Source: Candidatus Woesebacteria bacterium
GTDB taxonomy: Bacteria; Patescibacteriota; Microgenomatia; Woykebacterales; 2-01-FULL-43-14
Reading direction: 5' to 3'
Length of the DNA: 32,146 nt
Assembly (NCBI GenBank): GCA_020060105.1
Contig: JAGVAV010000037.1
Span: 1 to 32,146 of the forward strand
Shown one piece after another: positions 1-32,146 of the stretch. Below the pieces are notes generated by a model. That model did no database searches, was not told the DNA's origin, and worked only from the letters and a program-made list of their open reading frames with translations. How positions within the stretch are numbered: the stretch's first letter is position 1; each line of letters begins with the position of its first letter. Position numbers and translations under genes: made by a program.

Positions 1-2
1 CT

Positions 3-155
3 CGCCGAGTTTACGGACATGAAAGCTCCGGCTATTACGGCGTGTATGGAATGCAGCAGATCGACATGACAATCAAGGAGTATAATTGGGCCCGAAAAAA
101 TTGTCCAGACACGATTTGGCCTGAAGACACCGAAGAAGGATACCGAGGGGATTAA
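3..155 (+). CDS. C-terminal end of a possible lysozyme/transglycosylase-like protein (5' truncated)
   Basis: An open frame enters from the left edge and ends at TAA 153-155, giving about 50 residues. The segment GYYGVYGMQQID resembles the Gly-Met-Gln-Ile stretch of lysozyme-like (SLT/GH23) folds, where the motif sits after the catalytic Glu; the catalytic part would lie outside the window. The rest is polar, with one further cysteine (RKNCPD). The protein at 23063-24772 has a comparable GVMQFE stretch in its lysozyme-like domain, so the same cell-wall-cutting theme is possible. No terminator is evident just after the stop. The family call is an inference from one short motif; it could equally be an unrelated protein. 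Confidence 0.4.
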   Translation, partial: RRVYGHESSGYYGVYGMQQIDMTIKEYNWARKNCPDTIWPEDTEEGYRGD

Positions 156-253
156 ATGGTGTCCTTCCCATCCGCTAACCGATTGGTATAAGATTGCAAA
201 TTCATTAGCCTACTCTCCCTAAAGATTATGTGAGGAAACAAACTTTTGATCAA

Positions 254-300
254 ATGGAAAAGAGAAGAGCCCCTTATCGCTTGTAAACGTTAAGAGGCTC
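254..300 (-). terminator. Intrinsic terminator downstream of the split orphan gene
   Basis: Read on the minus strand, a stem of about ten pairs (GAGCCTCTTA with TAAGGGGCTC, arms at 291-300 and 267-276, including a G-U pair) is followed by a T-rich run (TTCTCTTTT). It lies about 100 bases after the stop at 401, so it would close the transcription unit that starts at the promoter at 1305-1341. Confidence 0.6.
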
Positions 301-400
301 AATATATGTGACCTGACCACCAAAGCCTTGCGCGTAGGCGGGCGGAATCACAAGAAACAAGGAGAAAAGAAACTTAAGGCCTCAAGTCCTCAGTTTCAAG

Positions 401-742
401 TTATACCGCCGAGAAACCGGTCGCCGAGCCAAAGTCGTCGCCAACCTCGACAACACAGCGGCACATGAAGTGAAGCTCGCTGTCGATAAAGAGGAAGCAC
501 AGCGCCCTGTCGAAAACGTCCTCAGCCTCGAGCCTGTACTCGTCTCCCGGACAGTCAATGTAAAGGTGTTCGTCTGCCGTTAAGCGACCGGGGTTGGTCA
601 ACAACATATGGCCGACGAACCAGGCGGGAAGACAAAACTCTGCCGAATGGCGTTTGGTTACTTCCCGGCGAGACTCTTGGACGCCGTATCCAGCGTACTT
701 CTTCCCTGTCTGAGCGGGAATCACCAGGTAGTCGCCACAGGT
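401..742 (-). pseudogene. 3' part of a split orphan gene, separated by an in-frame TAA
   Basis: This frame continues exactly the frame of the open reading frame at 743-1252: both are in the same register and only the TAA at 743-745 separates them. Without that stop the junction would read IER-x-TCGDYLVIPAQTG, which reads as uninterrupted protein. The segment keeps a protein-like composition (for example HLYIDCPGDEYRLEAEDVF and a cysteine-containing tail), has no convincing ribosome binding site for an independent start at the GTG 722-724, and is followed by a terminator at 254-300. I recall similar proteins among uncharacterised CPR families where the two halves are one polypeptide, but cannot verify it here. 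A single CAA-to-TAA change would explain the split. Alternatives are a sequencing or assembly error, or genuine separate translation. Confidence 0.55.
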
Positions 743-1252
743 TTACCGCTCGATCAGCTGGATGCTCTCCGCCGCCGAAGCCAAAACTCTGACTCGATCA
801 GGAGTAAGCTCTCCGGCTCGACAATTATAGAAAGGTCGCTGATCGGCCAAGTGGCTCAGGATTGTCATCTCCAACAATCTTCCGTAGCCACTGACAAACG
901 GGTCATCGACTCCAAGCTTTTTAGCCACGCTGGTCAGCTTGGGAATCACGAACAAGCCATCCGCCTCTTGGGGAATGTTCCGCTGTTCCCACGCCAGCTG
1001 AAAGACATACAAGGAGTCCAAGTCTGGATAAACCTTCCTCAGAACCTCGATTTGTTCCTTGACTGACTTGGGTCTCCAAACCCCCCGAACCTTTCGCGTT
1101 AGCATTTCTCGGGTGAGAGTTCCGTTGCCGATCTGAACTAGAATGTCTGATGCTTCCACCAGACGCTGCAGTTCCTGCCTGCTGAATCCATGTTCGTCGA
1201 AGCGCTGGATAAGCGCCTTCAACGGACCCCATGCGGTGGTTTGAGTAGCCAC
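743..1252 (-). CDS. Orphan protein of unknown function, 169 residues (5' part of a split gene)
   Basis: Start GTG (1250-1252) is preceded by AAGGAG eight bases upstream. The protein is soluble, with an N-terminal helical segment (WGPLKALIQRFDEHGFSRQE) and no signal peptide or membrane helix. I do not recognise a domain. It ends at a TAA that interrupts a longer same-frame reading frame continuing to 401, so the product is probably a truncated form of a protein of about 280 residues. It has its own sigma70-type promoter at 1305-1341 with the CCTATAG box shared by four other orphan genes in the window. No neighbour is close enough to form an operon; upstream lies a GIY-YIG remnant. The existence of a coding region is well supported by promoter, ribosome binding site and terminator; the function is unknown. 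Confidence 0.65.
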   Translation of the reverse strand: MATQTTAWGPLKALIQRFDEHGFSRQELQRLVEASDILVQIGNGTLTREMLTRKVRGVWRPKSVKEQIEVLRKVYPDLDSLYVFQLAWEQRNIPQEADGLFVIPKLTSVAKKLGVDDPFVSGYGRLLEMTILSHLADQRPFYNCRAGELTPDRVRVLASAAESIQLIER

Positions 1253-1304
1253 TTGACCATCTCCTTCTTTTTTCTTTGCTTCTGCTTCCAGCAGAGCAGC
1301 TGTT

Positions 1305-1341
1305 ATTATATCAAAAAAAGAAACTAAAAGTCAACTATAGG
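1305..1341 (-). promoter_or_regulatory. Sigma70-type promoter with CCTATAG box (copy 1)
   Basis: On the minus strand: CCTATAG (1335-1341), then directly TTGACT (1329-1334), an 18-base spacer and TATAAT (1305-1310). It is about 50 bases before the GTG of the 743-1252 gene. The same CCTATA box next to a consensus -35 recurs at 1999-2035, 3140-3176, 31337-31374 and 32003-32041. Confidence 0.75.
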
Positions 1342-1422
1342 CTAGGTCGTATTGAGAAACGTTTGCGTCCTATCCGGGTACTAAGTGTTCGAACGTTAAA
1401 AATATTGATATGTCACAAGGGG

Positions 1423-1500
1423 TTAGATTAGGTGGTGGTTTCTAAAGGCGAATCCAGAAGCAGTTTTAAGATATTTCTCATCTCGGGAGATAAACCCCAT
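1423..1500 (-). pseudogene. C-terminal remnant of a GIY-YIG mini-protein
   Basis: A 25-codon reading frame on the minus strand contains DEKYLKTASGFAFRN, matching the C-terminal signature of the intact GIY-YIG proteins in this window (FEKYLKTASGRAF at 11580-11816). The N-terminal GIY-YIG core is missing. A short palindrome of the GCC-TT-GGC type (1496-1519, arms CCCA/TGGG) sits exactly at the start of the remnant, suggesting that the repeat is at the breakpoint. The rest of the 1253-1606 stretch holds the promoter at 1305, this remnant and the terminator at 1555; nothing else is evident. Confidence 0.55.
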
Positions 1501-1554
1501 GTAGCCTTGGCGAAGTGGGATGGCTCCGATTGGTAAAGGGTGTTAGAATTCTTT

Positions 1555-1601
1555 GGAAAAAAGACAAAGCGCCCCGAAAGACCGAAATCTTCAAGGGCGC
1601 T
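1555..1601 (-). terminator. Intrinsic terminator after the 1607-1966 gene
   Basis: On the minus strand AGCGCCC (1595-1601) pairs with GGGCGCT (1568-1574); the stem can extend inward through TTGAAGA/TCTTTCG with one mismatch. A T-rich tract (TTGTCTTTTTT) follows. The hairpin starts just after the stop codon of the gene ending at 1607. Confidence 0.75.
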
Positions 1602-1606
1602 AAAAG

Positions 1607-1966
1607 TTAGTGCCTACAGAAAAAGGTCTGGACAAATGCCTCTGCGTCAGAGATCAGATCCGCTACGTCAGTGAAGGGGTATTCCTGCTCCAGAAACTCC
1701 TTCGACAAAGGAAAGGAGTCTCCTCTTCTAACAAACTTGACGTGGCCACACTTACCGTGTGTCACATTCCACCCGGGAACCACCATCCCCCGGCCGAGGA
1801 GACGAAGATTCCTGTCACGAGGAGGGAATTGAACAACTATAATCCTTTCTGCTTCCTCCCCTTCCTCTGTCACAACCGTGTCCCCGCAAGCGCAAATGTA
1901 AGTCCACCCTGCAGGAACAGGCCCTAAGGCCGCCATCAGTCCAGCGTCTTTCACTGTCTTTGACAC
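1607..1966 (-). CDS. Orphan protein of unknown function, 119 residues
   Basis: The best start is GTG 1964-1966 (VSKTVKDAG), because AGGAGA sits seven bases upstream; a longer frame from a TTG at 1981 would include the ribosome binding site itself. The protein has paired cysteines (CAC in YICACGD) and a later CGH (HGKCGHVKF), which could form a small zinc-binding knuckle, with a central strand-rich segment (IIVVQFPPRDRNLRLL). No signal peptide or membrane helix. I do not recognise the family. It is a single-gene unit: promoter with CCTATAG box at 1999-2035, terminator at 1555-1601. Zinc binding is inference from cysteine spacing only. Confidence 0.7.
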   Translation of the reverse strand: MSKTVKDAGLMAALGPVPAGWTYICACGDTVVTEEGEEAERIIVVQFPPRDRNLRLLGRGMVVPGWNVTHGKCGHVKFVRRGDSFPLSKEFLEQEYPFTDVADLISDAEAFVQTFFCRH

Positions 1967-1998
1967 CTTGTTTCTCCTCAAAGAATATTTTGACAGTA

Positions 1999-2035
1999 AT
2001 TATACCTCATTTTAAGCAAAAAGTCAAACTATAGG
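1999..2035 (-). promoter_or_regulatory. Sigma70-type promoter with CCTATAG box (copy 2)
   Basis: On the minus strand: CCTATAG (2029-2035), one T, TTGACT (2022-2027), a 17-base spacer and TATAAT (1999-2004). It lies about 35 bases upstream of the GTG of the gene ending at 1607. Confidence 0.8.
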
Positions 2036-2124
2036 TTGTATTTCTGCTTTGTGGGTATGTGAGAATGAGAAAAATATATTGCTGTATCAGATAAATTAGG
2101 GGTAAAAATCAATGGCTCAAGTGA

Positions 2125-2379
2125 TTATTTAGATAATGTTTCTTTGAGCATTAAATTTAGGCTTGTTCTGCCCCTGCCAGTTTTAAAATACTTCTCCCGT
2201 CTTAAAGCGTCGTACTTGTTTTCGTAGGCTTCATAGAAAATTAGTTTGAAGGGTTTTCGAGGATTGGTGGCTAGAGACTTACCCTCATTATGCTCAGTAA
2301 GTCTTTGTCTCAAGTTAGAGGTAAAACCGATGTAAAGCCCGTTATCTTTGAGGCTTTTGAGAACATAAACGTAAAACAT
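2125..2379 (-). CDS. GIY-YIG domain mini-protein (YhbQ/UvrC-N type endonuclease fold)
   Basis: 84 residues that consist of one GIY-YIG nuclease module: strand motif YVYVLKS at residues 3-9, LYIGFTSNLRQRLTEH at about 15-30 with the conserved Arg and His, and the Glu-containing helix RREKYFKTGRGR at about 60-71. This family cuts DNA as part of UvrC and homing enzymes; the stand-alone form has no settled role. It is one of three intact copies in the window (also 8053 and 11580) plus a remnant at 1423-1500. GAGAG precedes the ATG by four bases. It may be a mobile passenger gene; activity is not testable from sequence, but the expected catalytic residues are present. Confidence 0.85.
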   Translation of the reverse strand: MFYVYVLKSLKDNGLYIGFTSNLRQRLTEHNEGKSLATNPRKPFKLIFYEAYENKYDALRREKYFKTGRGRTSLNLMLKETLSK

Positions 2380-2418
2380 TTTTACTCTCTAGTAATGCTG
2401 CCAGAAACATTTTGGAAT

Positions 2419-2543
2419 GGCTCCGCCACGTACCGAATTTTGAGCAGGTTATTTTCACCTCCAACGCAAAATGTTAAACAGTTTCTGATGAAAAACTAGC
2501 CTTAGAGTATCAAATGCTCAAAGCCTGGTACGTGGCTCGGAGC
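2419..2543. repeat. Candidate 125-bp inverted-repeat element (MITE-like)
   Basis: Imperfect terminal inverted repeats of about 28 bases flank a core of about 70 bases. The left arm begins GCTCCGCCACGTACC (2420-2434) and ends TTTGAGCA (2439-2446); the right arm is TGCTCAAA (2515-2522) then GGTACGTGGCTCGGAGC (2527-2543). Both outer and inner parts are complementary, with small offsets. No coding capacity. It could instead be a long transcribed hairpin. Confidence 0.45.
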
Positions 2544-2579
2544 GGTAAAGGATGTTAGAAATTTTTACTACTAGTTTAA

Positions 2580-2624
2580 ACCAATAATTAGGGGCTGTTG
2601 ATACATTGCTGCACCAAAAGCCCC
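2580..2624 (-). terminator. Possible terminator after the 2649-3104 gene
   Basis: On the minus strand GGGGCT (2619-2624) pairs with AGCCCC (2591-2596), with an inner TTGGT/ATCAA extension. The following tract (TAATTATTGG) is only moderately T-rich, so the call is tentative. Confidence 0.4.
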
Positions 2625-2648
2625 AACAAGAAGAAATTCCAGATAACC

Positions 2649-3104
2649 CTACCGGCTTTGCCAGATCTTTCTCGCTTCGTTCTTCGTGAACCACCTTTCT
2701 GGACAACCTAAATCCTTAAACTCAGGGGCCTTACTTAGTAGAGCGAGAGCTAGCACTTTCGCCTTCCTTTCAAGTTCTGAATCGTGGATCTGTCGCCAGT
2801 CCTTGTCCAGAAGCTGGGAGTAGAGGTACTCGTCGGCGGTGAAATCCAGGGCGATCACGTAGCTAGCTGGGCCTTGGCCAAAATCTGTCGTTACCTCGAA
2901 ATGGCATTTGTTCCAACCCAGGTCACAAAACTCGAGACCGAAAACAATGCCTGAAGGTATATCGGCAATTGGTCTTTCAGACGTCAAGTCGACATTGAAC
3001 CAGTTGCCACCGCGAAGCTCTTCTGCTCGAGTGACCCGCCAAAGATCACCCAATACGTCACCAACTTTAGGAAGCACGATTGGTTGATCTAGAATTCTTG
3101 GCAT
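2649..3104 (-). CDS. Orphan protein of unknown function, 151 residues
   Basis: Two ATG codons lie close together; the second (3102-3104, MPRILDQP) is preferred because AGAGGAG stands six bases before it, while the first ATG touches that site. The protein is soluble and rather acidic, with a strand-rich first half (VLPKVGDVLGDLWRVTRAEE; VFGLEFCDLGWNKCHFEV) and a helical C-terminal half (ELERKAKVLALALLSKAPEF). No known domain recognised. It is a monocistronic unit with a CCTATAG-box promoter at 3140-3176 and a possible terminator at 2580-2624, matching the architecture of the other orphan genes at 743, 1607, 29275 and 31461. Confidence 0.7.
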   Translation of the reverse strand: MPRILDQPIVLPKVGDVLGDLWRVTRAEELRGGNWFNVDLTSERPIADIPSGIVFGLEFCDLGWNKCHFEVTTDFGQGPASYVIALDFTADEYLYSQLLDKDWRQIHDSELERKAKVLALALLSKAPEFKDLGCPERWFTKNEARKIWQSR

Positions 3105-3139
3105 TTTCATCTCCTCTCTCTTTTAGTTAATTGTGGATT

Positions 3140-3176
3140 ATTATATCAAAAAATCGGGGGAAAGTCAAACTATAGG
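3140..3176 (-). promoter_or_regulatory. Sigma70-type promoter with CCTATAG box (copy 3)
   Basis: On the minus strand: CCTATAG (3170-3176), one T, TTGACT (3163-3168), a 17-base spacer and TATAAT (3140-3145), about 36 bases upstream of the ATG of the 2649-3104 gene. Confidence 0.8.
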
Positions 3177-3246
3177 TTGAATCCTCAGTTTGTGGTAAAT
3201 GGAAAATAGGTTGATGTGTTAAGATATTTTAGAGTTAAAAAATCAA

Positions 3247-3321
3247 TGGCTCCGGCGGAGGGATTCGAACCCCCAACCAAGGGATTAACAGTCCCCTGCT
3301 CTACCGTTGAGCTACACCGGA
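3247..3321 (-). tRNA. tRNA-Asn (anticodon GTT)
   Basis: Cloverleaf on the minus strand: acceptor TCCGGTG/CGCCGGA, anticodon loop CTGTTAA giving GTT, T-loop GGTTCGAATCC, discriminator G and encoded CCA (3247-3249). Unlike several other RNA genes here it is followed directly by a T-run (ATTGATTTTTTA) rather than a palindrome. Confidence 0.95.
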
Positions 3322-3347
3322 ATGACGAGGCTCAAAATAGCTTCCAT

Positions 3348-3377
3348 ATTATACCACTCTGAAAACTCAAAACGCAA
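3348..3377 (-). promoter_or_regulatory. Possible promoter of tRNA-Asn
   Basis: On the minus strand TTGCGT (3372-3377), an 18-base spacer and TATAAT (3348-3353), about 27 bases before the tRNA 5' end. No CCTATA box. The remainder of 3378-3554 holds AT-rich sequence and one palindrome (3486-3509). Confidence 0.5.
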
Positions 3378-3485
3378 AGGCTAGTGGTAAAAATAACGGC
3401 TAAAATCCTAAACAATGTTCAAATTCATAAAACGATTGGTAAACTAGGAACGGAGATAAATATTTTCGCTTCGCTAGATTTCTCT

Positions 3486-3509
3486 CCTCCTTCGCTAAAG
3501 CTCCGGAGG
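3486..3509. repeat. Palindromic repeat of the GCTTTAGC family
   Basis: CCTCC ... GGAGG arms around the core seen across this window (GCTTTAGCGAAG on the minus strand). It lies downstream of the rpoD stop and could serve as a weak transcript end, but no T-run follows. Confidence 0.6.
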
Positions 3510-3554
3510 ATGGAAGTGACGAAAGTTTGCGCCTTGATCTTTGCACTAAACAAT

Positions 3555-4643
3555 TTATTCTAAATAGTCTCTTAATTTCTTGGATCTAGTCGGGTGGCGG
3601 AGCTTTCGGAGAGCTTTAGCCTCTATCTGGCGAATCCTTTCCCGAGTCACTCCAAATTCCTTCCCCACTTCCTCTAAAGTTCTCTGCCGGCCGTCTTCCA
3701 AGCCAAAGCGCAACCGCAGCACTTTTCTTTCCCGATCGTTAAGAGTATCTAAAACCTCGCCAACGTGGGCCTTCAAAAGCTCATGAGAAGCGGCATCCTC
3801 TGGGCGCACTTCTTCGTCGGGAATAAAGTCGCCCAAAGTCGAGTCTTTTTCTTCCCCAACCGGAGCCTCTAAAGAGGTCGGTTCCTGGGAAACTTTAACA
3901 ATCTCCCGAACTTTATCGACTTCAATCCCCATCTCCCGAGCGATTTCTTCCGGCGAAGGATCCCGGCCCAGTTCCTGCATTAACTTTCGGTGCGTCCGAA
4001 CGTAACGGTTAATCGTTTCCACCATGTGAACGGGAATTCGAATGGTCCTGGCCTGATCGGCAATGGCCCGAGTAATGGCCTGGCGAATCCACCAAGTCGC
4101 GTACGTGGAAAACTTAAAACCCTTTTGCCAATCAAACTTCTCAACCGCCCGGATCAAACCAATGTTTCCCTCCTGAATCAAATCGAGTAAGGATAATCCT
4201 CGACCCACGTATTTTTTCGCGATCGAAACAACCAAACGAAGGTTGGCCTGGACTAATTTCTCTACCGCTTCTAGGTCACCTTTCTCGGCTCTCTTGGCTA
4301 AGGCCACTTCCTCCTCTGATTTTAACAAAGGAATCCGACCAATTTCTTTAAGATACATTCTCACCGGATCGGTAATGTAGCTTTCCTCTACCGCCGTGAT
4401 AACTTCCAACTCTTTTTCTAACTCTGAGGGTTTGTGTTCAGCGGCCGGATTATCGCCGGCTTCCTCTGAACCGACTTCAAAAACATCAATCCCTTCCTCT
4501 GCTAATTGGCTATAAAGCTCATCCAGAGCCGCTAAATTAGTTTCCGCCTCCGGAAAAAGAGCCAAAATTTCATCTTGAGTCACAAAACCATGTTCCCGAC
4601 CTCGATTAATAATTTCCTGAGCTGGTGAAAGCCCTTTAGCCAT
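3555..4643 (-). CDS. rpoD: Primary RNA polymerase sigma factor (sigma70/RpoD)
   Basis: 362 residues. Region 1.1-like N-terminus (about 5-57), region 1.2 ([16 protein letters not shown], from about 91), region 2 (about 125-197, with [22 protein letters not shown] and the -10-binding [13 protein letters not shown]), region 3 (about 205-280) and region 4 (about 295-355, with [11 protein letters not shown] and the helix-turn-helix [20 protein letters not shown]). It directs RNA polymerase to the TTGACA/TATAAT promoters seen throughout the window. GAGGAG precedes the ATG by eight to nine bases. dnaG ends 20 bases upstream on the same strand, the classic macromolecular-synthesis pairing (dnaG-rpoD), so the two are probably cotranscribed. 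Length and motifs are normal for a compact bacterial RpoD. Confidence 0.97.
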
Positions 4644-4663
4644 AAGTTTTTCTCCTCAACAAC

Positions 4664-6493
4664 TCAATTATACTTTTTCAACTGTAAAGTTAGATCACGA
4701 AACTCTTTACGTAACAGTTCCAATTTTACCATATCATTCAAGATTTCGGCTTGCTTTACTTCTAGGGCCAGTTTTTTCAATCTCCGACGTAAGTTTAAAC
4801 TTTTCAGCTCATTAACACAAGCCCTAAATTCCTTCTCTAGTCTTTCCTCATCTTCAAGTAAATAGTCTTCTATTTCTGTCAACAATAACTCATCCACCAA
4901 ACTCACTAACTCTCCCGGCAAATCCAAAACATACTTTTTTACCTTAAAGCCTTCTTTGTCTTGGCAAAACAGTTGATGCCTTTCGTAAAGAACTCTCAGC
5001 TTTTCATTCAAGAAGTCTGTGGCCATCAACTCTTGGGATCGAATTTTTGTCTGTAGCAACAAACTCAGTAAATATCTTTCTAAAACCTCGCCCCGATCCA
5101 ACCGAACGGGAGGTTTTGATGGATAAGTGTTTATCGAGGACGCAGACTTACTGGTCTCAGCTCTTTTTCCCAAAACCTTTACCAAAGCCGATTCCTCCAC
5201 TCCTAGAAGGCTGGCTAGCCTCTGAAGATAGTGTGAACGGGCTATCTCGTCATCTAGTTTTTTTAACAAAGGCAAAACTTCGGCGCTGATCTTCCGCTTA
5301 CCTTCCAATGTCTCCAACCCATGGCGAGAAACAGCCGAAGATAAATAATAATCATAAATGGGAATGGATTCCCTCACGCTTTCCTGCCAAATTTTTGGAC
5401 TTTTACGGGCGCACTCATCCGGATCTTTCCCAACCTTTGGTTGAATAATACTTATGTTCAGTCCGGTGTTTTCCGCCATTTCTATCGCCCTTTTACTAGC
5501 AGCATAGCCAGCGGAGTCTAAATCAAAGCAAAGGCCGATGTTGGAAGTGTAACGGTTAAGTAATTGCAATTGAGGGAAGGTCAAAGCCGTTCCTAAAGGA
5601 GCCGCCACATTCTTTACCCCCGCTTGACAAGAAGAAATCACGTCCAAATTACCCTCTACCAGAACTACTTGATTTACCTTTTTTATCTCTTCTTTGGCAA
5701 AATAAAGACCATACAAAGTTCTTCCCTTGTCAAAAACAATTGTTTCCGGGCTATTTAAGTATTTAGGCCCACCTTCGCCAAGGCTTCGGTGGGCAAGCCC
5801 GCCCGCAAGGTCTGATTCTGGCTCACGGGTAGGCTCCTCTGAGCCTAGCACGCGCCCGGAAAATCCAACCACCTCGCCCCGAACGTCATGAACCGGAAAG
5901 ATGATTCTTCCCCGAAAACGATCGTAAAACCCCTCCCCCCTGCCTGACGAAACGATCAATCCAGTCGCTAGTAAATCTTGCAAACTAAAACCCTTCTTGG
6001 TTAAATATTTCGCCACAAACTCCCATTGATCGGGGGCGTAGCCTAGCTGAAACTTTTTAATTGAATTAAGCGTCAAACCCCGTTCCTTCAAATAACCTAA
6101 GGCCTTCGCCCCGGAAGGGTGCTCTAGCAACACCCGGCTATACAGTTGAGCGGTGGTTTTATTAATCAAAAACACCCTTTCCTTCTGCTCCTCAATTGGC
6201 GAAGGATGATACTCTTTCAGCGCCACTCCCGCTCTCTTCGCCAGTTGTTTTAAAGCTTCCCCAAACTCTATCCCTTCCAATTTCATTAGGAAATTATAAA
6301 TATCGCCACCCTCCCCGCAACCAAAACACTTATAGATCCCTCTCTCTTGAGAAACCATGAAAGAGGGAGTTTTTTCACTGTGGAAAGGGCAATTAGCTTT
6401 GTAATTTCGGCCCGCTTTTTTCAGGGGAATATATTCAGAAATAAGACTGACAATGTCAGTTTTTGACTTGACTTCCTCTATTTGACTATCCAC
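4664..6493 (-). CDS. dnaG: DNA primase DnaG with an in-frame repeat-derived insertion
   Basis: 609 residues from GTG 6491-6493, with GGGAG upstream. It makes RNA primers at the replication fork. CHC2 zinc finger at the N-terminus (C35, H38, C56, C59 in CPFH...CFGC), catalytic core about 115-215, Toprim domain with VVLVEGNLDVI (E280) and the DLDSAG acidic motif, then a helicase-binding C-terminal region. Odd feature: between GRVLG and PKYLNSPET, which are nearly adjacent in other DnaG proteins, there are about 22-26 extra residues (about 218-242) rich in Gly, Glu and Arg, encoded by palindromic repeat DNA (5767-5847). The reading frame is kept. rpoD follows 20 bases downstream. Confidence 0.97.
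   Translation of the reverse strand: MDSQIEEVKSKTDIVSLISEYIPLKKAGRNYKANCPFHSEKTPSFMVSQERGIYKCFGCGEGGDIYNFLMKLEGIEFGEALKQLAKRAGVALKEYHPSPIEEQKERVFLINKTTAQLYSRVLLEHPSGAKALGYLKERGLTLNSIKKFQLGYAPDQWEFVAKYLTKKGFSLQDLLATGLIVSSGRGEGFYDRFRGRIIFPVHDVRGEVVGFSGRVLGSEEPTREPESDLAGGLAHRSLGEGGPKYLNSPETIVFDKGRTLYGLYFAKEEIKKVNQVVLVEGNLDVISSCQAGVKNVAAPLGTALTFPQLQLLNRYTSNIGLCFDLDSAGYAASKRAIEMAENTGLNISIIQPKVGKDPDECARKSPKIWQESVRESIPIYDYYLSSAVSRHGLETLEGKRKISAEVLPLLKKLDDEIARSHYLQRLASLLGVEESALVKVLGKRAETSKSASSINTYPSKPPVRLDRGEVLERYLLSLLLQTKIRSQELMATDFLNEKLRVLYERHQLFCQDKEGFKVKKYVLDLPGELVSLVDELLLTEIEDYLLEDEERLEKEFRACVNELKSLNLRRRLKKLALEVKQAEILNDMVKLELLRKEFRDLTLQLKKYN
5767..5847. repeat. Palindromic repeats inserted in frame within dnaG
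   Basis: Two hairpin-forming palindromes: GCCCACC/GGTGGGC (5767-5794) around a GAAGCCTTGGCGAA core (minus strand), and TAGGCTC-4-GAGCCTA (5830-5847). The first has the same design as the palindromes near RNA genes in this window (arms variable, core GAAGC-TT-GCG). Together they encode the extra segment of DnaG between two motifs that are close together in other primases. Confidence 0.7.
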
Positions 6494-6559
6494 TTATTAA
6501 TCTCCCTAAACTGGTTCTCTAAACAGTGACGGGTGTCTACCTTCGTTGATAATTGCAGT

Positions 6560-7123
6560 TTAACCGGGGAAAAGCAGTTTGTAAAGCTCCTGTCGAAACT
6601 TTGGATCAAGACGAGCTCGCCAGAGAGTGCCGACAAGTTCTTTTTCATAAAAAGAAGGGTCTTCTGAAAGCATTATAAACTCGTTGAAGCTGACTAACTT
6701 AAGGTCAATTCTTTCTCCCGCGTCTAGCTGAGGGGCCCGATCGTAAGAGCAACCTCGAGCCACAAAAATATAAACCGTCCAGACGATCTTACTTACTGGA
6801 TTTAGCTCTTTCCACAACATCCAGTCTCTCGAGACATAACCAGTTTCTTCAAGCAACTCTCGTTTGGCTGCCGATAAGGGCTCCTCGCCTTCATCACAAC
6901 AGCCGCCGGGCAAAGAAGGAAAGGGTACTGGCTGATCCGGCTGGCTCTGGGCCTGGAGAATGATCTTATCTCCAACTGTAGCAATCACTTGGGCGGTATC
7001 CGGTCTTTTCAAGCGCTCAAAAGTCGCAATGCTGTCATCATACATCTTTTGTTCCCACTGCCAAACCTCAAAAATCACGCCTTTGAAAACTCTTTTAGCG
7101 TTTTCGGGTAGCTCATTTCTCAT
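6560..7123 (-). CDS. NUDIX hydrolase, ADP-ribose pyrophosphatase-like
   Basis: 187 residues. A complete NUDIX box G-x5-E-x7-REL-x-EETG lies at about residues 74-96 (GCCDEGE ... KRELLEETGY), so metal-dependent hydrolysis of a nucleoside diphosphate linked to another moiety is expected; the size and long N-terminal strand region resemble ADP-ribose/sugar-nucleotide hydrolases, but substrate cannot be read from sequence. Its start is four bases after the stop of the dehydrogenase gene (7128-8042), and dnaG begins 66 bases downstream, so 8289-to-3555 may be a single minus-strand transcription unit. No cofactor pathway link is visible beyond both neighbours being nucleotide-binding enzymes. Confidence 0.88.
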   Translation of the reverse strand: MRNELPENAKRVFKGVIFEVWQWEQKMYDDSIATFERLKRPDTAQVIATVGDKIILQAQSQPDQPVPFPSLPGGCCDEGEEPLSAAKRELLEETGYVSRDWMLWKELNPVSKIVWTVYIFVARGCSYDRAPQLDAGERIDLKLVSFNEFIMLSEDPSFYEKELVGTLWRARLDPKFRQELYKLLFPG

Positions 7124-7127
7124 AAAT

Positions 7128-8042
7128 TTAATTAACTAAATTAATTGGACTTCCCTTTAAATAGGCTTCAACGTTGTCAATCATAATGTCGTTCGAAGTT
7201 CGAGCGGTTACATCAGTCCAAAAAGCAATGTGTGGAGTAGTAAAGCTCCTATCACTTTTTAACAATTCGCGGTAAGCGGGGTTACTTGTATCCCCCACCC
7301 CAATGTCCCCAGCATCAATTGCCGCTCCTGCAATATTCTTTCCAAGGGAGTCTTTAAGTGCTGCAACGTCAAAAGTTTTTAAAGCAGCGATCGAAATAAA
7401 ATACGATCCTTTTTTAAAAATACTAAAGAAATTCTTTTCGAGCAAACCTTCTGTCGAAGGCTCATATCTTAAACAATTCGCAACTACATCCACATCTTTT
7501 ACACAACTTAAAAGGTCATCGCCCCTTTTAAAGTAACTTACATTCATTCCGAAAGCCCCACAAAGTTCACCAACTCGTTTGCCTACATTTCCCGCACCTA
7601 AGATACAAACTTTCTTTCCTGAAAGTCCTAAAGTTTTTTCAGGAAAAGAGTTTCTGGGCAAATTATTAACATTTATATACCCTGGCAGCTGTCTAAATAG
7701 GTTTAAAAGCATCGCCACCACCCACTCTGCCACTGCTTCTTTATTGCAGCCAGGAGAATTTGAAACTAAGACATTAATTGATTTCAATTTAGGAAGATCC
7801 AGCCAACCAACACCGACAAGAGGAAGAGAAATAAATACGTCTTTAAGACCTGTGGCTTTTTCCTTCAGACCACATTCACCAGAACAAATAACATCAGCCC
7901 CTTGACACCTGGATAACCACTCTTCAGGGGTTGCAGGTACTTCATCGTAAAAAGTAACCTCGCCTAAGCTTTTTAGGCGTTCTATCTGGTCAGGGTATAG
8001 ATCCATGTCTTGGGTAATAACAATCTTTTTTCGCGTATTCAT
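7128..8042 (-). CDS. D-isomer-specific 2-hydroxyacid dehydrogenase family protein
   Basis: 304 residues with the two-domain arrangement of the family: substrate domain at both ends and a Rossmann NAD(P)-binding domain with GAGNVG at 149-154 (VCILGAGNVGKRVGELCGAFGM). The family reduces 2-keto acids to D-2-hydroxyacids. The catalytic histidine is plausible (TTPHIAFWT, about residue 270), but the usual Arg of the S-x-x-RG segment is replaced (SIAALKTFDVAAL) and the Glu of the D-V-F-E-x-E-P segment is not evident (AIDAGDIGVGD), so activity may be altered or lost. It sits between a GIY-YIG gene (10-base gap) and a NUDIX gene (4-base gap) on the same strand. Confidence 0.85.
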   Translation of the reverse strand: MNTRKKIVITQDMDLYPDQIERLKSLGEVTFYDEVPATPEEWLSRCQGADVICSGECGLKEKATGLKDVFISLPLVGVGWLDLPKLKSINVLVSNSPGCNKEAVAEWVVAMLLNLFRQLPGYINVNNLPRNSFPEKTLGLSGKKVCILGAGNVGKRVGELCGAFGMNVSYFKRGDDLLSCVKDVDVVANCLRYEPSTEGLLEKNFFSIFKKGSYFISIAALKTFDVAALKDSLGKNIAGAAIDAGDIGVGDTSNPAYRELLKSDRSFTTPHIAFWTDVTARTSNDIMIDNVEAYLKGSPINLVN

Positions 8043-8052
8043 TTTATTAACA

Positions 8053-8289
8053 TTAAACCAACCGACTGTTTCTAAAAGCTTGTCCAGAACCAGTTTTCAA
8101 GTATCTTTCAAAACGCAAAGCGTCAAGCCTATTTTTAAAAGCACAGAACCACAGTAATTCCAATGGTCTTAGATTTCTTGTTGACTCCGCAAACCCTTTT
8201 TCATGCTCTCTTAAGCGTTCTCTCAAATCAGGCGTAGAGCCTGTATAGATAGAGTTATCTTTTAGTTTTAGAAGGTAAACGTAGTACAT
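8053..8289 (-). CDS. GIY-YIG domain mini-protein
   Basis: 78 residues: YYVYLLK at 2-8, IYTGSTPDLRERLREHEKG at about 14-32 with conserved Arg and His, and the Glu-bearing helix ALRFERYLKTGSGQAFRN at about 57-74. Intact by motif. Its start codon and the 5' flank belong to a repeated block (8275-8413) that links it to tRNA-Ser(GGA); a second copy of this block next to tRNA-Ser(GCT) has lost the gene. The dehydrogenase gene begins 10 bases downstream. Function of stand-alone GIY-YIG proteins is not established; DNA cleavage is the expected chemistry. Confidence 0.85.
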   Translation of the reverse strand: MYYVYLLKLKDNSIYTGSTPDLRERLREHEKGFAESTRNLRPLELLWFCAFKNRLDALRFERYLKTGSGQAFRNSRLV

Positions 8290-8413
8290 GTAACCCTCTG
8301 CTAAAGCTACGGGTTACACACTTCGCTTATCAATTCTAGATTTTCGTAAAAACATTACCTCTTAAGTACTACATGGTCGAAGACCACACGAAGCTTTAGC
8401 GAAGTGTGGCGGA
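8275..8413. repeat. Long direct repeat, copy A (tRNA-Ser 3' flank plus GIY-YIG start)
   Basis: About 139 bases closely matching 10514-10653. It runs from the first codons of the GIY-YIG gene to the 3' end of tRNA-Ser(GGA). It contains two hairpins of the window's palindrome family: GTAACCC...GGGTTAC (8290-8317) and CCACAC...GTGTGG (8384-8409) with core CGAAGCTTTAGCGAAG. Confidence 0.8.
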
Positions 8414-8497
8414 GGAGGAGGGATTCGAACCCCCGATAGTCTCACGACTATATTCGCTTTCCAAGCGAACGCACTAGGCCAGCTATGCGACTCCTCC
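8407..8497 (-). tRNA. tRNA-Ser (anticodon GGA)
   Basis: Class II cloverleaf on the minus strand: acceptor GGAGGAG/CTCCTCC, anticodon loop TTGGAAA (GGA), long variable arm, T-loop GGTTCGAATCC, discriminator G and encoded CCA (8407-8409). The CCA is the first arm of a palindrome (8384-8409). Confidence 0.95.
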
Positions 8498-8570
8498 AAA
8501 CACAGTTAAGAACTCAAAATTCAAATCCGATCCCGATTAAATCAGATTCAAAAGCTAACATTTTCTTTAG

Positions 8571-8999
8571 TTATTTTAACAGTTCTTTGGCACGTTGAAA
8601 AACTTCTTTATCTGTTTTAAAAGTTAATTTCTCTTCTACCTGATCAGCAAGGACCCACCCACTGTTCTCTACTTCCCAGTCATGATCCTTAATATCTCCA
8701 GAGACATATTTCATTAAATAAAATTTCACCGTCTTACTGATCTTTTGCCCCTCTTGACGATAAAAATAATGAGTCTCGCCAGACTCATCCACTATTTCTG
8801 CTTCCACCCCGCCTTCTTCTCTCACTTCCCGGAGAGCCGTCTCTTTCATTGATTCGTCTTTCCCAACCAACCCTTTTGGAAAACCCCAGCCATGATGACC
8901 GCTGTGCTGCACCAGCAAAACATAAAACTGATCATTTTCATTCTTAAAAACTATTCCCCCAGCCGAATATTCTCTTTTCCATTGACTTTTTTCTGCCAC
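8571..8999 (-). CDS. NUDIX hydrolase, diadenosine-polyphosphate/MutT-like
   Basis: 142 residues from GTG 8997-8999, chosen because GGAGG sits four bases before it; a longer in-frame ATG at 9023 lacks such a site. The NUDIX box G-x5-E-x7-REV-x-EEGG lies at about residues 43-64, preceded by the strand VLLVQHSGHHGWGFPKG typical of the small Ap4A hydrolase/MutT group. Expected to hydrolyse a nucleoside polyphosphate in the cytosol. It lies between tRNA-Ser(GGA) and tRNA-Arg(CCG), all on the minus strand, and may be transcribed with them. Its upstream flank is the 84-base repeat 9038-9121. Confidence 0.88.
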   Translation of the reverse strand: MAEKSQWKREYSAGGIVFKNENDQFYVLLVQHSGHHGWGFPKGLVGKDESMKETALREVREEGGVEAEIVDESGETHYFYRQEGQKISKTVKFYLMKYVSGDIKDHDWEVENSGWVLADQVEEKLTFKTDKEVFQRAKELLK

Positions 9000-9037
9000 G
9001 CTACCTCCATAGGCCTGATCCATCAGGTCTGGCGTCT

Positions 9038-9121
9038 TGCCACCCGTCGCTAAAGTTATGGATGGTTTGCCATCCGAAGCTTTAGCGGAGGATGGCGCGC
9101 TCGGCGGGACTCGAACCCACA
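9038..9121. repeat. 84-bp direct repeat, copy 1 (tRNA-Arg 3' half and flank)
   Basis: Identical, as read, to 9624-9707. It includes the 3' part of tRNA-Arg(CCG) and two hairpins: CCACCC...GGATGG (9040-9065) and GCCATCC...GGATGGC (9069-9096). The second begins with the tRNA discriminator and CCA end. Confidence 0.85.
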
Positions 9122-9168
9122 GGCTTCGGCTCCGGAGGCCGACGCTCTATCCATTGAGCTACGAGCGC
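9093..9168 (-). tRNA. tRNA-Arg (anticodon CCG)
   Basis: Minus strand: acceptor GCGCTCG/CGAGCGC, anticodon loop CTCCGGA (CCG, reads CGG), T-arm GTGGG/CCCGC with TTCGAGT loop, discriminator G, encoded CCA (9093-9095). The 3' half and flank are duplicated at tRNA-Arg(GCG). Confidence 0.95.
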
Positions 9169-9268
9169 CAACAAAAATAAAAGATCAAAAAGCAAAATGC
9201 AAAGTTAGAAAATTAATAAATTTCGACTTTACAATTTTAACTTTGCACTTTGAACTTTTAACTGGGTG

Positions 9269-9359
9269 TGGCGGCGGGAGCAGGATTCGAACCTGCGACC
9301 CCAAAAGATGAGGTAATTGTTTTCGAGACAATCGCTTTCGTCCACTCAGCCATCCCGCC
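9269..9359 (-). tRNA. tRNA-Ser (anticodon CGA)
   Basis: Class II cloverleaf on the minus strand: acceptor GGCGGGA/TCCCGCC, anticodon stem ATTGT/ACAAT with loop CTCGAAA (CGA, reads TCG), long variable arm, T-loop GGTTCGAATCC, discriminator G and encoded CCA (9269-9271). Flanked by AT-rich tracts with inverted AAAGTTAAAA-type words; no GCTTTAGC palindrome at this one. Confidence 0.95.
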
Positions 9360-9448
9360 CAAACAATTAAAAATACAAAGTTCAAACCCGACTTAATCGT
9401 ATTCAAAATGCAAAGTATCTTCCTCTGATTTTATGAGAGCGATATTTT

Positions 9449-9619
9449 CTAACGAAAAATAAATAACGAAGCTAATTTTTGCTGTCTTGGTAACTTTTCA
9501 CTTCGAACTGCTAGTGGCTCACCACGTTTAAACCATGGATACCGGCAGTTTTTGACTAAAGGTTTCAACTCTGACTTAATTCCTTTAGAATCACGCTTTG
9601 AAGTCACTGGTTTAAACAT
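9449..9619 (-). CDS. Possible small basic protein, 56 residues
   Basis: A 56-codon frame from ATG 9617-9619 to TAG 9449-9451 fills most of the gap between tRNA-Arg(GCG) and tRNA-Ser(CGA) (9360-9678, otherwise without genes). The product is strongly basic (for example KNCRYPWFKRGEP and RSEKLPRQQK) and its composition is less AT-driven than the surrounding spacer. The upstream site (GGCAGGTC) is a weak ribosome binding site. No family recognised; it may be a decayed passenger gene or chance. Confidence 0.3.
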   Translation of the reverse strand: MFKPVTSKRDSKGIKSELKPLVKNCRYPWFKRGEPLAVRSEKLPRQQKLASLFIFR

Positions 9620-9623
9620 GACC

Positions 9624-9707
9624 TGCCACCCGTCGCTAAAGTTATGGATGGTTTGCCATCCGAAGCTTTAGCGGAGGATGGCGCGCTCGGCGGGACTCGA
9701 ACCCACA
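9624..9707. repeat. 84-bp direct repeat, copy 2 (tRNA-Arg 3' half and flank)
   Basis: Identical, as read, to 9038-9121. Hairpins at 9626-9651 and 9655-9682; the latter starts at the CCA end of tRNA-Arg(GCG). Confidence 0.85.
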
Positions 9708-9754
9708 ACCTTCAGATCCGCAATCTGATGCTCTATCCATTAAGCTACGAGCGC
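9679..9754 (-). tRNA. tRNA-Arg (anticodon GCG)
   Basis: Minus strand: acceptor GCGCTCG/CGAGCGC, anticodon stem TCAGA/TCTGA with loop TTGCGGA giving GCG (reads CGC and CGT), T-arm as in tRNA-Arg(CCG), discriminator G, encoded CCA (9679-9681). Most bacteria use ACG here, with A34 edited to inosine by TadA; a genomic G34 would not need the editing. Confidence 0.93.
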
Positions 9755-9817
9755 TAATCGCTTCGCTCAAATTAAAAGTTTAAAGTTAAAAGCGCAAAAT
9801 TATTAATAACTTTTAGG

Positions 9818-10501
9818 TTATTGAAGGACTTCTTTGGAAACAGGTTCAGCCACACTCCGGCTCTTTTCTATCGGCACACGATTAACCAGCCCCTCCGTGG
9901 CTTTTTCCCACCAATTGCTTTTAGGGAGCTCTCGAAAAGGAAGGTATTGAGAAAGAAATTCCTTAATCTTTTCTTTTTGGTCGGCCGGGTAAACCATCGT
10001 TAAACGACCAGGAAAGCCAACCTTCACATCAATATTTAAGACGGGCTCTCCATACTTTTCCGAAAACCAAAAGTCAAGCAACTCCGACCAAAGGTACTCC
10101 TGATTCCCCGAGATTATCCCTTGAGTGGTAATTTTATGCTCCACCTCCTCGGGTGGAACAGTCGCCAAAACATAAACCACAAAAACTACGGCAATAATCG
10201 CCCCAATTAAAATCAATTCCCCCATGTAAAGAAGGACCACCGAAATAACCGCCAACATCAAACCAATGTTAATAAACCACTTTTTACTTCGAGGTCGAAA
10301 AACTCGGGAAGGAGCTCGCCAAACCATCAGGTTCTCGGCCCGCTTTTCCAATTCTCGTTGCCCTTCGGGAGATGGTTCTTCCCTTGTTGGCAGACCTTCC
10401 ACCGGTTCTTCGGATCCTTCCAACCTTCTAATCTCGCCTTGAATCTTACCTAATTGATCTTTTAATTCTTTTAATGTGCTTTCTGTCGTCGGATCGGGCA
10501 T
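9818..10501 (-). CDS. Conserved-looking membrane protein with cytosolic C-terminal domain
   Basis: 227 residues from an ATG with AGGAGG five bases upstream. A charged, partly coiled-coil N-terminus (about 5-60) is followed by two adjacent membrane helices (about 75-112; INIGLMLAVISVVLLYMG and ILIGAIIAVVFVVYVLAT) and a soluble domain (about 113-200) with strand-rich sequence ITTQGIISGNQEYLWSELLDFWF. The domain order resembles small membrane proteins common in CPR genomes (a DUF5673-like domain is possible but I cannot verify it). It stands alone between tRNA-Arg(GCG) and the repeat block that follows tRNA-Ser(GCT). No enzymatic motif is visible. Confidence 0.8.
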   Translation of the reverse strand: MPDPTTESTLKELKDQLGKIQGEIRRLEGSEEPVEGLPTREEPSPEGQRELEKRAENLMVWRAPSRVFRPRSKKWFINIGLMLAVISVVLLYMGELILIGAIIAVVFVVYVLATVPPEEVEHKITTQGIISGNQEYLWSELLDFWFSEKYGEPVLNIDVKVGFPGRLTMVYPADQKEKIKEFLSQYLPFRELPKSNWWEKATEGLVNRVPIEKSRSVAEPVSKEVLQ

Positions 10502-10513
10502 ACTATCCTCCTG

Positions 10514-10653
10514 TTAAACGTGGTGCATGTAACCCTACGCGTAAAACTTCGGGTTACACACTTCGCTTATCAATTCTAGGTTTTCGTACAAACATTGCCT
10601 CTTAAGCACCGTATGGTCAAAGACCACACAAAGCTTTAGCGAAGTGTGGCGGA
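10514..10653. repeat. Long direct repeat, copy B (tRNA-Ser 3' flank with a GIY-YIG start relic)
   Basis: Closely matches 8275-8413. At its left end, bases equivalent to the GIY-YIG start (ATGCACCACGTTTAA on the minus strand) are kept but run at once into a stop, so the gene itself has been lost here. Hairpins at 10529-10557 (degenerate core) and 10624-10649. Confidence 0.75.
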
Positions 10654-10739
10654 AGGGGTGGGATTCGAACCCACGAGGCACGATTAAGCACCAAGCGGTT
10701 TAGCAAACCGCCGCACTAGACCAGCTATGCGACCCTTCC
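10647..10739 (-). tRNA. tRNA-Ser (anticodon GCT)
   Basis: Class II cloverleaf on the minus strand: acceptor GGAAGGG/CCCTTCC, anticodon stem GCGGT/ACCGC with loop TTGCTAA (GCT), long variable arm, T-loop GGTTCGAATCC, discriminator G and encoded CCA (10647-10649), which opens the palindrome 10624-10649. Confidence 0.95.
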
Positions 10740-10743
10740 TAAT

Positions 10744-10835
10744 AATTAAAAGTTCAAAGTTAAAAAAGCAAAGTTATTAAACCAATGGCTTCTTGATTTC
10801 GTAACTTTTAACTTTTCATTTTGAAACTTTAATTA
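10744..10835. repeat. AT-rich imperfect palindrome upstream of tRNA-Ser(GCT)
   Basis: Words such as AATTAAAAGTTCAAAGTT on the left are mirrored by AACTTTTCATTTTGAAAC and TTTAATT on the right, giving arms of about 28 bases around a unique centre. Similar but shorter AAAGTTAAAA/TTTTAACTTT inverted tracts occur at 9190-9262, 9775-9815 and 12365-12425. Confidence 0.5.
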
Positions 10836-10845
10836 TATTACGTGC

Positions 10846-10874
10846 AATATATCAGAAAACAGCGTAAAATTCAA
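10846..10874 (-). promoter_or_regulatory. Possible promoter of tRNA-Ser(GCT)
   Basis: On the minus strand TTGAAT (10869-10874), a 17-base spacer and TATATT (10846-10851), about 107 bases before the tRNA 5' end and divergent from the comF-like gene. The long AT-rich palindrome lies between promoter and tRNA. Confidence 0.45.
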
Positions 10875-10879
10875 TCAGA

Positions 10880-11575
10880 ATGAGAACGCTTTCGGGAATC
10901 AAAAACTTGTTTCTAGAAGTCTTTTTCCCCAAAACCTGCCTCTTTTGTAGCAAACCCCACACCTATCTTTGCCTTGGTTGCCTAAAGAAACTCCAAACCG
11001 AAAGGGAAAGCGTTTGTTACCGCTGTCAAAGACCCGCCATCCACGGCTTTACCCACCCCGCCTGCCAAAAAAAGTTTGGCCTTGACGGGATCCTAATTGC
11101 CTCCTCTTACGATAAAGTCTTGAAGAAAACCATTCACGCCTTCAAATACCGCTTTATTAAAGAACTCGAGGAGCCCCTAGGGAAAATTTTAAACAACTTC
11201 CTTGAGGATAAGCTTTACCCGACAGACATAATCATCCCCGTTCCCCTTCATTCCCAAAAATCAAGACAGCGAGAATTTAACCAATCCTTGTTACTGGCCG
11301 AGAAAGTTAGTCAAAAGTTTCATTTACCTCTTCAACCCAAGTTACTCATTCGAAAACGAGCGACTTCCTCTCAAACCGAGTTTAACAGAGAAGAGCGTTA
11401 CCGCAATCTCAAAAATGCCTTTCATTGTCCTCACCCAAGGGAAATCGAAGGGAAAAAAATCTTGCTTATTGATGATGTCGCCACAACGTTTACGACACTA
11501 GAGGAATGTAGCAAAGTTTTGAAAAAAGCCGGGGCCAGAAAAGTCTGGGCGGCAGTGTTAGCTCATGGAAGATAA
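10880..11575 (+). CDS. comF: ComF family phosphoribosyltransferase-like protein
   Basis: 231 residues. An N-terminal double zinc-finger (C20-x2-C23, C31-x2-C34, then C46-x2-C49 and C62) is followed by a type I phosphoribosyltransferase domain with DIIIPVPLHSQKSRQREFNQS (about 117-137) and the PRPP loop ILLIDDVATTFTTL (about 196-209). ComF proteins are linked to DNA uptake and recombination downstream of competence pili, which is notable given the pilin locus from 17.8 kb, but there is no direct linkage. The start has a poor ribosome binding site (ATCAGA). It is the only plus-strand gene between 3 and 17 kb; it converges on a GIY-YIG gene with a gap of four bases. Confidence 0.9.
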   Translation: MRTLSGIKNLFLEVFFPKTCLFCSKPHTYLCLGCLKKLQTERESVCYRCQRPAIHGFTHPACQKKFGLDGILIASSYDKVLKKTIHAFKYRFIKELEEPLGKILNNFLEDKLYPTDIIIPVPLHSQKSRQREFNQSLLLAEKVSQKFHLPLQPKLLIRKRATSSQTEFNREERYRNLKNAFHCPHPREIEGKKILLIDDVATTFTTLEECSKVLKKAGARKVWAAVLAHGR

Positions 11576-11579
11576 GAAG

Positions 11580-11816
11580 TTAAAGAAAATGTTTATTCGT
11601 GAAGGCTCTGCCTGAGGCCGTCTTGAGATACTTTTCAAAAAGAATTGCTTTTTTCTTGGAACAAAAGGAACAATACCAAGCTAATTTAATCGGGCGGTAG
11701 TTTGAGGTTGAAGTTACACCACCTTCTTGGTGTTTCTCGATTCTTTTCTTGAGGTTCTCCGTCTGGCCAACGTAGTGTTTTCCGTTTGTTCGCAGCAAAA
11801 TATATACGTAAAACAT
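11580..11816 (-). CDS. GIY-YIG domain mini-protein
   Basis: 78 residues: FYVYILL at 2-8, HYVGQTENLKKRIEKHQEGG at about 14-33 with conserved Arg and His, and FEKYLKTASGRAF at about 60-72 carrying the catalytic Glu. Intact by motif and the closest relative of the remnant at 1423-1500. Convergent with the comF-like gene. Its upstream flank holds a GC-rich palindrome (11854-11893) and lies just downstream of the tmRNA gene. Confidence 0.85.
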   Translation of the reverse strand: MFYVYILLRTNGKHYVGQTENLKKRIEKHQEGGVTSTSNYRPIKLAWYCSFCSKKKAILFEKYLKTASGRAFTNKHFL

Positions 11817-11853
11817 GGGTTAATGCGTTGTCTAACTGTTGGGGGCAAAAAGT

Positions 11854-11893
11854 GGCCCTCCTTCGTCCGCCAGTTGGCGGACTACGGGCGGGC
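11854..11893. repeat. GC-rich nested palindrome
   Basis: Inner perfect hairpin GTCCGCC-AGTT-GGCGGAC (11865-11882) within outer complementary GCCC/GGGC blocks. It stands out in an AT-rich intergenic stretch. I recall similar GCC-GCC...GGC-GGC palindromes scattered in CPR genomes, unverified. Confidence 0.6.
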
Positions 11894-11963
11894 AGTCTTC
11901 GTTGATATTATAAAGAGTAGTAGGCATACCCATTAGTCTAGAGTTTTAACGAAAACTGGCCTG

Positions 11964-11989
11964 CCAGTCGAAGCTTTAGCGAAGACTGG
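11964..11989. repeat. GCTTTAGC palindrome at the tmRNA 3' end
   Basis: CCAGTC...GACTGG arms with core GAAGCTTTAGCGAA. The right arm overlaps the encoded CCA of tmRNA (11987-11989), exactly as at three tRNA types in this window. Confidence 0.75.
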
Positions 11990-12353
11990 TGGAGCTGAGG
12001 GGAATTGCACCCCTGTCCGAAAAAACGACCCCGAAGTGGAACTACAAGCTTAGTTGATTGGCAATATTCCTTACCAACAAACCCAACCAACAAAAATTGT
12101 CAGTAAGTAAGGTTGATAAAAATTGGATAAAACCAGGGAAACCAACCCTAATAATCCATCCCAACTATGGTCATGCCTTAGTTACTCCGCTGGGAGAGAG
12201 TAAATAAGACACCTACCCGTTACGCAGTTGCGTAAGCATAGGTAGGAGAATATGCCTTGTTGGCATTTATCAATTTGATAGTCTTTTTCGGCTTTCTATC
12301 ATGGCCGGCTTGCCCACTGTCAAAGTGCCTTCCCGTCGAAGCTAAACAGCCCC
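11987..12353 (-). ncRNA. ssrA: Transfer-messenger RNA (tmRNA)
   Basis: 367 nt on the minus strand. The tRNA-like ends pair as GGGGCTG (12347-12353) with CAGCTCC (11991-11997), followed by discriminator A and CCA; the 5' end continues with TTTAGCTTCGACGGG and the T-arm has TGCAATTCCCCTC-like sequence. The tag frame runs from the resume codon GCC (12262-12264) to TAA (12220-12222) and encodes ANKAYSPTYAYATA. It rescues stalled ribosomes together with SmpB, whose gene ends 63 bases upstream. The tag ends in ATA instead of the usual Ala-Ala. Confidence 0.95.
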
Positions 12354-12416
12354 AAACGCTAGAATCTAGAAATTAGAAAATAGAAAAAATCGCTACTATT
12401 TTCTACTTACTATTTT

Positions 12417-12878
12417 CTATTTTCTTTTTAGTTTCGCTTCTCGAAGTTCTTCTTCCACCTCTCTCTCCATCACCTTTCTCTTCAGAGCTTCTCTTTTCTC
12501 AAAGACTTTCTTTCCCCGAGCCAAGGCAATCTCCACTTTTATTTTGCCGCGCTTATTATACAACTTTAGAGGGATAATCGTCAAGTTTGCAGCGGAAGTT
12601 TTGCTTGACAGATAAATAATTTCTTTAGCATGCAGCAGTAACTTCCGGCTCCGGCGAGGGTCATAACCGGGGGACTCCTTTTGATAAGGAGCAATATAAG
12701 CGTTGGTTAAATAAGCCTCTCGATCGGTAATTCGAACAAAACTATCCGCCAAAGAAGCGCTCCCGGCTCTTAAGGACTTCACCTCCCCACCACTTAAGAC
12801 AACCCCAGCCTCAAAAGTTTGAAGAACTGAATAATCGTGGTGGGCTTTTTTATTAACAATCTTAATCTCTTTACTCAT
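12417..12878 (-). CDS. smpB: SsrA-binding protein SmpB
   Basis: 153 residues, normal for the family. KIVNKKAHHDYSVLQTFEAG and GVVLSGGEVKSLRAG at the N-terminus, YDPRRSRKLLLHAKEI at about 93-108 and the basic C-terminal tail that enters the mRNA channel (from about 135). It binds tmRNA and delivers it to stalled ribosomes. Its start overlaps the end of the upstream gene (12871-14940) by eight bases, so it is the last gene of the operon beginning with the SpoIID-type gene, and ssrA follows immediately. Confidence 0.97.
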   Translation of the reverse strand: MSKEIKIVNKKAHHDYSVLQTFEAGVVLSGGEVKSLRAGSASLADSFVRITDREAYLTNAYIAPYQKESPGYDPRRSRKLLLHAKEIIYLSSKTSAANLTIIPLKLYNKRGKIKVEIALARGKKVFEKREALKRKVMEREVEEELREAKLKRK

Positions 12879-14940
12879 ACCTTAAGTCAACACTATACAC
12901 CTTTGGCCCGGCAACCACAAATAGCTTTTGACGCGTCTCATCAGCGGCCAGATCAGCCGCGGACGAAAACTTCTCCGAAACATACTGGCCGACAAAGTTG
13001 CCACTTTTACTAATCACCACCACCCGCTGATTACCCTTATCTAAAATGTAGAGATTTGCCAGATTCTCACCGGTGTAAATTTTCGTCGGGTTTTTAAAGT
13101 TCCCCTCCAAACCGGCAACCCTAAAATCTTCTCGCTGACCTTGGTTAAATTTAAACAAGCCCCCATCAGAGGTTAATACCCAGATGGACCCATCAATGGC
13201 TAGGCTAACCGCCTTGGATAAATCAACTTTTTCTTTATCGGAAAAATAATTTCTGCCCGCGCTATAGCCGTCATCCGTGGGCAGATATTTCCAAATGGCA
13301 TTTCCTCCTGTATCCAGTAAGTAAAGATTCTTATGGTAAGCTTCCAAATCAACGATATTTTGCCACTCGGAACTGAAATCAACGATCGGATAAGCGGAAT
13401 TTGTATTAAGATTATACCGAATCAGACCTGAAGAGCCGCTGAAAATATAAAGATACTGCTCATAGCTGGTCAGAAAAAACGGTTGAGGAAGAGTCGAGGA
13501 ACTTTCTGTTAGCACTTTTGCTTCTTTTGAAGAAAAATCAAGTGAGTACAAGGCTGGGGGGTCTTTACTTAAAACCGCTAGCTTTTGGCCGGTAAGGCTT
13601 AATCCATCCCCTTTCGCCCGGGGGTGAAAATCACTAAGATCATACACGAGAGGAGGATCAGAAATTTGGTGAGCTTGTCTTCCTTGCGTAAAAACCTGGG
13701 CCGCTAAAGATTCTAAAGTTTCCGCTCGTTGATCATCCACCTTTAGCTCTTTGGCTTTACCTAAACTTAATTTAACATCCTCGAGTAAACTTTTCGCCCG
13801 AAGTGGATTTAGGGTGCGCAGTAAAACCGCTTCTTCATATTTGCTTTGAGCCAGGCTCATTAAAGACTCGAACTTTTTCTTTTTTTCCGCCAAATTTTGC
13901 TCTCGAAGCGTCCAGGCAACGCTTCCCGCTAAGATTAGCCCTAAAACTAAGGTTAACAGAAGAACTCTATGTTTCTTTAGTCTTGTTGAGAAAACGAATC
14001 TGCCCAACCTGCCCAAGCCTTGGCGAGGAAGCAGTCCAGTCAAAGGGCTTTCCGCTAACCAATGGCTAAAGCGATTTTTCCACTTCTTTAGCAAAGGAGA
14101 AGAAAAAACCTCCTTCTTCCGGAAAAAATTGTCTGTTTCAGCGAAAGACTTTCTTACCCTTAGATAACTAGTTTTAAGATTAGTGAACAGTATTTTTACT
14201 CTGTCGCTGGAAGGCCTTTTTATCATTGGAGACACATCAACATCCGAAGAGTCATAGGTAAAGACAACTTTTCCTTCTTTTTCCGTAACCTTCTCCACTC
14301 CCAAACGCACCACTAAGCCTACTAGCCCCCGCTGATCCTTGAGCAAATTCGCAAATTTCTCCCCCACCTCTTCCATAGATTCTTCCGCTAATATTGCTTC
14401 GACTGATCGGCTCTGACTTAAAGTTTCTTTAAAGGCTCCGTTAACCAGAAATAGACAATCGTTTTCCTCTAATAACCCCGAAGCGGTTTTCACTGAATCG
14501 GGGCTAGACTGGTCAATCAAATGGAGACGACCCTGTCGGTAAACGCCAAAGTAAGATTCGCCCAATTTGGCCATGTAGGCCACGGCGCCCCAAAGCACCA
14601 CCGCCACCAAGTTAAAATCAATCCCCAAACTCCCCACCGGGGAAGAAGTGGCCAAATCCACCAATCTTTTCCGAGAAACCTCCACCGCTTCCTCTAAAGA
14701 ACCCAAAACTCCCCCACCAAAGTGGCCATAATATTCTTCCTTTAAAGTGCTTAAAACCAGTTTTCCCGCCGCCTCCGTATCAAAACCCTTCGGAGCCTTT
14801 AAATCCACCACGGCAAACAAAAAACCCCGGTTTTTCTTTTCTTCATCAGAAGAGGGGATAACTTGGAAAACTTGGCTCCAAGCCTCAGAAGAAGCCTGGC
14901 TGCTAATTTTTTGGGAGAGAGGGACTAAATACTTTTCCAT
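12871..14940 (-). CDS. PP2C-like domain / transmembrane helix / beta-propeller protein
   Basis: 689 residues. The N-terminal ~215 residues resemble a PPM/PP2C phosphatase fold (FLFAVVDLKAPKGFD at about 40-54; GIDFNLVAVVLWGAVAYMAKLGES at about 106-129; ENDCLFLVNGAFKETLS at about 159-175). One aspartate of the metal site may remain in VVDL, but the DG of the canonical DGMGG and the late T-D-G motif (here VNGAF) are changed, so it may be catalytically dead. A single membrane helix lies at about 324-345 and a coiled segment at 346-400. The C-terminal part (about 440-689) has repeated strand blocks (LYIFSGSSGLIRYNL, LYLLDTGGNAIWKYL, IWVLTSDGGLFKFNQ, LYILDKGNQRVVVIS) typical of an NHL-like propeller, probably outside the membrane. 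Confidence 0.75.
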   Translation of the reverse strand: MEKYLVPLSQKISSQASSEAWSQVFQVIPSSDEEKKNRGFLFAVVDLKAPKGFDTEAAGKLVLSTLKEEYYGHFGGGVLGSLEEAVEVSRKRLVDLATSSPVGSLGIDFNLVAVVLWGAVAYMAKLGESYFGVYRQGRLHLIDQSSPDSVKTASGLLEENDCLFLVNGAFKETLSQSRSVEAILAEESMEEVGEKFANLLKDQRGLVGLVVRLGVEKVTEKEGKVVFTYDSSDVDVSPMIKRPSSDRVKILFTNLKTSYLRVRKSFAETDNFFRKKEVFSSPLLKKWKNRFSHWLAESPLTGLLPRQGLGRLGRFVFSTRLKKHRVLLLTLVLGLILAGSVAWTLREQNLAEKKKKFESLMSLAQSKYEEAVLLRTLNPLRAKSLLEDVKLSLGKAKELKVDDQRAETLESLAAQVFTQGRQAHQISDPPLVYDLSDFHPRAKGDGLSLTGQKLAVLSKDPPALYSLDFSSKEAKVLTESSSTLPQPFFLTSYEQYLYIFSGSSGLIRYNLNTNSAYPIVDFSSEWQNIVDLEAYHKNLYLLDTGGNAIWKYLPTDDGYSAGRNYFSDKEKVDLSKAVSLAIDGSIWVLTSDGGLFKFNQGQREDFRVAGLEGNFKNPTKIYTGENLANLYILDKGNQRVVVISKSGNFVGQYVSEKFSSAADLAADETRQKLFVVAGPKVYSVDLRYE

Positions 14941-14943
14941 TTG

Positions 14944-15183
14944 TTAAAGAATAATTAAAACTACCATTAAGACGAAAACTGAGCCAAGTAAATGTAACCA
15001 AGCAAAGGTTTTTAATATCGGGGACAAATTTGTTCCCAAGACCGCGCTCATTAAATTCACTTGGCGAACGATAACTAAAGCAAAAAGGATGTAGCCTAAA
15101 ACAAAGAGGATCAAAATCGGCTTGACCAGAAACTCTATGTTTAGACTATTTAATAAAGACCCGGTTTCAACTTGGTTAAACAT
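14944..15183 (-). CDS. Small two-helix membrane protein
   Basis: 79 residues with two membrane helices (about 20-42, ILILFVLGYILFALVIVRQV, and 60-79) separated by LMSAVLGTNLSPILKTFAW. It resembles a short family common next to envelope genes in CPR genomes (I think DUF5657; unverified). The start overlaps the PH-domain gene by eight bases and the PP2C-like gene begins three bases after its stop, so translation is probably coupled. Role unknown. Confidence 0.75.
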   Translation of the reverse strand: MFNQVETGSLLNSLNIEFLVKPILILFVLGYILFALVIVRQVNLMSAVLGTNLSPILKTFAWLHLLGSVFVLMVVLIIL

Positions 15184-15775
15184 GATCTCCTCCCTTTCTG
15201 AAAAGAACCCCGCTTACCGACGTCGAACCTTGTTTCTTTTCGATTAACTCGATAATTTTCTTTTGGACAAAGCCTGGATTAGGAACCACCTCAAATTCAA
15301 AGTAGTCATTAACTCCGGCGGTTTGAATCAGCACGTCTCCATAATGAAACATTATCTGAGCCACGCCTCCCATTCGATGAGTCACATCTTGGATCTTCTC
15401 CAACTGGCATTCGGAAATCTGTTTATAAAAAAGACCGAAAAAGTCCACGTCCACCAGTCTTTTGTCTGTGACGATGTAAACGTTAAAGTACCAAGTCAAA
15501 AAGTTTTCCAGTAAAAAGCCAAAGGAAAACAAATACCAGATAAGGAAAGCGGCAATTTGGTAATTGGCCGAAACTTCAATCCCTAATTCCTTGGTTAGAT
15601 AGTCCCCGGAAACGACTAAGACTAAGGGGAGCAAAAGCATTATCGTCCCAAGAGAAAGCCAACCTAAATTAGTCACCCAGTGCCGCCGCATCAAGTAAAG
15701 AACTGTCTCGTTCTTTTCTTGAGTTTCGAAATGAATCCCGACAGGTTTTTCAACGAAAGAAGCCAAAGCACTCAT
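15176..15775 (-). CDS. Membrane protein with bacterial PH-like domain
   Basis: 199 residues. Two membrane helices in the first half (about 35-58, LGWLSLGTIMLLLPLVLVVSG, and about 73-92, IAAFLIWYLFSFGFLLENFL) are followed by a bacterial pleckstrin-homology-like region (about 95-185) with YIVTDKRLVDVDFFGLFYKQISECQLEKIQDVTH and GDVLIQTAGVNDYFEFEVVPNP, the pattern of the bPH_2/YdbT family. Its function is unknown; such domains sit at the inner face of the membrane. It follows the SpoIID-type gene by 18 bases in the same operon. Confidence 0.82.
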   Translation of the reverse strand: MSALASFVEKPVGIHFETQEKNETVLYLMRRHWVTNLGWLSLGTIMLLLPLVLVVSGDYLTKELGIEVSANYQIAAFLIWYLFSFGFLLENFLTWYFNVYIVTDKRLVDVDFFGLFYKQISECQLEKIQDVTHRMGGVAQIMFHYGDVLIQTAGVNDYFEFEVVPNPGFVQKKIIELIEKKQGSTSVSGVLFRKGGDHV

Positions 15776-15793
15776 AAAAGCATCTTTATTCTA

Positions 15794-17593
15794 TCACTCT
15801 CTCAAAACATCGTAAAGGGAAGTCCAAATCACCAAAGTCCCTAAAGATCTTAGGTTAAACATCGAGCGAAACTTCGCCCCGTCAAAGTCTTTTACTGCGT
15901 AATTTGCGCTAGTCACCCGAACAATGTTGGTAAAGCCAGCGCCATCCTGAAACATTTGAATGCTGCTAATCGCCCCTATTTCCTTGATACCTTCCTTGGC
16001 CAAGGCCTCCTTCACCGCGGCCATGCTCCAACCGCCTTTGTCCGGCTGGGTCAAATACTGATTATAGGAACTGGCCTTTTCCGAAAGGAGCAACGCGTTA
16101 AATATATCTTCTGTCTCCTCTTCAGTCATCCACGCGTTTCCGCGTGGCCCCGCCCCCCAAGCTTTGTGGAACCAAGGTGAGTCGCCGTACTTTGGCCCAT
16201 CGTAAGCTTCTCCCGGCCAATCGCCAGCCGTGTCTTTGACCCGCTTGGTCCAAGGCCGCTCCCCGCCCCAGACATCGCCGGAAGTGCGGGTGTAACCGCC
16301 ATCCGTCGAAGAGTACCAGGCGGTAATTGGTTTTCCCTGATAGAGCATAACCATTCCCCGAGTCTCTTCAACCGCCCTTTCCCAATTGCCACCTTTATTG
16401 CGGCCCAAGTATACCTGGCAGTTTTGATCGGTACAAATCGGGGTGGGAGTAGCTTTCTCCGTCAAACCGCCGCTACCCCAAGAATAATAGATGTAATTTA
16501 AGGCAAAGGTTCGGGCGGCCACCGCCTGAGCCTTCAAGGCTTCCATTCCCCCGCTGTCTCCCCAGGAAGAAGGCATCTCGCCAATTCCTTTCAGATAATC
16601 ATCTTCCAAAGATATTTCTCCGTACCCAACCACCGGAATAGTCGGGTGAGGCTCAAACTTTTCAAGGCTAATGTTGTCATAATAAGCCTTAAGGATTGTT
16701 TGGTAGTCTTGTCCCGCCTTGGCCCGACCGTAAGCCCCATACTGGTTCATCCCCACCCGGTGAGGATACCCGTAAGTGAAAAAAGCATACGCCGGAGAGA
16801 ATCCGGGAGCCGGCAAAGTTTGCTTGTCTTGTTCGGCGCTCCCCACGGTAATTAGCTCCGAAGTCGCGGCCATTTTTTGGCGGATCAACTCCTGCTGCCG
16901 GGCGGTCAAATCCTTAATACTGTTTTGGATGCTAGATAGCTGGCCGCTGAGAGCGTTTTTCTGACTTGAGGCCTCGTTAATTTGCCGTTGAGTCTGATAA
17001 GCTTGAGCCTGAAGCTGCTTTTTCAGAGAAGCAATCTTGGCTAGATTTTCTTCTAGACTTTTTTTAATTTCTTCGGTTGACCTTTTATCCTCTTCAAACC
17101 GGGCGATTTCCTGATTTAAAGCGGTGATCGTTCTTTTCGCTTCGTTTAACATCGCGTTCTGAAAGGCGAGATTTTGGGCCGATTCGGAAAACTTATCGGA
17201 GGAAAGAAGCAGGTCGACTATGCTGGCATGGGAACGTTTGTAATAACTGCGGACGGTGCTGTCACGGAAATCTTGCTGGCGGGCTAGTTTCTCTTGGCGG
17301 TCTTTGAGGTTATTTTCCACTTCGGTTAACTTCTCCTTGGTTTCCTTTACTTGGGCGTCGAGTTCGTCAATCTGCTTCTGAGTCGTCCAGATCTGACCGG
17401 AGAGATTCTTTAACTTTTTGGTCAGATCCTCTTGTTGTTTCTTCAACTGCTCGATCTTGCTCTGGGTCTGCTGATATTCAGATTGTTTTTGCTGAAGCTG
17501 ATTCTCGACCTCGTCAAGCTCATCCGCCTTGGCAGGGATCAAAAAAAGGTTAAAAATGAAGATAATTGTGACAAACAAGGCCGCCCTTCTCAT
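15794..17593 (-). CDS. Exported coiled-coil protein with SpoIID/LytB-type domain
   Basis: 599 residues: signal peptide (1-23), a long coiled coil (about 25-245) like the regulatory N-terminus of PcsB/CwlO proteins, then a SpoIID-type domain. SpoIID trims denuded peptidoglycan as a lytic transglycosylase; the catalytic Glu corresponds to E339 in DDYLKGIGEMP, and ALKAQAVAARTFAL follows. The order is permuted relative to sporulation SpoIID: the YGYPHRVGMNQYGAYGRAK segment (H278), normally near the C-terminus, comes first. AAGGCGAG precedes the ATG. It heads the minus-strand operon ending with smpB and is divergent from the pilin array, so it may remodel the wall for it. Confidence 0.88.
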   Translation of the reverse strand: MRRAALFVTIIFIFNLFLIPAKADELDEVENQLQQKQSEYQQTQSKIEQLKKQQEDLTKKLKNLSGQIWTTQKQIDELDAQVKETKEKLTEVENNLKDRQEKLARQQDFRDSTVRSYYKRSHASIVDLLLSSDKFSESAQNLAFQNAMLNEAKRTITALNQEIARFEEDKRSTEEIKKSLEENLAKIASLKKQLQAQAYQTQRQINEASSQKNALSGQLSSIQNSIKDLTARQQELIRQKMAATSELITVGSAEQDKQTLPAPGFSPAYAFFTYGYPHRVGMNQYGAYGRAKAGQDYQTILKAYYDNISLEKFEPHPTIPVVGYGEISLEDDYLKGIGEMPSSWGDSGGMEALKAQAVAARTFALNYIYYSWGSGGLTEKATPTPICTDQNCQVYLGRNKGGNWERAVEETRGMVMLYQGKPITAWYSSTDGGYTRTSGDVWGGERPWTKRVKDTAGDWPGEAYDGPKYGDSPWFHKAWGAGPRGNAWMTEEETEDIFNALLLSEKASSYNQYLTQPDKGGWSMAAVKEALAKEGIKEIGAISSIQMFQDGAGFTNIVRVTSANYAVKDFDGAKFRSMFNLRSLGTLVIWTSLYDVLRE

Positions 17594-17731
17594 CTCGCCT
17601 TCATTCTAACTCAAATGGCGGTTAAGAGCAACCCCGTTAGAACTCTGGAGACCAACATTTACGACTAACAGTTTCAACGAAGAACTATTCTTTAGGATGA
17701 CGCTTCTAAGTCAATGGTTAAACGAGGTAAG

Positions 17732-17760
17732 TTGACAAACAGGCAGGAAAACAGTAAGAT
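17732..17760 (+). promoter_or_regulatory. Promoter of the pilin-like gene array
   Basis: TTGACA (17732-17737), a 17-base spacer and TAAGAT (17755-17760), 35 bases before the GTG at 17796. No CCTATA box. The divergent intergenic stretch 17594-17795 otherwise shows nothing clear. Confidence 0.75.
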
Positions 17761-17795
17761 TTGGATAGTTAGTCAGCGAGACAAATGAGGGCCCT

Positions 17796-18164
17796 GTGAA
17801 AAAAACGGTAGTGACAACTTCTTTCTTTTTAGCTTTCTCTTTGTTTTTATTGGTTGTTGGCGCAAGCCCCACGTTGGCTCAATGCGTCCCCACAGAACTT
17901 GGCTGTATCCCTACTAACCCTGCCGCTTTTGTTAACTGGGGGCTAAAAATTGCCATCGGCATCGCCGGAGGGGTCGCTTTCCTCCTAATTGTTCTTGGGG
18001 CATTTAAGATATTAACCAGTAGCGGAGACCCGAAAGCCCTGCAAGACGGAAAGGATCAAATCACGAGCGCCATTGCCGGGTTATTTATAATTATCTTCTC
18101 CGTTCTCATTCTTGAATTCCTTGGTTTTAGAGTGTTACAGCTTCCCGGCTGGGGGATAAGATAA
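17796..18164 (+). CDS. T4SS-pilin-like protein 1 (with signal peptide)
   Basis: 122 residues from GTG, with GAGG upstream. Signal peptide about 1-29 (ending TLAQ), then two membrane helices (about 45-70 and 88-110) around the family signature GAFKILTSSGDPKALQDGKDQI. This is the VirB2/TrbC-like pilin fold abundant in CPR genomes (PF18895 type): small hydrophobic subunits that polymerise into a pilus or channel. First gene of a row of eight; its TAA shares a base with the ATG of the next gene, so the two are translationally coupled. Assignment rests on the signature and topology. Confidence 0.85.
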   Translation: MKKTVVTTSFFLAFSLFLLVVGASPTLAQCVPTELGCIPTNPAAFVNWGLKIAIGIAGGVAFLLIVLGAFKILTSSGDPKALQDGKDQITSAIAGLFIIIFSVLILEFLGFRVLQLPGWGIR

Positions 18165-18475
18165 TGATGATTTACAACTTAGTTCTTCCCGGAATCGAAG
18201 ATATTCCCTTCGAAGATATCCTAAACCCAACCAAAATCAAAGATATCGGCGGCTTGGTTTCGCTTCTTCTTCCAATTCTCTTCATTCTTGCCGGAATTGC
18301 GTTACTCTTCTACCTAATTGCGGGAGGACTAAAGTTTATCACCTCAACCGGAGATCCAAAGGCCATTCAAAGCGCTAAAAATACGATTGTTTACGCCTTG
18401 GTTGGCTTCTTTGTGGTCTTTTCAAGTTTTTTTGTGCTTAAAATCGTTAGTACAATTTTTAATTTAGGCTTTTGA
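18164..18475 (+). CDS. T4SS-pilin-like protein 2
   Basis: 103 residues, start overlapping the previous stop (TAATG). No cleavable signal peptide; helices at about 33-55 and 77-100 flank GGLKFITSTGDPKAIQSAKNTI. An acidic N-terminus (IEDIPFEDILNPTKIKDIG) replaces the signal peptide of copy 1. Ends with TGA, confirming that TGA is a stop in this genome. Confidence 0.85.
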   Translation: MMIYNLVLPGIEDIPFEDILNPTKIKDIGGLVSLLLPILFILAGIALLFYLIAGGLKFITSTGDPKAIQSAKNTIVYALVGFFVVFSSFFVLKIVSTIFNLGF

Positions 18476-18484
18476 GAGTTTTTT

Positions 18485-18883
18485 ATGAAAGTGATTTCTT
18501 TTTTAATCCTTAGTCTCATCTTCTTAGTAGTTGCCTCATCCCCTTTTCAGTGGGGCAGTTACTCCTTAATTTCCTCCGCTCACGCGACAGTCGATATCAG
18601 CCAGATCTTTACTTTCGGTGGCCGGGCAATCGGTTCGTTGTTCGGAAACCTTGGTGATTTTGTTACCCTTCTCATACGGGCGGTTTTTGCCGGAGTAGGA
18701 CTGATCTTCCTCGCCTACTTCTTGTTAGGGGGGTTCAAATATATCACTTCCGCTGGAGACCCCAAAGCGGCAAAAGCGGCCAGAGACACCTTAACAAACG
18801 CCGCCCTGGGCCTTATAATAGTTATTGGCAGCGTCTTTGTTGTGAGAATAGTTCAAGTAATCACTGGCGTTAGAATATTTTAA
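18485..18883 (+). CDS. T4SS-pilin-like protein 3 (with signal peptide)
   Basis: 132 residues. Signal peptide about 1-35 (ending SAHA), then helices at about 66-86 and 107-128 flanking GGFKYITSAGDPKAAKAARDTL. Ten bases after the previous gene; the upstream region is T-rich with only GAG as a possible ribosome binding site. Confidence 0.85.
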   Translation: MKVISFLILSLIFLVVASSPFQWGSYSLISSAHATVDISQIFTFGGRAIGSLFGNLGDFVTLLIRAVFAGVGLIFLAYFLLGGFKYITSAGDPKAAKAARDTLTNAALGLIIVIGSVFVVRIVQVITGVRIF

Positions 18884-18898
18884 TTATTGGAGAAACTT

Positions 18899-19225
18899 AT
18901 GTCGCCCGAAGATGTCATCGGATTAATAACCTTTAATTACCTCGGAAATTTTGGCGGGCCAGGAGGATTAGCCGCTTTTATCGGCACTTTATGGACCACC
19001 GTCATCATCGTCGCCGGGCTGGCTTTCCTGGTCTACTTCCTCGTTGGAGGGTTGCAGTGGTTAACCAGCGGTGGGGACAAAATCGCCCTTGAAAGCGCTC
19101 GGGGAAAAATCACCAACGCTTTAATCGGTTTAGTCATTATCGTCTCAAGTTTTGCGGTTATTAAGATCGTTGAGGTGGTTCTCGGAATTGACATAACGGA
19201 TCTTAACTGGCCAACACCTTTTTAA
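18899..19225 (+). CDS. T4SS-pilin-like protein 4
   Basis: 108 residues from ATG 18899, chosen because GGAG (18888-18891) lies seven bases upstream; a TTG at 18887 would be in frame but includes the site. No signal peptide; helices at about 29-52 and 76-98 flank GGLQWLTSGGDKIALESARGKI. From this copy onward the signature carries W and SGGDK rather than F/Y and GDP, marking a second subgroup. Confidence 0.85.
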   Translation: MSPEDVIGLITFNYLGNFGGPGGLAAFIGTLWTTVIIVAGLAFLVYFLVGGLQWLTSGGDKIALESARGKITNALIGLVIIVSSFAVIKIVEVVLGIDITDLNWPTPF

Positions 19226-19239
19226 GTTAGGCTTATTAT

Positions 19240-19713
19240 ATGATTAGTTATTCAGAAAAGTTAAAGATTAAATTTATTAAAGTAATCTTAAAACTGCAGG
19301 TTTTGTTAAGTCTGCTCATCCTCTTCCTAAGCTCAACTGTTGTAAAGCCGGCTCGGGGGGCAAATGACCCAGGAACAGGAGCCGCTGGTCACCCCAATCT
19401 ACTAGTTTTTGGAGATATTGCCAACTGGGTCATCGCGCCTTTCCGGGACATAGGACAAGTAATCACCAGCCTTCTACAAGCCGCTATCTTTGTTGGTGGT
19501 TTACTCTTCTTTATCTTCTTTCTTATTGGCGGTTTGCAGTGGATTACCAGCGGTGGAGATAAAGAAGCGGTTACCGCGGCGAGAAACAAAATCGTTAACG
19601 CCCTAATCGGCCTGGTCATCCTGGTAGGAGCTTTTTCCGTGATAAAGATCATCGAAGTTATCTTTGGGGTTTGTATAATCTCCGGGTGTAAAATCCCCGG
19701 ACCGACTCCTTAA
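19240..19713 (+). CDS. T4SS-pilin-like protein 5 (with signal peptide)
   Basis: 157 residues, the longest of the row. Basic N-terminus and signal peptide (about 1-40, through ...LSSTVVKPARGA), an extracytoplasmic stretch, then helices at about 82-105 and 125-146 flanking GGLQWITSGGDKEAVTAARNKI. It ends in VCIISGCKIPGPTP with two cysteines six apart and a proline-rich tail, also seen in the next gene. Confidence 0.85.
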   Translation: MISYSEKLKIKFIKVILKLQVLLSLLILFLSSTVVKPARGANDPGTGAAGHPNLLVFGDIANWVIAPFRDIGQVITSLLQAAIFVGGLLFFIFFLIGGLQWITSGGDKEAVTAARNKIVNALIGLVILVGAFSVIKIIEVIFGVCIISGCKIPGPTP

Positions 19714-19729
19714 GAAAGGGGGTGTGACT

Positions 19730-20038
19730 ATGAGAATCGACCCGCTTAACCCGAATTTGTTTTCTTTCACTAATCTTGGACAGCTACTGTCCGTCTTGTT
19801 GCAGGCGGCAATTATTTTCGGCGGGATATTCTTCTTTATTTTTCTGATTATCGGAGGGCTTCAGTGGGTTACAAGCGGTGGGGATAAAGAAGCCGTCGCT
19901 TCGGCAAGAAACAAAATTACGAGTGGGCTTGTCGGCCTCATCATCCTTGTTGGTGCTTTCGCTGTTATTAAGATAGTTGAAACTTTATTCGGAGTTTGTA
20001 TAATCTCCGGCTGTGAAGTTCCTAGACCGACTTCTTAA
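19730..20038 (+). CDS. T4SS-pilin-like protein 6
   Basis: 102 residues from ATG 19730, with AAAGGGGG eight bases upstream; the in-frame GTG at 19724 is too close to that site. No signal peptide. Helices at about 22-45 and 69-90 flank GGLQWVTSGGDKEAVASARNKI. Ends VCIISGCEVPRPTS, matching the cysteine-pair tail of copy 5. Confidence 0.85.
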   Translation: MRIDPLNPNLFSFTNLGQLLSVLLQAAIIFGGIFFFIFLIIGGLQWVTSGGDKEAVASARNKITSGLVGLIILVGAFAVIKIVETLFGVCIISGCEVPRPTS

Positions 20039-20053
20039 GAAAGGGGGTGAACC

Positions 20054-20467
20054 ATGAAACTACCAGCATATTTCAAACCGGCAGTTGCGGCAATTTCAAC
20101 GCTTTATTTAACCGTTTTTAGCGCCACGATTACCTTGGCCCAAAGCGTTCAGTCAGTTCCAAAAACGGCCACGCCATTTCCCGAACTGGGCCAACTAATC
20201 GCCAACGTCGTCGCCATCGTCATTTTCTTGGCGGCCCTGCTTGTTTTTATCTTCCTGCTCATCGGGGGGCTGCAATGGATCACCAGCGGTGGGGATAAAG
20301 CGGCCGCCCAGGCGGCTAGGGATCGGATCACTTCGGCTTTAGTGGGTTTGGTTATTGTCGTCGCCGCTTTCGCCTTGATGCTAATTATCGAAAGAGTCTT
20401 TGGGGTTAGCGTTCTAGGCGGGTTCAACCCCCCAACCGCACCAAACACCGTCGGTAGGCCTGGTTGA
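20054..20467 (+). CDS. T4SS-pilin-like protein 7 (with signal peptide)
   Basis: 137 residues; strong AAAGGGGGTGA upstream, like copy 6. Signal peptide about 1-30 (ending TLAQ), helices at about 52-75 and 97-118 flanking GGLQWITSGGDKAAAQAARDRI, and a proline-rich tail (PPTAPNTVGRPG). Very close to copy 8 at 20785 in both protein and DNA, so one is a recent duplicate. A terminator follows (20501-20533). Confidence 0.85.
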   Translation: MKLPAYFKPAVAAISTLYLTVFSATITLAQSVQSVPKTATPFPELGQLIANVVAIVIFLAALLVFIFLLIGGLQWITSGGDKAAAQAARDRITSALVGLVIVVAAFALMLIIERVFGVSVLGGFNPPTAPNTVGRPG

Positions 20468-20500
20468 TAACTAAAGCAACTTAAACTAAAAACGTTGACG

Positions 20501-20533
20501 AAAAGTTCGCCTTCAAGGGCGAACTTTTCTTTT
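20501..20533 (+). terminator. Intrinsic terminator of the pilin-like array
   Basis: AAAAGTTCGCC (20501-20511) pairs perfectly with GGCGAACTTTT (20518-20528) across a six-base loop, followed by CTTTT. The rest of 20534-20686 in this 317-base gap shows no gene or structure. Confidence 0.85.
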
Positions 20534-20686
20534 ACCAGTCAAGAAATCACCCGCGTAAGAAAAGTGTGTGCGTTTTAAAGCCTTGCCTCAAAAAACTCGA
20601 ATGCAAAAACAACTAACGTCATTTCGAGCGAAAAGAGATGACGAAAGTAAAATGATAAGGATAAGTAGGTTAGACTAGGATCGTTG

Positions 20687-20715
20687 TTGACTAGCTAAAT
20701 CTTAGTTGTTATGAT
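20687..20715 (+). promoter_or_regulatory. Promoter of pilin-like gene 8
   Basis: TTGACT (20687-20692), a 17-base spacer and TATGAT (20710-20715), giving a leader of about 65 bases before the GTG at 20785. Thus copy 8 is expressed separately from the first seven. Confidence 0.7.
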
Positions 20716-20784
20716 GAGGTGTCTAAAATTATATCGCCCCAACTCTAGCTTTTAGTCTGCGTTTCATTAGAAAGGAGCGGGCGA

Positions 20785-21210
20785 GTGAAGATTAGCTTTA
20801 TTTTCCAGAAATTATTTTCCGGTTTTATCTTTGCCTTCGGCTGGCTAGCCAGTAATGTTAGTCCCGTTTTGGCTCAGGATGACGGAGTGGTCGACCCAGT
20901 CCCGCGAACCGCCACCCCCTTCCCCGATCTCGCCCAGCTAATCGCCAACGTCATCGCCATCGTCATTTTCTTAGCGGCCCTGCTTGTCTTCATCTTTCTA
21001 CTCATCGGTGGATTGCAATGGATCTTAAGCGGCGGAGATAAAGCGGCCGCCCAGGCGGCTAGGGATCGGATCACTTCGGCTTTAGTGGGATTGGTTATCA
21101 TCGTCGCCGCTTTCGCCTTGATGCTGATTATCGAAAGAGTCTTTGGGGTTAGCGTCTTAAGCGGCTTTACTCCCCCCACCGCCCCCAATACTGTCGGAAG
21201 ACCGGGCTAA
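20785..21210 (+). CDS. T4SS-pilin-like protein 8 (with signal peptide)
   Basis: 141 residues from GTG with AAAGGAG seven bases upstream. Signal peptide about 1-31 (ending VLAQ), helices at about 56-79 and 101-122 flanking GGLQWILSGGDKAAAQAARDRI, and the tail PPTAPNTVGRPG. From LIANV onward it is nearly identical to copy 7; the signal peptides differ, so either the N-terminus has diverged or a new one was joined. Own promoter at 20687-20715. Convergent with the glycosyltransferase gene. Confidence 0.85.
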   Translation: MKISFIFQKLFSGFIFAFGWLASNVSPVLAQDDGVVDPVPRTATPFPDLAQLIANVIAIVIFLAALLVFIFLLIGGLQWILSGGDKAAAQAARDRITSALVGLVIIVAAFALMLIIERVFGVSVLSGFTPPTAPNTVGRPG

Positions 21211-21250
21211 CTTCTCACCAGTTAAAAATTCTCGTTTAGGCTAACCCCGA

Positions 21251-22522
21251 TTAATCAGAATAAAACGGGATTTGATCGGGGTTAATCCCAAACCAAAGCC
21301 ATGGTCGCCAATAAGTGTCCGGAACGGTCAGGGCGGTCAAAACCGGGTAAAGGTAAATAAAGGCCGCCGCCACCGCCGCTAAGTAAAAAATCACGTCCCA
21401 TCTTTTCACTCTGTTTTGCCAGTGAGGATATAAGAAGTAAGCCACGCCTAGGCAAAGTAACGGAATGGCCGAAAGAAGATAGTAAATAAATTGATACCGG
21501 GAAACGAAAAACCAAGGCAAGTAAAGGGAGAGAAAAGTAATCAGCAAGAAACTAAATTCTTTGTTTCTTCTTCTGAGCGCCTTAACCCCCGACCAAAACA
21601 TCACGAAAAGCCCCAGCCAAAAAATCAGTGGGTGGCTAAGCATGATTATTTGCTGCATTCTCCCCCCACCTAAATCTTGGTGGTAGTAACCCATTGGAGG
21701 ATCTAAAAACCAAAGCCAGGGATGAATCACCAGGTTCTCAGACCACGTCAATGGTTTATCCTCGAAGGCCAGCTCGTTTATCCCTTGATGATAACCGATC
21801 ATTTTCTGGTGTAAAGACACCAAATCAGCTAATGAATGTTGAGCAAGATAGGGCGCGTAAGAAGCCAGATAAACCGCCAAAGTCAGGGAAACAATGACTA
21901 AAAAGTGGAAAAGGCGTTGCCGGAACGGCTTGGGGTGAAACAAAAGAAACAAAACCCCAATCGCCAAAAAGACCAAAACCGCCGACCATTTCACCGCCAG
22001 GGCCAGCCCTAAGAAAATCCCGACCAAAACAGCTTCCTTCAAAAAGTAATTTTCCAAATACCGCCAGAGAAAATATAGTGCGGCGAGAATAAAAACAGCC
22101 AAAAATATCTCCAGCAAGGCGATTCGGGAATGGACAAACCACATAAAATCAAGGCTTAGAAAAAGGGCGGCTAAAAGAGAAGTCCAAGTCCTCCCAGGGC
22201 GAGCGGCAAACATCCTTCGAGCCAGTAAATAAGTCAGAATTACTCCGGCTGTCCCGAAAACCGCCGAAGCTACCCGCCAGCCCCAAGGGTTATCCCCCAG
22301 AAGAGCTATCCCCGCCCCGATTAAGAGTTTCCCTAGTAAAGGATGCTCAAAATTCGTGGAGAAATTCCCCTGAAGGTAGTCTCTGGCCGCCGGCACGTAA
22401 GCGGCCAGCTCGTCAAAATAAGTCTCGGGAGGCTGATCCAGACGAAACAGCCTTAGCCCAAGGTTGAATACCGCTAAAATAACGATAAGAAAGACACTGC
22501 TCTTTAAAGAAACTTTTAGCAT
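21251..22522 (-). CDS. GT39-like protein mannosyltransferase (PMT/ArnT family, polytopic)
   Basis: 423 residues with about ten membrane helices. The first extracytoplasmic loop has the acidic pair FDE (D37-E38) and EHPLLGKLLIGAGI, followed by GDNPWGWRVASAVFG, as in GT-C enzymes of the dolichyl-phosphate-mannose:protein mannosyltransferase family; a later WLWFLDPPMGYYHQD segment also fits. Such enzymes transfer a sugar from a polyprenyl-phosphate carrier to extracytoplasmic Ser/Thr of proteins. Its location between two pilin-like genes suggests glycosylation of the surface apparatus, but this is inference from position. It is on the opposite strand, with no operon partner. Confidence 0.85.
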   Translation of the reverse strand: MLKVSLKSSVFLIVILAVFNLGLRLFRLDQPPETYFDELAAYVPAARDYLQGNFSTNFEHPLLGKLLIGAGIALLGDNPWGWRVASAVFGTAGVILTYLLARRMFAARPGRTWTSLLAALFLSLDFMWFVHSRIALLEIFLAVFILAALYFLWRYLENYFLKEAVLVGIFLGLALAVKWSAVLVFLAIGVLFLLFHPKPFRQRLFHFLVIVSLTLAVYLASYAPYLAQHSLADLVSLHQKMIGYHQGINELAFEDKPLTWSENLVIHPWLWFLDPPMGYYHQDLGGGRMQQIIMLSHPLIFWLGLFVMFWSGVKALRRRNKEFSFLLITFLSLYLPWFFVSRYQFIYYLLSAIPLLCLGVAYFLYPHWQNRVKRWDVIFYLAAVAAAFIYLYPVLTALTVPDTYWRPWLWFGINPDQIPFYSD

Positions 22523-22590
22523 TTGTTGCTACCTACTTTCCCACTTTATTATTTTACCTCGCCCGGCGCCAAAATTCTATTCTAGTCCAT

Positions 22591-22619
22591 TTGACAGCTT
22601 GCTTGAATTTGGGTATATT
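22591..22619 (+). promoter_or_regulatory. Promoter of pilin-like gene 9 and downstream genes
   Basis: TTGACA (22591-22596), a 17-base spacer and TATATT (22614-22619), about 19 bases before the GTG at 22638, with AAGGGGG between. Divergent from the glycosyltransferase gene. Confidence 0.8.
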
Positions 22620-22637
22620 TAAGAAAAGGGGGCTTAA

Positions 22638-23057
22638 GTGCTAGTCAAAAAACTTACTCTCATCCAAATTTTAACTGTTTTGGCGTTCCTTATTTTCCTG
22701 CTTTTCATGCTAGCCCACCCCACCTTCGCCCAACTCGATTTTAGCAACAGAAATACTCCTGACGTCCCCCCAAGACTTAAGGACCTCGAAGTGATTTTTC
22801 AAAACATCATCCGGGTTATTTCTATTTTGGCTGGCTTAACCTTACTTTTCATGTTTATTGCTGGGGGGTTTAAGTTTCTCACTTCCGAGGGAGATCCCAA
22901 GGCACTAGATGCGGCAAAGGGAACCCTAACCTACGCGATTATCGGTTTGGCGGGAATAATTTCGGCATATTTTATTATCCAAATCATCAGTGGAATCACC
23001 GGATTAAGATTACTAGATTTTTGTATTCCGTCACCGGGATTTCCTCCTTGTCCTTAA
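22638..23057 (+). CDS. T4SS-pilin-like protein 9 (with signal peptide)
   Basis: 139 residues from GTG. Signal peptide about 1-32 (ending TFAQ), helices at about 55-78 and 99-121 flanking GGFKFLTSEGDPKALDAAKGTL, and a cysteine-containing tail (FCIPSPGFPPCP). The GDP form of the signature groups it with copies 1-3 rather than 4-8. First gene of a unit with the transglycosylase-like and Ig-like genes, which follow with almost no gaps, so this pilin is likely coupled to assembly. Confidence 0.85.
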   Translation: MLVKKLTLIQILTVLAFLIFLLFMLAHPTFAQLDFSNRNTPDVPPRLKDLEVIFQNIIRVISILAGLTLLFMFIAGGFKFLTSEGDPKALDAAKGTLTYAIIGLAGIISAYFIIQIISGITGLRLLDFCIPSPGFPPCP

Positions 23058-23062
23058 GTTTT

Positions 23063-24772
23063 ATGTTTAACAGACTGCCTATTTTATTAATTTTTTACTT
23101 AATAGCCCTATTTACTCTCTCTTCCCCAGCTTTTTCCTGGGAGGTTGGCGAGACTTTTCAAGTAAAGCGTTCTATCTTTGATCCTAATCAGGAAAATCTC
23201 AAGCTTGAAGTAACCGGCGAGGATTCCACTCAGTACGATGATTTAAAGAGCCAAACGAACTTCAAAGTAAACGACGCCTTTCCTAAGCTTACCATGCCTA
23301 AGGATCAAGTCCAAGCAATGGAGGAGGGTAAAAGAATCCTTCCTCCTTCCAACCCCACTCCAAGTTCAGAGTACAATCCCGATATCGCCTTTCCTCAAAA
23401 ACCAACCCAAATGCAGATTCAAATGAAAGAGTGCGGCTACAGAACCACCGGGGAAATTAAAGCCAATCTTCCAGATTGGGAATATCAGGAGTACTTAGCC
23501 AACCGGCGTTTTACGGAAATGTTTTCCAAGGCAAACATCAATCCTAATTGGGACGGCACTCCTTATACCGCTCCTCAAAACAAAGCCGGCTCGTGCGATG
23601 AACTGGTTAGCGCTCTGGGTAACCCCAATCTTGACGGTGGCGCAGAGGGAGGGGTTAATCTTTCCAATTTCCAAACAGGATTAAGCGAAATAATTCGAAG
23701 GGTCGGAAGAATTTGGGATGAGTTTGAAAAGAAATGGAATGAACTCTTGGGCCGAGTCGGCTGGACCGTGGAAGTTCCTGTTCAACCAATTGTTTCTCTA
23801 GGAAACGAAATTGGTTCCATCCCCGAATTAAGCTACGCCACTGGTAATAGGAGTAAAAAACTGGGTCAAAAAGGTACCGTGCTCGCCGCAGTTGAAGGCA
23901 GCGGGGGAAACGAAACGGATCCGGATTGGAGCGATCCTTATATGAGAATCTTTTTCACTCCAGACATGGAAACTAAATACGAAGGAAACATTCAAAAAAT
24001 TTGGACTGGAGAACCTCTTCACGCCAAAGCTCAAGTGGATTATAAAGTGGACGGGGCCCCCGACCAAAAAGATAATCCAACGGAAGTTCGCGGCCAAGCG
24101 GGAACAAAGCTAGCCTGGAATTGGACTCAGTGCTCTCTGTCCTTTCCTAACGAAGGTTGTGTCGTTTCTACGGAAGGTGGTTCAGGCGGCTCGGCCGGAA
24201 GAACATACATTGATATCAAGTCAACCACCCTTAAAGAAATCTTTAAAGAAGCGGCCGAAAAGATAGGAGTGCCGGTGGCGATGCTTAAGGCTATTGCCCG
24301 AATCGAGGCTGGCCGAGTTTTTGGTTACTCTGATCAGGAAGTCAGCAATTTCAGCACCTATGGTTGGTGGCTAGGCTTAACTTCTGAGGCGCCAACTTTA
24401 AACGGAAACGACCCCCTTATCATTCGAGGCTTAGGCTACAACACCTGTAAATACCGCAACGATTGTTTCTCGGGAGCGGACGTCAGAGGAGTAATGCAGT
24501 TTGAGATAAACACTTGGCGGGGAATCGAAAGGCAGATTGACTTCGGCCACCAGGCCGATCGGCGGGTCATTCCCGACGCCGTCGTCGGCGCGGCGAAGCT
24601 AATCAAAAACCACGCCTTAGCAAAAGGGGAAACAAGCGCCTCCGGATGGTCCGAAGAAGTAGTTAAATACGTCGCCGGAAGGTACTGCGGCAACCCCAAG
24701 TCTTCCGCTTGCGGCGGCAACTACGATAATGTTGTCTGGGCGTACTATCAGCAGTTTTTGAGGGAAGAATAA
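23063..24772 (+). CDS. Exported protein with C-terminal lysozyme-like (lytic transglycosylase) domain
   Basis: 569 residues from ATG 23063, six bases after the pilin stop; an upstream in-frame ATG at 23021 would place 14 residues before the signal peptide (about 2-26, ending SPAFS). The middle (30-380) is a polar region of unknown fold with a Gly/Ser linker. The last ~185 residues look like an SLT/GH23 fold: AAEKIGVPVAMLKAIARIEAG with a candidate catalytic Glu, then RGVMQFEINTWRGIE, and the terminal VVKYVAGRYCGNP with cysteines. This would open peptidoglycan for an envelope-spanning apparatus, as VirB1 does in type IV secretion. Confidence 0.75.
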   Translation: MFNRLPILLIFYLIALFTLSSPAFSWEVGETFQVKRSIFDPNQENLKLEVTGEDSTQYDDLKSQTNFKVNDAFPKLTMPKDQVQAMEEGKRILPPSNPTPSSEYNPDIAFPQKPTQMQIQMKECGYRTTGEIKANLPDWEYQEYLANRRFTEMFSKANINPNWDGTPYTAPQNKAGSCDELVSALGNPNLDGGAEGGVNLSNFQTGLSEIIRRVGRIWDEFEKKWNELLGRVGWTVEVPVQPIVSLGNEIGSIPELSYATGNRSKKLGQKGTVLAAVEGSGGNETDPDWSDPYMRIFFTPDMETKYEGNIQKIWTGEPLHAKAQVDYKVDGAPDQKDNPTEVRGQAGTKLAWNWTQCSLSFPNEGCVVSTEGGSGGSAGRTYIDIKSTTLKEIFKEAAEKIGVPVAMLKAIARIEAGRVFGYSDQEVSNFSTYGWWLGLTSEAPTLNGNDPLIIRGLGYNTCKYRNDCFSGADVRGVMQFEINTWRGIERQIDFGHQADRRVIPDAVVGAAKLIKNHALAKGETSASGWSEEVVKYVAGRYCGNPKSSACGGNYDNVVWAYYQQFLREE

Positions 24773-24775
24773 GTT

Positions 24776-25384
24776 ATGTCAGAAAAACAAAAACGCTTTG
24801 TCTTCATTGGACTCGGGCTTATAGGGTTAGTGGTGGTTTTCCTTTTAATTGTTTCCTTCCTCCCAAAAAGGCCAACTGTAGTTAGCACTCAACCTTCTTC
24901 CGGAAGTCAAAACTTCAGCCCAAATAAATCTATAATTATAAACTTTGACCAAAGCGTTGAACCTGATAAACTTACTTATCAACTCAGGCCTCAGGTCCAG
25001 TTAGCAGGCACCCTTTCCTCCAACCGAAAAAGTCTCTACCTTCAACCGGAAAAGGAGTTTTCTCTAAACACTACTTACCTACTAGAAATACTTTACGAGG
25101 GAAAGAGTCTTTACAAGTTAAGCTTCCAGACAATTAAAACTCTCGTTGATCAAAAAGCAGATCTCACAAAAGTTAAAAACAATCTTATCTCGAAAATGCC
25201 GCTTGACAAAAGTAACTACAGTATCGAGTACCTCGACGCCACCGATCAATTTGTTATCACAATTAAAGACAGCCCGGTTGAAAAAAATAAAGAGGAAGCA
25301 GCCAAGTGGATAAAAAGCCAGGGACTATCAAATTTAGAAAGTCTTAATATTCTTTGGATAACCGAAAAGTGGCTGGCTGAGTAA
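24776..25384 (+). CDS. Membrane-anchored protein with Ig-like (Big_5/SbsA-type) domain
   Basis: 202 residues. N-terminal anchor helix (about 9-28, FIGLGLIGLVVVFLLIVSF), then an Ig-like domain (about 33-118) with PTVVSTQPSSGSQNFSPNKSIIINFDQSV and LYLQPEKEFSLNTTYLLEI, matching the SbsA-like Ig pattern, and a small alpha/beta C-terminal part (about 125-202). It starts three bases after the transglycosylase-like gene and ends head-to-head with the peptidase gene; a small hairpin (GAGTAAA/TTTACTC, 25379-25398) spans both stops. Role: probably a wall- or pilus-associated structural protein; inference. Confidence 0.75.
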   Translation: MSEKQKRFVFIGLGLIGLVVVFLLIVSFLPKRPTVVSTQPSSGSQNFSPNKSIIINFDQSVEPDKLTYQLRPQVQLAGTLSSNRKSLYLQPEKEFSLNTTYLLEILYEGKSLYKLSFQTIKTLVDQKADLTKVKNNLISKMPLDKSNYSIEYLDATDQFVITIKDSPVEKNKEEAAKWIKSQGLSNLESLNILWITEKWLAE

Positions 25385-25392
25385 AAACGGCT

Positions 25393-27267
25393 TTACTCTA
25401 CGTAAAATGGGGCCTGGTTAGCGTTGCCGAAATCAACGGTAAAGGGACCGCTTCTTGGCCGAAGCCTTGCAGGCTGAATAATCTTCGTCGGACCGGTAAA
25501 GGGAAATTCCAGCATCTCTCCGTTTGGATCGTCATACCCGGGGTCGTGGATAATCAAAGATCTGGCGTTCTTGCCATCATAGCCAATTATCCCCACCACC
25601 ACCATGTAGTGCCCAACACTGCCGTTGTAATTAGTCACGTTTAAGATAACCGGGTGGCCCGCCTTCAAAGCTTTATATATTCCGGTGGCCGACCTTTCCA
25701 AAGATACCGCCTTTTTCCCAAAAACGGCCGCTCCTTTAGTCAAGTTATACGTCTGATCTCCTTGAATGTAAACATCGCTGGGCAATTTCTTGATCACCGA
25801 CCATAAAGTCTCCGTCCCTGGAACGGTTAAATATTGAAGAGCCATGGTTAAGGAAGCGGGACCACAGGCGGACCACCAGATCTTTTTCACCACCTCCGGG
25901 TCTTCATTAAGCAAGCTGTAATATTCATGAACGTAAGGAACGTTGGGTAAGATCACTGTCGGCCCAGCATTTATCACCCAGGTCGTTTGGGCGGAAACAT
26001 TCTTTTTAACCGGACCTTCTTCATATTCACCCTCTACCCTCGCTTTATTAATTATGGTTCCTTTCTCATCAACACCTTTTGTTGTTTTGACCTCAATATT
26101 AAATTTATAATCTCCCAGTAAAGTGCCGATCTTAAAGCACATTTCCTTTATCGTATTTGCCTTTCCGCAGCTAGGTAAGGAAGGAAGACGATACGTCTTC
26201 GGGTCCGTGTTTATCAATCCCTGATCCACCCCTTCTTCAAAAAGGTCATACACTTTGACATTATTTAGTTTATACGCCCCCCGAGGTTTGATTGTAATTG
26301 TGTAAACAATCGTTTTTTCTCCCCTAACCTCATTAGCCACTTTTCCATCTACCGTCGCGGACTTACTAATCGCCACGTAGTGGGAAGCGCTGACGTAATC
26401 CGAAACGCCCCCAAAATCCCGAAAAGCCCCCATCACCAAAAGCAGTATCAGAATTACCAGCATAATTAATAAAACTACGAAGCATCCAACCCAGCCAAGA
26501 AGAGCGATTAAACCTCCAATAGCCCCGGCGGTGGCGTGAGCGGCTCCTGAGGCCAAAGCGGGCAAAGCTCTGGCCGCTAACTTGGCCATTCCCTTAGCCG
26601 CCATGTTAGCCGCCTTCGCCACTCCTTCTTTAGCCAAGCTGCTCGTCCCCTGGCCAATTTTTCCGCTAATCTGGCTGCTCAGGCTAGAAAAAACTTGTTT
26701 TCCAAAAGGAACTAGTCTAGAGGCGTTTTGGGAAATAAATATTTGAGCCCGGCTGTAAAGGTTTTGAACGGCGGAAGAAATCCGCCGGTAAATCTTACCC
26801 AAAGCTTCTCTTAAGAAGCTTCTTCTCCCCCCCTCTTTCGCTCGGGGGGGGCCGCTCCCGTCGCCAGACTGAGAGGGTTGATCTGAACCCTGATTACTTT
26901 CTTCTTGCTTTAAATATTCTTGATATTCTTCGTATAAGCTTTGCTTCTTTTCTTCCTTCTTCAATCTTGCTTGCTCTTCTTCCAATGCTTTTCTTTCTTC
27001 TTCTAATCTTCGCTCTTCCTCCGCCTTCTCCTTTTCCTGCTGTTTTTTTTCTTTGCCTTCTTTTTCCTTTTCTTTTTCCTCAGAGTCACCCCCGCCTAAA
27101 TTGAACTTAGATCCCTTTTCAGGAAGAATCTTTTTCTTCGGCCCTCTTATTTCTCCACCGACTTTAGAGACCAAACTCCTAAGAGGATTAGCCAAAAATC
27201 CCAACAAGCTAAAAATTGATCGGCTGGGTGGTTTTCCGGAAGAGCCGTATCGATAAATTTCCCCCAT
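25393..27267 (-). CDS. Membrane-anchored C39-like cysteine peptidase
   Basis: 624 residues from ATG 27267; a longer frame from TTG 27312 adds 15 residues but has no ribosome binding site. Numbering from ATG: charged Lys/Glu-rich coiled coil (about 60-125), membrane helix (about 250-281), a strand-rich DUF11-like domain (about 300-440) and a C39-type peptidase domain with catalytic Cys 468 (SACGPASLTMAL), His 553 (GHYMVVVGI) and Asp 575 (IIHDPGYDDP). C39 peptidases cleave leader peptides or peptide bonds on the exported side. The gene lies between the secretion-like genes on the opposite strand, suggesting a role in their processing, unproven. Confidence 0.8.
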   Translation of the reverse strand: MGEIYRYGSSGKPPSRSIFSLLGFLANPLRSLVSKVGGEIRGPKKKILPEKGSKFNLGGGDSEEKEKEKEGKEKKQQEKEKAEEERRLEEERKALEEEQARLKKEEKKQSLYEEYQEYLKQEESNQGSDQPSQSGDGSGPPRAKEGGRRSFLREALGKIYRRISSAVQNLYSRAQIFISQNASRLVPFGKQVFSSLSSQISGKIGQGTSSLAKEGVAKAANMAAKGMAKLAARALPALASGAAHATAGAIGGLIALLGWVGCFVVLLIMLVILILLLVMGAFRDFGGVSDYVSASHYVAISKSATVDGKVANEVRGEKTIVYTITIKPRGAYKLNNVKVYDLFEEGVDQGLINTDPKTYRLPSLPSCGKANTIKEMCFKIGTLLGDYKFNIEVKTTKGVDEKGTIINKARVEGEYEEGPVKKNVSAQTTWVINAGPTVILPNVPYVHEYYSLLNEDPEVVKKIWWSACGPASLTMALQYLTVPGTETLWSVIKKLPSDVYIQGDQTYNLTKGAAVFGKKAVSLERSATGIYKALKAGHPVILNVTNYNGSVGHYMVVVGIIGYDGKNARSLIIHDPGYDDPNGEMLEFPFTGPTKIIQPARLRPRSGPFTVDFGNANQAPFYVE

Positions 27268-27379
27268 AGGCAGCCTACCAACAAGGACAAACAGCCAACA
27301 GATGGCTAACAATGACGTATATAAAAGTGATAATTGAAACTATTGCCATAAACAGCCAGTTTAGAATTAGGCTTAAGAC

Positions 27380-27409
27380 TCTCGCTAAAAGCGAGAAGGT
27401 TTTATTTTT
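27380..27409 (+). terminator. Intrinsic terminator upstream of the VirB6-like gene
   Basis: TCTCGCT-AAA-AGCGAGA (27380-27396) followed by TTTTATTTTT (27400-27409) on the plus strand. No plus-strand gene ends nearby, so it may insulate the 27500 gene from read-through or end a short leader RNA. Confidence 0.6.
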
Positions 27410-27461
27410 CCGAACCCTCTTTTTTGCCGTCACCTTAGAAAGAGTATATAATGAAATTTAG

Positions 27462-27490
27462 TTGACAATCAATCGTCACTTTGCTAAGCT
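27462..27490 (+). promoter_or_regulatory. Promoter of the VirB6-like gene
   Basis: TTGACA (27462-27467), a 17-base spacer and TAAGCT (27485-27490). The start would be only a few bases before the ATG at 27500. A second candidate, TTGCCG (27425-27430), 16 bases, TATAAT (27447-27452), would give a normal leader. Confidence 0.55.
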
Positions 27491-27499
27491 GAGGGTAAG

Positions 27500-29176
27500 A
27501 TGAAAACTGTCCGATTTTTGCACTTTTTTGGGATAAAGGCCGTAAAGGCCTTAATAGTATTTCTCCTTGTTTTTTCCGTCCTCAACGTTATCTTTACCCC
27601 AGAGGCCTTTGCTCAGAAAGAAGACTATCCAGAGGCTTATCAGCCGAAAACAAGCCTAGAACCAAATTACTTAACGGCTTCGGCGACAAACTCACCAACA
27701 ATCCAACTCGCGCCCGCTTACCAGGATTATCAAAACAACTTCCTTCCGAACAAACCTGAAGATTCTTACCGGACCCAACAGGCGATTTGGCCTATTGAGC
27801 AAGTTCAAAGCGGGGTAAATGATCTGGGTAAAGCCTTAAGTGAATTTAAAGACGCTCTTGATCCAAACAAAATGGGCCAAAACATTCTTCGCTGGATCAC
27901 CCAAGCGATTGAAGGAATCTTTCGAATGCTGGCTGCCGCTTTTGCCGGAGAAGATAATATCACGAAAGTAATTGCCGCGATAGAACTTTCGAATAATCCC
28001 CAGGCTTATCTCACCCCCGAGAAACGTCAAGAACTCCAGGAAGTCTTTAACAGACAGGAGCCTTCCGGGATAATCGCTCTTACCAGCTACGCCATTGACA
28101 AAAGCACCGGCGCCGTCCCCCAAATGATTAACAATCAGGAATACTTAGCCTACGTTAACCCGTTTAAGGTCAAAGAAGCGTACGCCCAAACCGGCCGAGA
28201 TAAGCTAAGTAACTCTATCCTAGACCTGTGGACTACCCTCAGAAACATCTCCTATGCCTTTCTGGTGTTGGTCTTAGTCATCATTGGCTTTATGATCATG
28301 CTTAGGGCCAAAGTCGATCCCCGAACGACGGTTGGGATGGTCAATTCCCTTCCCCGCGTCGTGGTAGCCTTAATCTTGATTACCTTTAGCTTCCCGATTG
28401 GCGCTTTGTTTATTGATCTTATCCAAGTGCTTCTTAACCTTGTTGGCTGCAGCACTGATCTTTATTGTTTAAACGGAGTTCAATACAATCCCAATATTTT
28501 TATGGATATGTCAAGGGGGATAATCACCTCAGGATTACAAGCGGCTTTTCAAGTTCCCGTTCCCGGGGGGATTGGGATTCTAGTCTATATAGTTGTTCTT
28601 GTTATGTTTTTATTAATCGTTTTCGTCACCGTCGTTCGAGTGGGCCTCGCTTTCCTGACTGAGTGGGTGACTCTTTTCCTGACCATCCTATTTAGCCCGC
28701 TCCTCCTGCTAGGCGTGGCCATCCCGGGCGGCCCTTCGGTCAAGGGGTGGATCAAGCGGCTGCTCTCGCCTGTTCTTTGTATCGTGGCCATGTATACCGT
28801 CATTGCGATCGCTTTAAGAATCTCCCATAGCGCTGATGTAAACAATTTAGGCCACTTAGCTAGCACTCAAGGCTTGGGTATCAATTTTCCTACCTGGAGA
28901 AGCAACCCGATTATTCCTGATTATATTGGAGCATTTAACTCTCTCGCCGCCTTGGGTATTCTTCTATTCACCCCCGCCGTTTGTACCAATATTAAGAAGG
29001 CCTTAGACGTGATGATGTCTGATCAAGGAGCGATTGACCCAATGTCGATGCAACGAGAGGCTGGAAAAGTTAGAGGAACTGCAGGGAACTACATTCAGGT
29101 TAAAGGAGGGGCACTTCCAGGACGATTTGGTGCTGCGGCAGGTTGGCTAGGGAAAGCGTTAAAGATAGGTACTTAG
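27500..29176 (+). CDS. VirB6/TrbL-like polytopic membrane protein
   Basis: 558 residues. Signal peptide about 1-38 (VFLLVFSVLNVIF...EAFAQ), a long extracytoplasmic region (40-240), then at least five membrane helices: ISYAFLVLVLVIIGFMIMLRA, VVVALILITFSFPIGALFI, GILVYIVVLVMFLLIVFV, LFLTILFSPLLLLGVAIPG, VLCIVAMYTVIAIALRI, and one more near 490. Pattern and context resemble the VirB6/TrbL inner-membrane channel component of type IV secretion systems. The C-terminal tail is basic and glycine-rich. GAGGG precedes the ATG. Ends before a strong bidirectional terminator. Identity by topology and neighbours; ATPases are not in the window. Confidence 0.7.
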   Translation: MKTVRFLHFFGIKAVKALIVFLLVFSVLNVIFTPEAFAQKEDYPEAYQPKTSLEPNYLTASATNSPTIQLAPAYQDYQNNFLPNKPEDSYRTQQAIWPIEQVQSGVNDLGKALSEFKDALDPNKMGQNILRWITQAIEGIFRMLAAAFAGEDNITKVIAAIELSNNPQAYLTPEKRQELQEVFNRQEPSGIIALTSYAIDKSTGAVPQMINNQEYLAYVNPFKVKEAYAQTGRDKLSNSILDLWTTLRNISYAFLVLVLVIIGFMIMLRAKVDPRTTVGMVNSLPRVVVALILITFSFPIGALFIDLIQVLLNLVGCSTDLYCLNGVQYNPNIFMDMSRGIITSGLQAAFQVPVPGGIGILVYIVVLVMFLLIVFVTVVRVGLAFLTEWVTLFLTILFSPLLLLGVAIPGGPSVKGWIKRLLSPVLCIVAMYTVIAIALRISHSADVNNLGHLASTQGLGINFPTWRSNPIIPDYIGAFNSLAALGILLFTPAVCTNIKKALDVMMSDQGAIDPMSMQREAGKVRGTAGNYIQVKGGALPGRFGAAAGWLGKALKIGT

Positions 29177-29209
29177 TTTAAAAAAGTAATTTTTATGCTA
29201 CAGAAAAGG

Positions 29210-29241
29210 AAAAGGAGAACGTTTTAAAACGTTCTCCTTTT
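29210..29241. terminator. Bidirectional intrinsic terminator
   Basis: A perfect 32-base palindrome, AAAAGGAGAACGTTTT followed by its complement, so either strand gives a strong stem flanked by T-runs. It separates the convergent VirB6-like gene and the 609-residue orphan gene. Confidence 0.9.
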
Positions 29242-29274
29242 GGTTTGTCGTTGATTCCCTCCCTAACTTGGATT

Positions 29275-31104
29275 CTAAAATGGCGAGAGGCGCTTCACCC
29301 ATCCCATAAGAGTGATCTTCGTGGGGGCTTTGATTGCCTTCTTGTAAACCTCGTGAACAGACGAACGCATCGTGACGCCTCCTTTGCTGTCCTCTCGGCT
29401 AACCGGTAGGCCACCTTCCTTTTGGAAAACATCGAGGACGCCCATAACCCCTAGCGCCATGAAGATATCTACTTGATTCATGGGGTCATAGTCCCTATCC
29501 TCAAACTCCTTTCCTTCCTTGTTCGGGCTGAGCAGCCCCGTCGCGATACCATAATTCGTTGCCCTAGACAGAAGAGCTGATCTCACTTGGGCAACTAGTT
29601 TCTCGTCCCAGCGGGGGTGATCCTTCGTATAGTTCAATAGCCGCTCAACATCGGCAAACCCAGCGGCCGTGTCTCCCCACTTGTTCAACCCTACCAGGAA
29701 CAGCATCGCGGCAAGATTGGCATCTTCCTTTTCAGTTCCCCTTGTGTCGATACCAACCCCGAAGTCGCTCATGTAGAGCGAAACCGCGTTACTGCCGCTA
29801 AGGGCCCGCGCTCCTCCCTCTTCCGTCAACCTCACTAACCGTCTCACTGTCTCCGCGTCCACCTTCGAGAGAAGGAGAGACCGGAGCCTTTTGAAGTTAG
29901 GCAAGTCGACGATGTGCCGGCGGTAGCGAAGGAGAAACTCTCCTGTGTCAGATGTAGTCCGCGTAAGCGGCTCGTTTACTTCGGCGGGAAGATTTCCACC
30001 GGGAGCGACTTCTCTTCGGTAGAAGCCGAGGTTCTCGTCCCAGAGAAGTTTTTCCACCTCCGGCCTTTTGAGAGCCCTCGCCTCCAACTTCCGCTCCAGC
30101 TCTTCCATGACATACCAGAGCCAACAGTCCAGGAAAGTACTGGTCATGGAATCAGCCACAATCAGGTTGATATATTTATGCGGCTTTTCCACGACATAGT
30201 CGCCCCCACCATTGGCCACGTCGCCCCTCACCCGCTCTTTTTGCCTGGTTATTGGGTTTTCCTCAACGATTTCCGGATAAATAGGGTAAGCCTCTCCCCC
30301 GAAGTGGCGCCAAACCCTCCAAGGAATCTTTGGTCCTTGTGGGCTCTCTCGGCCAACCAGCTTGAGGAAAGCTTCTGACTCAAGAGAGAACTCGTTCAGA
30401 TCCATCAGCCGGATCGGGTTATCCCGAAGAAACTTGAGATGTTCATCGAGAGTCACCGTCCGAACATCTCTTTTTTCCTCCCAAGCTTTCCGAAGTTTGA
30501 GGAGATCCCATATTCCCCCGCTGTCCTCCGCATCTGTTCCAACCGCTCTTTCCAGTTTGAAAAGCTTAAAGAGCTGCCTGGCAACAAGGCGGGATTTGAT
30601 GTTCGTCCCGTCCCACCAGTCGCCGGCCACAGCGGGGTTGAGATCCGCCCGGATAGACTTGTCAAAGTCCATGATAGCCTTCAGCAACGCCCGGTGGTCA
30701 TACCGTCCGGCCGCGCTTTTGATGCCAACCATGTTGCTTCGGGCGCCTTTGACCGGACCGGCCACGTCGTTAATCGCTGGATAAGGAACTCCGGCAAAGG
30801 TTCGAGTTACTCCCCACCCTTGAGCGTAGGAGTAAGGCCACTTATCCTCCAGCGGCCCGGCAAGATCCTTGAGATCCTTCTGATCCATGAACCGGACCAA
30901 GAGGAAAAACAAGTCCCATTCGTGGGGCTGAAAACGATCGCCCATCCGGCGAAGGATTTCTTCACCGATTCTCTTTTCCCGCTCGTAGGGGTCCAAAGCC
31001 CCCAAACCCCCGGCAATTTCATCCCGAACCGAACCACCCAGGTTCAGTTCATACAGATCAAGCGCCCGGTCTGGATCGTAGTGAACGCTAGGAACGTCTG
31101 GCAT
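29275..31104 (-). CDS. Large orphan protein of unknown function, 609 residues
   Basis: ATG 31104 with GGAGAGAGGAA just upstream. The protein is soluble and mixed-charge, with many Asp/Arg/Trp residues, no signal peptide or membrane helix, and only one or two cysteines (FLDCWLWYVMEELE). Segments such as KWPYSYAQGWGVTRTF, GDWWDGTNIKSRLVARQLFKLFKLE and NPITRQKERVRGD are protein-like but match no family I know; the C-terminal third is helix-rich. The base composition is more GC-rich than the neighbouring secretion genes. It has its own promoter with a CCTATAG box (31337-31374), a leader of about 225 bases with competing hairpins, and a shared terminator (29210-29241). An antisense 230-codon frame within it is a shadow. 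Confidence 0.8.
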   Translation of the reverse strand: MPDVPSVHYDPDRALDLYELNLGGSVRDEIAGGLGALDPYEREKRIGEEILRRMGDRFQPHEWDLFFLLVRFMDQKDLKDLAGPLEDKWPYSYAQGWGVTRTFAGVPYPAINDVAGPVKGARSNMVGIKSAAGRYDHRALLKAIMDFDKSIRADLNPAVAGDWWDGTNIKSRLVARQLFKLFKLERAVGTDAEDSGGIWDLLKLRKAWEEKRDVRTVTLDEHLKFLRDNPIRLMDLNEFSLESEAFLKLVGRESPQGPKIPWRVWRHFGGEAYPIYPEIVEENPITRQKERVRGDVANGGGDYVVEKPHKYINLIVADSMTSTFLDCWLWYVMEELERKLEARALKRPEVEKLLWDENLGFYRREVAPGGNLPAEVNEPLTRTTSDTGEFLLRYRRHIVDLPNFKRLRSLLLSKVDAETVRRLVRLTEEGGARALSGSNAVSLYMSDFGVGIDTRGTEKEDANLAAMLFLVGLNKWGDTAAGFADVERLLNYTKDHPRWDEKLVAQVRSALLSRATNYGIATGLLSPNKEGKEFEDRDYDPMNQVDIFMALGVMGVLDVFQKEGGLPVSREDSKGGVTMRSSVHEVYKKAIKAPTKITLMGWVKRLSPF

Positions 31105-31330
31105 TTCCTCTCTCTCCTTTTTGTTTTATAAGGCCGCGCCTTGCGTTGGGAAACTCTTTCAGCAGCAAGGCATGAGCCTTACCGCCAAGGAGAGCTTCCC
31201 GGCTCGGCGAGAGGCTTCCACTCAGGAAGCCGAAAACAGACTGCAAGAGAGGTTGCCGTCCATTTTCGACTCCCTGAAAGGGCTTTAAAAATATTAAAGT
31301 ACCGCGTTTGTCACTACTTCTTTTTCGTTG
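31105..31330 (-). promoter_or_regulatory. Long structured 5' leader of the 609-residue gene
   Basis: The expected transcript start (about 31330) is some 225 bases before the ATG. On the minus strand it contains GGCTTCC-5-GGAAGCC, an AAGGC/GCCTT hairpin and a GCCTTGC/GCAAGGC pairing; the last two share bases and exclude each other. No good short ORF is seen. It may be a cis-regulatory RNA. Confidence 0.45.
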
Positions 31331-31336
31331 GAAGCT

Positions 31337-31374
31337 ATTTTAACACAACCTAGCTTCAAAGTCAACCCTATAGG
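31337..31374 (-). promoter_or_regulatory. Sigma70-type promoter with CCTATAG box (copy 4)
   Basis: On the minus strand: CCTATAGGG (31366-31374), TTGACT (31360-31365), a 17-base spacer and TAAAAT (31337-31342). Confidence 0.75.
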
Positions 31375-31390
31375 ATTAGATTGTCTTTCT

Positions 31391-31441
31391 AAGAGAGAAG
31401 GGGGTGGTGCAAAATCTGTTAAGATTAAGCAACACACCCCC
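31391..31441 (-). terminator. Possible terminator after the small membrane protein gene
   Basis: On the minus strand GGGGGTG (31435-31441) pairs with CACCCCC (31400-31406), extended by TGC/GCA with a bulge, followed by TTCTCTCTT. It lies 20 bases after the stop at 31461. Confidence 0.55.
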
Positions 31442-31460
31442 TCCCGGGCTCTCTAGTAAA

Positions 31461-31727
31461 TTAGATCACCCGCTGGCGCTGTAGCGCCCAGACTACCGCG
31501 AGAAGGATGACGACGTAGAGCAGATCCATCTGCTCGGGAATACCCCTGGCCAAGAGCCAGTTGCCCCCGTAATAGACGATCGCAATCTGAGCAGCCAGGT
31601 TGGCCGTACCCCTTAAAGAGTACCTGAACCGATGAAGCGAAAGAACGTGTTTGACATCCGCAATGCATGCCTCTAGGACCTCAACCAGAACGTCTCGCCA
31701 ATCAGCTCTCTGCCTCCAACTCGCCAT
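31461..31727 (-). CDS. Small orphan membrane protein, 88 residues
   Basis: The start ATG 31725-31727 (MASWRQRADW) is chosen because AAGGAGG stands eight bases upstream; the longer frame from 31775 would include it. A polar N-terminal third (ADWRDVLVEVLEACIADVKHVLSLHRFRYSL) precedes two hydrophobic segments (about 43-60, NLAAQIAIVYYGGNWLLA, and 66-84, MDLLYVVILLAVVWALQ). No family recognised. It has a CCTATA-box promoter (32003-32041), a leader of about 270 bases with a terminator-like hairpin, and a possible terminator at 31391-31441, placing it in the same orphan-gene set as 743, 1607, 2649 and 29275. Confidence 0.65.
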   Translation of the reverse strand: MASWRQRADWRDVLVEVLEACIADVKHVLSLHRFRYSLRGTANLAAQIAIVYYGGNWLLARGIPEQMDLLYVVILLAVVWALQRQRVI

Positions 31728-31847
31728 TTCACCAACCTCCTTCTTTTTTCCTGCCGTCTGTTTTGGACGGTCCACCCAAGAAGCGGTGATTTCTTCCCGG
31801 GAAATTATCTCTCTAGAGAACGGGATAATTTTCCACTAAGAATTTTC

Positions 31848-31934
31848 GAACAAAAAAACCAGCGCTATCTCTTCTGACGAGAGTCAGAAGCGTTTGTCGA
31901 AGAGATAGGACTCCCGAACAAACTTGCACTGGTT
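31848..31934 (-). promoter_or_regulatory. Terminator-like leader structure (attenuator or small RNA) upstream of the 88-residue gene
   Basis: On the minus strand AACCAGTGC (31926-31934) pairs with GCGCTGGTT (31857-31865, one G-U), followed by a run of Ts (31852-31858). Inside are TATCTCTTC/GAAGAGATA (31899-31907 with 31866-31874) and CTTCTGAC-TCTC-GTCAGAAG (31871-31890), which share bases and cannot form together. A further hairpin (GGAAA...TTTCC, about 31799-31833) lies downstream. The promoter at 32003-32041 starts about 60 bases upstream, so the RNA would end after some 145 nt unless read through. Confidence 0.65.
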
Positions 31935-32002
31935 ACTAATTAAGCTTGCTTGAATTATCAAAGTACTCGTTTCGAACCTTCATTTTTCATTTTAGGAGCT
32001 AA

Positions 32003-32041
32003 ATTATATCATAAACTAGCCTAATTGTCAAATATTATAGG
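32003..32041 (-). promoter_or_regulatory. Sigma70-type promoter with CCTATA box (copy 5)
   Basis: On the minus strand: CCTATA (32036-32041), then TTGACA (32026-32031), a 17-base spacer and TATAAT (32003-32008). The box ends in A rather than G. Confidence 0.75.
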
Positions 32042-32076
32042 ATAACGACGCAATGGTTCAATACCTTCGCAACAAT

Positions 32077-32146
32077 TGCTAACTAAAAAGGTAGGTGTCA
32101 AACTTAAGTTGTTAGCACTTAAAGAAAGGACACCTACCATGAGTTA
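32077..32146 (+). other. Start of a possible gene at the right edge, preceded by nested inverted repeats
   Basis: ATG 32139-32141 with AAAGGA about eight bases upstream opens a frame cut by the window end. GGTAGGTGTC (32090-32099) is the exact complement of GACACCTACC (32129-32138), which abuts the ATG; TGCTAAC (32077-32083) matches GTTAGCA (32111-32117), and AACTTAAGTT (32101-32110) is itself a palindrome. Hairpins that hide a start codon are known from transposase genes, so a mobile element end is possible, but no coding evidence is available. Confidence 0.35.

Follow-up and report, generated by a model that had tools for sequence, protein, structure and literature searches.

Results

The window analysed here is a stretch of 32,146 nucleotides, in which the encoded CCA is the start of five palindromes (8384-11989), belonging to two tRNA-Ser, two tRNA-Arg and the tmRNA (Table 1). 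All five lie where an earlier sequence-only reading had placed them, and its count of at least ten related palindromes in the window agreed with the covariance model, which gives 11 at E<0.5 and 9 at E<0.001. The tRNA-Ser(CGA) and tRNA-Asn, both in the window, have no CCA hairpin. The flanks of the two tRNA-Arg genes are identical over 59 nt from the discriminator onward, whereas the tRNAs themselves share 63 of 73 positions (10 differences), and the Ser flanks are likewise copies of one another; hence the five hairpins amount to about three independent cases.

The same region carries free-standing GIY-YIG genes behind tRNA-Ser(GGA) and behind the tmRNA. Both were overlooked in the earlier reading, and both alter the meaning of the palindromes. 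The GIY-YIG proteins of the window match PF01541 with E values of 1e-14 to 1e-17 and the catalytic domain is present; in these proteins of 78-84 aa the domain occupies residues 1-70, and a separate DNA-binding domain is absent. The gene behind tRNA-Ser(GGA) is under purifying selection (pN 0.15 vs pS 0.89 against the homologue in the relative G002). In the Rfam scan no intron family was detected, the only hits being tRNA, tmRNA and sub-threshold matches. A phage origin of the protein was considered and rejected, with a single weak phage match.

Table 1. Position of the hairpins, GIY-YIG genes and RNA genes in the window; arms of the CCA hairpins are given in the RNA sense (minus strand)
Feature	Position	Strand	Evidence and remarks
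Whole unit: CCA hairpin, leader and GIY-YIG ORF	8041..8409	-	blastn to L225 4651-5025, 70%
Free-standing GIY-YIG nuclease gene, 78 aa	8053..8289	-	PF01541 E=8.9e-15; same strand as tRNA-Ser(GGA), 117 nt behind
Second hairpin of GIY-YIG leader	8291..8316	+	GTAACCC...GGGTTAC; ends at GIY-YIG start codon; kept in G002 copy; covariance model
CCA hairpin, tRNA-Ser(GGA)	8384..8409	-	CCACAC-TTCGCTAAAGCTTC-GTGTGG; nt 1-3 = encoded CCA; covariance model E=5.7e-9
tRNA-Ser(GGA)	8407..8497	-	ARAGORN
Second, inverted hairpin of solo element 3' of tRNA-Arg(CCG)	9040..9065	+	covariance model E=0.44
CCA hairpin, tRNA-Arg(CCG)	9070..9095	-	CCATCC-TCCGCTAAAGCTTC-GGATGG; with flanking pair (G)CCATCC/GGATGG(C); covariance model
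tRNA-Arg(CCG)	9093..9168	-	ARAGORN
Second hairpin of solo element 3' of tRNA-Arg(GCG)	9626..9651	+	covariance model E=0.44
CCA hairpin, tRNA-Arg(GCG)	9656..9681	-	(G)CCATCC/GGATGG(C); covariance model
tRNA-Arg(GCG)	9679..9754	-	ARAGORN
Leader lacking GIY-YIG; the ORF was either lost or never there	10523..10649	-	homologous to 8290-8409 by alignment; blastn to L225 4907-5025
CCA hairpin, tRNA-Ser(GCT)	10624..10649	-	CCACAC/GTGTGG; covariance model
tRNA-Ser(GCT)	10647..10739	-	ARAGORN
Free-standing GIY-YIG nuclease gene behind tmRNA	11580..11816	-	PF01541 E=6.3e-16
CCA hairpin, tmRNA	11964..11989	-	CCAGTC-TTCGCTAAAGCTTC-GACTGG; covariance model
tmRNA	11987..12353	-	ARAGORN and Rfam RF00023

The core GAAGCTTTAGCGRAG has four exact matches in the 1,092,880 bases of the genome, all of them in the tRNA cluster described here; the reversed pattern, searched as a control, has none. 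A chance origin of the exact cores is thereby excluded. With the covariance model at E<0.001, 15 copies were obtained from the whole genome. Seven of them fall on the CCA of a tRNA or tmRNA and six lie elsewhere; of the other two, one overlaps the 5' end of a tRNA and one is part of a GIY-YIG leader. One palindrome lies within dnaG, as a single case.

In the scan of genome contigs most pattern matches were chance occurrences in coding DNA, and only those on tRNA or tmRNA ends called by ARAGORN were kept. Among the matches listed, related hairpins at tRNA and tmRNA ends occur in Patescibacteria and in about eight further phyla. Their anatomy is strict, with a 6-bp stem of variable sequence, an internal loop kept as TTC/TWC and an inner stem GCY/RGC, and the same palindromes also adjoin tRNA 5' ends. 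The CTTCG and CTWCG of the constant loop fit CNNNG, the cleavage motif of I-TevI (PMC4065259), a motif too short to serve as evidence. The stems covary overwhelmingly, with 100 double-changed cells against 25 after shuffling. Pairing ends at the discriminator: position 7 pairs in 20 of the 83 listed RNA-end core hairpins, which is the chance level, and copying of the discriminator or acceptor was rejected on this ground. The base following TGG is C in 68 of the 83, independent of the discriminator. The RNA's share of the hairpin is the invariant CCA only, and the three variable bases are the element's own.

The interpretation given in the sequence-only reading was upheld in part. Placement at RNA ends is non-random, as it had proposed, and this as well as the covariation of the opposite arms is far stronger across bacteria than in the window. 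Its statement that the arm changes with each RNA so as to keep pairing stands for the pairing; the arm itself consists of the CCA, which all RNAs have in common, and the first 3 nt beyond the RNA. Its suggestion that the element copies its target at insertion finds weak support, since the match ends at the CCA, the C after TGG is independent of the discriminator and the three variable bases are the element's own.

GIY-YIG genes from genomes of the same taxonomic class were considered from their own side, in 106 genes sampled regardless of tRNAs, a neighbour being a tRNA or tmRNA within 300 nt. On the same strand, 44 of the 106 lie directly behind such a gene and 43 directly before one, 72 in total, where about 0.7% per side is expected by chance; only one has the opposite orientation to its neighbour. 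In the Verrucomicrobia/Lentisphaerae phylum, 19 of 42 GIY-YIG genes lie behind a tRNA or tmRNA and none is opposite. Seen from the hairpins, a GIY-YIG gene follows within 700 nt downstream in 23 of the 83 listed cases and is missing from the other 60, and in many of the GIY-YIG units that border a tRNA the leader lacks this particular core. GIY-YIG lineage tracks the tRNA partner (43 changes vs a shuffled minimum of 53), an association that could come partly from vertical inheritance. The outer genes are mostly not shared, and those of sister lineages are non-homologous.

In G002, the match to the whole unit of the window (L225, ~70% by blastn) lies behind tRNA-Arg(GCG), in a cluster that is syntenic in other respects, and the tRNA-Ser(GGA) end is without the unit. 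This relocation rests on one genome pair at ~70% identity, so that loss of parallel copies is possible.

Discussion

In the present study, the set of hairpins and GIY-YIG genes looks like an undescribed mobile element settling beside tRNA genes. On the anatomy, the stem covariation, the placement and co-orientation at tRNA borders, the link between lineage and tRNA and the other tRNA partner in a syntenic cluster, we consider it probable that the palindromes of tRNA ends and the GIY-YIG genes belong to one mobile element of tRNA and tmRNA borders, with a presumed nuclease activity and mobility, and that the solo palindromes are its derivatives. The element would consist of a palindromic leader and a single-domain, free-standing GIY-YIG gene, with the palindrome as its end facing the RNA gene; solo palindromes would have lost the nuclease gene or never carried it. 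GIY-YIG proteins cut DNA, and some of them cut branched structures. The nuclease may nick or cut DNA at the palindrome or where the tRNA gene ends or begins; a copy of the unit would then arise by repair behind or before another tRNA copy. The proposed junction is the CCA, common to every tRNA, so that the element would bring a matching TGG and the tRNA end would remain intact. Perfect stems would be maintained at the DNA level, either because a hairpin or cruciform is selected for or because template switching restores the quasi-palindrome. The GIY-YIG gene is probably transcribed from the tRNA promoter, and its leader hairpins may restrict translation, as in phage homing endonucleases. What counts against this proposal is that most of the listed RNA-end hairpins have no GIY-YIG gene within 700 nt, that the core is lacking from many leaders at tRNA borders, and that the proteins have little beyond the catalytic domain, which leaves site-specificity without an explanation.

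A wider form of the proposal is put forward tentatively, as a possibility below even chances. It would be a cross-phylum class of elements, in which a single-domain GIY-YIG protein recognises the structure of the extruded palindrome (a fixed internal loop with any 6-bp stem) and not a long sequence, the CCA serves as docking junction, and solo hairpins are left on tRNA ends in many bacteria. If so, the universal CCA could let a single element pass from any tRNA or tmRNA gene to any other.

The hairpin could also act in RNA, sequestering the CCA of the tRNA precursor and governing 3' maturation or termination, with stems that covary by RNA selection. We hold this to be unlikely. A stem that starts on the CCA, double changes of this number and a hairpin on the RNA gene's strand would agree with such a role, and alternating X / X' / X copies could give mutually exclusive hairpins. 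However, selection on the sense RNA should leave G-U in excess, and departures from pairing in the 83 listed hairpins are balanced (8 G-T vs 11 A-C); this balance and the end of pairing at the discriminator speak against a function in processing the RNA 3' end. An intrinsic terminator was rejected, no T-run following any CCA hairpin listed. Moreover, only about 7 of the 49 RNAs of the genome carry the hairpin, some tRNA-Ala of the class carry it without an encoded CCA, and palindromes are also found at tRNA 5' ends, away from RNAs and inside dnaG. The earlier idea of selection for pairing with the RNA 3' end, affecting processing or termination, was thus not upheld, and perfect stem covariation beside an RNA gene need not imply an RNA function.

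Slightly less credit is given to a resident, vertically inherited GIY-YIG gene that does no more than borrow tRNA promoters and may serve the host in repair of tRNA loci, the hairpins being ordinary leader structures. Strict co-orientation, purifying selection and lineages tied to one tRNA over wide distances are what such a gene would show, but its occupancy is patchy, tRNA partners differ in a syntenic cluster, solo hairpins exist and the outer genes of sister lineages are non-homologous. REP-like repeats moved by a Y1 (REP-associated tyrosine) transposase are very improbable and were rejected: the palindromes are internally bulged and often form inverted pairs, and Y1 transposases occur in G000, G001 and other genomes, but in the search of 22 genomes G002 and seven others that carry the element had no Y1 match, copy number is low (0-11 exact cores per genome), the stem is variable, not conserved, and the partner in the tRNA link is GIY-YIG.

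Small GIY-YIG genes occur widely, and their annotation usually goes no further than a nuclease of unknown role. Within one sampled class the majority adjoin a tRNA gene in a single orientation, and the proposed mobile element would account for the otherwise puzzling palindromes on tRNA CCA ends. These small genes thereby gain a biology that can be put to the test, namely mobility directed at tRNA genes, both in streamlined genomes and across phyla.

Comparison with known systems

No earlier description of the element was found in the open-access literature searched, outside which many subscription papers lie. Phage T4 segB is located between tRNA-Arg and tRNA-Ile, and segB, mobE and I-TevI are regulated by RNA hairpins (PMC2988022). 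As with SegB and other free-standing GIY-YIG homing endonucleases, the gene lies outside introns and between tRNA genes, and the hairpins around the SegB translation start have a counterpart in the leader hairpin that reaches the GIY-YIG start codon. It is a free-standing ORF that neighbours a conserved gene and lies in neither an intron nor an intein, as seen at the tRNA borders and in the Rfam scan. Such endonucleases cleave the recipient allele and drive their own inheritance; the present element may do so too, the relocation and the tRNA-specific lineages being indirect signs. In contrast to SegB, the present genes lie in bacterial chromosomes, encode ~80-aa proteins without a separate DNA-binding domain, and are joined to a conserved palindrome exactly on the CCA of many tRNA species in at least two phyla. 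The GIY-YIG insertions known from rRNA genes of CPR share the host group and the structural RNA gene as site; that report covers rRNA genes only and finds GIY-YIG to be sparse and not part of homing, while tRNA, palindromes and hairpins go unmentioned (PMC11270868).

REP/BIME repeats with RAYT transposases resemble the element in their short imperfect palindromes, often in inverted pairs, but they are high-copy with a conserved stem, whereas here the stem is variable, the loop constant, the copy number low and a Y1 transposase not consistently present. Rickettsia palindromic elements, likewise small palindromes, can also enter protein-coding genes in frame. The palindrome inside dnaG, a single case, may be compared with them, whereas docking on the tRNA CCA and the link to GIY-YIG are specific to the element described here.

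Results

In the present study, the palindromes at tRNA and tmRNA ends were often found together with free-standing GIY-YIG nuclease genes, the hairpin, a leader and the gene then forming one unit (features of the window are tabulated below). As the sequence-only reading had it, the hairpins start exactly on the encoded CCA of both tRNA-Ser (GGA, GCT), both tRNA-Arg (CCG, GCG) and tmRNA (n=5). The exact core GAAGCTTTAGCGRAG occurs four times in the host genome (1.09 Mb, 40 contigs), every time in this window (contig C17), and reversed controls gave 0. When all 48 tRNAs of the genome were checked, tRNA-Pro(GGG) carried a hairpin (CCAGCC/GGCTGG), tRNA-Pro(TGG), Arg(TCT) and Leu(GAG) carried variant or imperfect ones, and most of the remaining tRNAs had none. 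The GIY-YIG frame at 8053-8313 is open upstream across the second hairpin (PVALAEGY ahead of the start Met).

Features of the window related to the hairpins and the GIY-YIG genes
Feature	Position	Strand	Remark
GIY-YIG gene, free-standing	8053-8289		behind tRNA-Ser(GGA) hairpin
GIY-YIG gene, free-standing	11580-11816		behind tmRNA hairpin
Third GIY-YIG gene, free-standing	2125-2379	-	no tRNA directly adjacent
tRNA-Ser (GGA, GCT), tRNA-Arg (CCG, GCG), tRNA-Ser(CGA), tmRNA		-	RNA genes
dnaG palindrome	5768-5793, within ORF 4664-6493	-	insertion reads ...ESDLAGGLAHRSLGEGGPKYLN...

The partner gene was examined at the best-scoring GIY-YIG loci of one class (Microgenomatia) and one further phylum. 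The class sample, chosen independently of tRNAs, comprised 106 ORFs, almost all of them PF01541 matches in 59 genomes. A same-strand tRNA or tmRNA lay within 300 nt upstream of 44 (opposite orientation, 1) and within 300 nt downstream of 43 (opposite orientation, 0), and 72 had at least one such neighbour; random placement would give about 0.7% per side. In the second phylum, to which a Lentisphaerae genome belongs, 19 of the 42 GIY-YIG genes stood behind a tRNA or tmRNA, with no case of opposite orientation; many of them again had palindromic leaders anchored on the CCA. Many GIY-YIG genes preceding a tRNA end on the TAG at tRNA positions 8-10. At L222, L291, L303, L315, L322, L326, L327, L347, L371 and other loci the stop is this TAG or bases nearby, and the ORFs overlap the tRNA by 9-20 nt. 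At L335, L337, L352 and L355, related GIY-YIG genes are separated from the tRNA end by another palindrome family (GTAAGAAATTT...AACG), whose arms likewise pair with tRNA-proximal bases.

Of 374 genomes of the class, 16 contained the pattern of T-arm, CCA and core; in the phylum, searched with a looser core, 36 of 380 genomes did. Reversed-pattern controls were 0 throughout both searches. Among the matches listed from named genomes, the core sits on genuine tRNA or tmRNA ends in Lentisphaerae, Verrucomicrobia, Acidobacteria, Nitrospirae, Dependentiae, FCPU426, Sumerlaeota and one Sphingomonadales MAG. Copy number per genome is low and inverted pairs are frequent.

The hairpin has a six-pair stem (positions 1-6 paired in 75-78 of 83 RNA ends). 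Its 3x3 internal loop (TTC/TWC) hardly varies, and the two sides of the inner stem change together from GCT/AGC to GCC/GGC (66:17). In 57 distinct elements, 96.7% of cells were paired and pairing collapsed in slid controls; double changes numbered 100 vs 25 in shuffles, which bears out the claim that pairing is kept while the arm sequence changes. Position 7 was paired in 20 of 83 ends (shuffle mean, 25). Arm and tRNA share three bases where the arm reads CCANNN, two where it reads CACTGC or CACTTC, and none where it reads CCCCAC, so the RNA contributes the CCA and the element the remainder. C follows TGG alike with A, G or T as discriminator. At L092, L094 and L095, tRNA-Ala/tRNA-Val genes without a canonical encoded CCA, the element starts at the last acceptor-stem CC and discriminator A.

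Relocation was followed in one genome pair, the window genome and G002, whose locus L225 is syntenic with the window. The unit at 8041-8409, from CCA to just beyond the GIY-YIG stop, matches L225 4651-5025 behind tRNA-Arg(GCG), and the G002 tRNA-Ser(GGA) and Ser(GCT) ends lack the element. Between these genomes the GIY-YIG gene has a pN of 0.15 with saturated pS, values that indicate purifying selection. In the window, tRNA-Ser(GCT) has the leader without the ORF, and the sequences of the tRNA-Arg pair are identical for 59 bases, counted from the discriminator, while the tRNAs themselves differ at 10 of 73 positions. G001, another genome, has the same element at both ends of one contig, behind different tRNA-Ser genes. 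When the tRNA partner was mapped on a tree of 103 GIY-YIG proteins, it switched 43 times, and each of 200 shuffles gave at least 53 switches. Pairs with the same partner mostly have no neighbouring genes in common within the roughly 1 kb available. On our reading, 60 of the 83 hairpins may be solo derivatives, like the Arg and Ser(GCT) cases of the window.

Discussion

Selection to pair with the RNA 3' end, one of the options raised from the sequence, would be expected to leave G-U in excess of A-C among the departures from pairing, and the 83 ends gave 8 G-U and 11 A-C. Elements are also found in contact with tRNA 5' ends, with three tandem copies ahead of tRNA-Arg(TCT), in plain intergenic DNA and, in one case, inside dnaG, where the palindrome belongs to an in-frame insertion. 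This insertion, about 21 residues long, is absent from 2au3, the best-matching solved DNA primase. In the tandem array (L066, G000:C10 about 26721-26850), the palindromes are immediately 5' of the tRNA and the last arm overlaps its 5' end. Template switching has been proposed, from sequence histories, to create and maintain hairpins (PMC8794818), and at the DNA level it can keep stems perfect. Taken together, these points favour an element acting at the DNA level rather than as sense RNA.

A single-domain, structure-recognising nuclease would fit a constant internal loop combined with arbitrary stems. The proteins were not assigned to the GIY-YIG homing endonucleases, because a separate DNA-binding domain was not found and cleavage is only putative. 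GIY-YIG proteins were noted in a paper on CPR rRNA insertions, with no tRNA link (PMC11270868). The closest precedent is SegB of T4, a GIY-YIG homing endonuclease whose gene is lodged between tRNA genes and has regulatory hairpins, as described for segB, mobE and I-TevI (PMC2988022).
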